DNA of 64,000 nucleotides from Alicyclobacillus hesperidum (GTDB lineage Bacteria; Bacillota; Bacilli; Alicyclobacillales; Alicyclobacillaceae): NCBI RefSeq assembly GCF_900107035.1, contig NZ_FNOJ01000001.1, positions 62,001 through 126,000 on the forward strand, written 5' to 3'. This document shows, piece after piece, positions 1 to 64,000 of this stretch. Below the pieces are notes generated by a model. That model saw only the letters and a list, made by a program, of their open reading frames with translations, did not search any database and was not told the DNA's origin. Each line of letters begins with the position of its first letter. The first letter of the stretch is position 1. The position numbers and the translations under genes are program-made.

Positions 1-743
1 ATCAATTCGCTCTCACCGGTTCCGGCCTCGACCAACCAACTGCCATTGGGTGCGACAATCCCGCTCCCACCATAAAAGTGCACGCCGTCCTCGTAGCCGA
101 CGCGGTTGGCAAAGACGATGTGCACGCCAAGCAACTGTGCATACATCTGCAACAGATGCCGCCAGAACGCATGCGAACCAAATTCCGCTGCCGCCATCGT
201 ATTTCGCCATGGACTTGAAGCTGGTACCAAGAGAAGCGTCGCCTTCTGCATCGCAAGCAGGTATGGTGCAGACAGGTGCCACGCGTCTTCGCAGATCAGG
301 ACGCCGAGCGTCCCGAGCGAACTTTTCCATACGTCAAACCGGTCGCCAGGTGCAAAATACCTGCGCTCGTCGAACATACCATACGTCGGCAGGTACACTT
401 TACGATGCTTATGTACAACTTCGCCTTTTGAAGCGTAAAGTGCCGTCACGTAGAATCGGTGATCGTCCGTTTCTTCCACAAAAGAAAATAAGACGTCGAT
501 CTCCTTACTCATGTCGACAATGGATTGAATTTCCGGACTCGCCGCCGAGCGAGCCACCTCCAACGTCAAATCCTGTGTCTGGTACCCGGTCAGTCCGAGC
601 TCCGGAAACACAATCAAATGAGCACCCTGCGCCGACGCCTCGCGTATGTATTCGTGATGACGCTCTAAATTCGCGCCAATATCGCCCAATTTGGGCGCCA
701 TCTGCGCGATCGCCACGCGTTGTATGTCGAAAGCCACGGCCAT
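1..743 (-). CDS. Carbon-nitrogen hydrolase (nitrilase family), 3' end cut by window
   Basis: The frame reads from ATG at 743 to the window edge (about 247 residues) without a stop. It shows the nitrilase-superfamily triad: Glu48 in FPELG, Lys115 in HRKVYLP and Cys151 in LICEDAW. Family members hydrolyse amide or nitrile C-N bonds in the cytoplasm; the N-terminal amidase half of glutamine-dependent NAD synthetase is a close relative, so a role near NAD synthesis is possible but unproved. The ribosome binding site is weak (a GGGGGA run abutting the ATG), so the start is tentative. The gene follows the CotS-like kinase gene but is separated from it by a hairpin. Confidence 0.85.
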   Translation of the reverse strand, partial: MAVAFDIQRVAIAQMAPKLGDIGANLERHHEYIREASAQGAHLIVFPELGLTGYQTQDLTLEVARSAASPEIQSIVDMSKEIDVLFSFVEETDDHRFYVTALYASKGEVVHKHRKVYLPTYGMFDERRYFAPGDRFDVWKSSLGTLGVLICEDAWHLSAPYLLAMQKATLLLVPASSPWRNTMAAAEFGSHAFWRHLLQMYAQLLGVHIVFANRVGYEDGVHFYGGSGIVAPNGSWLVEAGTGESEL

Positions 744-800
744 TCCCCCAGTACCGTTGATACCCAAACAGTATACATGCGCTGGCTGACAAACGGAAGA

Positions 801-834
801 AAGGCGCAGGCTCGAGGCGCCATCACGCCTCGAG
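801..834 (-). terminator. Hairpin at the end of the CotS-like kinase gene
   Basis: A perfect 9-bp inverted repeat (811-819 and 826-834, loop 6) overlaps the stop codon. On the minus strand it is followed by a T-rich stretch rather than a clean U tract. It probably ends the yunB-LysM-kinase transcript. Confidence 0.5.
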
Positions 835-1815
835 CCGCAGTTTGGCGAGCACAGCCTTATTCAACTCGGATCGCCGCCGCTCGCACGCGACCGCGTATTG
901 CACCTTGGCAACCGCATGATGCCGCTCCTCGGCCTCGGCCTTTCCCCATTCGGCAAGGGCGCGTACCCAGATATCTGGCCATTGGGCCAAACCGAGCAAG
1001 ATCGCCAATTCATTGCGCCTTAAGGCCGCGTGCTCCGCATAGACTTCCCACATTTCCTGGTACTCAGGCACTCGAAGTTCGTTTAAGAACAGCGTATGGC
1101 TGATGAATTGCACGGGATCGGCATACATGTCGTCGTAGCCGGCGTGGTCAAAGTCGATCAAGGCGATATTTCCATCGCCATCAATCAGCACGTTGTGCGG
1201 AGCGAGATCGCGGTGGCACAAGGTCGCCCGCTGGCGCCACTGCGACCGCGTCTGTTCCAAATTTGCTCGATACAGCGCAATGGTGCGCTCTGCCCGCGCC
1301 TGCGCCTCGACTGCAAACGGCGCAAACTGTGACAACTCGCGAGCGGCTTGCGGCCATAGTTTCGCGATCGCGTTTGCCTTGACGCGCAATTTGCCGTACA
1401 GCGACCCTCGTCGCAGTGTCCGATGTTCTGGGTACCCGGCCGCTTGCACAGCCCGCTGTACCTTTGCGACGGCGGCAATTGCCCGCAGTCGTTCATCGCG
1501 GCTCGCAGTCTGAACGTGTCGTCCGGGTAGCCAAGGCTGCAAGTATCCGCGGTTGCCATCTTTGCATTCTGCGAGCATTCGCCCGTCTCGCTTGGGCAAG
1601 GGGGCGGCCGCTCGCACATCGGCGCGATCGTAAGCCTCTAAGGCTCGCGCCAGCGCCTGCAAACGTTCGTCCGTATCGCCGAAGGCCGCCTGTTTCCAGA
1701 TGTATCGCCGTCCGTCTGCCGCGACAATGCCATATACTGTACGCTTACGCACAATGCATTCGGCGCAAATGCCGTAAGCGTTCTTCGCGACTGACGCCAC
1801 ATCCGGTGCGTCCAT
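823..1815 (-). CDS. CotS-like spore coat kinase-fold protein
   Basis: This 330-residue protein has the aminoglycoside/choline phosphotransferase fold of the CotS/YutH spore coat family. Visible motifs are the catalytic loop HRDLAPHN (His201, Asp203, Asn208) and the metal-binding IDFDHA (Asp221), so the kinase residues look intact. CotS-family proteins sit in the inner coat of Bacillus spores; their substrate is generally unknown. The ATG lies 2 nt after the stop of the LysM gene, with GAGG inside the upstream reading frame, so translation is probably coupled. Next to a LysM coat-type protein and yunB, a role in spore envelope assembly is the best inference. Confidence 0.8.
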   Translation of the reverse strand: MDAPDVASVAKNAYGICAECIVRKRTVYGIVAADGRRYIWKQAAFGDTDERLQALARALEAYDRADVRAAAPLPKRDGRMLAECKDGNRGYLQPWLPGRHVQTASRDERLRAIAAVAKVQRAVQAAGYPEHRTLRRGSLYGKLRVKANAIAKLWPQAARELSQFAPFAVEAQARAERTIALYRANLEQTRSQWRQRATLCHRDLAPHNVLIDGDGNIALIDFDHAGYDDMYADPVQFISHTLFLNELRVPEYQEMWEVYAEHAALRRNELAILLGLAQWPDIWVRALAEWGKAEAEERHHAVAKVQYAVACERRRSELNKAVLAKLRLEA

Positions 1816-1817
1816 AC

Positions 1818-2846
1818 CTACTCATCCTCGCGCAGGCGAACGGTAAAAGGCTTTGACCATCCGTCATCGTCCGTCTGTGGCACTTCGCCGTCGGCCCACG
1901 CCTTCGCTTCCTCCTGCGATGGATCAGATGGCGTTTCGTACGATCGCCACTGGTCGCCCTGAACCGAATCGATCGCACGCAAATGAGGCTCATCCGGATC
2001 GGCCGGGGCAAACCACGCATCAGCGGACAAGCGATACGGATTGTGCGTATGCGGACCGGCTTCACCGGGCACTTCTGCTTGTGGCGTCGGTGCGGGCTGT
2101 TGCATGGAAGGAGCCACAGGCGTCACGCTAGCCGTCGTGTCCGTCGTCCATCCCGGGGCCGCAGGCGTCTCTGCGACAGGCGCTGCACCCTGCGCAGGCG
2201 CGGCAGAACCGGGACCATGTGCATGACCCGGGACATAGCCTGGCGCGTAGCCTGGCGTGGGCGCCGCATAACCCGGTGCCTGCGGATACCCCGGCGCGTA
2301 GCCTGGCGTGGGCGCCGCATAACCCGGTGCTTGTGGGTACCCCGGCGCGTAGCCTGGCGTGGGCGCTGCGTAACCCGGTGCTTGTGGGTACCCCGGCGCG
2401 TAGCCTGGCGTGGGCGCTGCGTAACCCGGTGCTTGCGGATAGCCAGTGGACGAAGTGGCATGAGACAACGGCACATACACAATCATGCCGGGCTGCAACG
2501 GTTGCCCTGCAACAGTCGGATTGAGATGCTCTACTTGAGCGACCGAAACGCCATAGCGGGCTGCGATCTCTGCCCACGTCTCGCCAGCCTGCACATGGTG
2601 CGGCCAGACGAACCCGAAGTAGGGTTTGGCTTTAGCCTGCTTGGTCGTTTTGGCAGACGACGCTTTCTTCGCCTTTCCGGACTTAACGGGTTTTCCGAGT
2701 TCCGGAATGACGATGGTCATTCCTGGTACGATGTCGTTAGCGTTCTGAATCTGCGGGTTAGCTGCCAGTAATAAAGGCAAGCGAACTCCGGTCTTGCGGC
2801 TGATTTGATATAAAGATTCACCTGGTTTCACGACATACTTCTTCAT
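1818..2846 (-). CDS. SafA-like protein with two LysM domains and a Pro-Gly-Tyr repeat
   Basis: This 342-residue protein starts with a LysM domain (about residues 3-48, motif YVVKPGESLYQISRKTG), has a Lys/Ala-rich linker, then a second LysM (about 83-128, HHVQAGETWAEIAARYG). A low-complexity region follows, with four tandem 17-residue repeats of the type YPQAPGYAAPTPGYAPG, and then an acidic C-terminal tail. There is no signal peptide. LysM domains bind peptidoglycan; in Bacillus, SafA uses one at the cortex-coat interface and has Gly/Pro/Tyr-rich repeats, so a spore coat morphogenetic role is the best guess. A strong AGGAGG precedes the ATG. Tyr-rich repeats could be cross-linked, but that is inference. 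Confidence 0.8.
   Translation of the reverse strand: MKKYVVKPGESLYQISRKTGVRLPLLLAANPQIQNANDIVPGMTIVIPELGKPVKSGKAKKASSAKTTKQAKAKPYFGFVWPHHVQAGETWAEIAARYGVSVAQVEHLNPTVAGQPLQPGMIVYVPLSHATSSTGYPQAPGYAAPTPGYAPGYPQAPGYAAPTPGYAPGYPQAPGYAAPTPGYAPGYPQAPGYAAPTPGYAPGYVPGHAHGPGSAAPAQGAAPVAETPAAPGWTTDTTASVTPVAPSMQQPAPTPQAEVPGEAGPHTHNPYRLSADAWFAPADPDEPHLRAIDSVQGDQWRSYETPSDPSQEEAKAWADGEVPQTDDDGWSKPFTVRLREDE
2242..2445 (-). repeat. Four tandem 51-bp coding repeats
   Basis: Four copies of a 51-bp unit (17 codons) lie inside the LysM protein gene. They differ only at a few positions (for example ccgcat versus ctgcgt), which indicates recent duplication or gene conversion. The array keeps frame and is likely to vary in copy number. 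Confidence 0.95.
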
Positions 2847-2938
2847 CTACAAAACCTCCTAGGCGAAAGGGCAGTCGCATCACTGCAGCAGTATATGCAC
2901 TCGCCTAGGAAGTGGCACTCGGCCACACGGTCGACGCG

Positions 2939-3658
2939 TCATCGCAGAGGAACGGTCGGTGAACCTTGGTAATACGCGTTTGGCACCGGCCCTGTCATAA
3001 CAAGGTACACAACCGGTGCCCTCGTCTGTACCGTGGTCGGAACATGAACCAAAGGCGTAATCACCATGACGTTGGCGGTCAGTTCGAGGTACACGACGTG
3101 AACCACCTGGTTTACGCCCTTCGACTCAATATCCGTTTGCAAATTGGAATGGACGGTTCCCATCAAGGAAAAGCGAACGGGCACCGTCAAGGCATAACCG
3201 GAGAGAAGAGAACCACTGAGCAATTGCAGCACCGGCAACCGCAAGTGTTGATGGGACAACTCGCGCAAGCGAGTTTGCGCATCGCGCGTGGCAACACCTT
3301 GAAGTGCTGCTAATTTAGCCATATCCAGACTTGTGACCGCCAGCGACGTACCGCCCGCCCCGCGTTCGATCTCGCTGTTGACCAGCGACTTGGCATCCGG
3401 ATAATCCGAAATGGCATCGACAAGCGCTTCGTTTAACGCCTCGCTGCCAATGCGCTGCGCAAGTGCTGAAGAAGTGTTTATGACAATGGGGCGCAAGCGA
3501 TAATCAATCAAGAAAATGAGCCCGACAAAGACGAGGATGGCGCAGGCTACAGGCCAAAACCAAGCGGGTAAGCGCGGATGTGAAGAACGGTTGGAAACAT
3601 GTATCGCGTCACTCCGACTGGCGGATCGGACAGGGCGCGCAACAAAACGCCGTGGCAC
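2939..3658 (-). CDS. yunB: Sporulation protein YunB
   Basis: This protein of about 239 residues resembles YunB: a basic N-terminus, one membrane segment (about residues 32-54, rich in V/I/L/F), and an extracytoplasmic domain that includes IGSEALNEALVDAI. In B. subtilis yunB is expressed in the mother cell and is needed for efficient spore formation; its biochemistry is unknown. I chose GTG at 3658 because GAGGGGGA lies 7 nt upstream; an in-frame ATG at 3679 has no ribosome binding site. It lies 65 nt after tyrS and 92 nt before the LysM gene, all on the same strand. Confidence 0.85.
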   Translation of the reverse strand: MPRRFVARPVRSASRSDAIHVSNRSSHPRLPAWFWPVACAILVFVGLIFLIDYRLRPIVINTSSALAQRIGSEALNEALVDAISDYPDAKSLVNSEIERGAGGTSLAVTSLDMAKLAALQGVATRDAQTRLRELSHQHLRLPVLQLLSGSLLSGYALTVPVRFSLMGTVHSNLQTDIESKGVNQVVHVVYLELTANVMVITPLVHVPTTVQTRAPVVYLVMTGPVPNAYYQGSPTVPLR

Positions 3659-3660
3659 AC

Positions 3661-3696
3661 AAATTCCCCCTCGTCCCATGGTACGCGGGGGAATTT
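3661..3696 (-). promoter_or_regulatory. Hairpin covering the yunB ribosome binding site
   Basis: A perfect 10-bp inverted repeat (3661-3670 and 3687-3696) lies between tyrS and yunB. Its 3' arm on the minus strand contains the GGGGGA core of the yunB Shine-Dalgarno, so a transcript reading through from tyrS would fold the site away. No U tract follows, so it is not a standard terminator. Confidence 0.6.
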
Positions 3697-3723
3697 CAGA
3701 TCATGCCGATGCCTTCAAGACCC

Positions 3724-4956
3724 TCACACACGAAGGCGCCGGAACTGCCGCTTGCCGCGCTGCAAAACGTCGCCATCATGCGGTTCGTATTGCAGGTCGA
3801 CGTCGAGCACCTTTTCTCCGTTCAGTCGCACAGAACCTTCGGCAATAGCTCGCCGAGCCTCACTGTTGCTATTGGCCAGACCGAGATCCGTGAGCAATTT
3901 GACAATCCAAATTGGCTCTCCCGGAACAGGTACTTCCTCCATGTCTTCCGGCAATGCCCCTGCCTGAAAGACTTTGTGCCAATGATCAACGGCCTCGACA
4001 GCCGCTTCTTCGCCGAGAAAGCGAGTGACCAACTCCTTGGCAAGTTCCATCTTGGCATCGCGCGGATTCATTTGCCCGGCATCGACGGCTTGTCGCATCC
4101 GTTCGATGTCTGTCGCCTCGCGCAACGACAATAGATCATAGTACTTGAACAACAAGGAATCTGGAATCGACATCAACTTCCCAAACATGTCGTTTGGTGC
4201 CTCGTCGATCCCGATATAGTTACCCAGGCTCTTCGACATCTTGTGAACGCCGTCCAAGCCTTCGAGCAGCGGCATCATGACCGCAATCTGCATCGGTTGT
4301 CCAAATTCGCGCTGCAAAGTGCGACCCATGAGCAGGTTGAACTTTTGATCCGTTCCGCCCAACTCGACGTCGGTCTCAAGATGCACGGAATCGTACGCCT
4401 GCATCAGCGGATAGAAAAACTCATGAATGTGAATGGGTCGATTGTCGCGAAAGCGTTTCGTAAAGTCTTCGCGCTCCAGCATCCTCGCTACGGTGACCGT
4501 CGATGCAAGCCGGATGACATCCGCAAAATCAAGCGGAGCGAGCCAATCGGCGTTGTAGACAATTTCGGTCTTTGCAGGGTCCAGCACTTTGTAGACCTGA
4601 CGCACATAGGTCTTCGCGTTTTCGGCCACTTCTTCCGCGCTCAGTTGTTTGCGCGTCTCCGACTTATCCGTCGGATCGCCAATGCGACCCGTAAAGTTTC
4701 CAATTACGAGATGCGCGCGGTGTCCTAGTTCCTGAAATTGACGAACCTTGTGCAGTACGACCGTGTGTCCCAGATGGATGTCAGCGGCCGTCGGATCCAT
4801 GCCAAGTTTCACCCGTAACGGTTTGCCTGTGGCCACCGACATGCGTATCTTCTCGACCAGTTCCTGCTCTGGAACAATTTCAGCGACACCGCGGCGAATC
4901 CACGCGAGCTGGCGCTCGACTTCCGCCTCTTGCGCCGGCGTGAGCTGCCACTCCAT
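3724..4956 (-). CDS. tyrS: Tyrosyl-tRNA synthetase
   Basis: This 410-residue class I synthetase charges tRNA-Tyr in the cytoplasm. It shows the HIGH-type motif HLGH at residues 61-64, the KMSKS loop near 238-242 and a C-terminal S4 RNA-binding domain (about 345-410). The wording around HLGH (DIHLGHTVVLHK) is of the TyrZ subgroup. ATG at 4956 is preferred because GAGAGG lies 9 nt upstream; an ATG at 4965 is in frame but badly spaced. Unlike pheST and thrS here, no T-box leader precedes it, only a standard promoter. yunB follows. Confidence 0.95.
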   Translation of the reverse strand: MEWQLTPAQEAEVERQLAWIRRGVAEIVPEQELVEKIRMSVATGKPLRVKLGMDPTAADIHLGHTVVLHKVRQFQELGHRAHLVIGNFTGRIGDPTDKSETRKQLSAEEVAENAKTYVRQVYKVLDPAKTEIVYNADWLAPLDFADVIRLASTVTVARMLEREDFTKRFRDNRPIHIHEFFYPLMQAYDSVHLETDVELGGTDQKFNLLMGRTLQREFGQPMQIAVMMPLLEGLDGVHKMSKSLGNYIGIDEAPNDMFGKLMSIPDSLLFKYYDLLSLREATDIERMRQAVDAGQMNPRDAKMELAKELVTRFLGEEAAVEAVDHWHKVFQAGALPEDMEEVPVPGEPIWIVKLLTDLGLANSNSEARRAIAEGSVRLNGEKVLDVDLQYEPHDGDVLQRGKRQFRRLRV

Positions 4957-5070
4957 GTAAACCATCCTCTCTAGCCGTTTCAATCGGTCCCGTTTCTGCC
5001 AATAAGGAGCCAGTATACACAAAAAGCCCAGCCAAGGCCGAAGGCGCGTATGCGTATGGCAATTTTACTC

Positions 5071-5100
5071 AATATAACTATAAGCCATTTGCACTGTCAA
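5071..5100 (-). promoter_or_regulatory. Sigma-A-type promoter for tyrS
   Basis: TTGACA (5100-5095) and TATATT (5076-5071) are separated by 18 nt on the minus strand, about 115 nt before the tyrS start. Confidence 0.65.
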
Positions 5101-5169
5101 CGCAGGACTTTCAATCATCGGTGCACGAATCATATCGATAAACTTACCATGATGTCCAATTTTGTCGTG

Positions 5170-5178
5170 TGATATAAT
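5170..5178 (+). promoter_or_regulatory. Extended -10 promoter for the PBP gene
   Basis: TGATATAAT is a perfect extended -10 element; no good -35 box is present. Transcription would begin near 5185, which rules out an upstream in-frame start at 5162 and supports the GTG at 5204. Confidence 0.65.
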
Positions 5179-5203
5179 CTCGGTAACGAAGGGAGGGGCG
5201 CCC

Positions 5204-8119
5204 GTGAAGAAGCGACGCAACCGTGTCGGTCAGGAAACCATCGTCGTCCGCGACCCTCGTGCAACTGCGCGCAAGCGTGAACAAAAGGCCTCGCGGTTTT
5301 GGGTTGCGATGCGGGTCAGCCTGTTCTCTTTGGGTAGCCTCGGCGTCTTAGGTTGCGCTGCGGGCGCTGGATATGTCGCATCGTTATTAAAAGGCCTGCC
5401 CAAAGTGAATGCAGCGACGTTTGTCAACAACAGCGCTGCGTCTGTCGTGTACGATTGCCACGGCAAAGTCATTGGACGGTTCACAGGCGATGGCGACCGA
5501 CAACCTATCACGTCCATCTCACAGGTATCCCCGTATTTGGTCAACGCGTTTGTCGCAGCGGAAGACAAGACGTTTTTTACAAATATAGGAATCAACCCTT
5601 TATCCATGGCTCGTGCCCTTGTACAGGATCTCGCAGGCCACAGCATCGAGAGCGGCGCCAGCACCATCACGCAGCAGACCGTCAAACTTGCCGTGTTTCC
5701 AGAGCAACAACGGACAATGCGGCGCAAAATTCAGGAGATTGCCTTAGCCATCCAAGTCAATCATGTTCTCACAAAAGACGAAATCTTGACCGACTATATG
5801 AATTGGGTCTACATGGGGCGCATGGGTACCGACACGGTATATGGCGTCAGACGCGCATCCGAAATTTTGTTTGGCAAAAATCCTAAGGATCTAAATTTGC
5901 CCGAAGCGGCCTTTCTGGCAGCTTTGCCAAATAACCCGTCGTATTTTTCACCCTATGAGTTTCCTCAACACACATTGCAACGTCAGCACTACATCTTGGA
6001 TCAAATGCTGGCGGACAAGCTCATTAGTCGTGCCGCATACGACCAAGCGTATCACTACGACGTGCTCAAACATATTCATCCCGCTCCGGAGAGCGGTCTG
6101 CCGGCCCATCCATACTTAATGCTCGACGAGATTAAACCCCGCGTCATTCAGGCGCTTGTACAAGCAGGCGTGTATGAAAACGCAGTCCAAGCCGAGTCGG
6201 CTTTGCCGGTGGCGGGTTTGAAAATTTATACCACCATCGATTTGACCAAGCAGAATCAAGTTGAACAAGTACTGTCTAACGATGCTTTGTTCGCGGGCAC
6301 CGACAAAACATACAGACTTGCTAGCGGCAAAACGGCGACGGATTTGTACGAAGCAGGCTTTACGCTCATCGACAACCAGACCGGTGGCATTCTTGCGGTC
6401 GGCGGTGGCCGGGACTACCTGAAAGACGCTATCGATCACGCCGACATCGCTCGGCAACCGGGCTCCTCCATTAAACCGCTGCTTGACTATGGTCCAGCCA
6501 TTGATCGCGGACTGATCACAGCTGGTACTGTGCTGTATGATGCGCCTACCTTGTTTCCAGGTAGCGGCGGGGAACCAGCGTACGAACCACACGACGACGA
6601 ACCAGATTTTGCGGGTCTATTGTCGGCTCGGCAGGCGCTCTACGAATCGCGCAACGTACCGGCCATCGACATTCTCGCTGAGTTGACTCCCCAGGTTGGA
6701 TTTAGCTATTTAAGCAAGATGGGACTAGGTACGAACGCCAAAACACTCGATGGCGAACCGACCATCGTCGCGGACGACGAAAATCACTTGGCGGCGGCGA
6801 TTGGCGGCCTGGACAATGGCGCGACAGTCGAACAGATGACAAGTGCGTATACAACCCTGGCCAATCAAGGCGTGTGGCACGAGAGCTACATGATTAGCCA
6901 GATTGAGGACAATACCGGGCGGATCTTATATCAAGCAGATCCACAGACACATCAGGTGTTTTCTCCGGCAACAGCCTATATTGTGACTGACATGTTGCAC
7001 GACGTTTTGTATCACTCCGGGGGCACGGCAACGATGATTGGCGCGCATTTCCCTGGTCAGTATATTTCCGGGAAGACAGGCACGACAGATGCTCTTGGCG
7101 ACGGCTGGTTCATCGGCTACACACAGCAATACACCGCAGGCATCTGGATGGGATATAACAATCATGAACTGATTTCGCCAGGCGCAGAGTACAACTTGAA
7201 GTTCACATTGTGGAATGACATCATGACGCCCATTCTCGCAGCCGCCCCGGCCAAAAAGCCCTGGCCAAAACCGACCAACGTGGTTAGCAAGGCGGTGAGC
7301 AGCACCAGCGGGTTGTTGCCGACGCCCCTATCGACCGCGCACGGTGAGATCACAACGGAACCGTTTGTGCAGGGTACGGAACCGACGCAATATGACGACG
7401 TGGACGTCGAAGTCAAATACGTCGTGATCCATGGCAAGAAATATTTGGCCACGAGCCATACACCTTTGTCCGAAGTGCGCACAGGCGTTTTCATGAAGCT
7501 TCCGGAAAGCAGAATTCTCGATTGGGAGCACAAAATTCCAGGCGGCGTAACCGACGACACGCCATATTTGGCGCCGACCGAGCCGGATCCACGCGGTGGT
7601 ATAGTGCTCGATGCGGGAAGCGTGCCCGCCATCACAAGTCCGTCGCAAATGGCGGCACCGACAGGGTTAACCGGTACCTTTGACGGCACAGATGTCACAT
7701 TGAGCTGGAAACCCGTTACAGGAGCAAACCAGTATGACGTGTATCGGGCGAGTAACCCGAATGGCCCATACACACAAATTGGAACAAACGACGTGCCGTG
7801 GTATGTCGATACGGCGGTACCGTCGTCTGGCCAAACCACGTTGTATTACAAGGTGTTTGCCGAGTCCAGCATCGCGCTTTCACAGGCGTCCCAAACCATT
7901 GCCGTTCAGGTTGAAAAGAGCGGCGGATCGAATGACGGCGCCAACAACACGGCAAACGGTATCACGGGTGCACCTGCCGATACCCTCAACAGCACCACTC
8001 CTGAGGCAAACAAGAGTAACGGTGAGGGAGACAACTCAGATAACAGTGGCAGTGTAAACGGCACAACGCGGCAGCCGAAAGCAACGCAGCACTGGCTCCC
8101 AGGTCTTGGGGGCCAGTGA
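5204..8119 (+). CDS. Class A penicillin-binding protein with C-terminal FN3 domain
   Basis: This 971-residue bifunctional peptidoglycan synthase has a basic cytoplasmic N-terminus and one membrane anchor (about residues 33-62). The glycosyltransferase 51 domain has the AAEDKTFF motif at about 118-125 and GASTITQQ at 151-158. The transpeptidase domain has SSIK (Ser421, Lys424), SRN (482-484) and KTGT (from Lys624). A fibronectin type III domain follows (about 820-905), then an Asn/Ser/Gly-rich tail. It polymerises and cross-links glycan outside the membrane. GTG at 5204 follows GGGAGGGG with 5 nt spacing. The gene is monocistronic and converges on mutS2 with 8 bp between, and no terminator is visible. 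Confidence 0.93.
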   Translation: MKKRRNRVGQETIVVRDPRATARKREQKASRFWVAMRVSLFSLGSLGVLGCAAGAGYVASLLKGLPKVNAATFVNNSAASVVYDCHGKVIGRFTGDGDRQPITSISQVSPYLVNAFVAAEDKTFFTNIGINPLSMARALVQDLAGHSIESGASTITQQTVKLAVFPEQQRTMRRKIQEIALAIQVNHVLTKDEILTDYMNWVYMGRMGTDTVYGVRRASEILFGKNPKDLNLPEAAFLAALPNNPSYFSPYEFPQHTLQRQHYILDQMLADKLISRAAYDQAYHYDVLKHIHPAPESGLPAHPYLMLDEIKPRVIQALVQAGVYENAVQAESALPVAGLKIYTTIDLTKQNQVEQVLSNDALFAGTDKTYRLASGKTATDLYEAGFTLIDNQTGGILAVGGGRDYLKDAIDHADIARQPGSSIKPLLDYGPAIDRGLITAGTVLYDAPTLFPGSGGEPAYEPHDDEPDFAGLLSARQALYESRNVPAIDILAELTPQVGFSYLSKMGLGTNAKTLDGEPTIVADDENHLAAAIGGLDNGATVEQMTSAYTTLANQGVWHESYMISQIEDNTGRILYQADPQTHQVFSPATAYIVTDMLHDVLYHSGGTATMIGAHFPGQYISGKTGTTDALGDGWFIGYTQQYTAGIWMGYNNHELISPGAEYNLKFTLWNDIMTPILAAAPAKKPWPKPTNVVSKAVSSTSGLLPTPLSTAHGEITTEPFVQGTEPTQYDDVDVEVKYVVIHGKKYLATSHTPLSEVRTGVFMKLPESRILDWEHKIPGGVTDDTPYLAPTEPDPRGGIVLDAGSVPAITSPSQMAAPTGLTGTFDGTDVTLSWKPVTGANQYDVYRASNPNGPYTQIGTNDVPWYVDTAVPSSGQTTLYYKVFAESSIALSQASQTIAVQVEKSGGSNDGANNTANGITGAPADTLNSTTPEANKSNGEGDNSDNSGSVNGTTRQPKATQHWLPGLGGQ

Positions 8120-8127
8120 CGCCATCA

Positions 8128-10461
8128 CTAGATGCGTACGGAGACGACGGTGGCACCATCCCCACCTTCGCTTTGTGCAGCCGGCTCGCTCGTTTTCACC
8201 TGCGGGTGCCCCTGCAGATGGCGCCGAATAGCCGTTTTCAAGGCGCCGGTACCTTTGCCATGAATGATGACGATGCGGGCTAAGCCAGCTACCACCGCAT
8301 CGTCCAAGTATTTGTCGATCCGCATCAAGGCATCCTCCACCGTCTCTCCACGCACGTCGAGCTGCATGCGGACATCCTTGTTGCCCACCCTCTTTTTCGA
8401 GTGCGAGATAGCCACCGGCTCAACCGCCTCGGCGAGAACCTCTAAATCGTTTACTACCACTTTCATACGCATGGCCCCGAGTTGCACCAGCGCACTCTTG
8501 GAATCCGGCGCCACTTCGACAACGTCGCCTTTTTGTCCTAGTGAAATGACACGCACACGCTGGCCGACGGAAAGCTTAGGACTCACCTTGCCCGAGCGCC
8601 TGGGTGACGCCTTGCGCTCTGGCACAAGCCCTTCCAGCCCTTTGCGCAACTCGACCAATTCGTGATCTTTGACCGTCGTGTGGCGCATTTGCCGGAGTTC
8701 CCGAATGATTCGCTCCGCCTCCTGCTGCGCCTTCTCCACGATGGAGGCCGCCTCATTTCGCGCTCGCTCGCGCACATCGGCCAATTCCTTATCCAACGCC
8801 GTTTCGCGTGCGTCGAGTTGCTCCATTTGGGCTCGTGCGTCCTCCCATGCTCGCGCCGCCTCATCGCGCAGCCGCTCTGCCTCGCGGTTGGCCGCCTCAA
8901 GTTTCCCAATGAGCTCCTCGACATGAACATCTGTTTCGGCGACATGTTCCCGCGCCGCGGCCAGAATATCATCAGGCAACCCCAGCCTTTGCGCAATGGC
9001 CAGCGCATTGGATCGCCCTGGAACGCCCATCAAGAGTCGATATGTCGGACGCAGACTCGCCAGATCAAACTCCATGCTCGCGTTCATGGCATGCGAATTG
9101 TGAAAGGCATAACCTTTCAATTCTGCGTAGTGCGTCGTCGCCATAACGCGAGCCCCCACCCGCGTCAAGCGATCCAAGATCGCGATCGCCAACGCCGATC
9201 CCTCTGCTGGATCTGTACCTGCGCCCAGCTCGTCCAACAATACGAGACTCTTTTCGTCGACTTGTTGAAGCATTTGAATAATGTTTTTCATGTGGGAAGA
9301 AAATGTCGAAAGGCTTTGTTCAATACTCTGCTCATCGCCAATATCGACGAACACGTCGCGGCAAAAACCAATCTCACTTTCCCTGCGCGTCGGCAAAAAC
9401 AGTCCCGACATCGCCATTAAAGTGAGCAAACCAACCGTTTTTAAAGTGACCGTTTTACCACCCGTGTTGGGTCCCGTAATGATCAACAGGCGGAAATCGG
9501 CACCAAGTTCGACGTCGATGGGCACACCTGCCGGGTGGAGCTGGGGATGGCGAGCGCCATGAAGGCGCCAGACACCGTCTGTCAACTGCGGCCGTTTTCC
9601 GCCGATCCGCCGCGCGTAACCAGCCTTCGCGAAGATCAGGTCCGCCTGCTCGAGCAGTGCGACATTCGTTTCCAGCTCTTCAGACACCGTCGCAATTACA
9701 GCGCTGATCTGCTGCAAAATGCGCTCGATCTCGCGCTCTTCCAAGACTTCGATCTCTCGAATACGCTCGCCGATTTCTGATACTGCACGCGGTTCAATAA
9801 AAACCGTTGAGCCAGATGAAGACACGTCGCGCACGATGCCGCGAAGCTGATTTTTGTGTTCGACGCGCACAGGCAGGCAGTAATACGGACCGCGCATCGC
9901 GACAATGGGCTCCTGTAGCAACTTTTGATGGGTGCGCAACAACCTGTCCAGGGTCGTCCGCACCTCGCCTTCCCGGCGACGCCGCTCCGACCTCAACTGG
10001 AGTAGTACATCGCTGGCGTGATCGAGCACTTGCCCGTCATCGCTGACAACTTGCCGAATCTCTTGCTCGGTGCGCCGCAAGTCGGCCATTGGCGCGACCA
10101 ATTCGCTGAGCAGAGGGAGATCGATTTCAGTGGCAGCGTGTTCGATGAACTGCCGAAACGCTCGTCCCCCAGCGATAAACTGCGCTATGGCAAGCACCTG
10201 GTCGGCTCCGAGCACACCGCCCACTTTGGCGCGAGACAGTGCCGGACGAATATCTGTAACGCCTGCAAAGGGTGGAGATCCGGCACGTAGCAGACAGCGA
10301 TAGGCTTCGTCGACTTTGGCCAAGGCGCTCTCTGCCTCAGCGCGAAACGAAAATGGCGACATCGTCTGCGCCAATTGTTTACCAAGACTGGACATGGCTT
10401 CGTCAGCCACGCGTTGCCGAACCCAATCGTATTCCAAGGCCTCAAGCGACCGTATGATCAT
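8128..10461 (-). CDS. mutS2: MutS2 family DNA/ribosome rescue ATPase
   Basis: This 777-residue protein has the MutS2 architecture: a clamp/lever region, an ABC-type ATPase with Walker A GPNTGGKT (about 329-336) and Walker B LVLLDELGAGTD, a long charged coiled coil, a KOW-like segment, and a C-terminal Smr domain (LDVRGETVEDA, HGKGTG). It lacks the mismatch-recognition domain of MutS. Family members suppress homologous recombination and, in Bacillus, act on collided ribosomes. ATG at 10461 is chosen because GGAG lies 8 nt upstream; the GTG at 10470 overlaps that site. Confidence 0.95.
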   Translation of the reverse strand: MIIRSLEALEYDWVRQRVADEAMSSLGKQLAQTMSPFSFRAEAESALAKVDEAYRCLLRAGSPPFAGVTDIRPALSRAKVGGVLGADQVLAIAQFIAGGRAFRQFIEHAATEIDLPLLSELVAPMADLRRTEQEIRQVVSDDGQVLDHASDVLLQLRSERRRREGEVRTTLDRLLRTHQKLLQEPIVAMRGPYYCLPVRVEHKNQLRGIVRDVSSSGSTVFIEPRAVSEIGERIREIEVLEEREIERILQQISAVIATVSEELETNVALLEQADLIFAKAGYARRIGGKRPQLTDGVWRLHGARHPQLHPAGVPIDVELGADFRLLIITGPNTGGKTVTLKTVGLLTLMAMSGLFLPTRRESEIGFCRDVFVDIGDEQSIEQSLSTFSSHMKNIIQMLQQVDEKSLVLLDELGAGTDPAEGSALAIAILDRLTRVGARVMATTHYAELKGYAFHNSHAMNASMEFDLASLRPTYRLLMGVPGRSNALAIAQRLGLPDDILAAAREHVAETDVHVEELIGKLEAANREAERLRDEAARAWEDARAQMEQLDARETALDKELADVRERARNEAASIVEKAQQEAERIIRELRQMRHTTVKDHELVELRKGLEGLVPERKASPRRSGKVSPKLSVGQRVRVISLGQKGDVVEVAPDSKSALVQLGAMRMKVVVNDLEVLAEAVEPVAISHSKKRVGNKDVRMQLDVRGETVEDALMRIDKYLDDAVVAGLARIVIIHGKGTGALKTAIRRHLQGHPQVKTSEPAAQSEGGDGATVVSVRI

Positions 10462-10571
10462 GTATCGCACTCCATTGCATCAAACTCCAGAAATCCCATT
10501 CATTTTACCACATCGTCCGATAAGTGTCCGGCAACCATATCAGCAAGACACGTCAGGAGGGAGGCAGACAT

Positions 10572-10925
10572 ATGCACATTCTAGGCCATATTGTCCGCTT
10601 TGTTGTATCCGCACTGGTGCTGATGTTTGTCGGATACGTCGTTCCTGGTTTTGGCGTGATGGGATTTTGGTCAGCGATTTTGGCCGCCATCGTGATCACG
10701 CTTCTGGGACTCGCCATGGAGGCGCTGTTCGGCCGCCGCATTTCACCGTATGGGCGCGGCATTGTTGGCTTCATATCGGGTGCAATTGTGATTTACGTCG
10801 CCCAACTGTTTGTTCCTGGCCTACACGCGAGCATCTTAGGAGCGTTGCTCGCATCGTTGGTCATTGGTATCATCGACCTGTTCATTCCGACAAACCTGCG
10901 CCGTACACATGGCGACGAACATTGA
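10572..10925 (+). CDS. YvlD-like / phage-holin-family 4 membrane protein
   Basis: This 117-residue protein has three to four hydrophobic segments (about residues 7-27, 31-52, 62-82 and 86-106) and the motif GRRISPYGRGIVGFISG typical of the YvlD/holin 4 superfamily. Such proteins are widespread in Bacillota; a stress-related membrane role is suspected and lysis activity is not shown. AGGAGGGAGG lies 7 nt before the ATG. It is a single-gene unit divergent from mutS2, with its own terminator. Confidence 0.8.
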   Translation: MHILGHIVRFVVSALVLMFVGYVVPGFGVMGFWSAILAAIVITLLGLAMEALFGRRISPYGRGIVGFISGAIVIYVAQLFVPGLHASILGALLASLVIGIIDLFIPTNLRRTHGDEH

Positions 10926-10938
10926 CGCAGGCAAGCTA

Positions 10939-10966
10939 CGCCGGGGATACCCCCGGCGATTTTTTG
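10939..10966 (+). terminator. Intrinsic terminator
   Basis: A perfect 8-bp GC stem (10939-10946 and 10951-10958) with a 4-nt loop is followed by ATTTTTTG. Confidence 0.92.
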
Positions 10967-10993
10967 TCAATGAAGAGGGGAGCGCGATATCGA

Positions 10994-11545
10994 CTACAGG
11001 GACTGGGTACCCATGGCATGCGCTTTGCCTTTGCCAAGCCGTGAAACGGCTTGATTGAAGGAAGGGCTGTTTAACCAGTGAACAATGGCGGAATGGTTGA
11101 CCTGATGTTGAATGGAGGGTGTATTGACATAGTGCAAGATCAAGCCGATGACGTACACGAAAATGATGGCCAAAGCCACGCCAGCAATCAGTCCAGCCAA
11201 ACGGTTGACAAACGATAACACAGGCAAACTGAATAGAGCGTCCAGCAAACCAGCTGCATATCGCAACAATAAAAAGGTCACAATAAACACCAAACCGAAA
11301 GCAATGGCTCCTGACAGGTTGCTGAATAGCAGGGAAGCGATTCCACCTTTTTCCTGAACCTGCGTGCCAATATGTAAGTGGGCAATGACAGGTGCCACGT
11401 ACGGCCGAAGCCAGTAAGACACAAAGTACGCGATAATGGCGCCAAACAAGCGCGTCACCTGGCGGATGAGGCCAAGGCGATAGCCGTTGATGGCCCCTAA
11501 CACGATGATGGCCGCGAAAATCAGGTCAAGCACGTCTCCATTCAC
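10994..11545 (-). CDS. CvpA family membrane protein
   Basis: This 183-residue protein has four predicted membrane helices starting at about residue 4 (DLIFAAIIVLGAINGYRLG) and the CvpA-type loop after helix 1. CvpA homologues were linked to colicin V export in E. coli; in Bacillota the function is unclear, and the gene often neighbours zapA and mutS2, as here. The GTG at 11545 overlaps the zapA stop (GTGA), giving a coupled start and a length normal for the family; the longer open frame upstream lies within zapA and is not used. Confidence 0.85.
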   Translation of the reverse strand: MNGDVLDLIFAAIIVLGAINGYRLGLIRQVTRLFGAIIAYFVSYWLRPYVAPVIAHLHIGTQVQEKGGIASLLFSNLSGAIAFGLVFIVTFLLLRYAAGLLDALFSLPVLSFVNRLAGLIAGVALAIIFVYVIGLILHYVNTPSIQHQVNHSAIVHWLNSPSFNQAVSRLGKGKAHAMGTQSL

Positions 11546-11817
11546 GATTGCGACGTGCCCCCCGTCTGTTCTTCCAACAAATTGACCAGTTCTTGGTATT
11601 CCCGCTGTAATTGATGCAGCTGTTCGGCTAGGTTCAGGGCAGCTAAGACGGCAACGCGCCGCTCGTCCATATACGAGGCTGTAGCAGCAATTTCCGCCAT
11701 ACACCTATCGACCATCCTGGCGACTTCTTGAATATGTTGCTCGGAACTGGTCCCGCGCAAAGTATATTCGATACCATGGATGACGACTTTCACACGATTC
11801 ACCGATTTGTTGTCCAT
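11542..11817 (-). CDS. zapA: Cell division protein ZapA
   Basis: This 91-residue protein matches ZapA: a compact N-terminal domain (VKVVIHGIEYTLRG) and a C-terminal coiled coil rich in Leu/Glu/Gln. ZapA binds FtsZ and bundles filaments at the Z ring. AAAGGCGGG precedes the ATG. It overlaps cvpA by 4 bp and follows pheT, a common Bacillota order. Confidence 0.92.
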   Translation of the reverse strand: MDNKSVNRVKVVIHGIEYTLRGTSSEQHIQEVARMVDRCMAEIAATASYMDERRVAVLAALNLAEQLHQLQREYQELVNLLEEQTGGTSQS

Positions 11818-11835
11818 CCATGTCCCGCCTTTCTA

Positions 11836-11859
11836 CACGGCGAACGCTCGTTCGCCGTG
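11836..11859. other. 11-bp inverted repeat before zapA
   Basis: A perfect 11-bp palindromic arm pair (11836-11846 and 11849-11859) with a 2-nt loop stands just upstream of the zapA ribosome binding site. No U tract follows on either strand. It may stabilise the zapA-cvpA mRNA or be an operator; I cannot tell which. Confidence 0.6.
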
Positions 11860-11918
11860 ACATCCTTTCGCTGTTTCCTACAAGATTCAGCATACCCATC
11901 TGAATCTCCTGCAACCGG

Positions 11919-14333
11919 TCATGACCGTAACTGTGCATTGTGATTGACGCGCAACGCGTCAATGGCCGTCGCAACAAGCTGCTCGATTTCGTCGTCTGTC
12001 AACGTGTGCTCCGCATGTTGGAAAAACATCGTGATCGCAACACTCTTCCTGCCTTCTGGCACACCTTCGCCGACATAGACGTCGAACGCCCTCAGGCCTT
12101 GCAGCAAACCTGACGTAGCGAGACGTTCGCGCACCGTACGCAATAGATCCCCGACCAACGTCTCGCGGTCGACGACGATCGCGATATCGCGGCGGCTTCC
12201 AGGAAACCTGGGGAGTGCCTTGGCCTGCATGTCGCTCTCGCGAGTGGCGAGCAAACTCGCAACATCGATTTCCGCATATATAGCCCGGTCGATTCCAAAT
12301 GCCTTTGCCGTTTCCGGATGCAGTTCACCGACAACGCCAATCGTTTCCTCGCCTGCCACGATGTCGGCAGAACGCCCTGGGTGTAGCCACGGTATGGCGG
12401 ATCGAACATACGACGCATCGGCACCCAGTGCGGCAAGGAGATTTTCCAGCACACCCTTGGCGTCGTAGAAATCGTACCGACGAGCCTTTTCGTATAAGGT
12501 GCCTTCAGTCTCTCCAAACCATAGCATCGCAATCACTTCCCGTTCCTGCGGCTGTGAACGGAGAGGTAGTTCCGAAGTCAAGTACGACTTGCCGATTTCA
12601 AATACGGCTCCGCCCGGCACCTGGTGCGCCAAATTGTGCACCGCCACTTCGGCAAGGCTCGGCAACAGGTGTGTTCGCAATACACGACGTTCATCAGACA
12701 TCGGCAACAGCAGCGGAATCGGCCGATACGGTGACGAAAGTGGAGCCAACGCATCCGGCGACGTCAACGCATAGGTGCGAACTTCGAACAATCCCATGTT
12801 CACAAGCAAGACCCGAGCCTTCGCCAACATCGCTTGCCGACGATCGCGCATACCTGGCGTGACAGGAAGTACCGTCACTGTCGACGGAATATTGTCGTAA
12901 CCGTGTAAGCGGGCGATTTCTTCATACAAGTCAGCCGTCAGCGTGACATCAGCGCGACGAGACGGCACCTCGACCAGCCACTTATCCTCCTGCCTGTGCA
13001 CGCCAAAACCAAGCGCATGAAAGATGGCCTCCATCTCGTCATTTGAAATGGCAAAACCAAGCGCTTCCCGGCACTGTTCTGGCACAAAGGGAATTTGCCA
13101 TGAATCGCCTGCTTTGCGCTCCTGATGCACGGCGACCGACGGTCCAATGGGCCTTGCACCACCCAACTCGACCAACAAAGCCGTCGCGCGTGCCAGTGCT
13201 GGGGAGATAGCGGCTGGATCGACACCCTTCTCAAAGCGCTGCTGTGCTTCCGAGCGCAGCCCCAGACGCTGCCCTGTGCGGCGTACGGAGCTGCCGTCAA
13301 AACGCGCCGACTCTAAGGCAATCCGCCGCGTCGACGCCGTGATCTCGCTGTTTTCGCCACCCATGACACCGGCCAAGCCAATAGCCTTTTCAGGATCCGA
13401 AATGACAATCATGTCACGGGTCAACGTTCGCTTCTGCCCATCGAGTGTCACGAGCTCTTCGCCATCATGCGCCTGACGCACGACAATCTGCGATTGAGCA
13501 ATGCTGTCTGCGTCGAAAGCGTGCAACGGCTGTCCCCATTCGAGCATGACATAGTTTGTCACATCGACCACCAGATCGATGGTGCGAATCCCCATCGCTA
13601 TCAACCGCATCTGCATCCAAAGTGGCGACGACGTCTGGTTGATACCATCAAGTACCTGTGCTTCGTAGCGCGGGCAGCGCTCTGTGGCGAGATCGATAGC
13701 GATAGGCGACTCACCCGCACCCTTTGGCGCCTCAATGTGCTCTGGAAAGGAATGCCTAGACCGCAAAATGGCGGCCACTTCGTGAACAAGGCCGCGAATA
13801 GAAAAGCAGTCGCTACGATTGGGCGTGAGATCGATGTCGAGCACTACGTCGTCCAGACATAGTACCTTGACAATATCCTCACCAATTGGTGTCTCCTCCG
13901 GCAAGACGAACAACCCGGTGGCCTGCGCACTGGGCAACAAACGCGTTTCCAAGCCAATCTCCGCCGCTGAGCAAAGCATGCCGTTCGATTCGACACCGCG
14001 CAATGTTGTACGCCGAATCTGCACTCCACCAGGCAATGTTGCACCGGGCAACGCTACGGGCACGCGCAACCCAGGATTTGCATTGGGCGCACCACAGACG
14101 ATTTGCAGAGGCTCCCCTGTACCGACATTCACCATGCAGACGCGCAACCTGTCCGCATTCGGATGCTGCCGTGCCGCGACGATCTCGCCAACCACCACGC
14201 CAGAAACTCCTTTATTGCGCGGTTCGACCGCGTCGACGGCGAGCCCTGCGCTGGTCAGCTTGTCCGCAAGTGCCTCCGGCGACAAATCCGCGAGATCGAC
14301 ATATTCACGCAACCATTGGTATGAGACTTTCAC
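11919..14333 (-). CDS. pheT: Phenylalanyl-tRNA synthetase beta subunit
   Basis: This 804-residue subunit of the alpha2-beta2 enzyme has an N-terminal EMAP/tRNA-binding domain (about 40-155, GVVVGEIVAARQHPNADRL), a B3/B4 editing region, a B5 domain, a catalytic-like core, and a C-terminal ferredoxin-fold anticodon-binding domain with FPGSRRDIAIVVD. It starts 27 nt after pheS. The length is the usual one. Confidence 0.96.
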   Translation of the reverse strand: MKVSYQWLREYVDLADLSPEALADKLTSAGLAVDAVEPRNKGVSGVVVGEIVAARQHPNADRLRVCMVNVGTGEPLQIVCGAPNANPGLRVPVALPGATLPGGVQIRRTTLRGVESNGMLCSAAEIGLETRLLPSAQATGLFVLPEETPIGEDIVKVLCLDDVVLDIDLTPNRSDCFSIRGLVHEVAAILRSRHSFPEHIEAPKGAGESPIAIDLATERCPRYEAQVLDGINQTSSPLWMQMRLIAMGIRTIDLVVDVTNYVMLEWGQPLHAFDADSIAQSQIVVRQAHDGEELVTLDGQKRTLTRDMIVISDPEKAIGLAGVMGGENSEITASTRRIALESARFDGSSVRRTGQRLGLRSEAQQRFEKGVDPAAISPALARATALLVELGGARPIGPSVAVHQERKAGDSWQIPFVPEQCREALGFAISNDEMEAIFHALGFGVHRQEDKWLVEVPSRRADVTLTADLYEEIARLHGYDNIPSTVTVLPVTPGMRDRRQAMLAKARVLLVNMGLFEVRTYALTSPDALAPLSSPYRPIPLLLPMSDERRVLRTHLLPSLAEVAVHNLAHQVPGGAVFEIGKSYLTSELPLRSQPQEREVIAMLWFGETEGTLYEKARRYDFYDAKGVLENLLAALGADASYVRSAIPWLHPGRSADIVAGEETIGVVGELHPETAKAFGIDRAIYAEIDVASLLATRESDMQAKALPRFPGSRRDIAIVVDRETLVGDLLRTVRERLATSGLLQGLRAFDVYVGEGVPEGRKSVAITMFFQHAEHTLTDDEIEQLVATAIDALRVNHNAQLRS

Positions 14334-14360
14334 GCTTCCACTCCTCTTTCACGTATTTGA

Positions 14361-15404
14361 TTATGCTCGAGCAAACTGCGCCAGAAAGCGCAAGTCATTT
14401 TGATACAACAAGCGAATATCTGAGATTCCGTAGCGCAACATGGCGATGCGTTCTGGACCCATACCGAAGGCAAAACCACTATAGCGTGTGCTGTCATAGC
14501 CAGACATATCGAGCACGCGGGGATGAACCATACCTGCGCCAAGAATCTCTATCCAACCCGTGCCCTTACACACGCGACAGCCTTCCCCGTGACAGTGGAC
14601 GCACAAGAGATCCACCTCGGCACTTGGTTCGGTGAACGGAAAGTAACTGGGGCGCAATCGCACACGCTGCTCGGGTCCGAACAAAGCTTTGGCAAACGAT
14701 TCGAGCGTGCCTTTTAAATCACTCATCCGAATTCCTTCGCCCACAACCAGGCCTTCGATCTGAGTGAATTGATGTGAGTGTGTCGCGTCATCCTCATCCC
14801 GACGGTACACTCTCCCAGGAACAATCACCTTGATGGGAACGTCGCCTTGCATACGTTCCATCGTGCGCACCTGCATCGGCGAGGTGTGCGTGCGAAGCAA
14901 GAGTTCGTCACTTAGATAAAACGTATCCTGCATATCGCGCGCCGGATGATCTTTGGGCAGGTTCAACAACTCGAAATTGTAATGGTCGGTTTCGATCTCG
15001 GGACCATCGACAATAGAAAAGCCCATACCGAGGAAGATATCCTCAATCTCTTGAATCACGCGCGAAATGGGGTGGATGGCCCCCCTGCCGATTGCCCTTC
15101 CCGGCAACGTGATGTCGATGGTCTCTTGCGCAAGACGAAGGGCCTGCTCGGCAGCTGCCAAGGCCGTTTGCCGTTCCAGATACGCGGCTTCCAACGCGTT
15201 ACGCACCTCATTCACCCGCTCACCAAATAGCGGGCGTTCCTCCTGCCTAAGACCCCCCATTTGCTTCGAAAGTGCATTCAACTCGCTCTTTTTTCCGAGA
15301 TATTGCACACGCCAATTCGTCAAATCCTTGGTCGCCGAGATCTTCGTCAGTTCCGCCAGTGCGGTTTCCTGTAAACGCCGCAACTGGACGATCAACGCTT
15401 CCAT
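14361..15404 (-). CDS. pheS: Phenylalanyl-tRNA synthetase alpha subunit
   Basis: This 347-residue catalytic subunit has an N-terminal coiled coil (about 1-90) and the class II core with motif 2 around [15 protein letters not shown] and motif 3 in [14 protein letters not shown]. The ATG at 15404 gives the family length; the longer open frame upstream lies in the T-box leader. It is cotranscribed with pheT and controlled by the leader at 15480-15770. Confidence 0.96.
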
Positions 15405-15479
15405 ATCCACAAGTCCTCGCCCCTTCGACTTCTTCTGCACATCGAACCTGCACGTACAAGTTGACTTTCTGGCATAATG

Positions 15480-15513
15480 AAAAAGCAACTCACCCCAGCT
15501 AGGGACGAGTTGC
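15480..15513 (-). terminator. T-box attenuator terminator of pheST
   Basis: The stem arms at 15485-15491 and 15507-15513, extended by GGGG/CCC pairing around the loop, are followed by TTTTTC on the minus strand. The T-box sequence lies just upstream and can form the competing antiterminator. Confidence 0.9.
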
Positions 15514-15770
15514 TCGCGATACCACCCTAATTGACGGCAAAGTGCCGTCCGCCTTCATTTCCATAACGGATCTTCCCGGTGTACAATCCAAAGGGCGTTT
15601 CGATCCGGTGAGGCCTACTGAAATATGGCGATCCCAGCCGCCATAACGTTCAGCCTCACAGCTCCAAGGTGAACTTCAATCGCTCGCATTCAGCACACTT
15701 CCAGTCCTGGTGCGCCTCCCTGGAGAACGCAAGACGATTTACTCTCCTCATCATCGCCGCAACTATTCCG
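15480..15770 (-). promoter_or_regulatory. T-box riboswitch, phenylalanine specifier
   Basis: The leader carries the Stem I start AGGAGAGTA (15748-15740), a specifier loop with UUC (15673-15671), and the T-box AGGGTGGTATCGCG (15528-15515) before a terminator. Uncharged tRNA-Phe should pair with UUC and the T-box bulge and allow read-through into pheST. The specifier agrees with the genes downstream. Confidence 0.92.
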
Positions 15771-15782
15771 ATGTCACCAACG

Positions 15783-15811
15783 AGTATACGCAATGCTGTA
15801 ACAGGCCGCAA
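15783..15811 (-). promoter_or_regulatory. Promoter of the pheST leader
   Basis: TTGCGG and TATACT are 17 nt apart; transcription would start near 15776, just before Stem I. Confidence 0.6.
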
Positions 15812-15959
15812 CCAGCCTGGCACAAAACGAGCCTGATTTCGCCAGGTTCCACACATCTAGGTGAATGTCGTGGTCCCGATAACGGCTTCGGCAATAACGT
15901 AGAAGTGTGACCGGCAGTCAAAACCGGCTGCCGTAACAGCATTTGAAGGAGGCGTTTCT

Positions 15960-16094
15960 ATGTACGGCGTTTTCGGTGGTTACACACAATGGGCGGTCGT
16001 CTTTTTGATCATCTTCGTGCTGTTCTTCCTGTTAGTACCCGCATACGGTGCAGTTTCAGGTACGGCTGCAGCCGCTCCCGGCGTCGTGTACTAA
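15960..16094 (+). CDS. YjcZ-like small hydrophobic sporulation peptide
   Basis: This 44-residue open frame has a very good ribosome binding site (AAGGAGGCG 7 nt before ATG). It reads MYGVFGGY, then one long hydrophobic helix (about residues 11-28), then a short Ala/Gly/Val tail. The Gly/Tyr N-terminus plus one membrane helix resembles the YjcZ/SscA family of tiny spore proteins. The match is by pattern only and the sequence is short. It stands alone, divergent from pheST, and is followed by a strong inverted repeat. Confidence 0.6.
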   Translation: MYGVFGGYTQWAVVFLIIFVLFFLLVPAYGAVSGTAAAAPGVVY

Positions 16095-16111
16095 CCGGCG
16101 AGCCAACCATA

Positions 16112-16163
16112 GACGCGAAACCAGGGAAGTCGCCACAACGGTCGGCTTCCCTGGTTTCGCGTC
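16112..16163. terminator. 18-bp inverted repeat between convergent genes
   Basis: Perfect 18-nt arms (16112-16129 and 16146-16163) enclose a 16-nt loop between the small peptide gene and the purK stop. No U tract follows on either strand. Its location between convergent genes suggests a bidirectional terminator or mRNA-end stabiliser. Confidence 0.6.
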
Positions 16164-16168
16164 GCCCA

Positions 16169-17371
16169 TCAGCCTTCCCCTTGCGTGTCAACTTGCCAAA
16201 TACCGAGATCTCGCTTCACTTGCAAAGCCTGCTCCACGTCGGAAGCGAGGATATTGATATGACCCATTTTGCGATCACGCTTGACCTCTGCCTTGCCATA
16301 CAAATGGACCTTGACCTGCCCCGGCAACGACGGCATTGCGCGCAACAGCGGATCGACATCTTGCCCAAGAACGTTAACCATGACAACAGGCGTCAACAAC
16401 GAAACGTCGCCGAGCGGTAAGTTGCAAATGGCACGCACATGTTGTTCAAACTGACTCGTCGAGCACGCATCCATCGTGTAATGACCACTGTTGTGCGGAC
16501 GCGGTGCCAGTTCGTTGATGTAGAGTTGTCCGCCCTCTGCGACGAAAAATTCGACGGCAATCAGCCCGACCACATCCAACTTACGGGCCACGTCGCACGC
16601 AATCGACCTAGCCTTGACGAGCACCTCTTCAGGAAAACGCGCAGGTACGATAGACATGTGCAAAATGTGATTCATATGCACATTCTCAGCAACTGGAAAG
16701 GCGGCCGTCTCTCCTCTTGGACTACGTGCCACAATCACAGAGCACTCTCCAACAAAGGGAATGTACTGTTCTGCGATGAGCGATTCGTCGTCTGCGCCGG
16801 AACGTGTATGCGCCTCGATGATGGATTGCCATTGCGGCAAGAAGCGATCGACATCCGACGGCTCCCGAACCATCCACTGCCCCTTCCCATCGTACCCACC
16901 GCGGCACGTCTTGACGACCAAGCGTTCACCTAGCTGTGCGAAAGCACTTTGGATGTCCTCCAGATTGGCAATGGGCACAAATGGAGTTACAGGCAAACCA
17001 GCTTTGGCCAACGTCGACTTTTCGCGCACCCTGTGTTGCGTCGTTGCCAACAATCGGCTGCCCTGCGGGACGTGCGCAGAATGTTCGAGTGCGGCCGCGA
17101 CATCGGCGTCGACGTTTTCAAACTCATACGTGATTACGTCACAACGATGCGAAAGGAGTTTTGCCGCCTCGACATCGTCGTACTTCGCAACCACTTGGCC
17201 ATCGCTGACCTGCGCGGCGGGGCAATCCGGTGTCGGATCGAGCACCTGAAAGCGATAGCCCATGCGGCGACCGTCTAATGCCATCATCCGGCCAAGCTGA
17301 CCACCACCGAGGATGCCGATGACCGCAGGAGGCAGGATGGACGCCGCAGGCGAGTACTCATTTCGCGGCAC
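16169..17371 (-). CDS. purK: N5-carboxyaminoimidazole ribonucleotide synthase
   Basis: This 400-residue ATP-grasp enzyme makes N5-CAIR from AIR, bicarbonate and ATP in purine synthesis. The N-terminal glycine motif [12 protein letters not shown] and the ATP-grasp motif [13 protein letters not shown] are visible, as is the metal-binding region [18 protein letters not shown] at 17371 is chosen because GGAGGAG lies just upstream inside the purE 3' end; the genes overlap by 14 bp and are probably coupled. Confidence 0.95.
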
Positions 17372-17855
17372 CCGGGTCTCCTCCTTCCAGTACTCGATCG
17401 CGAATGTCATCGGCTCGGCGAGCAAGCTTGTCCGCCAAATCGGGATCGAAAGCCGCCAAAATACGAGCGGCAAACAACCCTGCATTCACCGCGCCAGCTC
17501 GTCCAATGGCCATCGTGGCAACGGGGACCCCGCCTGGCATCTGCACGATGGACAGGAGCGAGTCGAGCCCTTGCAAGGTCGACGTCTGTACAGGCACGCC
17601 AATCACCGGCAAAGTTGTCTTGGCGGCGACCATGCCAGGCAAATGGGCGGCCCCACCCGCCCCTGCGACAATCACTGCGAGGCCCCGGTCCCGAGCGCCC
17701 GCAGCATATTCGAACATGTAATCGGGCGTGCGGTGTGCGGAAACCACCTTCCGTTCGTAGGGAATGGACAACTCATCCAGGACGGTACAGGTGTGTTGCA
17801 TCGTCTCCCAGTCGCTCTGACTGCCCATTATGACACCCACGCGCGGTGTCGACAT
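17358..17855 (-). CDS. purE: N5-CAIR mutase
   Basis: This 165-residue PurE class I enzyme converts N5-CAIR to CAIR, the step after PurK. Signature segments are [24 protein letters not shown] and [16 protein letters not shown]. No purine riboswitch or PurR-type leader is seen upstream; instead purE starts 35 nt after fba, so it may be transcribed with the glycolytic genes. Confidence 0.96.
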
Positions 17856-17890
17856 GAATGGTCATCCTCCTTACGCGATTCCACTTTGGT

Positions 17891-18967
17891 TTACGCCAGC
17901 GTGACTTCTTTGCACAAATAGACGTCCTGAATCGCGTTGAGAAGTTGCACACCCTCGGCCATGGGGCGTTGGAACGCCTTGCGTCCCGAAATCAAGCCCA
18001 TACCACCAGCACGCTTGTTGATCACCGCGGTCTTCACAGCTTCGGCAAAATCGTTCTCACCTGAAGCGCCACCCGAGCTGATAAGGCCAATCTTACCCAT
18101 ATAGCAGTTGGCCACTTGATAACGAGTCAAGTCAATTGGATGATCCGTGGTCAATTCCGTGTAGACCCGTTTGTCGATCTTGCCATAGCTGCTTTCTCCC
18201 ATGTTCAACGCCGTGTATCCGCCGTTGACAGTCGGCAGTTTTTGCTTGATGATGTCCGCCTCAATGGTCACACCAAGGTGATTCGCCTGACCCGTCAAAT
18301 CTGCCGCCGTATGATAATCGACGCCACCTTGAACAAAGGCAGGATTGCGCAAATAGCACCAAAGAATTGTGAACATGCCCAGTTCGTGAGCATGTTGGAA
18401 TGCCTCGCTCACTTCTTGCAACTGGCGGGTAGATTCCGGCGAACCGAAATAGATGGTTGCGCCAATGCCTGCCGCGCCCATGTCCCAGGCTTGTTTCACG
18501 GATGCAAACATGACCTGGTCGTATTTATTCGGATAGGTCAACATCTCATTGTGATTGATTTTCACGATGTACGGGATTTTGTGAGCATATTTGCGACTGG
18601 TCAGCGCCAGTACACCGAGCGTCGAGGCAACGCCATTGCAGCCACCCTCGATAGCGAGTTTGACGATATTTTCTGCGTCGAAGTAGGCCGGATTTTTCGC
18701 AAACGATGCCCCGGCTGAGTGTTCAATGCCTTGGTCGACAGGCAAAATGGACAGGTAACCCGTGTTCGCCAGTCGTCCGGTGCTGAACATCCACTGCAGG
18801 GACCGCAGCACTTGATTATTGCGGTTGGTCAAAGTGAAAATATCGTCCAAGTATGTAGGGGAAGGCGCCGTTATAGATGCAGCGGGAATTGTCGTCGTCT
18901 TGTGTTCGAGCAGATTGTCTGCTTCAGCACCCAAATATTCACGAATCTTATCAATCACGGATGTCAT
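17891..18967 (-). CDS. Class I (DhnA/FbaB-type) fructose-bisphosphate aldolase
   Basis: This 358-residue protein belongs to the DhnA/FbaB aldolase family, which cleaves fructose-1,6-bisphosphate by a Schiff-base lysine. Segments [20 protein letters not shown] and [14 protein letters not shown] fit. Bacillus normally uses a metal-dependent class II enzyme, so this type is noteworthy. AAAGGAGAG precedes the ATG at 18967. It sits 31 nt after pfkA, so two successive upper-glycolysis steps are encoded together. Confidence 0.9.
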
Positions 18968-18998
18968 CTCTCCTTTGTGTACTGGCTTCCTGGCCCGG

Positions 18999-20036
<1,038 letters not shown>

Positions 20037-22751
20037 TCAGCCCGTGTTGCGCAACCCTGCCGCAATGCCGTTGATCGTCTGCAGCGCGTCGGCGAGCAAT
20101 GCGTCCCGCTCTGCTTCATCCGTCGTTTCGCGCAGCTGCTGTAGCAGGCGAACTTGGAAGAACGAGAGCGGATCGACATACGGATTGCGCAGGGTGATAG
20201 ACTCCTGGATCACGGAGCGATTGTCCAGAAGGTGATCGTACTCCGTGATGAGGAGTACCACGGTCCGACTCCGGTCATACTCCGCTTCAATTTCCGGGAA
20301 AATACGTTCGCCCGCTTCACCGGCAAGCAGGGCATATTCCCGCGCCACCAGCATGTCGGCCTTCGCCAATGCCATTTGCAAGTTGTCAATCAGCGTTCGG
20401 AAGAACGGCCAGTGACGATACATCGCCCGGAACGCATGCAGACTCTCAGCGTCTTCCTGCAACACATGCTGCATCGCCGTGCCGAAACCGTACCACGCCG
20501 GCAGCAAATGGCGGCTCTGCGTCCACGAAAACACCCAAGGAATAGCTCGGAGATCCTGGATTTGGGCCGAGTTCGTGCGCTTTGCCGGACGCGAGCCGAT
20601 ATTCATTTTGCCGATCTCGTCGATGGGCGTCGCCTGGTGAAAATACTGCAGGAAATCTGGATGCTCGAACACCAGTTTACGATACGCACGAAAGCTCTGT
20701 TCTGAAGCGCGATCGAGCAATGCAAACCAACGCTCGTGCGCGGCTTGCCATTCCGGGCTATTTTGCCGCGTAGCGCCAATGAGCACGGCGGCGGTTGCCG
20801 ACTCCAGCGAACGCTCGGCAATCCCTGGATGACCATACCGCTGCGAAATCACTTCACCCTGCTCAGTGATTTTGACGTGACCGCGCAACGCTTCAGTGGG
20901 CTGTGCCAAAATACTCTGTTCGACCGGACCGCCCCCCCGTCCTAAAGCACCGCCGCGACCATGGAAAAACTTAATTTTGACGTCTTGTTCCTTGGCGATG
21001 GCAAGCAGCCTGCGCTGGGCGGTATAAAGCGACCAGTTGGCCGTCAAGTACCCCCCATCCTTGTTGCTATCCGAGTATCCCAACATGATTTCTTGACGGT
21101 GACCATGGGCAGCCAGATGGCGCCTGTACACGTCATTGGCAAACAACGATTTCATGATAGCCGGTGCTGCTTCCAAATCTTCAATGGTCTCGAAAAGCGG
21201 TACAACGTTGATATCACTGCGAGGTGGTTCACTCGGACCTTCTGGCCAACCGAAAAGTCCGGACTCCTTGGCCAGAAGCAATACTTCGAGTAGATCACTG
21301 GCACCTTGGGTCATCGAAATCAGATAGTCACGCACGCAGTCGCGCCCATAAATCTCGTGTCCGCGACGTACACAGTCGAATACGGCCAAGGCCTCCGTCG
21401 TCACATCAGAATACGTGTGATATGGGTTTCGAATCGGCCGCGGCGACGCTAAGCATTCAGACAAAAGCCGCACGCGTTCCGTCTCATCGCACACCATGTA
21501 ATCAGGCAACCCGGCCGTCTGAAAAAGCTCTGCCACCGCCTGTTCATGAATGCCGCTGTGCTGGCGAATGTCCAGCGTGACCATGTGGAAGCCAAACAGC
21601 TGTAATTGCAACATAAAGGGGCGCAGATATGCGTCAACCAAGCGTTCTCCACGATGATTGGCGAGCGATCGCGCCATCAATTCGACGTCTGCCATCATGT
21701 CGGCTGGAGTTGCGTAAAAATCGCCTTGTGGCAATTCTCCATGGATCCGTCGGCGCGTGTTTTGCAATCGCTCTATCATTTGATTGACCTTGGCTCGATA
21801 CGGCTCGTCCGAAACCGTGTCGAGCGACCGCAATAACTCGTCATCAGCGCCGACGCGTTCGACCGACGAACTGAGATCCCGCCCAAGTTCGCGCAGGCGC
21901 GAGGCATATTTATTGAGGGCGAGATCGCAGTGCAGAAGCAATGTCTGCTCCGTGATCTGCGCGGTTACATTCGGGTTGCCATCGCGATCTCCTCCCATCC
22001 AGGAGCCAAAGCGGATAACCGACGGCAGATCGATCGACTGCGCCCCGAATTGGTCGCGCACTGCGGCCTCCAGCTTTTGATGGACATGTGGGAGAACGTC
22101 GAACAGGATTTGGTCGAGAAAGTACAATCCGTTGCGCACTTCATCCAAAACCGTGATCCGCTGCTTGCGCACCGAGCGAGTCTGCCACAAAGCGACGATT
22201 TCGGTGCGAATCTGCTCGTGAATCGCAGTCAACTCGCGTGGCGTCTTGCGCGGATCGTCCATTTCTTCGAGGAGAGCGGCAATTTTGGTGTGTTTGTCGA
22301 GGACGCTTCGGCGCAACGCTTCGGTTGGATGCGCCGTGAGCACGAGTTCAATCCCGACTTCCTCCAGAAGACGGTTGACGTCATCTTCTTTCATACCGCG
22401 GTTGGCGAGCGTCGCCATCGCATCGCGAAACGAACCTCGTAACACCTGCTGCGACCGATCATAATCCCGATGGCGGCGCAGGCGATGATTTTGCTCCGCC
22501 AAGTTCACCAATTGGAAATATACTGAAAACGCGTGAATCGTGTCATTGCGCAGTTCCGCTGGCACCGCGGCGACCGCGTCGGTCAAAGCCTGCCGCGTAG
22601 CCGGCGATGGATCCGCGCGAAATGTCTTCGCAGCAAGGCGAATGCGTTCGACCTGCGAAAAGACCTCGGCGCCACACTGCTCCACCAAGACCTCGCCAAG
22701 CAAATCGCCCAGCACGCGTATATCCCGATGTAGCGGTGCATCGTTTGCCAC
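20037..22751 (-). CDS. ppc: Phosphoenolpyruvate carboxylase
   Basis: This 904-residue enzyme converts PEP and bicarbonate to oxaloacetate, replenishing the TCA cycle. The catalytic His141 (VLTAHPTE), GYSDSNKDGG and the arginine loop FHGRGGALGRGGGP are all present, as is the C-terminal RNTG end. GTG at 22751 has AGGAGG 8 nt upstream. It heads a packed run ppc-pfkA-fba-purE-purK. Confidence 0.96.
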   Translation of the reverse strand: MANDAPLHRDIRVLGDLLGEVLVEQCGAEVFSQVERIRLAAKTFRADPSPATRQALTDAVAAVPAELRNDTIHAFSVYFQLVNLAEQNHRLRRHRDYDRSQQVLRGSFRDAMATLANRGMKEDDVNRLLEEVGIELVLTAHPTEALRRSVLDKHTKIAALLEEMDDPRKTPRELTAIHEQIRTEIVALWQTRSVRKQRITVLDEVRNGLYFLDQILFDVLPHVHQKLEAAVRDQFGAQSIDLPSVIRFGSWMGGDRDGNPNVTAQITEQTLLLHCDLALNKYASRLRELGRDLSSSVERVGADDELLRSLDTVSDEPYRAKVNQMIERLQNTRRRIHGELPQGDFYATPADMMADVELMARSLANHRGERLVDAYLRPFMLQLQLFGFHMVTLDIRQHSGIHEQAVAELFQTAGLPDYMVCDETERVRLLSECLASPRPIRNPYHTYSDVTTEALAVFDCVRRGHEIYGRDCVRDYLISMTQGASDLLEVLLLAKESGLFGWPEGPSEPPRSDINVVPLFETIEDLEAAPAIMKSLFANDVYRRHLAAHGHRQEIMLGYSDSNKDGGYLTANWSLYTAQRRLLAIAKEQDVKIKFFHGRGGALGRGGGPVEQSILAQPTEALRGHVKITEQGEVISQRYGHPGIAERSLESATAAVLIGATRQNSPEWQAAHERWFALLDRASEQSFRAYRKLVFEHPDFLQYFHQATPIDEIGKMNIGSRPAKRTNSAQIQDLRAIPWVFSWTQSRHLLPAWYGFGTAMQHVLQEDAESLHAFRAMYRHWPFFRTLIDNLQMALAKADMLVAREYALLAGEAGERIFPEIEAEYDRSRTVVLLITEYDHLLDNRSVIQESITLRNPYVDPLSFFQVRLLQQLRETTDEAERDALLADALQTINGIAAGLRNTG

Positions 22752-22823
22752 TAGGCATTCCTCCTGATCTCCCCACTCAGCGCGAGGGCGGTACACCTTC
22801 GCGCCTCTCGTATCTCTCGTTCA

Positions 22824-22852
22824 AGCGTACACTGCGAAGCGATAACGTGCAA
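22824..22852 (-). promoter_or_regulatory. Possible promoter of ppc
   Basis: TTGCAC and TACGCT are 17 nt apart on the minus strand, about 75 nt before the ppc start. Both boxes are imperfect. Confidence 0.35.
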
Positions 22853-22886
22853 TGAGTGTGAACAAACAGAATTGCGAAATACGCGT

Positions 22887-24647
22887 TTACATTTGGAAGC
22901 GCCCGATAAGCCCCTGCAGTTCTTGCGCGCGTTCGCTCAACGATCCCGCGGTCGCCGCAATTTCTTCCATGGATCCCGATTGAGTCTGCGAGGCCGCGAC
23001 AACACTTTGCGAATTTGCAGCCGCAGTTTGCGCGAGATGAACGACAACCTCCATGTACTTCGCCATATCGACAGCTCGATCCGCGATGGTACGCGTCGCC
23101 TCCGTCACGACATCCACGCGCTCTCCGACCGCGTCCATTGATTGCCGGATACGCGCAAAGGTCTCCTTTGTGTGACCCGCCAGTACCGTGCCCTCCTGTA
23201 CCTCCGAGGTGACGTCGTTAATGGAGCGCACCGTTTCCTCAGTTGCTTCCATCAGGCTGTTGATGATGTGGTCAATCTCGCGGGCCGCAGCCGCACTGCC
23301 CTGAGCAAGGTTGCGCACCTCCTCGGCAACGACACCGAAGCCGCGGCCGTGCTCACCCGCCCTGGCCGCTTCGATCGCGGCGTTTAGCGCGAGCAGGTTG
23401 GTCTGATCAGCAATATTCGCGATGGTCTCAACAATATGGCGGATGTCTGCCGACTTCTCTGCCAGCCGCGCAATGAGTTCCGCTGCGCGATCCGCCCGCA
23501 AGCGGATGGTATCCATCTGATGTGCCATCGACTCCATCATGCCAGCACCTGTGCCCGCCTGCTCCTGCGTGGCCTCGGCAGTCGTGTGCAATTCGCCGGC
23601 CAGTTCCGACACCTTGTCGATTTCGTGAATCACCGTCTGCACCGAACTCGAAGTCTGATTGATCTCGTCCATCTGTTTCACCGCTCCAGCGGCAACTTGC
23701 TCAATGGATTGTGCGATTTCTTCCGTCGCGTGCATCATCTCGTCCGAACTAGCCGACAATTCCTCGGACGAGGCGGCGACGTGTTCCGAAGCTTCCGCAA
23801 TTCCTAGAATCAGCGTGCGCAAGTTCGCCGCAAGCGTATTGAGCACATTGGCCAGGTCCGCCAATTCGTCGCGCGACGCCAACTTCAGCTCTTCGACCTT
23901 CAAGTTTCCTTTTGAAAGTTCAAACGCCAATTTGCGCATGCGCAGAATCGGCTTCGTGATGACGACGGACAGAATCCAGCTTCCGCCAAAAGCAATAACG
24001 ATAGCGATTACTGCGATGAGCACGTTCCATAACACGGTCTGTTTAAGCAGTGCATCGACCTGACTGCTCGCACTATCCCTGATGGCTTGCTCGTCATTCG
24101 TAAACTGTAACAGACTCTGAATCAATGGTTGGATAGTATTGGTTGTAAAGTAAGTCTGTGCTTGAGACAAATCTGTACTCGCTTCTTGGAACGCCGTCTT
24201 GTTTTGAGATAGAATCGGCTGCCATTCCGACTCGAATAAGTTCAAAATTGCTTCATCCTGCGAACTCACGTGCATTTTTTGCAGCGCATTTAAATCTGCC
24301 TGCACTTGGGTTGCATCCGCGTTGTATGCCTGCAGTTGAAACTGCGCTTCCGGCCCGTTCGGTGCCAGTAGATAAATCGCTGCGTCACTATCGGCACTGC
24401 GAATGTCGTAATCGAATTGACGAATCATATTCAGAACTTTTTCGGCATTCTCCATCTTTTGAATTGCATTATGAATTTTCTGTACAATCACCCAGTTTGC
24501 TACGCCAATTGCGACAATCAACACCGTCAGCAGTGCCGTATTGACCATGAATTTTTGCCGAATGCGCAAGCGTGGTATGAAGCGCGTCAACTGTGCCCCC
24601 ATGTTGCTCCATAACGACACGATGCGCCCCCCTGTTTGTCTGTTCAT
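22887..24647 (-). CDS. Methyl-accepting chemotaxis protein
   Basis: This 586-residue receptor has a basic N-terminus, a first membrane helix (about 33-56), an extracellular helical sensor of roughly 160 residues (4HB-type by length), a second helix (about 220-242), a HAMP domain, and a signalling domain with the conserved tip FGVVAEEVRNLAQGSAAAAREI. It would pass ligand signals to CheA/CheW. ATG at 24647 has GGAG 8 nt upstream. No che gene is nearby, and no clear sigma-D promoter was found. Confidence 0.93.
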   Translation of the reverse strand: MNRQTGGRIVSLWSNMGAQLTRFIPRLRIRQKFMVNTALLTVLIVAIGVANWVIVQKIHNAIQKMENAEKVLNMIRQFDYDIRSADSDAAIYLLAPNGPEAQFQLQAYNADATQVQADLNALQKMHVSSQDEAILNLFESEWQPILSQNKTAFQEASTDLSQAQTYFTTNTIQPLIQSLLQFTNDEQAIRDSASSQVDALLKQTVLWNVLIAVIAIVIAFGGSWILSVVITKPILRMRKLAFELSKGNLKVEELKLASRDELADLANVLNTLAANLRTLILGIAEASEHVAASSEELSASSDEMMHATEEIAQSIEQVAAGAVKQMDEINQTSSSVQTVIHEIDKVSELAGELHTTAEATQEQAGTGAGMMESMAHQMDTIRLRADRAAELIARLAEKSADIRHIVETIANIADQTNLLALNAAIEAARAGEHGRGFGVVAEEVRNLAQGSAAAAREIDHIINSLMEATEETVRSINDVTSEVQEGTVLAGHTKETFARIRQSMDAVGERVDVVTEATRTIADRAVDMAKYMEVVVHLAQTAAANSQSVVAASQTQSGSMEEIAATAGSLSERAQELQGLIGRFQM

Positions 24648-24713
24648 GCGATCCACTCCAATGACTAGGTGTACTGATGCACGCCATGACAGCGTATAGG
24701 CATCGCCGCACTC

Positions 24714-24742
24714 CAAGGTAATCGGTTTCAACCCATACCTTG
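24714..24742. other. Hairpin in the chemoreceptor leader
   Basis: Seven-bp arms (24714-24720 and 24736-24742) enclose a further GGTT-AACC pairing. It lies 67 nt before the chemoreceptor start. It does not match a riboswitch consensus I know. Confidence 0.4.
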
Positions 24743-24830
24743 CTTTATTCGCGCTGTCGATACGTTTCCCTGCTTGGCGACGCAAGTCGAATAAACCTTT
24801 TTCGCGATCACGATGATGCAGGGGCTATGT

Positions 24831-24864
24831 AAAAAAACTGCCCAGGCAAGCCTGAGCAGTTTTT
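24831..24864 (-). terminator. Intrinsic terminator after crh
   Basis: The inverted repeat AAAAACTGC...GCAGTTTTT with an AGGC-GCCT inner stem ends in seven T on the minus strand. It separates msmX-crh from the chemoreceptor gene. Confidence 0.9.
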
Positions 24865-24868
24865 CAAC

Positions 24869-25129
24869 TTATAAACTTTCTTTCCCCAGCAGATCCGCAA
24901 GGGCAGCTACAGCTTCCGCCTCGTCGCTGCCTTCCGCTTGCAGCGTCACTGTCTCACCGTGCGCGATGGCCATCGACATCACACCAAGTACGCTCTTGGC
25001 GTCAACGAATTGATCATGCTTGCCAACGCGAACGCTACTCGCGAACGACGATGCAAGTTTGACGAACTCCGCCGCAGGACGGGCGGCCAGCCCCTGGGCC
25101 AAGTTAACCGTCAAAACCTTCTCCACCAT
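24869..25129 (-). CDS. crh: Crh-like HPr homologue (Ala15, Ser46)
   Basis: This 86-residue HPr-fold protein has Ala at the active-site position (QGLAARPA, Ala15) where HPr has the phosphoryl-accepting His, so it cannot carry phosphate in the PTS. The HPr-kinase target is kept as Ser46 in AKSVLGVMS. This is the pattern of Crh, whose Ser46-phosphate form is a CcpA corepressor; B. subtilis Crh has Gln at position 15. ATG at 25129 follows GAGGTG and gives the numbering exactly. It begins 15 nt after msmX, so it is probably cotranscribed with the sugar-ABC ATPase. A diverged HPr is less likely because His is lost. Confidence 0.85.
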   Translation of the reverse strand: MVEKVLTVNLAQGLAARPAAEFVKLASSFASSVRVGKHDQFVDAKSVLGVMSMAIAHGETVTLQAEGSDEAEAVAALADLLGKESL

Positions 25130-25144
25130 GGACAACACCTCGAT

Positions 25145-26290
25145 TTAGACCAATGCCTCTTGTTTTGCAGGCGCCGCAAAACCGATGGACACCTCGGTCT
25201 CCGCGTCGAAGATGTGAATCTTGTTCAAATCGACGGCAAGCTTCACAGAGCTGCCAACATGGTACATGTGACGCGGATTGACACGAGCGATGAACGTGTT
25301 TTCGCCGACGCTGCAGTGCAAATACAACTCAGAACCCATGTGCTCGACGACCTCGACCTGTGACTGCAGAACCGTATCCGGATACGTCGTCATAAACACT
25401 TCTTCGTCGTGCAGGTCCTCTGGGCGCACACCAAGTACAACCGGCTTGCCGATCACGCCAGAACTCTTCAACACGCCATAACGCCCTTCGGGCAGACGCA
25501 GTGAGATTGCCGGCGCGCGGAAGTAGAATGCATCGCCATCGGCGACGATTTCGCCGCGAATGAAATTCATGGCCGGGGATCCGATAAAACCTGCGACAAA
25601 CATGTTCTTCGGTTGCGAGTAAACCACTTGCGGCGTATCCGCCTGTTGGATGATGCCATCCCGCATCACACAGATGCGATCGCCCATCGTCATGGCTTCC
25701 GTCTGATCATGTGTAACGTAAATCATCGTCGTTTGCAACCGCTGATGCAATTTACGAATCTCCGCGCGCATCTGCACACGCAGTTTTGCGTCCAAGTTGG
25801 AGAGCGGTTCGTCCATCAGGAACACCTGCGGTTCGCGGACGATAGCGCGGCCCAAGGCAACGCGTTGGCGCTGACCACCTGACAGCGCTTTCGGCTTGCG
25901 GTCCAAAAGATGTGCAATATCCAGGATCTTCGCCGCTTCCTGTACGCGTTTGTCGATCTCGGCCTTTGGCACCTTACGCAACTTCAAGCCGAACGCCATG
26001 TTCTGATAAACGGACATGTGCGGATACAGAGCATAGTTTTGAAACACCATGGCGATGTCGCGATCTTTCGGTGCGACGTCATTTACGCGGCGTTCTCCGA
26101 TGTACAAGTTGCCATCTGTAATGTCTTCGAGCCCTGCAATCATGCGCAATGTCGTCGTTTTACCACAACCGGACGGTCCGACGAACACGACAAATTCCTT
26201 GTCCTGGATGTCGAGATTAAAGTCCTTGACCGTCGGTTCCGATGCACCACTGTATGTCTTGTAAATATGTTCGAGCAACACGCGTGCCAC
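25145..26290 (-). CDS. msmX: Multi-sugar ABC transporter ATPase MsmX/UgpC
   Basis: This 381-residue ATPase energises carbohydrate ABC importers and is often shared by several permeases. It has Walker A GPSGCGKT (38-45), signature LSGGQ (136-140), Walker B FLMDEP (157-162) and a C-terminal OB-type regulatory domain. The N-terminal two thirds read very like B. subtilis MsmX. GTG at 26290 has GGGAGG 9 nt upstream; TTG at 26299 is too close. No permease or binding protein is adjacent, as is usual for this orphan ATPase. Confidence 0.93.
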   Translation of the reverse strand: MARVLLEHIYKTYSGASEPTVKDFNLDIQDKEFVVFVGPSGCGKTTTLRMIAGLEDITDGNLYIGERRVNDVAPKDRDIAMVFQNYALYPHMSVYQNMAFGLKLRKVPKAEIDKRVQEAAKILDIAHLLDRKPKALSGGQRQRVALGRAIVREPQVFLMDEPLSNLDAKLRVQMRAEIRKLHQRLQTTMIYVTHDQTEAMTMGDRICVMRDGIIQQADTPQVVYSQPKNMFVAGFIGSPAMNFIRGEIVADGDAFYFRAPAISLRLPEGRYGVLKSSGVIGKPVVLGVRPEDLHDEEVFMTTYPDTVLQSQVEVVEHMGSELYLHCSVGENTFIARVNPRHMYHVGSSVKLAVDLNKIHIFDAETEVSIGFAAPAKQEALV

Positions 26291-26381
26291 GTTGGTCAAC
26301 CTCCCATGTCTAACTGCTATGGTGCCAGTCTAGCAAAGAGCGCACAGAAGGCCTATGTGCAGGTTGTACGGAATCGCCTCG

Positions 26382-27485
26382 TCAAGTTGAAGCAACTTGT
26401 TGTGGCATAAAACGGGCGGCAAGATACAGCGCAATGGCGTCCTCGCCGCGGCGCACGTCAAATCCACTCGCCTCGCACAACCTTTCGATCCGCGCAAGCA
26501 ACGTGTTCCGATGCACGTAGAGCGATCGAGCAGCTTCACTGGCGTTGAGATTGGCCTTTATCATGGCCTCCGTCAGTTCTCGCCAACCGTCCGGCCAATC
26601 CCGCAAAGGCTGCACCGCTCGCGCCGTCAACATCGCCTGCAGCACTTTCCATTGCGCAGCGCCAGCGACGCTAAGCAGATAGAGTGCGGGATCCTCCCCA
26701 AACACGCCGTGCGTACGGTTGTGCCGATCGCCCATGCGTGCCGTCAACTGCAAAGACGCAAGTGCCGAAAAGACCATGTGCGGGCTCACGACAGGCATCG
26801 AGACCCAAACCTTGGCATCGACGAAGGCTTCCGCCCGCACCGCTGCCGCCAATTGCTCTGCAATCGCCAGCAATTTGACAAACGATTGGTCACCGGCGCA
26901 CGCAGGTTCATCTCCGTCACATTCGATCCCGGCAAGATCGTCCTCTGCAAGAAACACTAGCAGACAGGGGCCGTTTGCATCGAACTCGGTCCATCCATGC
27001 CCGAACATCGCCTCGATCACATGTCTTGCAATATCGGCATCCTCCGCCACTTGCCGTTCGCTGTTGGCGTGTTTGGCAGTCCATTCGATCGCGATCAGAT
27101 AGCCAGGGAACTTCTTTTGAGCAAGCGGTCCCCAGTCGCGTGGTTCACCGCGCCCATCGACGCCCGCAACTACAGCGGTCAGTTCCGCGAACGTCATGTC
27201 GCGACAGCCTGCATAGGCCTGTCCCACTGGTCGTCCGCCGCCAAAACGTTGCTCGTGCGCCAGCTGGCGCAAAGTCCAAGCAAGGGCGCACCTCACCTCT
27301 TCAGACGCATCCCAGTTGGGAAATCGGATGGCCCTGCCGTCATCTAGACGTAGCAACCAAGTTTCATCGCGATTGCACCAGCCAAATCTCGGAACATCTG
27401 GCGCATTGTGCGGCCATTCGACGAGCGTCCATTCGATCCCGAAAGCTTTTGTCCAGAGTTCTAACGCATCGTGCCACCAGTCCAT
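26382..27485 (-). CDS. PucR/CdaR-type transcriptional regulator
   Basis: This 367-residue protein ends in the PucR-type helix-turn-helix (about residues 305-362, with ELTEAMIKANLNASEAARSL and VHRNTLLARIERL). The rest matches no sensor domain I can name. It diverges from the malic enzyme gene across a 120-bp gap, so local control of that gene is a reasonable guess. Confidence 0.8.
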   Translation of the reverse strand: MDWWHDALELWTKAFGIEWTLVEWPHNAPDVPRFGWCNRDETWLLRLDDGRAIRFPNWDASEEVRCALAWTLRQLAHEQRFGGGRPVGQAYAGCRDMTFAELTAVVAGVDGRGEPRDWGPLAQKKFPGYLIAIEWTAKHANSERQVAEDADIARHVIEAMFGHGWTEFDANGPCLLVFLAEDDLAGIECDGDEPACAGDQSFVKLLAIAEQLAAAVRAEAFVDAKVWVSMPVVSPHMVFSALASLQLTARMGDRHNRTHGVFGEDPALYLLSVAGAAQWKVLQAMLTARAVQPLRDWPDGWRELTEAMIKANLNASEAARSLYVHRNTLLARIERLCEASGFDVRRGEDAIALYLAARFMPQQVAST

Positions 27486-27540
27486 CGATTCCGCCCCTGT
27501 CGATGATCTCGATTTTGCCTACAGCGCAAGTTTAACCTCA

Positions 27541-27570
27541 TTGTAACTGCGACGACACGTTTGTTACACT
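27541..27570 (+). promoter_or_regulatory. Promoter of the malic enzyme gene
   Basis: TTGTAA is followed after 18 nt by TACACT, preceded by TGT as an extended -10 element. Confidence 0.5.
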
Positions 27571-27605
27571 GAATCCAGGATGGGGTAACGCGAAGGAGGC
27601 TCTTC

Positions 27606-29030
27606 ATGGAACTGCAGCGGACTGGAATCAGCTTAATTTACCGTTTAGAACTCACGAATCAGGGTACCACCTTTGCAAAAGTGGCCAGCCTTGTCGGCGA
27701 TGCTGGCGGTGACATCGCAGCTGTGGACGTCATCCGCGTAACGCCAGACATGGTGGTACGCGATATCACCATCAATGTCAGCAGCCGGGAACACGGTCGG
27801 CAAATTGCCGATATCCTGGATCGGGAACCAGGCATTCATGTCGTCGCCGTGTCGGATCGTACATTTCTCGTACACCTCGGCGGAAAACTGGAAGTCGCAC
27901 CAAAATTACAGGTCAAAAACCGCGAGGATCTTTCGCGAGTCTATACGCCTCACGTCGCACGCGTGTGTGAAGCAATCCACGAGGATCCCTCGAAAGCGTT
28001 TCAATTGACCATCAAGCGCAACACAGTCGCGGTTGTGTCCGACGGAACGGCGGTTTTGGGACTTGGCGATATCGGCCCCTATGCGGCTATGCCCGTTATG
28101 GAAGGCAAGGCGATGCTGTTCAAGCAATTTGCAGGCGTTGACGCATTTCCTATCTGCCTTGACACCAAAGATCCGGACCAAATTGTCGAGACAGTGAAGC
28201 AAATTGCTCCGGCGTTTGGTGGAATTAATTTGGAAGACATCTCGTCTCCTCGTTGCTTTTACATTGAAGAACGCTTGCGCGAGGAGCTGGATATCCCCGT
28301 CTTTCACGACGATCAGCACGGCACCGCGGTCGTCATGCTCGCAGGTCTATTAAACGCCGCAAAGTTGGTCGGTAAACCGCTGCCGAGCTTGAAAGTCGTC
28401 GTCGTCGGCATCGGTGCCGCCGGTGTCGCGTGCACGAAAATGTTGCTGAAAGCGGGCGTAACCAACATTCTGGGCGTCACCCTGGAGGGCATTATTCACC
28501 GTGGTGCGACCTATGAGAACGAGATGTGGAATTGGTACAAGGAGCACACGAATCCGGATAATGTCACGGGCACACTGGACGATGCTATCGTCGGCGCAGA
28601 CGTGTTCATCGGGGTCTCCGGTCCTGGCGTCCTCACGGTGGATCACATTCGTAAAATGGCGCCCGATCCCATTGTCTTTGCCATGGCCAATCCCAATCCG
28701 GAGATCGAGCCCGAACTCGCCGCTCCACACGTACGGGTCCTGGCGACTGGCCGCTCGGATTATCCGAATCAGATCAACAACGTGCTTTGTTTCCCGGGCA
28801 TTTTCAAGGGTGCGCTCGCGGCACGTGCGTACACCATTAACGAAGATATGAAGTTGGCGGCGGCCGAAGCTATCGCTTCCTCGATTCGCGATCACGAACT
28901 GCGTGAGGATTACATCATTCCGTCGGTGTTCAACCAGTCCGTCGTACAGCGCGTTGCGGACGCGGTCGCCGAGGCGGCGCGCAAGTCTGGCGTCGCAAGA
29001 CGTGAAGTGCCACCGACCAACAATTTTTGA
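27606..29030 (+). CDS. NAD(P)-dependent malic enzyme with N-terminal ACT domain
   Basis: This 474-residue enzyme decarboxylates malate to pyruvate. An ACT domain at about residues 11-85 is followed by the catalytic domain (Tyr in SRVYTPHVARVC) and the metal-binding segment FHDDQHGTAVV. The Rossmann domain has VVVGIGAAGVAC. It is the short bacterial type with an added ACT regulatory module. AAGGAGG lies 7 nt before the ATG. With ppc it would set flow between C3 and C4 acids. Confidence 0.93.
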   Translation: MELQRTGISLIYRLELTNQGTTFAKVASLVGDAGGDIAAVDVIRVTPDMVVRDITINVSSREHGRQIADILDREPGIHVVAVSDRTFLVHLGGKLEVAPKLQVKNREDLSRVYTPHVARVCEAIHEDPSKAFQLTIKRNTVAVVSDGTAVLGLGDIGPYAAMPVMEGKAMLFKQFAGVDAFPICLDTKDPDQIVETVKQIAPAFGGINLEDISSPRCFYIEERLREELDIPVFHDDQHGTAVVMLAGLLNAAKLVGKPLPSLKVVVVGIGAAGVACTKMLLKAGVTNILGVTLEGIIHRGATYENEMWNWYKEHTNPDNVTGTLDDAIVGADVFIGVSGPGVLTVDHIRKMAPDPIVFAMANPNPEIEPELAAPHVRVLATGRSDYPNQINNVLCFPGIFKGALAARAYTINEDMKLAAAEAIASSIRDHELREDYIIPSVFNQSVVQRVADAVAEAARKSGVARREVPPTNNF

Positions 29031-29153
29031 CCTGTAATCTCGGCCTGTCAAGATTCTCCGCTTGTCGCCAAATCCGTCGTTTCGTAGTGTTATCGATGTA
29101 AGGTCGGCTTGCCGACAACATCGGACTACGCACGGAAAGGACTCGCGCCGCTG

Positions 29154-30680
29154 ATGCAGAAATTCAATCGTCGCAATGCAGGCGTCGGCTTTCTGGCCGC
29201 CGCCTGCTCCGCACTGGCACTCGCCGCTTTCCCACACTTCGAACATGCAGCATCGGCGCAGCCTGCACTGCATTTTTCGCCTGCAACCATCAACTATGAC
29301 GGCCATCATGCACAGGTATACAAAATCGTCCAGGGCGGGACGGCATACATGCCTGTGTACTATGTCATGCAGGCTCTGAACGGGTTTGGATGCACCAACC
29401 AATGGAACGGATCCTCTTGGCTATTCTCGGTAAGCAATTCACAAGCGATAGACTGGAACAACCTTTCTATTGGCACAGGCAAAGTGGCTCTGTACCTCAA
29501 CCAGCGTCTCGTCTCGATGGTCGAACCGATCGTCGCGATCGACCCAAACAGTGGTAAACCGACCACCTACATGCCGGTATGGTATGTCATGCAAATGCTC
29601 CAACGCGCAGGGATTGCCTGCTCGTGGAACGGCAGCCAGTGGTCCCTGGCCAATCAACCAAATTTGCCACAGCCGGCACAAGCGGGGCTATGGAATAGTG
29701 CGTTTATCAACGGGGATGCGACGTCCGTGAGCGATTTGCAGATGTATCGGCACCATGTCAATGTTCTCTTTGTGAACGCGTTCGATTTGCGCACTAACGG
29801 AACTCTAACACAGGATGAAGGCCAAGTGGCTTGTAGCTATGCACATCAAAATGGCATGCTTGCCATCGCCCGCATCGACAGTTTCGATGGTTCTTCACTT
29901 GCCAACCTCCTCGCCAATCCACAGAACGCTTTAGCCCTGGCACAGCGCATTGTACAGGCCGTTGTAGCGGGGGGATATGATGGCGTAAACATCGATTTTG
30001 AATTTCTCCCGGCCGCTGCCCAAGTTTCGTTTTTGTCATTCCTACAACAGTTGCACGTCCTACTCGCCAATCAGGACAAATGGCTGACCATCGATGTTCC
30101 GGCCATCGATGACCCAGCATCCGACACCTGGGACAGAGCATACAACCTGCAGCAAATCGGTGAGATCGCTGATAAAGAGGTGCTGATGAGCTACGACTAT
30201 AGTTATCCCGGCAGTCCCCCAGGGCCCATCGCACCGCTGCCCTGGGTCGTGAACACGATTAGCTACACAGTATCCCAAACGCCATCGGCCAAAGTCCTGC
30301 TCGGTATCGACACGTACGCATACGACTGGGGCAACAGCGGCAATCCGACGGTGCTAACCCTGCAGCAGGTGGACAACCTCGCCTCCCAGCCCGGAACCAC
30401 AGTATCGTACAATGCGTCGACCGCAACACCCAGGCTCACCTATTCGCAAAACGGGATTACCCACACGGTGTATTACGAAACACCTGCGAGCCTGGCGTCC
30501 CGCATCGCGGAAGTCGGAGCATTTGCGCTAGGTGGCATCGCACAGTGGCGGATCGGCCTTGAGGACCCGGCGACGGACCAAGTACTCGACAGTCTCGTTC
30601 CTGCCGAAACGGGTGGCACCACTGCCCCCCCGGTAGCCAACGCGACAACCACTGCGGTCACAAACAACACCACAAGTTGA
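29154..30680 (+). CDS. Secreted GH18-family glycosidase with two stalk-type repeats
   Basis: This protein of about 508 residues has a signal peptide (positive start, hydrophobic stretch, cut near AASAQPA). It then has two similar modules of about 65 residues, each with YMPV-YVMQ...WNGS-W, resembling copper-amine-oxidase N-terminal-like stalk domains. A GH18 barrel follows with the catalytic motif DGVNIDFE (Asp276 to Glu283) and a Thr/Asn-rich tail. It probably acts on chitin- or peptidoglycan-like glycans outside the cell; YaaH-type spore GH18 proteins carry LysM instead. ATG at 29154 is chosen for the signal peptide, with AAAGGA 12 nt upstream; TTG at 29109 is an alternative. Confidence 0.85.
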   Translation: MQKFNRRNAGVGFLAAACSALALAAFPHFEHAASAQPALHFSPATINYDGHHAQVYKIVQGGTAYMPVYYVMQALNGFGCTNQWNGSSWLFSVSNSQAIDWNNLSIGTGKVALYLNQRLVSMVEPIVAIDPNSGKPTTYMPVWYVMQMLQRAGIACSWNGSQWSLANQPNLPQPAQAGLWNSAFINGDATSVSDLQMYRHHVNVLFVNAFDLRTNGTLTQDEGQVACSYAHQNGMLAIARIDSFDGSSLANLLANPQNALALAQRIVQAVVAGGYDGVNIDFEFLPAAAQVSFLSFLQQLHVLLANQDKWLTIDVPAIDDPASDTWDRAYNLQQIGEIADKEVLMSYDYSYPGSPPGPIAPLPWVVNTISYTVSQTPSAKVLLGIDTYAYDWGNSGNPTVLTLQQVDNLASQPGTTVSYNASTATPRLTYSQNGITHTVYYETPASLASRIAEVGAFALGGIAQWRIGLEDPATDQVLDSLVPAETGGTTAPPVANATTTAVTNNTTS

Positions 30681-30699
30681 CGAATGTCGCAATACAACA

Positions 30700-30746
30700 A
30701 ATAAGGCTGCCGACTTCCGCACCATCCGGAAATCGACAGCCTTATT
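30700..30746. terminator. Bidirectional terminator
   Basis: Ten-bp arms AATAAGGCTG and CAGCCTTATT enclose an inner CCGA/TCGG-type stem; T or A runs flank both sides. It serves the GH18 gene and odhAB, which converge here. Confidence 0.75.
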
Positions 30747-30787
30747 GTATATCGTCGAATGACGGGTAAGCCCCACTTACCTTGCCA

Positions 30788-32035
30788 TCAACCTTCAATG
30801 AGCAGAGATTCAGGATCCTCAATCATTCGCTTGACGGCGACGAGGAAGCGCACCGCTTCACTACCGTCGACGATTCGGTGATCGTACGACAGCGCAATGT
30901 ACATCATCGGCCGGATTTCGACCTGGCCATTCACAGCCACTGGTCGTTGCACGATATTGTGCATGCCGAGAATGCCGACCTGCGGCGCGTTCAAAATCGG
31001 CGTCGAAAGCAACGATCCAAATGTACCACCGTTTGTGATGGTAAACGTGCCACCCTGCAGGTCTTCCAACCCGAGTTTATTGGAACGGGCCTTTACGGCC
31101 AAATCCGCAATTTCGCGTTCGATATCGGCGAATGTCAGCCTATCCGCATTGCGCACGACGGGCACCACCAAGCCGCCTTCCGTGGCAACCGCGATGCCAA
31201 TATCGTAGTGATGCTTGATAATCATGTCTTCGCCCTGAATTTCGGCGTTCAAACGCGGGAACTGCTTTAACGCGCCAACAACCGCTTTGGTGAAGAAAGA
31301 CATGAAACCGAGACCCACGCCATACTTTTCCTTGAAGTTGTCCTTGCGGCGCTTGCGGACGTCCATGACTGCGCTCATATCGACCTCGTTGAACGTGGTC
31401 AACATGGCCGCCGTATGTTGCGCTTCGACCAAACGCTTGGCAATCGTAACGCGCCGACGCGACATCCGAACTCGCTCTTCGTCAGGACGAGCAGCCGACG
31501 TCGGCGTCGCGGTAGGCTGTGGCGCAGATGCTGGAGCAGATGGCACAGCCGCGGCACGAGCCAAATCCGCGATTTCAATCCGCCCAGTCTGCACCTGTCC
31601 CAAGTCTACACCCTGCTCGAGTGCGGCGCGGCGCACCGAAGGCGTTGCCCGGACCGTCGACGGCGCTGCAGAAGGCACAGCTTGTGCAGAAGGCTGTGCA
31701 ACAGGCGCGGTCTGAACAGGAGCCTGTGCAGTTGGAGATGGCGCCGCTTGTGCCGGTTGCGCAGCCGATGCCTGAGGTTGTGCCCCAGGTGCCGCCGCTG
31801 CCCCTTCGCTAATGACCGCGATCACGTCGCCAATCCCGACCATTTCACCGGCTTGCTTCAGGATAGAGCTTAGAACACCCGCCTGTTCCGCGATGACTTC
31901 GACATTGACCTTGTCCGTCTCCAGCTCGGCGATGGTTTCTCCCGACTCGACGGCGTCTCCCTCGCGCTTAAGCCACTGACCGATGGTCGCTTCCACAATC
32001 GATTCGCCCAGAGAAGGTACTTTTACCTCTGCCAC
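30788..32035 (-). CDS. odhB: 2-oxoglutarate dehydrogenase E2 (succinyltransferase)
   Basis: This 415-residue subunit transfers succinyl groups to CoA. The lipoyl domain carries Lys42 in ETDKVNVEV, an Ala/Pro/Gln linker leads to the E3/E1-binding domain (about 130-170, [15 protein letters not shown]), and the C-terminal acyltransferase has SYDHRIVDG with the catalytic His. GTG at 32035 follows GGGAGG by 8 nt. It starts 23 nt after odhA. The E3 gene is not in this window. Confidence 0.96.
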
Positions 32036-32058
32036 GTTTGTTTCCTCCCCAATCGCAC

Positions 32059-34878
32059 TCAGTTGATGTCATTCGCCAAAGCAGCTTGCAAAATTTCCGC
32101 CTGCACTCGGTTATGAACGTCTGGTGAACTTTCGGCGACAAACCCCTGCTCAGGCCGCCCGATATACCGCAAACGCACACCTTGCGGCAACAAATCTTGC
32201 AAGTGCGGCCGCATATATGCCCAAGGCCCTTGATTCTGGGGTTCTTCTTGCAACCAAACGACTTCTTTAAGGTTCTCGTACGCCACTAGAACTTCCTGCA
32301 ACTGCAAAGTTGGCAGTGGGTACAACTGCTCAACACGAGCCGTCGCGATATGAGCCGTTTCACTCGCATCGCGCTTTCCGATCTCGGCCGTCAGTTCAAC
32401 GCCGACTTTGCCACTCGACAAGACGAGTCGACGCACCTTTTTTGCGGCCGTTTTCGGAATCGCCTTATGCAATACTGGTTGGAAGCGCCCTTCGCAAAAG
32501 TCCGCCGCCTTGGACGCCGCGGCAGCACTGCGCAACAAGCTCTTCGGCGTCATCACGACCAGTGGCCGCGCATCGGCACCTAGGCGAGCCGCCTGCCGAC
32601 GCAACAAGTGGAAATACTGTGCCGACGTGGTGACATTCGCAACGACGATATTGTTGCGGGCTGCCAACTGGAGGAAACGTTCCACACGCGCACTCGAGTG
32701 CTCCGACGCCTGACCTTCGAACCCGTGTGGCAAAAGCAGTACCAATCCGGACGCTTCGCCCCACTTCGAGCGCGCCGCTGCGAGAAACTGGTCAAACATT
32801 GGCTGGCCGACATTCGCAAAGTCGCCAAACTGAGCTTCCCACAAGACAAGCGTCTCTGGCGCCTCGATGTTGTACCCGTACTCAAAACCAATGACGGAGG
32901 TTTCCGAGAGCGGGCTGTTATACACCACAAAGCTCGCTTGAGCGCCCGGCAAATGCTGTAGCGGCATGTACTTATGGCCGTTGTTCACATCGTGCAAAAC
33001 GAGATGGCGCTGCCCGAAGGTCCCTCGTTCAGAATCCTGCCCGGTCAAACGGATAGGCGTGCCCTCACGCAAAATGCTTCCAAACGCCAGGGCCTCCGCA
33101 TGTGCCCAGTCGATGTCCCCGTTATCCACCGCATCGCGGCGCCGCTCCAGAATGCGACGCAACTTCGGATAAACCGTAAAGTTCGGTGGCGTATCGAGCA
33201 AGGAGCGATTGATCTCGCGCAAGTCGTCGATCGAGACCGGCGGGGCCTCCTCTGTTTGCTCGGAGAAATCCTCCACCTTGGCCGTCACGTGGACCTCCGG
33301 ATACTTTTTGTAGGCTTCCATCAGTTGTTCATCGATTTCTTGATCGATCCGCGCAATTTCCCCCGCGTCAATGGCTCCGCGCGACTGCAATTCCGTCGCA
33401 TACAATTCCTTGACCGTCGGATGCGACGCAACCTTCGTATAGAGTACGGGTTGTGTCATGCTCGGATCGTCCGACTCGTTATGCCCCCAGCGGCGATAGC
33501 CGACGAGATCGATCACGACATCTTTGTGGAAGGTCTCGCGGAATGCGAACGCGAGCCGAATGGCGCGGATGCAGGCCTCCGGATTATCCGCGGAGACATG
33601 CACGACAGGCATGTCGTAGCCTTTGGCGATATCGCTGGCGTAGCGGGTCGAGCGGCCCTGATCCGGATCCGCCGTGAAACCGACGTGGTTGTTGGCGATA
33701 ATATGCACGGTGCCCCCGGTGTAGTAGCCAGGAATTTGCGAGAAGTTGAGCGTCTCCGCAACAACACCTTCGCCCGGAAATGCCGCGTCGCCGTGAACGA
33801 GAATCGGAAACGCCTTGTGCACGTCTTGAATCGGTTGCCCTGGACGCGTCCGATCCTCCTGCGCGGCGCGCGCCATTCCTTCGATCACAGGGTTGACCAC
33901 TTCCAGGTGGCTTGGGTTGTTGGCCAGCACATAGCGAGCCTTGCGCCCACTTGCATCGGTGAAGACGCGCGTCCAGCCCTGATGGTATTTGACGTCGCCG
34001 CCCCAGCCGCGCTCATACTCGGCCAACTCTTCGTCACTGGCGAGTTCGTTGCCCGTGTGGAATTCTGCAAAAATCCTCTCGTAAGGCTTTTTCAACACAT
34101 GCGCAAGTATGTTGAGACGGCCGCGGTGTGCCATGCCGACGATCACGTTGGGACAGCCTGCATCGACAGCCAGCGTTGCAAGCGCATCCACCATTGGCAC
34201 GAGCGCATCCAGACCTTCAACAGAAAAGCGCTTTTGTCCAGCAAAACGCCTGTGCATAAACCGTTCAAACATATCCGCCTGCGCTAGCTGGCGGTACAAC
34301 TGCTTCTGCTCTTCCACGCTGAACTGCGTGTGAAAGCGGCGAGTCTCGACTTGCTCGGTCAGCCATTCGCGTTCCTGACGATTCGCCAAGTGCGCAAATT
34401 CGTAACCGAGGTCTCGACAATATACAGCCTTCAGTGCCTCTACGGCCGCACGTGCATCGCGTGCCTGCCCGGCGACCGGACCGCCGACGATGGTCGCTGG
34501 CAATTGAGACAGGTCAGACTCGATAATTCCATAGGTGGACGGTTCCAACTCAGGGGAAGACTCGGCAGGAAACATAGGATCTGTGTCGGCAGCGAGGTGT
34601 CCGTATGTACGGATGCTACGCACATATTCTGCAACGCGTGCAACGACGTCCGGTGACACACCTACCCCGACGCCCGTAGTGTGGACTTTACGCGTTTCGA
34701 GCGAAGTGGCGACAGCTTGCCCCGGATCTCCATAGCGATTAAACATCTCGCGCGTTTCTGCGCTCACAGCGTTCGGATCGCGCTTGTACTCCTCATACAG
34801 TTCCAGCAAGTACCCAAAATTCGGCCCGAAGAATTGTTGCCAGAATGATTGCAACGGTACAGGCTGCTCGTTCTCCAT
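32059..34878 (-). CDS. odhA: 2-oxoglutarate dehydrogenase E1
   Basis: This 939-residue thiamine-diphosphate enzyme decarboxylates 2-oxoglutarate. It has the N-terminal segment [20 protein letters not shown], the ThDP-binding loop [19 protein letters not shown] and IANNHVGFT, and a transketolase-like C-terminal half. ATG at 34878 has GAGGGG 6 nt upstream; the longer frame adds a sequence with no ribosome binding site. Confidence 0.96.
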
Positions 34879-35104
34879 CGTAAACCCCTCTTCCATATCT
34901 CTGGGCGCACCAAGAGATACAATACTCCTTTTTCGGGAATATTGCATGGACAACACGGAAAATTTCCAAGCAGGAATTCGACCATGATGTCAGAGAATGA
35001 ATAGATCGGGACAGTCGCGTTCCCATTTCCGTTTTCTATGTATACCACACTCGGAATTTACACGCAAAACCTGAGACAACCAACCGAGAGAACGGAGACA
35101 GACG

Positions 35105-36268
35105 ATGTTCAACAGCGCTCGCGTGCGCCATCTGGCCACCGCCGCCGCCGCCCATTACGCCGTCATCTTCGCTGGTATCTTCGCGCCTGTTGGCGACGCG
35201 GCCAGCCGCATTCACATGACGGGCACTTTTGCGGACAACTTTATGCAATGGGACAGCCAATGGTTTGTCGATATCGCCAGATACGGGTATCTGTTGCCCC
35301 TTGCCGTACAAAGGACATTCATTCCTACAGGCAACGTCGTGCCTTTCACGCCTGCCTTCAAAGGAGCGGCCTTTTTGCCAGGGCTACCCGTGGTTGTGCG
35401 CATCCTCGGCCCTATTTTAGCGCTCGTGTTGGTCAATCTCTTATTTCTATGCGCTTTGGCCCTCATGTACAGAATTGTGGAGCACGAACGGCCTGCTCGA
35501 GCTTTTCCAACCGTCCTGCTGTTCGCAGTCGGGCCGTGCGCCGTCATCTTTAGTTCTCTATATACAGAATCCTTCACGTTGTTCGCCGTATTGCTCATCA
35601 TGTACGGCTTGCAAAACCCAACGTCGTCGCGGCGATACTGGATCGCCTGCGCCGGCGCGTGCATAGCGACCGCATTTCACGATCTCGGCGCCTTTGCTGC
35701 TCTCTTTGCCATCCGCCTGTTCCGCCTGCGCATGCCTGTGCGCGGCTTGTTCTTTCTCGCGTGCCTAGCCCTCGTCCCAGCTTGTTACGAGTGGTACTTG
35801 TGGAGCCATTTCCACACGCCGTTCGCGCTTTTGACGGCCGAAGACAGTTGGCATCGCCACTGGAGCGCCCCGCTCGCCAACGCGCTCGAAGCCATCGTTG
35901 GCGGTCAGTTTACCAGCATCACGGCGATCACGCTCGCCGTCGCCTGTCTTGTAGCCTGCCAGGCGTACGTCGCGCTTCGTTGCGACTTCCGCCTGTGGGC
36001 CAAACCGGGCCAAGGTATCGTCTGCAGTCTTGAGACATGTCTTTGGATGAGCGCCATTCTGTTCTTAGGGTTGTGCGCCAACATGCCGCATAATCCGCTG
36101 GAAAGCGTGCTCCGCTTCTACGCTATCCTCTGGCCGGCCAGCCTTCCTGTGGCGCGCTGGCCACAAGCAGACCGCGCCACACCGACCTTTTGGCTGGCAC
36201 TCATCAGCTTTGCTGCAACGGCGACACTCGGATCGGCACTGTTTAGTCACGGCTGGTTCTTCCAGTAA
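35105..36268 (+). CDS. PIG-V-like membrane mannosyltransferase
   Basis: This 387-residue protein has about eight to ten hydrophobic segments. It carries the PIG-V-type motif WDSQWFVDIARYGY (about residues 49-62) and a conserved FLPGLPVVVRIL-like segment. PIG-V family enzymes transfer mannose from a lipid-linked donor; the bacterial acceptor is unknown. GGAGA lies 6 nt before the ATG. It diverges from odhA and is followed 57 nt later by the MoxR gene, so it may belong to that unit. Confidence 0.7.
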   Translation: MFNSARVRHLATAAAAHYAVIFAGIFAPVGDAASRIHMTGTFADNFMQWDSQWFVDIARYGYLLPLAVQRTFIPTGNVVPFTPAFKGAAFLPGLPVVVRILGPILALVLVNLLFLCALALMYRIVEHERPARAFPTVLLFAVGPCAVIFSSLYTESFTLFAVLLIMYGLQNPTSSRRYWIACAGACIATAFHDLGAFAALFAIRLFRLRMPVRGLFFLACLALVPACYEWYLWSHFHTPFALLTAEDSWHRHWSAPLANALEAIVGGQFTSITAITLAVACLVACQAYVALRCDFRLWAKPGQGIVCSLETCLWMSAILFLGLCANMPHNPLESVLRFYAILWPASLPVARWPQADRATPTFWLALISFAATATLGSALFSHGWFFQ

Positions 36269-36325
36269 ACATTTGCGGTACAATTCAATACAAGAGCTGT
36301 CGACTGCGGAAATGAGGTATTCAAT

Positions 36326-37300
36326 ATGGCGGAAACCATGCAATCACATGCATCCACCAAGGCATTGCAAGAGGAATTGAAATCTGTGGTGGAAGATTTA
36401 AACCAAGTGGTCATCGGCCAACGCGAAGCCATTGAAATGCTGCTCGCCGCATGCCTGGCCGGTGGTCACGCGCTGCTGCAGGACGTGCCTGGTACCGGCA
36501 AGACAAGGCTAGCGTCGTCACTTGCCACGGCCCTCGGCCTGTCGTTTCATCGCGTCCAGGGGACACCTGATCTCTTGCCCGCAGACGTCGTTGGAACCAC
36601 CATTTATCACCCAGCGGATGAACAGTTCCGCTTTCATCCGGGCCCTATCTTCACCAACGTCTTACTGATGGATGAAATCAACCGCGCCACACCGCGCACA
36701 CAATCGGCACTGTTGGAGGCGATGGCGGAAGGACAGGTTTCGGCGGATGGCCAAACCATGCCATTACCGCGGCCCTTCTTCGTGATCGCAACCGCCAACC
36801 CCGTCGAATCACAGGGCGTGTTTCCACTTCCCGAGGCCCAACTCGACCGATTCCTCGTCCAAATTCGCCTCGGCTATCTTGACGCCGATCTCGAACTGGC
36901 CATGGTCAAGCGGGTCGCGTTCGGTCACGATGAGCCGGTCGCTCATTTGCTTGCGCCCGAAAAGGTAGTTGCTGCCCAGGAAGCCGTCCGTCAGGTCTAC
37001 ATCAGCGAAGATGTGCTGCGCTATCTCATCCATCTTTGCCGGGCCACGCGCAGCCACGATCAAATTATCCTTGGTGCGAGCCCGCGCGCCATTGTGCTAT
37101 TGACCCGACTGACACAGGCTATCGCATTTCTGGCCGGGCGCTCGTTCGTCACGCCAGACGACGTCCAACGCGCATTCCCAGCCGTAATGTCGCATCGCCT
37201 GCAACTCGATATTGGCTGGATGGACAGCGCTGCTATCGATCGCGTTCTAAGCGATATCGTCACATCTGTCCCCGTACCTCACGAGCGGGAAGAAGGTTGA
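36326..37300 (+). CDS. MoxR-family AAA ATPase
   Basis: This 324-residue ATPase has Walker A DVPGTGKT (53-60), Walker B LLMDEIN (about 113-119) and the sensor segment VIATANPVESQGVFPLPEAQLDRF split by the MoxR insert. MoxR proteins act as chaperones for complex assembly and usually sit beside DUF58 and TgpA-like genes, as here. GAGG lies 8 nt before the ATG. Only 4 bp separate it from the DUF58 gene. Confidence 0.92.
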   Translation: MAETMQSHASTKALQEELKSVVEDLNQVVIGQREAIEMLLAACLAGGHALLQDVPGTGKTRLASSLATALGLSFHRVQGTPDLLPADVVGTTIYHPADEQFRFHPGPIFTNVLLMDEINRATPRTQSALLEAMAEGQVSADGQTMPLPRPFFVIATANPVESQGVFPLPEAQLDRFLVQIRLGYLDADLELAMVKRVAFGHDEPVAHLLAPEKVVAAQEAVRQVYISEDVLRYLIHLCRATRSHDQIILGASPRAIVLLTRLTQAIAFLAGRSFVTPDDVQRAFPAVMSHRLQLDIGWMDSAAIDRVLSDIVTSVPVPHEREEG

Positions 37301-37304
37301 ACCG

Positions 37305-38384
37305 ATGCTTGCACTGTTGTGGATTCCCATACTGCTGATCCTGTTCGTATGGGCATGGCCGCGCGCCTTTACGGCTGGTATAGCAGGTAAAGTGACCACT
37401 CTGCTTGCGTGCGACCGACATGAATGTGATATCGGCGAACCTGTGCAGTTGCGGATCACACTGGTCAATCGTTCGTTTTTACCCATTCCATTTGCGGAGA
37501 TACGCGTCACATTGCCACCACAACTGTCCTTTGACGACACTGGAGAACGAAGTCGTATGACCTTTGGCACGTATATCCTCTCGCGCAGCCGAGTGGACGT
37601 GACCATCACGGTATACGGGTTGCGGCGAGGCCCCGCGACCGTTTCCGACGTCGCCGTACACGTGCACGAAGGTTTGGGGATTTCCAAAGTTTATATCAGC
37701 ATGCCAGAGCCCGTACGCATCGCCGTACGGCCCAACCCGTTGCCAATGCCAGGCCTGCGACCGCCAATCGCGATTCACGGCAAACACCCGCTTGAACGTC
37801 CGATATTTCCCGATGAGACGCTTATCAAAGGCGTCCGCCCATACGAGTATCGCGATCCTGCACACGTCATCCACTGGCGTGCCAGCGCTCGACTCGGCCA
37901 GCTCGTTGCAAAACAATACTTTAGTTCGACCGAGCCCACCATCGCCATCCTGCTAAATGCCCAAACGGGTGATCCGTTTTGGATCAGCGCCGACAGCGAC
38001 GCATTTGAGCCGCTCTGCGGTTACGCACTGCACGCCGCCCGTGAAACGGATCGCGCGGGGGGACGTATCCTGTTTGCCACAAACGCAGCTTGTGGTGCAC
38101 GCACGAGGCTCGTCATCGACACGATGCCGACCGTTCGCATTGCATCGCTGTTGGCACATGCGCAACCCCTTGCAGCGGCGGACTTTGGTGAACTGTTGCG
38201 CGCCCTGGCTTCGCGACGAGCGGATATGCCAGATCACATACTCGTTTTAAGCGCTTACGAATCGCCCGTCCACGGTCATCTTCTCGAGCTGTTGCGAAGG
38301 CAAGGAAAGCGCGTCGAGATCGTCCGAGCGCGATGGGAACAACCGTCAGCCACTGAAGAAAGAGAAGGGGTGAGTGGAGAGTGA
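37305..38384 (+). CDS. DUF58 protein
   Basis: This 359-residue protein has one or two N-terminal membrane segments (about 3-27), a beta-rich extracytoplasmic part, and the DUF58 motif GVRPYEYRDPAHVIHW near residues 180-195. The C-terminal part resembles a von Willebrand A fold, as in most DUF58 proteins. Function is unknown; partners are the MoxR ATPase and the TgpA-like protein. Its stop overlaps the next start (GTGA). Confidence 0.88.
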   Translation: MLALLWIPILLILFVWAWPRAFTAGIAGKVTTLLACDRHECDIGEPVQLRITLVNRSFLPIPFAEIRVTLPPQLSFDDTGERSRMTFGTYILSRSRVDVTITVYGLRRGPATVSDVAVHVHEGLGISKVYISMPEPVRIAVRPNPLPMPGLRPPIAIHGKHPLERPIFPDETLIKGVRPYEYRDPAHVIHWRASARLGQLVAKQYFSSTEPTIAILLNAQTGDPFWISADSDAFEPLCGYALHAARETDRAGGRILFATNAACGARTRLVIDTMPTVRIASLLAHAQPLAAADFGELLRALASRRADMPDHILVLSAYESPVHGHLLELLRRQGKRVEIVRARWEQPSATEEREGVSGE

Positions 38385-39586
38385 ACAATGCGCAAATGGG
38401 TCAGGTTGTAAACCTAGGCGAAGGAGGCTACTTGCCCTGGCCGCATGTTTCGCTTGGCCTGCGCATCTCTGTGGGCCTGCTCCATGGATGTGCCGGAACG
38501 CTACTCGCGGCGACACTGGCCTGGGACCACAAATCGGCGACGCTCGCACTTGTCGTCGCATGGCTTGCCTGTACGACCGCAAGTCTGACGACAGCTGGCT
38601 TGATGCATAGACTGCGGCCGCCGGTGAGCTTACTTGTGGGACTGGCTACAGCCACTGCGCTTTGCGTCGCACTTGTCGTCCCGACGCGTGCGGGCACGGG
38701 ATGGATGGCGGCGATTATCATCTCGGCCCTGCTCGCAAGTGGCCTCAATATGACTTATATGTTCGAAGGAGACGCCGTGCACGCAGGTGCCCGCAATCTG
38801 CGTTGGATAACAGGCATCGCTGCATTTGGCGCGGTCTTCTACGCACTTGTTCAGGCGCGCGACCCAGCGGCACGCAATGCCGGCGCGGTCGGATTTACCT
38901 TCATCTTCACCATGGGCCTGGTCATCGCCCAGATGATGATCATTCGCCGAGCACAGGCGGAGGCGACCAAGCTGTCGCAACGTGCGCTCCTCTACGCGCC
39001 ACTGGGGCTGGCCGAACTCCCGCGCGCGCTTAAGCATCTGCGCCCCATCGTCCGCTATCTGCTGACAGGATTGGCCATCGCGCTCGGCATGCTCGGGTTG
39101 GCTTCCTTACTCATGCACTTTGTCGTCAGCCGTTTGCACCTCGCTGGTCGCAGTTCACAAATCACGCCCAAGCTCCCGTTGCACAGCCATCCACCGCAGC
39201 CGCTGCAGCCTGTACACACATGGGCCGGCGGTACTTCGTGGTTGCTTTGGAGCGCAGTCGCGATTTGTGTGGCAATAGCCATACTGTGGCTTTTGCGCCA
39301 GCAAAGTCGGTTGGCAATTGATGTAAGCGAACCAACAGCCGCTGCGATCACAATTGTCCGCCGGTCGGTAGACGAGGCATTTCGCTTGCAGGCGACAGGG
39401 GATCCAACGCGCAAAGCGTATCAGGCGCGTTTACGAACCTGGCACGCCCATGGACATACCATCGGACGAACGGAGACGCCGCGAGCGTTTTCACTGCGCC
39501 TGCCCACGGATGAGCAGCAAACGACCGACGCCGATCTGTTGAAACGATACGAACGCGTTCGTTATGGTCGCCCTGGCGAACCGTAA
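38381..39586 (+). CDS. TgpA-like membrane protein lacking the transglutaminase core
   Basis: This 401-residue protein has seven N-terminal membrane helices (about residues 22-250), a short His/Pro loop of about 40 residues, one more helix (about 283-307), and a DUF4129-like C-terminal cytoplasmic tail containing ETPRAFSLRL. TgpA-type proteins have the same membrane-loop-helix-DUF4129 order but with a transglutaminase/protease core of 150 or more residues in the loop. Here that core, with its Cys-His-Asp triad, is absent. Start GTG overlaps the DUF58 stop. The 3' end overlaps manA on the other strand by 25 bp. The family call rests on layout and context. Confidence 0.65.
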   Translation: MNNAQMGQVVNLGEGGYLPWPHVSLGLRISVGLLHGCAGTLLAATLAWDHKSATLALVVAWLACTTASLTTAGLMHRLRPPVSLLVGLATATALCVALVVPTRAGTGWMAAIIISALLASGLNMTYMFEGDAVHAGARNLRWITGIAAFGAVFYALVQARDPAARNAGAVGFTFIFTMGLVIAQMMIIRRAQAEATKLSQRALLYAPLGLAELPRALKHLRPIVRYLLTGLAIALGMLGLASLLMHFVVSRLHLAGRSSQITPKLPLHSHPPQPLQPVHTWAGGTSWLLWSAVAICVAIAILWLLRQQSRLAIDVSEPTAAAITIVRRSVDEAFRLQATGDPTRKAYQARLRTWHAHGHTIGRTETPRAFSLRLPTDEQQTTDADLLKRYERVRYGRPGEP

Positions 39587-40557
39587 AACGTGCGGATCGC
39601 AAGGAAATCTCCTGTACAAGCTAATGTATACCCTTGCAGGTCAGACGGAATCAACGCTGTATCCCCTGGGACAAGGGATATCGCACGTTTTGTACCATCC
39701 CCTGGGTCAAAGCGCAGTTCGCCCTTCCCCTCGACCGCGATCACGACGTCCGGATTCCCAGGCACGCCGTGCGTAACTTCCGCACAACGTCCGCGCAGCA
39801 GGACGCGATCAATCGTGAAGTAAGGACATTCAGCCAATCGAGTCAGCACAAAGTCCACTTCCTCGTGCAAGATCCGTGGTTGGTCCATCGGCTCTACTGG
39901 TGCGCCATAGACGAGCACGTCGGCCGCCTTGTCGACGTGCAACTCGCGCGGCTTCCCGCTTGCGTCCACCCGATCCCAATCATACACGCGGTACGTGACG
40001 TCCGACGTCTGCTGAATCTCGAGGACTTTTGTACCAGCCAAGAGCGCGTGTAAGGTGCGCGCCGGTACAAACACTAAATCTCCCTTCTGTATCGGTAGGT
40101 AATTCAGGTAGTCGCGCACGTGGCCTTCTGCAACCGCTCGTAGATAGGTTTCGCGATCAGGGAAGGTGTGTCCGTAATTCACCTTTCCATCCGACTTAGC
40201 ATCGAGAACGTACCAAGCCTCGGTCTTCCCGAAATCACCCTCATGCTCCCTGGCATACGCATCATCGGGATGGATTTGCACAGACAAATCGCTCTCGGCC
40301 TCCAGATACTTAATGAGGAGTGGAAAGCGCCCTTGCGGAGAGCGTCCCAGGTAAGCACCTGGATGCTCCTCGGTAAGCTCCGCAAGTGTCCGCCCTGCAA
40401 GCGGTCCATCCGCGACGACGCTCATGCCATTGGGATGACCAGACAGCACCCAGTACTCCCCAATAGGTTCGTCCATCTGCACTCCAAACGTCGATTTCAG
40501 CGCGTGCCCGCCCCAGATACGCGGCATTGGCACAGGTTTAAACTTCACTGGCCACAC
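39562..40557 (-). CDS. manA: Mannose-6-phosphate isomerase, class I
   Basis: This 331-residue zinc enzyme interconverts mannose-6-phosphate and fructose-6-phosphate. Metal ligands are in VQIHPDDAYA and in EAWYVL, and a third in the cupin core (ARTLHALLAG). The length is that of the short Bacillus type. GTG at 40557 overlaps the previous gene by 13 bp, with AAAGGAG 11 nt upstream. It may supply mannose donors for the PIG-V-like enzyme nearby, which is inference. Confidence 0.93.
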   Translation of the reverse strand: MWPVKFKPVPMPRIWGGHALKSTFGVQMDEPIGEYWVLSGHPNGMSVVADGPLAGRTLAELTEEHPGAYLGRSPQGRFPLLIKYLEAESDLSVQIHPDDAYAREHEGDFGKTEAWYVLDAKSDGKVNYGHTFPDRETYLRAVAEGHVRDYLNYLPIQKGDLVFVPARTLHALLAGTKVLEIQQTSDVTYRVYDWDRVDASGKPRELHVDKAADVLVYGAPVEPMDQPRILHEEVDFVLTRLAECPYFTIDRVLLRGRCAEVTHGVPGNPDVVIAVEGKGELRFDPGDGTKRAISLVPGDTALIPSDLQGYTLACTGDFLAIRTFYGSPGRP

Positions 40558-41555
40558 GACTGCGACAACTCCTTTGCGAGTTCCTGAAGCTCAGGCACAA
40601 TTTTGGCGTCCTGAATGCGCCCTTCGATCACGGCGATCAAGTTGTCGATAGCCAGTTGACGCATCGCGTCCCGCGTCGCATGCGTAGCCGAACCGATATG
40701 TGGCAATGCGACGACGTTGGGCAGCTTGAGAAGTGGGTGATCATGGGGCACAGGCTCCTGCTCGAAAACATCGAGTCCTGCGGCGCGGATGCCCCCGCTC
40801 GTGAGCGCCTCGTATAACGCTGTCTCATCGACGGTTTTACCGCGAGAAATGTTGATGAAGATGGCCGAAGGCTGCATCTTGGCGAACATCTGACGGTCCA
40901 TTAAACCGACCGTCTCCTTCGTAAGCGGCGTAAGAAGCACGACAAAGTCAGATGCCGCGAGCAGATCCGGTAAGTCGAGGTACACGGCCTGTAATTCCTG
41001 CTCCACGCTTTCATGGCGGGAGCGACTGTTGTAGAGCACATTCATGCCAAATCCGAGGCGCGCCCGGCGCGCTACGGCATGCCCAATCCTCCCCATTCCC
41101 ACAATACCCAAGGTCCTGTGGTGCACATCGACTCCGTACAACACTTCGTCGTCTCCGCGCTGCCAGTGGCCCTGCCGCACATAGGTATCCAGCTCAACCA
41201 CTCTACGGGCGGTCGCAAGCATAAGAGCAAAAGCGAGATCGGCCACCGTTTCATCGAGGACGCCAGGCGTATGGGCTCCAAGCACGCGGTGCTTGCGCAT
41301 GGCTGGGATGTCAAAGTGATCGTATCCGACCGAAGACGTGCTTACAACGCGTAGACGCGGGGCTGCCGAAAGCAAGGTCTCATCGACGCGCGTGCCACTG
41401 GTAAGCAGAGCGTCCGCGTCGGCAATGGCATCAAATAAGAACGATTTAGCAATCGGCCCTTCGCCCTCCCAAGCGACGACCTCGCCCAGGGTAGCCAGCC
41501 TGGCTCGTTCGGCAGCGCGGAGCGGTTTCGTCGAAAGTATACGAACCACATACAT
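40545..41555 (-). CDS. D-2-hydroxyacid dehydrogenase
   Basis: This 336-residue NAD(P)-dependent dehydrogenase resembles glyoxylate/hydroxypyruvate reductases. The Rossmann loop GIVGMGRIGHAVARRA, the substrate Arg in NISRGKTVDE, the Glu in LDVFEQEPVP and the catalytic His in LPHIGSATHATR are all present. The substrate cannot be told from the sequence. The ATG at 41555 abuts a GGGGGG run; GTG at 41549 would have better spacing, so the N-terminus is uncertain by two residues. It overlaps manA. Confidence 0.9.
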   Translation of the reverse strand: MYVVRILSTKPLRAAERARLATLGEVVAWEGEGPIAKSFLFDAIADADALLTSGTRVDETLLSAAPRLRVVSTSSVGYDHFDIPAMRKHRVLGAHTPGVLDETVADLAFALMLATARRVVELDTYVRQGHWQRGDDEVLYGVDVHHRTLGIVGMGRIGHAVARRARLGFGMNVLYNSRSRHESVEQELQAVYLDLPDLLAASDFVVLLTPLTKETVGLMDRQMFAKMQPSAIFINISRGKTVDETALYEALTSGGIRAAGLDVFEQEPVPHDHPLLKLPNVVALPHIGSATHATRDAMRQLAIDNLIAVIEGRIQDAKIVPELQELAKELSQSCGQ

Positions 41556-41700
41556 CCCCCCATATAGACTTTTCTCAATGCCACTCTACACCTTCCCTCG
41601 AGGCGAAGAAAGGGGCTTCTCAACAAGCGCATTTCGTGGTTTACTGAGACCAATGGCAGTATCGGGACGTTGTACACATTTTGAAAAAGGTGGGAATCGG

Positions 41701-42171
41701 TTGGACAACCCATCCATCTGTTCGCTGTGTGTCGATTATGCGTTGGGGGAATTGTCAGATGAACTTCTGAAGAAGCGGTTTGAGCGTCATCTCGGCCACT
41801 GTCACACTTGCCAGCGCGACGTACTCGAATACCGTGAATTGATTGATATGTTCGAGCCTCGGTCGGAAGCGGAATCGCACGTTCAACAGCAGCGGAAATT
41901 GGCTGAAGTCATACCGTTCCCCACCCCCTCTAGGGGCGACATCCGGACTCGCGCGGTCAGGTATGCCCGACGCAAACATCTCACGGCGTTGACACTGTCG
42001 GCGGCGCTTTTATTGATGAGCTTTTTGAGTATCACGGGAGATCACGGTAAATACAGCCGAGCCATCGGTTTTGCCATCACGTGGCATCGCATTTCGCACG
42101 TTTCCCGCACGCTCATGGCAAAGGGCGAACAGCTCACGGACAAAATTCATATCAAGCATGGTCTGCTTTAA
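41701..42171 (+). CDS. Membrane-anchored ZAS-type (anti-sigma-like) zinc finger protein
   Basis: This 156-residue protein has the zinc motif H-x3-C-x2-C in HLGHCHTC (about residues 39-46), preceded by CSLC and a short helix (VDYALGELSDELLKK), and one membrane helix at about 98-116. This is the layout of ZAS anti-sigma factors that hold an ECF sigma factor at the membrane. No sigma factor gene is adjacent. I chose the TTG at 41701 because AAGGTGGG lies 6 nt upstream; in-frame ATGs at 41581 and 41653 lack such a site. Confidence 0.7.
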   Translation: MDNPSICSLCVDYALGELSDELLKKRFERHLGHCHTCQRDVLEYRELIDMFEPRSEAESHVQQQRKLAEVIPFPTPSRGDIRTRAVRYARRKHLTALTLSAALLLMSFLSITGDHGKYSRAIGFAITWHRISHVSRTLMAKGEQLTDKIHIKHGLL

Positions 42172-42204
42172 AAGGGTCAATCGACGTGTGTCGATTGACC
42201 CTTT
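42171..42204 (+). terminator. Terminator hairpin
   Basis: Perfect 15-bp arms (42171-42185 and 42190-42204) with a 4-nt GTGT loop end in CCCTTTC. The symmetric stem could also stop transcription coming from the minus strand. Confidence 0.8.
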
Positions 42205-42299
42205 CTAGCGTACGCCTGACTCAGATGGCGATGCTGGAGGACGCACCACATCATGACATGCCTTTTCCTATCCCAACGATAACCGTGGCCTCGAGAGCA

Positions 42300-43463
42300 T
42301 CACCGATACTCGACCGTTTCCCACTGTTTTGTTGCGGCGGATCGCTCCACCGTATCCAGAATACATTGGTTACGAACACCGTCCTCAAAATCTGGCTTGC
42401 ACGGCGAACCATCCACCAAACTCTTAAAGAAGGTCGCAAACAGGTTCATAAAGGTGTGTTCGTAGCCAATAATGTGTCCTGCCGGCCAATATTTGTCTGC
42501 AAACGGATGTACTGGCTCCGTGCAATTGATGGTACGGAAACCCTGCAATCCAGGTTCGTCGTCCTCCAAATACACGTGCAAAAGATTCATATTTTCCAAA
42601 TCCCAACGCAGAGATCCCCGCTCACCGTTGATTTCAAAGCGATTGCCATTACGGTTACCTGCCGCAAAACGCGTCGCCTCGAACACACCTAGCGCGCCGC
42701 TTTCAAAATGCGTCAGAAATGCGACCGCATCGTCGACATCCACATTTCCCGTCTGCGAGCGATCCGCACGCGCCTCCAAGCCGCCAGACATCTCGCCGAG
42801 CGGCCGTTCTTTGATGAAAGTCTCCATGGTCGCCGCGAGATCGCGTACTTCCCCGACCAAAAACCTTGCAAGATCGAGAATATGTGCGCCGATATCGCCA
42901 AGCGCCCCAGACCCTGTGACTTCTTTGCGCAAGCGCCACACGAGGGGGAAGTTCGGATCCATGATCCAATCCTGCAAATACTGAGCCCGGACATGATAAA
43001 TTCTTCCCAGTCGTCCATCGTCGATGAGCCGTTTCGCCAACTGCACGGCTGGGGCGTAGCGATAATTGTGACACAGCAACGCGCGCACACCGCTTTTTTC
43101 AACGGCTTCACGCATACGCACCGCTTCCTCGACGGTCATCGCCAAGGGCTTCTCACAAATCACATGCTTGCCTGCCTGCGCCGCCGCAATCGCCATCTCG
43201 GCATGGGCGACGTTGGGCGTCACGATGTCGATCACGTCGATATCGTCGCGCTCGATGAGCCGACGCCAGTCCGTATCGTAAGAGGCAAAGCCATATTGCT
43301 CGGCCGCTTGGCGAACCGCCCCTTCATTGCGGCCCGCGATTGCCTGTAATACAGGTGTCACAGGCAAATCGAAGAAAAAATCGAGATCGCGAAAGGCGTG
43401 GCTGTGTGCCTTCCCCATAAACTGATAGCCAATCATGCCGATTCTCAGTGCCCGTTTCGACAT
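42300..43463 (-). CDS. Gfo/Idh/MocA oxidoreductase 1
   Basis: This 387-residue dehydrogenase has an N-terminal Rossmann fold (RIGMIGYQFMGKAHSHAF), the dinucleotide/catalytic Lys motif CEKPLAMT, and the catalytic Asp/His segment GDIGAHILDLARF. Family members oxidise a sugar or inositol hydroxyl using NAD(P). AGGAGG lies 6 nt before the ATG. It is the last gene of a six-gene operon and lies 31 nt after the second oxidoreductase. Its C-terminal half is longer than that of its neighbour, so the two probably differ in substrate. Confidence 0.9.
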   Translation of the reverse strand: MSKRALRIGMIGYQFMGKAHSHAFRDLDFFFDLPVTPVLQAIAGRNEGAVRQAAEQYGFASYDTDWRRLIERDDIDVIDIVTPNVAHAEMAIAAAQAGKHVICEKPLAMTVEEAVRMREAVEKSGVRALLCHNYRYAPAVQLAKRLIDDGRLGRIYHVRAQYLQDWIMDPNFPLVWRLRKEVTGSGALGDIGAHILDLARFLVGEVRDLAATMETFIKERPLGEMSGGLEARADRSQTGNVDVDDAVAFLTHFESGALGVFEATRFAAGNRNGNRFEINGERGSLRWDLENMNLLHVYLEDDEPGLQGFRTINCTEPVHPFADKYWPAGHIIGYEHTFMNLFATFFKSLVDGSPCKPDFEDGVRNQCILDTVERSAATKQWETVEYR

Positions 43464-43494
43464 GCCGATCCTCCTTCAATACCCCTGGGCCGAC

Positions 43495-44538
43495 TTACAG
43501 CCGCACGGCTTCTCCAAGTTCAGCGGATCGATACAGACCATTGAGAATCCGCTGCAGTTTCACGCCCTGTTCCGGCGTCGAAAGCGGTGGCTCGCCACCC
43601 AGACATGCGTCGACGAAACGTTTGATCTCGCGCTCATAAGGCGAAATTTCCGGCAGGAATGCTGGGCTGACATCAATGAGCGCACCGTGCTTTTCCTGAT
43701 AAATCTCCAGCGGGAAGACGTTGGCTCCCCCTGCGTCACCCATCAGCTTAACGTTCATCTCATCACGAATTTTGACATTCGCTGCAAACGCCGATTCCAG
43801 GACGAGCGTCGCGCCGTTGGCAAACTGGACGAAACCGCGCGCCATGTCCTCGACCGTAAAGTTTTCATAGTCCCAGTCGCCAAGCAAGCCAACGCCCTTG
43901 CGCGTACCCAGCTTCTGATATGTCGCGCCAAAGACCATCGTCGGTTCTGGATAGCCCATCAAGAACAGCGCCGCGTCGAGCATATGGCAACCGATGTCGA
44001 TGAGTGGACCGCCACCTTGCAGTGCCTTGTTGGTAAACACACCCCACCCCGGAATGCCGCGCCGGCGCATCGCGATGGCTGTCGCCGCGTAGATGTCGCC
44101 AAGCTCTCCTGCATCGATAAAGCGCTTTAAAGTATCGACTTCCTTCGAATGGCGGTAGTGAAATCCATACGAGAGAAATTTCCCGGCCCGCTTCGCGGCA
44201 TCTGCCATCTCCTGAGCCTCTTCCACCGTCATCGCCGGTGGCTTTTCACACAAGACGTGGCAACCTGCATTCAGGGCTGCGATCGACGCATCTTTGTGGA
44301 ACTTGTTCGGTGTGCAAACGCTCACGACATCGAGCTTGGTCCCTGCCAGCATCTCATCGACCGTGTGGTACACGTTCGGGATCGAAAATTTTTCTGCGGC
44401 TTCCTGCGCTTTTTCGAATGCGACATCGCAAATCGCTACAATTTCAACTTTATCTCCACATTTCAGGTAGTTCGGGATGTGCACCTGTTGTGCGATCCCA
44501 CCGGCACCCACAATACCTACGCGCAATGTGTCCGTCAT
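43495..44538 (-). CDS. Gfo/Idh/MocA oxidoreductase 2
   Basis: This 347-residue dehydrogenase has the Rossmann loop VGIVGAGGIAQQVHI, CEKPPAMTVEEA and the catalytic segment LIDIGCHMLDAALFL. It is clearly a paralogue-level relative of the gene downstream, not a copy. AAGGAGGAG precedes the ATG. It starts 13 nt after an isomerase-type gene. YcjS of E. coli, a D-glucoside 3-dehydrogenase, is of the same family and is also encoded with TIM-barrel partners. Confidence 0.9.
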   Translation of the reverse strand: MTDTLRVGIVGAGGIAQQVHIPNYLKCGDKVEIVAICDVAFEKAQEAAEKFSIPNVYHTVDEMLAGTKLDVVSVCTPNKFHKDASIAALNAGCHVLCEKPPAMTVEEAQEMADAAKRAGKFLSYGFHYRHSKEVDTLKRFIDAGELGDIYAATAIAMRRRGIPGWGVFTNKALQGGGPLIDIGCHMLDAALFLMGYPEPTMVFGATYQKLGTRKGVGLLGDWDYENFTVEDMARGFVQFANGATLVLESAFAANVKIRDEMNVKLMGDAGGANVFPLEIYQEKHGALIDVSPAFLPEISPYEREIKRFVDACLGGEPPLSTPEQGVKLQRILNGLYRSAELGEAVRL

Positions 44539-44551
44539 CTGACGCTCCTCC

Positions 44552-45520
44552 TTATGCCCACCACATCTGTTGCAATTTTTCGCGAATGATCAGCGGTTTT
44601 AAAAAGTCGACCGCCTTTTGGAACCCCTCTTCAATCGACATTAAGCTGTCCTCATGTTCAATGGAGACAGCGCCTTCATAACCCGCGAGTTGCAAGGCAC
44701 TGATAATGTCCACCCAGGTCTGGCTGTCGTGACCATAGCCCACAGTGCGGAAGATCCAGGAACGCTCCTTCTCTTTGGCATACGGCTTGGTATCCAGTAC
44801 CCCGTTGACGGCGACGTTGTGACGATTGAAACCAGTATCCTTGGCGTGCACGTGGAAAATGGCATTATGTTGAGCAAGGGCATGAATCGCCTCAACAGGG
44901 TCAATGCCTTGCCAAAACATGTGGCTCGGGTCAAAGTTCACGCCAATTTGCTCACCGCAAGCCTGCCGCAACCGAATCATCGTCTCCGCGTTATAGACCA
45001 CAAAACCTGGATGCGCTTCGATCGCGACGCGCACACCGCGCTCTTTCAGAAAAGCATTCATCTCGGTCCAGTACGGAATGACCTTTTCGTTCCACTGCCA
45101 GTCTAGTACCTGGGAAAACTCCTCCGGCCACGGACAGGTAACCCACACAGGATTTTGCGAGTGTTCCGACTCACCCGGGCAACCCGAGAAGGTGTTCACC
45201 GTGTCGACGCCAAGCAGTGCAGCCAATTCGATGGTCTCCCGCAGCTCGCGCTGTGCCAGTTCCCGCTTCGTCGCGTCCGGGTGCAGAGGATTGCAGTGAC
45301 AGCTAAGCGCGCTGATGGAAAGTCCGCGCGACGAAATCTCATCCAGGAACGCCTTGCGCTTGTCCGGGCTTGCGAGCAGCCCTGCGCGATCGCAATGTGC
45401 ACCGCCCGGATAGCCGCCTGTGCCGATCTCGACCGTATCGACACCGGCCTTGGCAACGTGATCAAGCATCTCAGAAAACGGCATATTGCCAAACAGTACG
45501 GTAAAAATGCCAAGTTTCAT
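44552..45520 (-). CDS. Sugar phosphate isomerase/epimerase-like TIM barrel 1
   Basis: This 322-residue protein of the AP-endonuclease-2/xylose-isomerase-like fold has four metal-ligand segments: IEAHPGF, NFDPSHMFWQG, FHVHAKDT and SIEHEDSL. Relatives include IolE and the YcjR-type 3-keto-sugar epimerases. ATG at 45520 is chosen because AGGAGG lies 6 nt upstream; the ATG at 45526 abuts that site. It is the largest of three such barrels in the operon. Confidence 0.88.
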   Translation of the reverse strand: MKLGIFTVLFGNMPFSEMLDHVAKAGVDTVEIGTGGYPGGAHCDRAGLLASPDKRKAFLDEISSRGLSISALSCHCNPLHPDATKRELAQRELRETIELAALLGVDTVNTFSGCPGESEHSQNPVWVTCPWPEEFSQVLDWQWNEKVIPYWTEMNAFLKERGVRVAIEAHPGFVVYNAETMIRLRQACGEQIGVNFDPSHMFWQGIDPVEAIHALAQHNAIFHVHAKDTGFNRHNVAVNGVLDTKPYAKEKERSWIFRTVGYGHDSQTWVDIISALQLAGYEGAVSIEHEDSLMSIEEGFQKAVDFLKPLIIREKLQQMWWA

Positions 45521-45557
45521 ACGCATCCTCCTTCAAGCAGGAATCTACATCAAGTGG

Positions 45558-46307
45558 TTACGCTTTCACGCGCGACTGTAAAAACGCGAGGGACGACTGA
45601 ATTGCTGCAAGCGGATCCCCCGGACACACATCTTGTTCGACGATATAATAGCGAACACCTGCCGCTTCGGCCGCCGCGATGATGGCAGACCAGTCGAGCA
45701 CGCCCGATCCGACTTCTGCAAACGCGCCCGTTTCACCGTCCGCGTCCTTCATGTGTAACAAATCGGCACGCCCACGATAACGCTGCAGATATTCGACAGG
45801 GTTATATCCCGCACGATGTGCCCAATAGACGTCCAGTTCCATCTGTACCCCATCTTCGGTAAGCCTACTTAACAGGGTATCGAGCGCGGTTGCGCCGTCG
45901 AATACCTGAAACTCAAAATCGTGATTATGGTAAGCCAGACGAAGTCCTGCCTCATGTAGCGTCGACGCTGCGCGGCGCAAAATGTCAAACAATTGGTCGT
46001 AATCCGCCTTCGTTTGTCGGCGCTCCGGAGGCAACCATGGGCAAACGACATAATCGAGCCCTAGCTGTTTTGCTTCCTCGACCACCTTGTCCAACTCGCT
46101 TTCCAAGCGGACAAGCGGAACATGGCAAGACACAGCACGAATGCCCAAATCATCGAGCAACTCACGCAGCTTGGCAGGCGTATAGCCGCCGTAGGTGTGG
46201 AGTTCAACTACGCGATAACCGATGTCGCGAACCTTTTTTAGCGTGCCCGCAAAATCCGAAGCGAGCAAGTCGCGCAATGTGTATAGTTGCAGTCCGATTT
46301 CAGCCAA
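45558..46307 (-). CDS. Sugar phosphate isomerase/epimerase-like TIM barrel 2
   Basis: This 249-residue barrel has ligand segments YHNHDFEF, ELDVYWAHRAG, LHMKDADG and YIVEQDVC. The EVGSGVLDW segment is common in sugar-lyase/epimerase members of this fold. The start is TTG at 46307, 1 nt after the stop of the upstream gene, with AAAGGGGA before it, so translation is likely coupled. Confidence 0.88.
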   Translation of the reverse strand: MAEIGLQLYTLRDLLASDFAGTLKKVRDIGYRVVELHTYGGYTPAKLRELLDDLGIRAVSCHVPLVRLESELDKVVEEAKQLGLDYVVCPWLPPERRQTKADYDQLFDILRRAASTLHEAGLRLAYHNHDFEFQVFDGATALDTLLSRLTEDGVQMELDVYWAHRAGYNPVEYLQRYRGRADLLHMKDADGETGAFAEVGSGVLDWSAIIAAAEAAGVRYYIVEQDVCPGDPLAAIQSSLAFLQSRVKA

Positions 46308-46308
46308 C

Positions 46309-47151
46309 TTAACAATCCCCTTTCACATTTGCAATCATCTGCGTCAGGCGTTCAAACGCAGTCTGTGCCCGTTCTGCATTCGATCCGGCAAGTGGCTCCT
46401 GATGCAACACTTCGGTTGATACCGGTCCTCGATAGCCAGCTTCATACAGCGCACGCAAGAACGAAGCGAGTGGAATTCTCCCGTCTCCCGGCAGGCACCG
46501 CCGCTGATCATGCGCCAGTGATGGCTCTTCGAGCGCATCGTTTACATGCACATGTACAATCTGTTCCGGCTTTAGAAGAGCGAGATCGTCCGTCGACTCC
46601 TCGGCGGTGTACCAGTGGAAGCTGTCGATCAAAAAGCCGACATTGGGAGCACCGACAGCTTCTAAAAATATAGCGAGTTCCGCGAGATTCTGGACAAAGG
46701 GATACGCTCGATTCCGCAAATGATGCGGACCGACATATTCCAAGCCAAGACGCACCCCATGCGGCATCAAGGCGACGGCACACTGGCGCAGGCGACGAGC
46801 CAAGCGTGAAGCATACGGGACTGGTCGCTCGTCGATCGATGGCCACAGAAATGTGGTGCAGCGAACGGCGCCAAGGCCTACAGCAAAAGCCACCCGTTCC
46901 GGCAGCAGAGCGAGATCGCGCACATAGTCGGCCTCATCGGCGTACAGATCGACCGGCAAGCCAAAGCTTGCAAGCCTTAGGCGACGCGATTGAAACATCG
47001 CTTCGACACGAGAAGAACTGGTCCTCTCGACCTCCTGGTGAAGCCAATGAAGTGGAACGTCCACCCATTCGTAACCGCACTGTACCGCGAGATCCAAATA
47101 GGCCTCCAACTCGTTTGTGTCGACGATCGACGGATGTAGACAAGGTTTCAT
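46309..47151 (-). CDS. Sugar phosphate isomerase/epimerase-like TIM barrel 3
   Basis: This 280-residue barrel has ligand segments LEYVGPHH, FLIDSFHWYT, VHVHVND and STEVLHQEP. It is the most divergent of the three. Its ATG overlaps the stop of the VOC gene (ATGA). The operon thus has three barrels of one superfamily, which suggests successive steps or alternative substrates. Confidence 0.85.
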   Translation of the reverse strand: MKPCLHPSIVDTNELEAYLDLAVQCGYEWVDVPLHWLHQEVERTSSSRVEAMFQSRRLRLASFGLPVDLYADEADYVRDLALLPERVAFAVGLGAVRCTTFLWPSIDERPVPYASRLARRLRQCAVALMPHGVRLGLEYVGPHHLRNRAYPFVQNLAELAIFLEAVGAPNVGFLIDSFHWYTAEESTDDLALLKPEQIVHVHVNDALEEPSLAHDQRRCLPGDGRIPLASFLRALYEAGYRGPVSTEVLHQEPLAGSNAERAQTAFERLTQMIANVKGDC

Positions 47152-47585
47152 ACGCGGGCCTCACCTGCCAAAGCTGCTCGAGCAGCCGCCTGCGGGGATG
47201 CCGGATCCAGTTGCATGAATTCAATTGGGTTACCGTCCGGATCGTGCGACCAACATTGCCAGTTCTTGTCCAAACCTTGTTTGGGCGCGACGTCTAGGGG
47301 CGCACCTTTGTCACGCAGGGCTTCGGCAACTTGCTGGATGTCGTCGACTTCAAAGCAAAGGTGTGCAAACCCGATGCGATCCGGCGCCGAATGCGTTTTC
47401 ACCGAACCGCCATAAAATAACTCGATGAAACGCCCATCGGGACAGCGCAAATAAACAATCCATGGCGTTCCATCTTCACGATGGATGTCAAATGCCCGAT
47501 GGCAACCGAGAACATCGCAATAAAAGCGCAACGATGCCTCCATATCTTCAACCGTTAACGCCACATGCCCGATTCCTTGAATCAT
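47148..47585 (-). CDS. VOC family protein (glyoxalase-like)
   Basis: This 145-residue protein starts GHVALTVEDMEASLRFYCDVLG and has the second-half signature FAHLCFEVDDIQQV and DPDGNPIEFMQL, typical of vicinal-oxygen-chelate enzymes. Metal ligands would be His7, Glu in IELF, His in FAHL and Glu in IEFM. It is the first gene of the operon, with GAGGAGG before the ATG. In such a setting an epimerase, lyase or isomerase acting on a keto-sugar is plausible; the reaction is unknown. Confidence 0.88.
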   Translation of the reverse strand: MIQGIGHVALTVEDMEASLRFYCDVLGCHRAFDIHREDGTPWIVYLRCPDGRFIELFYGGSVKTHSAPDRIGFAHLCFEVDDIQQVAEALRDKGAPLDVAPKQGLDKNWQCWSHDPDGNPIEFMQLDPASPQAAARAALAGEARV

Positions 47586-47721
47586 GGCTTGCCTCCTCGG
47601 ACTCCTCTTCGAGCGTGCAGCCTTGTGATACGCTCACCGCATGCTGCTGCCCAGATCCTATTGAACCATATCACTCAAGCTAGCCGCCATCACCTATGTG
47701 GTCGTCTCATTGCGGATCTGG

Positions 47722-48273
47722 CTACCTACCCCGCGATTTTGCCTCAATGGAGAGCAACCTCTGCACGCCCCACTTTGCGCCGCTGGCCAATAGGATGTAG
47801 ATGGGAATGGAATACAGCGGACTCCAATGGTACGACTGATACATGTCCAGCCATGTAAACAGAGGTTCGACCAACGAGACCAGAATTCCTATGATGGCGA
47901 CAACAGCCACAAATTTCGGCCAGGTCGGGCACAACTGATATACGAGCGTAAACGTGACTGGAATAATGGACAAATCGATGGGCAGCAGAGGAGTATACAT
48001 AAACCAGAAAAGACGCTGTCGATATCCCCAGAGCATCAAGTTGGTGCCGATCACGTCCATAATGCTGGCCAAAATGCCAATGCAAGAGGCGTATACGAGC
48101 ATCTCGAACAAACGACGAGGATCCACAAAACGGATCCATACCAGCCATGGTACAAACAATAATGCAACGGACAGCCACCATTGCCAGCGAAACACTTCAT
48201 GGCTCACCCAATACTCGTACAGCAAATGGGATAAGGCTGTGCGGGTCGTTTCGATATCGGCAAAGGAAGGCAC
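47722..48273 (-). CDS. CBO0543 family membrane protein
   Basis: This 183-residue protein has five to six hydrophobic segments and Trp-rich loops (WQWWLSVALLFVPWLVW), matching the CBO0543 family common in spore formers. Function unknown. GTG at 48273 is used because AAAAGGAG lies about 11 nt upstream; an upstream in-frame TTG at 48321 has no such site. It lies 136 nt before the VOC operon on the same strand, with no clear terminator between. Confidence 0.7.
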   Translation of the reverse strand: MPSFADIETTRTALSHLLYEYWVSHEVFRWQWWLSVALLFVPWLVWIRFVDPRRLFEMLVYASCIGILASIMDVIGTNLMLWGYRQRLFWFMYTPLLPIDLSIIPVTFTLVYQLCPTWPKFVAVVAIIGILVSLVEPLFTWLDMYQSYHWSPLYSIPIYILLASGAKWGVQRLLSIEAKSRGR

Positions 48274-48475
48274 CAGTGAATGAACTCCTTTTCGTTTGGA
48301 TCTGGATTGTAGTATGTCCAATTTTGCATCGTAAACTTTTCCTCGGAGTCATTGGCGACACCCTCCAGCTAAGAGCAGCGTCAGACCTGTTCCTTTCTTC
48401 CAAGCATTGCAAATCGACGCCCTGCATATGCCCCTATCAAGGAATTGAACTCTGCCAACCAGCGCATTTGGAGGA

Positions 48476-48697
48476 ATGAACCGTGGGGCTGCGCGAGATA
48501 TTTCAACAGCAGATGCCTTTTATCACTATACAACTAAGCAAGCCTTTATCTGGCCGTACGACGAACAAGCGCGCTTGATTGGGGAACATCTATATGTCGA
48601 TATGACAAGTGCTAAGGTCGAGAGATTGAACACAGATGATGTCGTTACAACCGACTGGGTTCAGCAAACAGCAAAAGCATTACTCAGAACACTCTAA
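48476..48697 (+). CDS. Small unrecognised ORF, possibly a gene remnant
   Basis: This 73-residue frame is preceded by GGAGGA that abuts the ATG. The C-terminal half (from YDEQARLIGEHLYVDM) looks protein-like, with balanced composition, while the first part is less convincing. A second frame from GTG at 48491 has better spacing but stops after 31 codons, so a frameshift is possible. I do not recognise a family. A hairpin follows at 48775-48804. Confidence 0.35.
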   Translation: MNRGAARDISTADAFYHYTTKQAFIWPYDEQARLIGEHLYVDMTSAKVERLNTDDVVTTDWVQQTAKALLRTL

Positions 48698-48773
48698 GCT
48701 GCGCACGCAAAATGACGATGTAAACACCATGCTGTAACCTCTTGAAATACGGTGCCCACTATCACCTGTACCC

Positions 48774-48810
48774 GGGCTGTCTGTACCAAACAGAGCAGAC
48801 AGCCTTCGTT
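48774..48810 (+). terminator. Terminator-like hairpin
   Basis: Perfect 9-bp arms (48775-48783 and 48796-48804) are followed by TTCGTTCT. It lies 77 nt after the small ORF and before the ydeI-like promoter. Confidence 0.5.
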
Positions 48811-48832
48811 CTCCCGCAGCGATGTCATCTGC

Positions 48833-48861
48833 TTCCCCGATAAGTATTCTTTCAGTATAAT
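48833..48861 (+). promoter_or_regulatory. Promoter of the ydeI-like gene
   Basis: A perfect TATAAT at 48856-48861 has a weak TTCCCC -35 at 17 nt spacing, 40 nt before the start codon. Confidence 0.5.
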
Positions 48862-48900
48862 GAACTCACTCAAGATGTCCTTTACCGAGAAGGAGAATTC

Positions 48901-49497
48901 ATGACGGTTCAACGCATAACCAATCCGAAGGTAGACTCCTTTTTTCAAAGGCTGACGACCTGGAAAGAAGAGTTTACCGCAATGAGAGCCATCGCCCTCG
49001 ATTGTGGTCTATCAGAAGAACTCAAATGGGGCTGGCCTTGTTATACCGAACAAGGAAAAAACATCGTGCTCATGCATGGGTTTAAAGAGTATTGCGCGTT
49101 TTTGTTTTTTAAAGGAGCGCTACTGCCTGATCCCAATCAGATTCTCGTGCAGCAAACCGAAAACGTACAATCGACACGACAAGTTCGTTTTACGACGATT
49201 CAAGATATCAGGTCCATGGAAGACGTGCTCAAAGATTATATTCAAAGAGCTATCGAAGTGGAACAAGCTGGTCTCCAAGTCGAACGCAAAAAAACCGAAG
49301 ACTTCCCGATCCCTGAGGAACTCCAAGCCAAGTTTGAGGAGCTTCCTGCACTGAAAGATGCCTTTGGCAATTTGACCCCAGGTCGCCAACGTGCGTATCT
49401 GCTCTATTTTGCACAACCCAAACAGTCGAAGACGCGCACCTCTAGAATTGAGAAGTATGTAGATAAGATACTGGAGGGAAAGGGCATGAATGACTAA
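48901..49497 (+). CDS. YdeI/DUF1801-family protein
   Basis: This 198-residue soluble protein has the DUF1801 segment ELKWGWPCYTEQGKNIVLM followed by KEYCAFLFFKGALLPDP, then a C-terminal domain with LTPGRQRAYLLYFAQPKQSKTR, which is the YdeI-type OmdA end. The reaction is unknown; homologues are sometimes called bacteriocin-protection proteins on thin evidence. AAGGAG lies 5 nt before the ATG. Codons end more often in A/T than in the flanking genes, which hints at acquisition. Confidence 0.85.
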   Translation: MTVQRITNPKVDSFFQRLTTWKEEFTAMRAIALDCGLSEELKWGWPCYTEQGKNIVLMHGFKEYCAFLFFKGALLPDPNQILVQQTENVQSTRQVRFTTIQDIRSMEDVLKDYIQRAIEVEQAGLQVERKKTEDFPIPEELQAKFEELPALKDAFGNLTPGRQRAYLLYFAQPKQSKTRTSRIEKYVDKILEGKGMND

Positions 49498-49531
49498 GCC
49501 GCCCCTACTTCGCGCAAACTCTGGGGCGGCT
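49497..49531. terminator. Terminator-like hairpin between convergent genes
   Basis: Nine-bp GC arms (49497-49505 and 49523-49531) stand between the ydeI-like gene and cotJC. No U tract is present. Confidence 0.45.
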
Positions 49532-49538
49532 CATCCGC

Positions 49539-50117
49539 TCAAAACAGCTTCTTGGTACTGTTGTACTCCTTCAAAATTTCGACCGCTTCGCGAAACCTGA
49601 GTGAATGCACCACCTCTCGTTCCCGTAAAAACCGTAAACTGTCCACAATATCCGGATCGTCCGTGTTATCGATAATCCATTGATATGTGGCGCGCGCCTT
49701 TTCTTCGGCAGCGATATCCTCATACAGATCCGCAATGGGATCGCCCTTGGCTTGGATATAGGTCGCCGTCCACGGATTTCCTGCGGCATCATGGTAAAAT
49801 AGTGCGTGGCCATGGTTGACATAGTGATCAGCCAAACCCGCTGCCCGCAATTGGTCTGGTGTTGCATCTTTGGTCAACTTATACACCATTGTTGCAATCA
49901 TTTCGAGATGAGCAAATTCCTCTGTCCCGATGTCCGTTAGCAGCCCGATGACCTTATCCGGAATCGAGTAGCGCTGATTCAGATACCGTAGTGCCGCGGA
50001 CAATTCACCGTCCGCGCCACCGTATTGCTCAATCAGCATTTTGGCGAGCTTCGGATCGCACTTACTCACGCGAACGGGATATTGAAGCTTTTTTTCATAA
50101 ATCCAGATAGCCTTCAC
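49539..50117 (-). CDS. cotJC: Spore coat protein CotJC (Mn-catalase family)
   Basis: This 192-residue protein is almost textbook CotJC: YEKKLQYPVRVSKCDPKLAK, DIGTEEFAHLEMIATMVYKL and AAEEKARATYQW carry the Glu/His ligands of the dimanganese site. It belongs to the inner coat. The start is odd: GTG at 50117 abuts GGGG, while the best ribosome binding site (GGTGAAGG) sits inside it, and homologues begin Met-Trp where this frame has ATC-TGG. Confidence 0.95.
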   Translation of the reverse strand: MKAIWIYEKKLQYPVRVSKCDPKLAKMLIEQYGGADGELSAALRYLNQRYSIPDKVIGLLTDIGTEEFAHLEMIATMVYKLTKDATPDQLRAAGLADHYVNHGHALFYHDAAGNPWTATYIQAKGDPIADLYEDIAAEEKARATYQWIIDNTDDPDIVDSLRFLREREVVHSLRFREAVEILKEYNSTKKLF

Positions 50118-50153
50118 CCCCTATGGTTGTGGCCGGTGTAACCCGAGTTTTGA

Positions 50154-50429
50154 TTAAACCTGCCATGGCCAAGGAGTCTGCGACCACGCCCATTTGCCGC
50201 CACTGATAGGGCTGACGCCAAACTCATACAAGGGTCCGAATGCAGCTTCAAACTGCGTCATCAAATTGTGCTTCCGCTTCTGGAACTGAGTGAATTGCGC
50301 AAGTGCTTGCTCGTCTTCTGGGTGTGTATCGAGATACAAGGTCAACTCACAGAGGACAAAATCAATAGACTGCAATTCGTGAAGGTACTGGTAATAGGCC
50401 TTTGGCATTTGCGGCGGTGCCTCGCTCAT
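50154..50429 (-). CDS. cotJB: Spore coat protein CotJB
   Basis: This 91-residue protein has the CotJB core LQSIDFVLCELTLYLDTHPED. ATG at 50429 overlaps the cotJA stop (ATGA), with GGGGAGG 9 nt upstream. It ends 36 nt before cotJC. CotJB and CotJC are interdependent for coat assembly in B. subtilis. Confidence 0.93.
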   Translation of the reverse strand: MSEAPPQMPKAYYQYLHELQSIDFVLCELTLYLDTHPEDEQALAQFTQFQKRKHNLMTQFEAAFGPLYEFGVSPISGGKWAWSQTPWPWQV

Positions 50430-50653
50430 TCTGCTTCGCCTCCCCGCGTCTCTGGTGGATACGGGCTGTAGTATTCGGGCCACAACGTTCCCTTGCGAAG
50501 CGCCTCGTGTGGAGCAAACTGTTTGCGAGCACTAGTTTGAAAAGGCTGTAACACATTAGGAGGAACATTGAAGTATCTTGTACGGGGTGAACATGGGTCA
50601 AACGGACTGTGATAAGATCGATAGACGCGCCATTGTGACGGCGTTTTTTCCAC
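50426..50653 (-). CDS. cotJA: Spore coat protein CotJA
   Basis: This protein of about 75 residues has the CotJA features YHSPFDPC near the N-terminus and EALRKGTLWPEYYSPY near the C-terminus, and is Pro/Tyr-rich. GTG at 50653 follows AGGAGGGG with rather long spacing; TTG at 50662 and ATG at 50677 are in-frame alternatives. It is the first gene of cotJABC. Confidence 0.88.
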   Translation of the reverse strand: MEKTPSQWRVYRSYHSPFDPCSPRTRYFNVPPNVLQPFQTSARKQFAPHEALRKGTLWPEYYSPYPPETRGGEAE

Positions 50654-50763
50654 GGTGGACAAATCCCCTCCTGTCATGGCGGTTTCAGCCAATCTATATG
50701 CAGATGGAATGACAAAAAGTCCACCGTTTCGACACACCTGTTACGCCATCGCCAATGCCCCAC

Positions 50764-51318
50764 TTATCCATGTAACGCGATCGCGACGATCACGCCGACG
50801 ACGATGCCGCCTAGGATCTCGATTGGCTTATGACCTACCTGTTCGTTTAGCACGGGCCAATCGATTAACCACCAAGGCATCCTCACCACAGACAAAGGTC
50901 GGATTCCGGCCACCGGTTCACCAGGGCTTGGCTTGGGCGCCGCATCGCGTGGACGCTGTTCTCCAGCTTCACCGCTGTGTTCGAGCAGGTGTTGACCGCG
51001 AAGATCGCGCAATAGGCGATTGAGCACGGCTGCTTGCCGCCCTGTTTGCCAACGCACGCCGGCCGCATCGTACATCACGACGGCAGCGACAAAGAAGCCA
51101 ATCCCCAAAACGGGATCAGATCCCCCCGAATGCATCCAAAGTTCAGCAGCGAGCGCGATCACGGCGGCTGTATGGGAGCTCGGCATGCCACCGGAATTTC
51201 GCACCTGTCGCCAATCCCAAGTCCGCATCTGGATCATCACAAACACAGGCTTCAACAACTGGGCGACAATCATCGCCACGAGCGGCGCGGCCCACATGTC
51301 TGACCACACGTGCAGCAA
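50764..51318 (-). CDS. yuiD: YuiD-type divergent PAP2/acid phosphatase membrane protein
   Basis: This protein of about 184 residues has the DUF212 pattern: a first helix with VAQLLKPVFVM, SGGMPSSHTAAVIALA, a segment VVMYDAAGVRWQTGRQAAVLN, and a C-terminal membrane helix. The SGGMPSSHT segment resembles the phosphatase motif of PAP2 enzymes. Function is not established. TTG at 51318 has AAAGGAG 9 nt upstream. The gene follows the methyltransferase by 16 nt. Confidence 0.85.
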   Translation of the reverse strand: MLHVWSDMWAAPLVAMIVAQLLKPVFVMIQMRTWDWRQVRNSGGMPSSHTAAVIALAAELWMHSGGSDPVLGIGFFVAAVVMYDAAGVRWQTGRQAAVLNRLLRDLRGQHLLEHSGEAGEQRPRDAAPKPSPGEPVAGIRPLSVVRMPWWLIDWPVLNEQVGHKPIEILGGIVVGVIVAIALHG

Positions 51319-51334
51319 GCCAAAACGCTCCTTT

Positions 51335-52123
51335 CTACAAGCGATTGCCGTCGAGACTTTGCCGAAACGACTCGTACAAAAGGACGCTACCGGCAACGGC
51401 GGCGTTCAAACTTTCTGCACCACCGGCCATCGGGATGGCAATCATCATGTCCGCGAGATCGCGAACCGTAGCGCTGACGCCCTGAGCCTCACTGCCGATT
51501 ACCACCAGTCGGTCTCCGCACAGATTCGCCTCGTAGCATGGATCCGATCCCTCAGCCGCCGCGACGGCCACGCGACCTGCCGGGTGCAAACCGCGCCAGC
51601 GTTTGATGAAGCTGACGCTGTCTTCTATGTACAAATCAAGTCGAAACATGCCCCCCATCGAGGCGCGAACCACCTTGGGCGCGAATGGATCTACCGTTTG
51701 ACTGCCGCAACAAACAGCCGTGTATCCAAATGCTTCTGCAGTCCGCAACAGCGTCCCGACGTTGCCTGGATCCTGGATGCCGTCCAACAGCACGCAACGA
51801 GCCCCGATGGTCGGCGTTGGCTGCGGAATGTGAGCGACGGCAATCACTCCTTGCGGCGTCGTCGTGTCGGCAACCGCAGCAAACGCATTGGGAGACAGCT
51901 CAAACCACTTATTTTGCGCTTTTGGATGTTCCCTCAACGCCAAAGGAAGTTCGTCCGATCCGGTATCCCACAGTAAGGCATCCACTTCGTATGAACTATC
52001 GAGCAGTTCGGCAACCAAACGCTTTCCTTCGGCGAGAAACCGCCCGTGTTTTACACGGCCCTTCTTCGTTTTCAACTGACTCCACAGCCGGACTCGCTCG
52101 TTATGTACCGATTCGATATACAC
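51335..52123 (-). CDS. TrmH/SpoU-family RNA 2'-O-methyltransferase
   Basis: This 262-residue methyltransferase has a short N-terminal RNA-binding part and the SPOUT fold. Motif 1 is in LLDGIQDPGNVGTLLRTAEAFG, motif 2 in LVVIGSEAQGVS, and motif 3 in IPMAGGAESLNAAVAGSVLLYE, which forms the knotted SAM site. It probably methylates rRNA, as does the family member RlmB; the site is unknown. GTG at 52123 has GGGAGG about 10 nt upstream. It is separated from rplT by a terminator. Confidence 0.9.
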   Translation of the reverse strand: MYIESVHNERVRLWSQLKTKKGRVKHGRFLAEGKRLVAELLDSSYEVDALLWDTGSDELPLALREHPKAQNKWFELSPNAFAAVADTTTPQGVIAVAHIPQPTPTIGARCVLLDGIQDPGNVGTLLRTAEAFGYTAVCCGSQTVDPFAPKVVRASMGGMFRLDLYIEDSVSFIKRWRGLHPAGRVAVAAAEGSDPCYEANLCGDRLVVIGSEAQGVSATVRDLADMMIAIPMAGGAESLNAAVAGSVLLYESFRQSLDGNRL

Positions 52124-52154
52124 GCCGCCACCGCCTCCCGTCCGGGTCGCTCAT

Positions 52155-52184
52155 GAGAAAAAGACCCGGTCGCCAGCGACCGGG
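52155..52184 (-). terminator. Intrinsic terminator after rplT
   Basis: A perfect 9-bp GC stem (52165-52173 and 52176-52184) is followed on the minus strand by TCTTTTTCTC. Confidence 0.9.
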
Positions 52185-52193
52185 ACTCTGCCA

Positions 52194-52553
52194 TCAGGCG
52201 TTCAGCTTTTCGCGTGCTACGTTGACCAGTTGCGTAAATGCCGCGCCGTCCGTCACAGCGAGATCAGCGAGCATCTTGCGGTTCACCTCGATGCCGGCAA
52301 GCTTCAGACCATACATGAACTTGTTGTAAGACAATCCATTCGATCTCGCTGCGGCATTGATGCGCTGAATCCAGAGGCGACGGAAGTCGCGCTTGCGAAC
52401 CCGACGGTCGCGATACGCGTACATCAACGACTTCATAACTTGCTGTTTCGCCGTGCGGAACAGCGTATGTTTCGAACCGCGGTAACCGCGGGCGAGCTTT
52501 AAAATCTTCTTATGGCGACGACGCGTCACCTTACCACTTTTTACACGTGCCAT
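52194..52553 (-). CDS. rplT: Ribosomal protein L20
   Basis: This 119-residue basic protein starts [21 protein letters not shown] and has the helical domain with [26 protein letters not shown]. It is an early assembly protein of the 50S subunit and the likely repressor of its own operon through the leader at 53423-53630. Confidence 0.97.
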
Positions 52554-52625
52554 GGTTGCAAATCCTCCTCAGATGGATCGCCCGCTCGTACGAGCCGGGC
52601 GCTGGTACGTTCAATGCTCCAGCAA

Positions 52626-52829
52626 TTATTTATAAGCGACCAACTGTTTAATGCGCTTGACGTCGCTCGGCGAGACCAAAGTCGTCCCCCGCAGGCGGCG
52701 CTTGCGGCTCGGCGACTTATGTTCAGCCTTGTGGTATGCGAACGCATGCGGGCGCTTCAGCTTGCCAGACGCCGTCCGCTTGACGCGCTTTTTGAGACCG
52801 CTGTGCGACTTCATCTTCATCTTCGCCAT
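52626..52829 (-). CDS. rpmI: Ribosomal protein L35
   Basis: This 67-residue protein has the L35 segments MAKMKMKSHSGLKKRVKRT and HKSPSRKRRLRG. ATG at 52829 gives the normal length, with GGAGG 11 nt upstream. Confidence 0.96.
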   Translation of the reverse strand: MAKMKMKSHSGLKKRVKRTASGKLKRPHAFAYHKAEHKSPSRKRRLRGTTLVSPSDVKRIKQLVAYK

Positions 52830-52900
52830 ATCGTTTCTGTCCTCCAATATTGATTAGCCAGCATCCCGGCGGATCATTCTCGTAGATGGTTCTGCAAGGA

Positions 52901-53422
52901 TCAAGCACTCGGCTGTCGCGGCGCGAGAATCATGACCATATGACGGCCTTCCAGCTTCGGCATGCGTTCGACAATCGCCTGTTCCTCAGCTGATTTGGCC
53001 AACCGCAACAACAATTCCTGACCGAGGTTTTGGTGCGTGATTTCCCGTCCGCGAAACCGAACAGAAACCTTGACCTTCGAACCTTCTTTTAAAAACTTGA
53101 TGACGTTCTTGAGCTTGACGTTCAAGTCGTGTTCGTCAATATTGGGCGTCATCCGGACTTCTTTGAGCAGAACAACTTTTTGATTCTTACGAGATTCCTT
53201 TTCCTTCTTGCTCTGCTCGTACTTGAACTTGCCGTAGTCCATAATGCGGCAAACAGGTGGTTTCGCGTTGGGCGCGACGTTGACAAGATCCAAATTGCGC
53301 TCTTCAGCCAGTCGCAGTGCATCGCGCAAAGGCATAATGCCAAGCTGCTGGTTTTCGGCGTCAACGACGCGCACTTCGCGAGCGCGAATACCTTCGTTTA
53401 CCTGATACCCTTCTTTGCTAAT
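52901..53422 (-). CDS. infC: Translation initiation factor IF-3
   Basis: This 173-residue factor has an N-terminal ribosome-binding domain (NEGIRAREVRVVDAENQQLG) and a C-terminal domain (RMTPNIDEHDLNVK, KVKVSVRFRGRE). The start is the AUU codon at 53422, not the first ATG, GTG or TTG: GGAGGTG lies 7 nt upstream and the extra 16 residues are conserved in IF-3. IF-3 discriminates against AUU, so this codon gives autogenous control. It is the first gene of infC-rpmI-rplT. Confidence 0.95.
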   Translation of the reverse strand: MSKEGYQVNEGIRAREVRVVDAENQQLGIMPLRDALRLAEERNLDLVNVAPNAKPPVCRIMDYGKFKYEQSKKEKESRKNQKVVLLKEVRMTPNIDEHDLNVKLKNVIKFLKEGSKVKVSVRFRGREITHQNLGQELLLRLAKSAEEQAIVERMPKLEGRHMVMILAPRQPSA

Positions 53423-53630
53423 CTGGTGTCACCTCCATAAAATCCGACCCGAACCGCAACACAAAAGCGCAGGCACACATATGCCTGCGCTCCCTAGATG
53501 ACCGCGTAAAACGCGCCTAGTCATCGATTCATGTGAAATCGATAAGACTCGCATTGTCTAGGAACCTGTCAGCATATGCCGATCAGGTGAGAAGCGGCAG
53601 GCTTCTGCTTACTCAATTTCGTACTATAAC
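53423..53630 (-). promoter_or_regulatory. L20-type leader of infC-rpmI-rplT
   Basis: A leader of about 200 nt contains a complex fold (arms around 53498-53600, including GACAGGT near 53573-53567), then a terminator at 53462-53490 before the infC ribosome binding site. Layout and position match the Bacillus L20 leader, in which L20 binding promotes attenuation. Confidence 0.8.
53462..53490 (-). terminator. Attenuator terminator in the infC leader
   Basis: Perfect 9-bp arms (53467-53475 and 53482-53490) with a 6-nt loop are followed by TTTTGTGTT on the minus strand, 40 nt before the infC start. Confidence 0.88.
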
Positions 53631-53636
53631 ATGCGT

Positions 53637-53665
53637 ATTTTAACCAAAGGACTCTACAACGTCAA
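53637..53665 (-). promoter_or_regulatory. Promoter of the infC operon
   Basis: TTGACG and TAAAAT are exactly 17 nt apart, just past the thrS stop codon; both differ from consensus at one position. Confidence 0.75.
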
Positions 53666-53670
53666 GGCTC

Positions 53671-55617
53671 TTACGGCTCCACCAACAATTCCTTGGCATC
53701 AATTTCGGCACGCAGCCGCCCTGCAAACGCGTCAATGGCCATCTGCCCCTGATCCCCGGCCTGATACTTGCGCACGGAAACGGTGCCTTCTTGTAGTTCG
53801 CGTTGACCGACGACAAGCGTGTATGGGATCTTGTGGATTTGGGCCTGACGGATCTTGTAGCCAATCTTGTCAGGACGAACGTCGGCTTCCACACGCAAGC
53901 CCATTTCGCGCAATTTGTCCGCCACCTCTTCTGCGTATGCGGCAAAGTCATCTGCCACAGAGGCTACAACAGCTTGTGTTGGAGCCAGCCAAGCCGGGAA
54001 AGCACCCTTATACTGCTCAATCAAGAACGCCGTAAAGCGCTCCATCGTGCCGACAACCCCGCGGTGAATGACGACCGGGCGATGGCGTTCACCGTCCTCC
54101 CCAACATACTCCAAGTTAAATCGATTAGGCAGATGAAAGTCGAGCTGAACCGTGGACAGCGTCTCGTCTTTACCCAACGCGGTGCGCACCTGCACATCCA
54201 GCTTGGGACCATAGAACGCGGCTTCGCCGGGCGCTTCTACAAATTCAAGCCCCAACTCCTCCATCGCCTGCCGCAACATGCCTTGCGCTAACTCCCACAT
54301 CTCGTCGTTCTGCACATACTTCTCGGTATTGGCGGGATCGCGATAGCTCAACCGATGATAGTAGTCGCGGATGCCAAAATCCTTGTACACGCGCTCGATC
54401 AATCTGACCACGCGGATGAACTCGCTCTGAATTTGATCGGGTCGGCAGAAAATATGCGCGTCGTTTAGGGTCATCGCACGCACGCGTTGCAAACCGGCCA
54501 GTGCGCCTGACATTTCGTATCGGTGCATGGTACCGAGCTCCGCTATGCGAATCGGTAGCTCACGGTAGCTATGCAGATGGTTTTTGTACACCATCATGTG
54601 ATGCGGACAGTTCATCGGTCGCAACACGAGTTCTTCGTTATCCATCTCCATAGGTGGATACATGTCCTCATGATAATGTTCCCAGTGACCGGAAATCTTG
54701 TACAGTTCCACGCTTGCCAAGTGCGGTGTGTAGACGTGCTGATACCCGAGCGACTCTTCGAGATCGACAATGTAGCGCTCAATGGTGCGCCGAATCTTCG
54801 CGCCATTGGGCAACCAAAGCGGCAACCCCTGTCCGACCTCTGGCGACAGCATGAAGATGTCGAGTTCCTTGCCTAGACGGCGATGATCGCGCTCGCGCGC
54901 CTCTTGTTGAAGCCGATTATACTCATCGAGATCCGACTTCTTCGCAAACGCCACGGCATACAGCCGCGTGAGCATTTCGCGATCCGAATCCCCCCGCCAG
55001 TATGCGCCTGCCAGGTTGCCCAATTGAAATACCTTAATCCGGCCGGTTGACGGCAAATGCGGGCCCCGGCAAAGATCGACAAACTCGGCCTGGCGATAGA
55101 TGGTTAACGTCGTTTCCTCAGGTAAGTCACGAATAATCTCGACCTTAAACCGGTCTTCGCGCGCCTCGAACATTTGCAAGGCATCTTCCCGGGAAATGAC
55201 CTCGCGGACGACCGGATAGTCCGCATCGATAATCTTCTGCATCTCTTCCGCAATGCGCGGCAGATCCTCCGGCGTGAAGTCGTGATCGGCAAAATCGTAA
55301 TAAAAACCGTTTTCGATCACGGGACCTATGGCAAACTTGGTGCCTGGAAACAAGCGGGAAACCGCCTGCGCCATAACATGCGCACAGGTGTGCCGCATGA
55401 CGTCGACACCCTCGGGATCTTTGAGCGTCAACAGTTCCACTTGTGCGCCATCGGCGATCTCACGAGCGAGATCGACAACTTGCCCGTCCGCCTTCGCCGC
55501 CACTGCCTCCTTAGCCAGGCGCGGGCTGATGGCAGCAGCTAGATCTGCATACGTGCTGCCAACGGGCATGGCCCTTTCCGAACCATCTTTCAACCGAACG
55601 ACAATGTCCTGTGCCAC
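53671..55617 (-). CDS. thrS: Threonyl-tRNA synthetase
   Basis: This 648-residue class II synthetase has an N-terminal TGS domain (about 1-62), an editing domain with [11 protein letters not shown], a catalytic core with zinc-binding Cys in [10 protein letters not shown], and a C-terminal anticodon-binding domain. GTG at 55617 has AAGGGAG 8 nt upstream; the longer frame lies in the T-box leader. It follows ytxC, the order known from B. subtilis. Confidence 0.97.
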
Positions 55618-55654
55618 GATTCGTTCTCCCTTCTGATATGCAATGGTGAAACGA

Positions 55655-55920
55655 CAAAAAACGCCGTCACCCCTATGGGACGACGACGTCAGTCTCGTGT
55701 TTCCACCCAACTTCCCTCTGCTCGGCCAGCAGGAGCAGAGGCTCAAAGCCATAACGCGGCTGAACGGTTCACGTTGCGACCCGTGAACTGCTTGGAAAGT
55801 GGTGTCTTTACGCAACCATGGAGGACATTTGCAGCCTGGATATCCTCTCTCTGCACATGGGTTCCTGCGTCAAAGCGCGTCTTTCCGCATCGCATGTTCT
55901 TCATGGCAAAAGGCCGCTTG
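55655..55920 (-). promoter_or_regulatory. T-box riboswitch, threonine specifier
   Basis: Stem I can pair GGAAAG with CTTTCC and ACGCA with TGCGT, leaving a loop that contains ACC (55803-55801), a threonine codon. A diverged T-box (TTGGGTGGAAACACGAG, 55710-55694) is followed by a terminator stem (55661-55689) and six T. Uncharged tRNA-Thr should raise thrS expression. The T-box sequence departs from consensus, so confidence is lower than for pheST. Confidence 0.8.
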
Positions 55921-55960
55921 CGACCCTTTGTTCTATAATGGACAGTACGACACGAAGCGG

Positions 55961-56932
55961 CTAGATGTCAAGGCCCTGCCCGTCGACTGCCCCATCACTC
56001 CAAGGTAAATCCAACAGCTCGTCACCGCGAATCTGATGCCCTTGGTGTGACCAACAAGTGGTACACCCCCGACATGGCATCACGCGCTCACGGAACACGC
56101 GGCGGATCGTCTCGGAAAAGCGAGGCCACGGTGCGTCGGGATCGAGATCGTGCAAAATGATGCGGCACGGTGAACGGGTAATTAAAATGCTCATCGCCAA
56201 ATCCTCGCTGTCGACATCCGTTTCACCCGCCAGTGCGGCCGCCAACACTTCCTCGTCGCGAATTAATTCGCCTTCCGCATCGGTCATCCAGATTCGTTCG
56301 GGAGCACAAAACACGTGTAACTCGCGCTTCACAATGGGTTGTTCGTTGAGCATATAGCGCAACATCCGAAGGGATTCTTCGTACTCATCCTCAAGCCGCA
56401 TTTGATGCATACGCCGCTCGACTTCGGCCGTTAAGGCTGTCAGTAGCGGTCGCATGCGAAATCGGGCAAATGCGGGCAAAGACAACCGATCCTCCTGCTC
56501 CATCCAAGCGCTCAAATCAGCGGCCAGTTTGGCCTCCCAAGCGTCCAGATCGTCCCCTGCAAAACGCGCCTTGGTCGCCCGCAAATCGTGCAACTGGCTA
56601 AGCACACCGTACTCTATCTCGTCGCTCATGAGCGAAGGTTCGCGTTGCTGCACGTGAACAACAAGTTGGCGATAGAGCCAATCGCGCACCAGCGCCCCCG
56701 CCAAGATAGATGCGACGCGTCTTTTTCGATCCGGCGGGCATTCACATCCGATGTAAACCATCTCGCCGCTCCACCAGCGGACGGTACCGACACAAGTTGC
56801 GAGCTTTTCACACAATGATTCGACGTCCATGCCTGGAGTCCATTCAAAGACGTACAACGCTGTCGCCCCCAATGCACTTCCATACAAATCCAGATGGTTC
56901 CAGTATGGAGCTTGAGGCATCCAGCTATACAC
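55961..56932 (-). CDS. ytxC: YtxC-like sporulation protein
   Basis: This protein of up to 323 residues resembles YtxC. The recognisable part is the C-terminal half, LRYMLNEQPIVKRELHVF and RDEEVLAAALAGETDVDSED. Members are found only in spore formers and have no known activity. Position just upstream of thrS matches B. subtilis. The start is uncertain: GTG at 56932 has no visible ribosome binding site. Confidence 0.78.
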   Translation of the reverse strand: MYSWMPQAPYWNHLDLYGSALGATALYVFEWTPGMDVESLCEKLATCVGTVRWWSGEMVYIGCECPPDRKRRVASILAGALVRDWLYRQLVVHVQQREPSLMSDEIEYGVLSQLHDLRATKARFAGDDLDAWEAKLAADLSAWMEQEDRLSLPAFARFRMRPLLTALTAEVERRMHQMRLEDEYEESLRMLRYMLNEQPIVKRELHVFCAPERIWMTDAEGELIRDEEVLAAALAGETDVDSEDLAMSILITRSPCRIILHDLDPDAPWPRFSETIRRVFRERVMPCRGCTTCWSHQGHQIRGDELLDLPWSDGAVDGQGLDI

Positions 56933-56952
56933 AAACTGCTGATCTGTACGGG

Positions 56953-58779
56953 TTAGCCGGTTGTAAAGACTGTCTCCAGTTCATCGATGATCGCGCCCAC
57001 GTGGCGGATCGCTCGGCGGTAAGGTTCGGGCGTGTCCATGTCGAGCCCGACTGCGCGGAACAGTGCGAGCGGCGATTTACCTGCTCCCTCAGACAGAACC
57101 CGGATCCAATCCTCGATCAGCGCTGTCTCTCCTGCTGCGAAGCGCTCGGCCAGAATCGTCGATGCGGTTAAGCCGACCGCATAGGTGTACGGATAGAGTC
57201 CCATATAGTAATGCGGTTGGCGCATCCAATATAAATCTGCGCCTTCGTCGAGTTCGATCTCGTCTCCCCAAAATTCGGACAGTACCTGCCGCGAGGTTTG
57301 CCGGAACACCTCAGTCGACAAAGGCCGACCCTTGTCAGCCAAGCTGTACAACCGACGTAAAATCTCCGCCTCAGTCTGATGCGTGACAAAATCGTGGTGA
57401 AATGTGAACATCTGCATCATTCGCACCTGGGCGCGACTGGTGGCATCGGCTGCGGTAGCAATAAGCCTGTTGGCGATCATGTGCTCCATCAATGTCGATG
57501 GTGTCTCGATGAACAGACACGAAAAGGCGAGATTGGTCGGCAGTTCAGAAGCGCACGCCAATGATAGGTGCACCGCATGCCCAAGTTCGTGCCCCAGCAC
57601 GAACACATCGTACATGCCGCCGCCAAATGGCGAAAACACGTACGGGTGAACCGAGCTCTCCCCGCAAAACGCTCCGTTCCAATTGCCGGCATTCCGTCCC
57701 CAGTAAATCCACCGCTCGTCAAATGCTCGTTCAAGAATGTCTGTGTAGACCGAACCAAGGGGCTCGGCTGCCTTGAGAATGAGCGATCTCGCTTGCGCAA
57801 ACGACATCTGCGCACCGGAGAGGGGCACAAGCGGTGCTTTCGCATCGCATAAAAGCGGCCGATCGAGGTTCAGCACGCGCTTGCGCAACCGCATGTAACG
57901 TCGCATATGCGGCGCCAGTTCCTTCAACATCACGTCCTGGACCATGAAATAATGTTCAGGGTCGACCTGGTTCGCCGAAATCGTTCCTCCCATATCGGCC
58001 ATCTGCAGCATGTGAAAGACACTATCGTAGTTGCGCAAACGCGCGGCCGCGACGTCGCCCTGGATTTTACCGGCAAGTGCGCGAGCCAGCGTATGTTGAT
58101 ACGGCCGCAGGCCGTCGATCACGCTTTGATAGGCATCATGGCGAAACTTCGTATCTGCTGATGTCTCAATGTTCATCAATAGAGCAAACGGCGTAACTGC
58201 AACTTCATTGCCTGAACCGTCGTGAGCATTGCGAAAACGCATGTCGGCGCCTGTTGCTGCCTCGTACACGCCACTTGGAACACCGATATTTCCTGCCAAG
58301 GCAGCCAGTGCACGTTCTGCCTCGTCGTGCAATGTGTGCGCACGCTCTTGCTCCACGCGTTCTAAATATGTGGCATACACGACAATTTCGGCATCCTGGC
58401 GCCAGGCAGCAAGCGTGTTCGTCGGCAAGCGGCGAATCGCCGCCCGCAGATGTTCCGAAGCTTCTCCACATCGTTGCAATGCCAACTGGGCTTTACCCAT
58501 GAGCGTTTGCGCTTCATTGCTCGTCGCGTCTTCGGCAAACCGAGACATGGCGTAGCGGTCCGTATTGATGCACAACCTGCGCAACTCGTCGTGCAATTGC
58601 AAGCACCTGACGAGATCCTTTGGAGTGCGCCACTCTTGAGAATCGGATTGTTTTATCAGTTCTTCCGCAAGCGCGGGAATGCGCTCAACCGCAGTTTCCC
58701 AGTCCTCCACGCTCAGGAACAGCGGGCGCAAATCCCAAGTTTCTTGCTCCGGCACATCGCTTCGTGCACGCAAAGGCAT
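56953..58779 (-). CDS. pepF: M3 family oligoendopeptidase (PepF type)
   Basis: This 608-residue cytoplasmic metallopeptidase has the zinc motif HELGH (in FVLGHELGHAVH) with a downstream Glu ligand in FIETPSTLMEHM. It degrades short peptides. ATG at 58779 has AAGGGG 9 nt upstream. It ends 20 nt before ytxC and begins 32 nt after the aldose-epimerase gene. Confidence 0.93.
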   Translation of the reverse strand: MPLRARSDVPEQETWDLRPLFLSVEDWETAVERIPALAEELIKQSDSQEWRTPKDLVRCLQLHDELRRLCINTDRYAMSRFAEDATSNEAQTLMGKAQLALQRCGEASEHLRAAIRRLPTNTLAAWRQDAEIVVYATYLERVEQERAHTLHDEAERALAALAGNIGVPSGVYEAATGADMRFRNAHDGSGNEVAVTPFALLMNIETSADTKFRHDAYQSVIDGLRPYQHTLARALAGKIQGDVAAARLRNYDSVFHMLQMADMGGTISANQVDPEHYFMVQDVMLKELAPHMRRYMRLRKRVLNLDRPLLCDAKAPLVPLSGAQMSFAQARSLILKAAEPLGSVYTDILERAFDERWIYWGRNAGNWNGAFCGESSVHPYVFSPFGGGMYDVFVLGHELGHAVHLSLACASELPTNLAFSCLFIETPSTLMEHMIANRLIATAADATSRAQVRMMQMFTFHHDFVTHQTEAEILRRLYSLADKGRPLSTEVFRQTSRQVLSEFWGDEIELDEGADLYWMRQPHYYMGLYPYTYAVGLTASTILAERFAAGETALIEDWIRVLSEGAGKSPLALFRAVGLDMDTPEPYRRAIRHVGAIIDELETVFTTG

Positions 58780-58811
58780 GTTCTTTCGCCCCTTCCCGTT
58801 GCCCTTTTTGT

Positions 58812-59804
58812 TTAGAGCGATTCCGCGTACATCCGACTCGTACCCGTCCACGACTCCCCTGGTTGCAAAATCACGAGCCCTGTAACATCGGCTGGCAGCT
58901 CGACGTTTGGCGCATTGACCATGTTGATTTGTGGCTCAGGGCAAAAGAAGGTACCACCTGCATTGTTGTTCCACACCATCCAGTGACGGTATCCGAGATC
59001 GACATCGTAAATAAACCGCACCCCCGCCTTACTGTCCGTCAAGACCATCTGGTTGTGACCATCGACAGGCGCCGCCGAGTAATGATTGTCCATGGCCTCA
59101 AAGAACGGGCTGACACCGCCAGATTTCATATTTTGCTCACCGGCGTTTAGGGGTTGGAAACGGCCTGTAGGAAGTTTGCGCTCGTCGAGTTGCCACCGCT
59201 CGCCGATGGTCAAAGTAAATGTACAATCCGCCGCGCTACTGCTTGGCGCAAACGGAACCAGCACGGCCGTGTGAAAGCCCAGCATACACGGCATTGGCGT
59301 GTCTCCCGTGTTCTCGATGTGTACGGTTTGCACCAGAGATGATGTGGTTAACGTATAGCGAATCGAAATGGAAAAGCGGTGCGGCCAGTGTTCATAAACG
59401 GGATGATTCTCGTCGACGTCGTGGCGAATCTCGACAAACGCGCCTTCGGCATTGTCACCACTTGCGACAACGGGCCATGCGAGGCGAGAAAAGAAGCCAT
59501 GTAGGTGATTGTGCGTCGACTCCTCGTTCACCGGCAAATGATACGTTCTGCCGGCAACTGTAAATACGCCGTCGCGATAACGATTCGGTGGAAAGAGGAC
59601 GGGAATGCCAAAGCGGATGGGCGACTTTTCAAATTGGTCCATCTCCTGCTCTGGTTCGCGCAAAAAGCGATATCCACGCTTCACATCTCGAAACGCAACG
59701 AGATTGCCGCCGCGTTTGGGCAGTAAAATTGCCTCGTAGTCTCCATTTTGCAAGAGTATTGCAGATTCCCCTGCATACGTCGCCTCTTTGACTGACATCA
59801 TCAT
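58812..59804 (-). CDS. Aldose 1-epimerase family protein
   Basis: This 330-residue beta-sandwich enzyme of the galactose mutarotase superfamily has GIPVLFPPNRYRDG, the His in HNHLHGFFSRLAW and a C-terminal Glu in FFCPEPQINMVN. It probably interconverts sugar anomers and would help the xylose enzymes upstream. Three consecutive ATG codons (59804, 59801, 59798) follow AAAGGA; the middle one has the best spacing. A terminator separates it from the transporter gene. Confidence 0.88.
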   Translation of the reverse strand: MMMSVKEATYAGESAILLQNGDYEAILLPKRGGNLVAFRDVKRGYRFLREPEQEMDQFEKSPIRFGIPVLFPPNRYRDGVFTVAGRTYHLPVNEESTHNHLHGFFSRLAWPVVASGDNAEGAFVEIRHDVDENHPVYEHWPHRFSISIRYTLTTSSLVQTVHIENTGDTPMPCMLGFHTAVLVPFAPSSSAADCTFTLTIGERWQLDERKLPTGRFQPLNAGEQNMKSGGVSPFFEAMDNHYSAAPVDGHNQMVLTDSKAGVRFIYDVDLGYRHWMVWNNNAGGTFFCPEPQINMVNAPNVELPADVTGLVILQPGESWTGTSRMYAESL

Positions 59805-59850
59805 TCAATCCTTTCTTGCTAGGCTGTAAAGGAATGTACCATTGCCCCAG

Positions 59851-59890
59851 AAAAATGCGACAGGACCAGCCCGCGAACGCGAGCCAGTCC
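59851..59890 (-). terminator. Terminator after the sugar transporter gene
   Basis: Thirteen-bp arms with a few G-U pairs (59863-59875 and 59878-59890) have a 2-nt loop and are followed 7 nt later by TTTTT on the minus strand. Confidence 0.7.
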
Positions 59891-59963
59891 CATCCCTATG
59901 ATCCCTGCAAATGCGGCATCAAAGTCGCGGTGAGGCTGCTATACAATGATTACGCAGCCGATG

Positions 59964-61301
59964 TCACGATATCCTGCTTCGCAAATCAAACTCAATTTGT
60001 TCGAGACTGCGTCCCTTCGTCTCTTTCACATTCGCAATCACGAAAATGATCGACAGAACGCCAAAGATGCCATAGATGATGAAGGCCCAACTAATACCCA
60101 CAGCCTTCAGCAATGGCGGGAACGTCAACGAAACGACCAAGTTCGACGCCCAGTTGGCGACCGCACCGACTGCCATGCCCGCACCGCGAATGCCTAGCGG
60201 GAAGATTTCCGAAAGCATGACCCAAACGACAGGCCCCCAACTGATGGAGAAGAAGAAGATATAAATCGCTAAGAAAATCAAGGTTGTCCAGCCAGCGGCC
60301 GCCGAATTGCCAAATGCCATGTGAATGAAACCGAGTAACAACAGCGACAAAGCCATTCCGATGCTACCGCTTACCAACAAAGGCTTGCGCCCAACGCGAT
60401 CGATCAAACGGACTGCGATCACGGTCATAATCACCTGGACGCTACCGATACCGACAGTACCGAGGATGGCGGCCGAAGATCCGAGTCCGACGTCCGTGAA
60501 CGTCGTAGGTGCATAATAGATGACGGTGTTGCACCCAATGAACTGTTGAAAGACAGCAAGCCCGATACCCGTCCAGAGCGCCGGGCGCACCCACTTTTCC
60601 TTCAACTGTGACCAACCGCCAGTTTCAAGTTCATTCGCACGCCGAATGTCGCTCAACTCTTCTTCGACTCCGCGTCCTTTGCGCAAGTGATTCAAAATCT
60701 CGCGAGCTTGATCTTCACGCCCACGCTTCAAAAGCCAGCGCGGACTCTCGGGCAGGAACAGCATACCAATAAAAAGAATGGCTCCCGGTACAAACGCCAA
60801 TCCCAACATCCAGCGCCACTGTCCGCTCGGTGCAAACACGTAGTTAATGATATACGCAAGCAAAATGCCAATGACAATCATCAACTGGTTCAAACTGGAG
60901 AGTGCGCCGCGAATTTCAGTTGGCGCCATCTCGGCAAGGTACATCGGAACCATGGTCGACGCCGTGCCCACGGCAAGACCCAGCACAATGCGGAACAATA
61001 TTAAAACGCCTGTGCTCGGCGACAAGGCTGACCCAATCGCGCCGATACAGAAAATCAAGGCGGCAATCAGGACGACCTTTTTGCGCCCCATCTTATCCGT
61101 CAGTGGACCACTGATAGCTGAACCAATGATTGCGCCAATCAGGATAGCGCTCACAACAAAACCTTGATCAAACGAGCTTAGATGAAGCGTCTGGCGAATG
61201 AACAAGATGGCGCCCGAAATGACACCCGTATCGTAACCAAAAAGCAATCCACCAAGAGCCCCGAAAAAGTAAATCAGGGTGTTACTAATTCTGATCTTCA
61301 T
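59964..61301 (-). CDS. Sugar porter family MFS transporter
   Basis: This 445-residue permease has twelve membrane helices and sugar-porter signatures: GALGGLLFGYDTGVISGAI, DKMGRKK, PESPRWLLKRGR, QQFIGCNTVIYYAPT and RVGRKP. It is of the XylE/AraE type, a proton symporter for pentoses or hexoses. Context with xylAB points to D-xylose. ATG at 61301 has AAGGAG 9 nt upstream. Confidence 0.92.
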   Translation of the reverse strand: MKIRISNTLIYFFGALGGLLFGYDTGVISGAILFIRQTLHLSSFDQGFVVSAILIGAIIGSAISGPLTDKMGRKKVVLIAALIFCIGAIGSALSPSTGVLILFRIVLGLAVGTASTMVPMYLAEMAPTEIRGALSSLNQLMIVIGILLAYIINYVFAPSGQWRWMLGLAFVPGAILFIGMLFLPESPRWLLKRGREDQAREILNHLRKGRGVEEELSDIRRANELETGGWSQLKEKWVRPALWTGIGLAVFQQFIGCNTVIYYAPTTFTDVGLGSSAAILGTVGIGSVQVIMTVIAVRLIDRVGRKPLLVSGSIGMALSLLLLGFIHMAFGNSAAAGWTTLIFLAIYIFFFSISWGPVVWVMLSEIFPLGIRGAGMAVGAVANWASNLVVSLTFPPLLKAVGISWAFIIYGIFGVLSIIFVIANVKETKGRSLEQIEFDLRSRIS

Positions 61302-61389
61302 GTCTCCATACTCCTTCTCTGTCGATGAAGCAACTTCTCTCTTTTGAAGGGTTTCTAGAACACCTGGATTGTCGCATTGCACCATGCGA

Positions 61390-61406
61390 TAAGCGGAATG
61401 CGCTTA
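61390..61406. promoter_or_regulatory. Possible operator palindrome
   Basis: TAAGCG-N5-CGCTTA is a perfect 6-bp inverted repeat 89 nt upstream of the transporter start. It is operator-like, but it is not a good cre site and not the known XylR operator. Confidence 0.35.
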
Positions 61407-61416
61407 CCCGAGCATG

Positions 61417-61438
61417 GTGCGGCACCATAGCGCCGCAC
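61417..61438. other. Hairpin between xylB and the transporter gene
   Basis: Seven-bp GC arms (61417-61423 and 61432-61438) with an 8-nt loop and no U tract lie 30 nt past xylB. It may stabilise the xylAB mRNA or give partial termination. Confidence 0.45.
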
Positions 61439-61467
61439 CTTCCTGTTACTCAACCAGTCTCAACGTG

Positions 61468-63000
61468 TCACTTCTGCACGAAATGTGGTTGCAAGGACGT
61501 GTACAGTGCTCGGTACACATCATAGGTCTTTGCATAGATCGGGACATGTGATGGGTTCGGCGCATCGCTTGCATGCACGCGAATGCGAGCATCGCACGCA
61601 GAGACGATGTCCTCGAAACAGCCACTACCCACGCCCGCCAACAGTGCAGCACCAAAGGCCGGACCCTCGTTGGCCTCAACGGTGCACACGTCTTGTCCGA
61701 AGACGCCAGCCTGGATGGATCTCCATACCTCACTGCGAGCACCGCCGCCCGAAACGCGAATCTGTTCGACGGGAAGCCCAAGACCTGTGATCAACTCAAG
61801 GCAATCCCGCAAACTAAACGCCACACCTTCCATGATGGAACGCACAAAATGCGCTCGCCGATGGCGACCTGTGATGCCAAAGAACACGCCACGCGCGAGA
61901 GGGTTGAGATGTGGTGTGCGCTCGCCCATCAAATACGGCAGGAATACAAGCCCTTCGCTCCCTGGCGGCACCGAAGCAGCCTCGTCGCTCAGCAACTCAT
62001 ACACATCGCGACCAATCAACTCCGCCGTACTCCGCTCCAATTGTGCAAACTCGTTCCGATACCACTGCAACGAACCACCGGCTGCCTGCGTGACGCCCAT
62101 GACGTGCCATGCCCCCGGCACCGCGTGACAAAACGTATGCAAACGTCCTTTCGGATCGCGCACGATCCCTTCGGCATAGGCGAACACAACTCCAGAGGTG
62201 CCAATGGTACTCGATACGACGCCCGGACGCACAATGCCATTGCCAATCGCACCAGCAGCTTGATCGCCGGCCCCAGCAACAACAGGTGTTCCCGCTACCA
62301 AACCCGTTGCTTGCGCGGCCTTCTCGTGCACACGGCCAGTCACCTCGACCGATTCATGCACAGTAGGCAACCATGAAAGCGGGATAGACAGGCGTTCGCA
62401 CATCTCCTCCGACCACTTGCGGCCGGCGACATCCAACAGCAGGGTTCCAGAAGCGTCGGACACATCCGATGCAAATTCACCCGTCAGACGATACCGGATA
62501 TAATCCTTAGGCAAAAGCACGCGGCGAATGCGACGATAATGCTCGGGCTCATGCTGACGTACCCAAAGCAACTTCGTTGCCGTAAAATTCGTCAACGCCG
62601 GATTCGCCACCAAATCGATGGTCTTCTCGAGGCCAATTTCGCTATGAATCCAATCGCACTGTTCCTGTGTGCGCTGATCGCTCCAAAGGATGGCTGGTCG
62701 AATGACCGCCCCATGCTCATCGAGCAGCACGAGGCTGTGCATTTGACCCGTCAGTCCAATACCACGCACATTACCCGGGTTTGCACCCGATTTCACAAAC
62801 ACGTCCTGTAGCGCCCGACACGTCTGTTCCCACCAAATCTCTGGATCCTGTTCGGCAAATAGGGGTTGCGGTTGCGACACGTCGTACGTGCGAGTCGACT
62901 GTGCAACCGTTCTGCCGTCGAGATCGGCCAGAACGACCTTGACACCCGACGTACCTACGTCGATCCCAATGAGCAAGGATTGCGTTGCCATCGCTATCAT
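61468..63000 (-). CDS. xylB: Xylulokinase
   Basis: This 510-residue FGGY kinase phosphorylates D-xylulose. It begins [18 protein letters not shown] and has [26 protein letters not shown] and [21 protein letters not shown]. The ATG at 63000 overlaps the xylA stop (ATGA); ATG at 62991 is nearly as good. Confidence 0.95.
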
Positions 63001-64000
63001 TCCACTTCAAGTAGGTACTGATTCAGTTTCGCAAGCAATACTTCCTGGCGTCCAGAACGCTCTGCCACAACGCGCTTGTCGATCACGTAGTCTTCCAGCG
63101 ACTTGAGCGTCGCTTTACCTTCCACGATGTCCTTGCCAATGCCCTTCGTGTAGCTCTCGTAACGGTTGGCGATCTCGTTTTCGAACACGCCATCTTCGAG
63201 CAACTTGGCTGCTACCTTCAGGCCTCGAGCAAAGCTATCCATGCCCGCAATGTGTGCATAGAACAGATCGATAGGCGTCATTGAAGCCCTGCGCACCTTG
63301 GCGTCAAAGTTCAAGCCACCCGGTTGCAGGCCTCCATTTTTGAGAATCTCGTACATCGCAAGGGTCGTATCATACAAGTTGGTTGGAAACTCGTCGGTAT
63401 CCCAGCCGAGCAAAGGATCGCCTTGGTTGGCATCAACGGAACCCAGCATGCCGTGCAAACGGCTCACCCGCAATTCATGCTGGAACGTGTGCCCTGCCAA
63501 TGTCGCATGGTTGGCCTCAATATTCAACTTAAACCGATCTGCGAGTCCATACTTGAGCAAGAACGCGATGGTGGATTGAGCGTCGAAGTCGTATTGATGC
63601 TTCGTCGGCTCTTTCGGCTTTGGCTCAATCAAGAACTGACCGCGAAAACCGATTTCGTCTGCATAATCAGCCGCCATCTGCAATAGACGCGCTTGGTTGT
63701 CGAGTTCGAGCTGCATGTCGGTATTCAACAGCGTCTCATAACCTTCGCGACCGCCCCAGAAGACATAGTTCTCAGCACCCAGCTCACGAGCGATTTCCAG
63801 ACTCTTTTTCACTTGGGCAGCAGCGTAAGCGAATACATCTGCATCCGGTGAAGTCGCAGCGCCATGCGCAAACCGAGGGTTAGAAAACATGTTCTGTGTG
63901 TTCCACAGCAACTTGACGCCGGTCGATTTCATATATTCCTTGATCATGCCGACGATCTCGTCCAAATTGCGGTTGCTTTCGCGCAAAGTGTCGCCTTCTG
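62997..64000 (-). CDS. xylA: Xylose isomerase, 5' end cut by window
   Basis: The last 334 or so residues are present and begin inside [12 protein letters not shown]. Metal-site segments are [27 protein letters not shown] and the Asp cluster in [24 protein letters not shown] is also typical. The enzyme converts D-xylose to D-xylulose. Everything upstream, including promoter and regulator, lies outside. Confidence 0.97.

Follow-up and report, generated by a model that had tools for sequence, protein, structure and literature searches.

Signalling by HprK through Ser46 is usually described as an addition to the PTS, and the regulation of MalK by EIIA-Glc is known as inducer exclusion. Crh, which lacks His15 and is phosphorylated at Ser46, controls methylglyoxal synthase according to the available excerpt of PMC9631020. 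In Geobacillus kaustophilus, as described in the accessible part of PMC13130090, ribose repression is mediated by HprK, Crh and CcpA rather than by HPr. No paper combining Alicyclobacillus, Crh and HPr was found in the literature searched; in the available portion of PMC11212667, which mentions catabolite repression and CcpA, Alicyclobacillus occurs in the reference list only. Here we describe a real, conserved and unusually placed HPr paralogue, encoded next to the multi-sugar ABC ATPase gene msmX in a 64,000-nucleotide stretch of Alicyclobacillus DNA (the window).

The msmX–HPr pair and its conservation

The HPr-like protein matches the Pfam PTS-HPr family (PF00381) with 97.3 bits against a cut-off of 23, and its AlphaFold model (pLDDT 86) has the HPr fold, the top Foldseek match being the HPr structure 3le1 (TM 0.90). 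Numbered from the ATG given in Table 1, which has GAGGTG 6 nt before it and for which a GTG at 25138 is a possible alternative, the protein has Ala15, Ala16, Arg17, Pro18, Ser46, Leu48 and Met51. Since Ala, or in some orthologues Ser, takes the place of the His15 of a PTS phosphocarrier HPr, PTS phosphotransfer cannot pass through it. The product of the neighbouring gene scores 489.8 bits with NF008653 (cut-off 432), as expected of a CUT1 ATPase of the MsmX/UgpC type, and has ABC_tran, OB_MalK and TOBE_2 domains. It is the one MalK-type ATPase found in the genome among 16 matches listed, of which the second and third were read: MsmX scored 849 bits and the runner-up 162, the latter being by eye a CBS-containing ATPase, presumably of the osmoprotectant type.

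Table 1. Features of the msmX–HPr region, in window coordinates.
Feature	Position	Strand	Details	Basis
Terminator-like hairpin	24829..24868	minus	3' of the HPr-like gene, common to msmX	Fold calculation
msmX-linked HPr-like gene	24869..25129	minus	86 aa; Ala15/Arg17/Ser46; ATG at 25129, TAA ending at 24869	Pfam PTS-HPr, AlphaFold model, Foldseek
msmX	25145..26290	minus	Multi-sugar CUT1 ABC ATPase; GTG start at 26290 with GGAGG 9 nt upstream; gene end at 25145	NCBIfam NF008653, OB_MalK, TOBE_2
PucR-type regulator gene	26382..27485	minus	91 nt upstream of msmX	HTH_30, 54.3 bits

Between the end of msmX and the start of the HPr-like gene there are 15 nt, and the 47 nt from the HPr-like stop form a single U-tailed hairpin (-23.1 kcal/mol, z -6.2), a stability matched by 0 of 200 shuffles. 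The sequence-only reading had placed the gene 15 nt after msmX with one terminator for both, and the gap and the hairpin bear this out. The consensus terminator scan, which returned two terminator-like sites against 3.3 expected by chance, did not list this hairpin; we propose that it was missed because its U run pairs with an A run and was counted into the stem. A promoter consensus scan gave no promoter-like site on the minus strand between msmX and its upstream gene. The sole minus-strand site (27567–27540) precedes the gene of the PucR-type regulator, and the three promoter-like sites in all are near the chance level of 1.4. The PucR-type gene may share a transcript with msmX, and its product may control the msmX–HPr operon; of the 17 related loci, 16 show a PucR-like match upstream of msmX, and the remaining one ends before this position can be judged. 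Elsewhere in the window, at 1818–2846, there is what appears by eye to be a protein of the LysM type containing a series of APGYPQAPGYAAPTPG repeats.

The HPr-like protein was searched for in 41 genomes from the family and in 59 from the order. It is carried by 17 of the 59, namely all 15 of the genus and both genomes of a second genus, with scores of 144–159 bits, the next score in the order being 124. The gene lies behind msmX on the same strand in all 17 loci, at a distance of 15–47 nt in 16 of them and 157 nt in one, so that the gene link proposed at the outset holds wherever the gene occurs. Position 15 is Ala in the 15 proteins of the genus and Ser in the two of the second genus, which rules out a local mutation of His15 and shows the Ala15 of this protein to be fixed among its close relatives. 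Arg17, Ser46 (the residue for HPr kinase), Leu48 and Met51 are kept in all 17, and the combination of Ala15 and Ser46 on an HPr fold, as first read from the sequence, is likewise constant in the genus. The reading frame is intact throughout. Both rates could be estimated for 11 of the 13 pairs of HPr-like genes examined, and in these dN is far lower than dS (for example 0.010/0.77, 0.023/0.85 and 0.0/0.31), the other two pairs not being estimable. The recurrence of the gene pair and of the loss of His15 across 17 genomes, together with the low dN in these 11 pairs, makes the arrangement more than chance. Ten of the 17 loci are identical over a 600-base core to named records, from A. sacchari, A. 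tengchongensis, A. fructus, A. mali, A. sendaiensis, A. fastidiosus, A. acidiphilus, Alicyclobacillus sp. SP_1, A. montanus and A. suci; the genome of the window is close to the first two, with 98% protein identity, but identical to neither.

A search at class level found members of this group in 16 of 398 genomes, a set that evidently lacks one known carrier, and all were from the same two genera; members scored 144 bits or more and the best non-member 113. All of the 12 outside loci that were fetched encode His15, and none had an msmX match in flanks of about 1.5 kb per side. A scan of genome contigs with two short peptide patterns, either of which had to be matched exactly, gave ten Alicyclobacillus loci and two remote MAG HPrs (42% and 38% identity).

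Signalling partners here and in relatives without detected enzyme I

The PF00381 search found four HPr-family proteins in the genome. Besides the msmX-linked protein these are a His15 HPr encoded between mtlD and ptsI, another His15 HPr from an operon of the fru type, and a Phe15/Ala18 protein adjoining whiA and yvcK, the position of Crh. One enzyme I was found, in PTS gene order on the same contig as mtlD. A genome without a PTS is thus ruled out here by enzyme I and the two His15 HPrs, and catabolite control in this genome need not run without PTS input, since PTS HPr and enzyme I are present. The earlier scenario of catabolite control in the absence of a PTS HPr therefore fails for the genome in which it was proposed, but fits A. 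montanus, Alicyclobacillus sp. SP_1 and A. acidiphilus. In one other genome of the family a fru-type HPr region occurs twice on the same contig, about 7.4 kb apart, with identical translated HPr.

Both partners expected of a Ser46-based corepressor and looked for in the genome, HprK and CcpA, have counterparts, the second as a candidate. One HprK was found. The CcpA candidate scores 384 bits, the next LacI-type protein 261, and falls under the TIGR01481 equivalog cut-off of 442, as do the best matches of all eight genomes compared. It aligns end to end (310 bits) with the solved structure 3oqm, which we take to be CcpA of B. subtilis, and keeps the C-terminal strip QPMYDFGAVSMRLLTK, presumably the contact for Ser-P-HPr. 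The window itself offers no cre support, since its one loose match, at 34176, compares with 1.55 expected by chance.

HprK was found in all 41 genomes of the family, and the P-loop GSSGIGKSE is intact in the four sequences read; as the control search missed the HprK that B. subtilis presumably has, the HprK search was used for presence only. Seven genomes have a second HprK-like match of about 197–202 bits besides the main one. Enzyme I (PF05524) gave no match in nine of the 41 genomes, or six of the 33 of good quality, an absence judged by a single Pfam model in draft genomes, though the control for this model was positive in 7 of 14 genomes, among them B. subtilis. Alicyclobacillus sp. SP_1 and A. 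montanus, both 99% complete, are among the genomes with no enzyme I match. The search for HPr-family proteins gave a single match in each, the msmX-linked Ser15 protein, and so neither Crh nor a His15 HPr, and both keep HprK with an intact P-loop and a CcpA match of 381 bits. If HprK and CcpA still cooperate in these two genomes, the msmX-linked protein must therefore be the link. This suggests that in A. montanus and Alicyclobacillus sp. SP_1 sugar preference is controlled without the usual PTS uptake, and it is the strongest support for a PTS-independent corepressor, in relatives rather than in the present genome. A. acidiphilus, also with no enzyme I match, has two HPr-family matches, the Ala15 protein and a Phe15 Crh. 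Two further genomes of the family (G024 and G028) keep HprK, have no enzyme I match and have a whiA-linked Leu15 Crh as their only HPr-family match.

Possible roles of the msmX-linked HPr

We favour, with a probability of about 0.6, the reading that the protein encoded beside msmX, as a second HPr without His15, relays the HprK/Ser46-P signal to CcpA and is linked to the sole MalK-type sugar ATPase found. Having no histidine at position 15, it cannot accept a PTS phosphoryl group there, and the retained Ser46 and Arg17 would make it a substrate of HPr kinase. If the known mechanism of HPr and Crh applies, sugar influx would raise FBP and ATP, HprK would phosphorylate Ser46, and the Ser-P form would bind CcpA, with repression of catabolic genes. 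The supply of corepressor would rise with ABC sugar-uptake capacity because one transcript would yield both the protein and MsmX, the motor common to sugar ABC importers; such co-transcription is suggested by the 15-nt gap and the common hairpin. In this genome the protein would work beside PTS HPr and the Phe15 Crh, and in A. montanus and Alicyclobacillus sp. SP_1 it would be the only HPr-family protein found to serve HprK and CcpA. It may be a dedicated CcpA corepressor, as had been proposed. Counting against this reading are the score of the CcpA candidate under its cut-off, the lack of cre support in the window and the absence from the promoter scan of a site directly before msmX. In this genome, moreover, Crh and PTS HPr could already serve as corepressors, and the fourth paralogue may therefore do something else.

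Such another role might be exerted on MsmX itself. The HPr-like protein, in its Ser-P or its unphosphorylated form, would then bind the C-terminal regulatory domain of MsmX and throttle the CUT1 importers that share it, a kind of inducer exclusion by a dedicated HPr-like protein that would be analogous to EIIA-Glc acting on MalK. We think this bolder option unlikely. The linkage to msmX in all 17 genomes that carry the gene is what it would predict, as is the presence of OB_MalK and TOBE_2 in the only MalK-type ATPase among the matches listed, but co-expression would explain the linkage too. The accessible text of PMC7658222, which suggests that the sharing of MsmX may add regulation over sugar importers, has no occurrence of HPr or Crh, and no contact between HPr and MsmX was found in the literature examined.

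It is improbable, if not without precedent, that the msmX-linked HPr is instead an allosteric partner of a metabolic enzyme, with Ser46-P switching the contact off. Crh is such a partner of methylglyoxal synthase (MgsA; available parts of PMC9631020 and PMC13130090), and the HPr fold does bind enzymes, glycogen phosphorylase complexes being among the fold matches. The conserved neighbours, however, are msmX and a PucR-type regulator rather than a glycolytic enzyme, and the loci yielded no gene for a partner.

Descent and comparison with known systems

The sequence-only reading had called the protein Crh-like. Residues were tallied in 109 of the 120 HPr-family matches from the 41 genomes, two more, of this genome, being read directly and nine left unread. 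The 109 loci comprise 53 with His15, 36 whiA-linked Crh, 17 msmX-linked HPrs and three of an odd type. Three HPr-like loci, in as many genomes, apparently lack the GLHARP loop and keep the Ser46 region AKSVLG. Position 15 of the 36 Crh is Leu in 21 and Phe in 15; the Crh of the genus, including that of this genome, has Phe15 with Ala18 (GLFARAA) in all 15 genomes, whereas the remaining 21 Crh loci have Leu15/Pro18. Position 48 is Met in every one of the 36 Crh and Leu in all 17 msmX-linked HPrs. NF010354, which we take to be the Crh-type model, gives the msmX-linked HPr 89.2 bits against a cut-off of 123, though the Phe15 Crh of the genome is also under it, at 116.1.

The place of crh in the yvcJ-yvcK-whiA-crh cluster is taken in this genome by the Phe15 protein and not by the msmX-linked HPr, and a Crh at whiA/yvcK coexists with the msmX-linked gene in all 15 genomes of the genus. 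Because the Phe15 Crh sits at this locus, the msmX-linked HPr is probably not a Crh orthologue; the identification with Crh is not upheld, and the name belongs to the whiA/yvcK protein.

The msmX-linked HPrs form one clade in both trees that were calculated (98/87 and 98/83). In the first tree this clade is next to a His15 HPr whose gene adjoins ptsI (100/84). In the second, from which identical rows and six long-branch rows were dropped, the clade joins 15 His15 HPrs, mostly ptsI-linked (93/96), and Crh stays apart; the 14 outside His15 rows in this tree had been found by likeness to the clade, which favours grouping with His15 proteins, but the first tree, which does not contain them, also sets a His15 HPr next to the clade. 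HPr is too short for firm deep branching, and when the clade was forced together with Crh the likelihood was lower but AU tests did not reject the constraint (p 0.070 and 0.124). An independent second loss of His15 is the better reading of these sequences, yet unproven, as a shared origin with Crh is not rejected.

A Crh orthologue that moved to msmX would agree with the missing His15, the retained Ser46, the AU results and the two genomes of the second genus, which yielded no other Crh. The separate whiA/yvcK Crh in all 15 genomes of the genus that bear the msmX-linked gene, the constant difference at position 48 and the placing of the clade with His15 HPrs in the trees make such a relocation very improbable. 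That the gene is a decaying HPr copy without function, as the loss of the catalytic histidine might suggest, can be practically dismissed in view of the 17 open frames, the low dN in 11 of 13 pairs and the two hprK-bearing genomes that gave no other HPr-family match.

A wider proposal would be that Alicyclobacillus has derived a second, independent Crh-like protein from PTS HPr and bound it to msmX, that its Ser46-P directly controls the shared ABC motor, and that in PTS-free relatives it carries the whole HprK signal. Taken together this is rather doubtful; if true, it would be an ABC-based counterpart of PTS carbon control. What is observed is a conserved HPr-type protein that cannot join the PTS relay and is tied to ABC sugar uptake, and it is worth following because its role can be tested directly in the two relatives that appear to be free of a PTS. 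With A. montanus and Alicyclobacillus sp. SP_1 one can ask whether catabolite repression in Firmicutes can run on Ser46 alone, and whether the shared ABC ATPase has an HPr-type regulator of its own.

As in EIIA-Glc and MalK, a small carbon-signal protein is paired here with a sugar ABC ATPase bearing a regulatory domain at its C terminus, but the protein is of HPr type, its readout would be Ser46-P, and the association is one of gene linkage alone. With the HPr (PtsH) of Bacilli, to which it is closest in the trees, the msmX-linked HPr shares a nearly identical Ser46 region and differs in the replacement of His15 by Ala or Ser. Like Crh of Bacillus subtilis it has the HPr fold without His15, keeps Ser46 and Arg17, and is expected to be read by HprK and CcpA. 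Unlike Crh it adjoins msmX in 17 of 17 genomes, away from whiA/yvcK, has Leu48 rather than Met48, groups with His15 HPrs, and has Ala or Ser at position 15, where B. subtilis Crh has Gln and the Crh of this family Leu or Phe. The HprK–Crh–CcpA system of G. kaustophilus, as far as the accessible part of PMC13130090 describes it, is alike in that catabolite repression runs mainly through a His15-less HPr paralogue; there, however, Crh is this paralogue and the genome encodes HPr as well.
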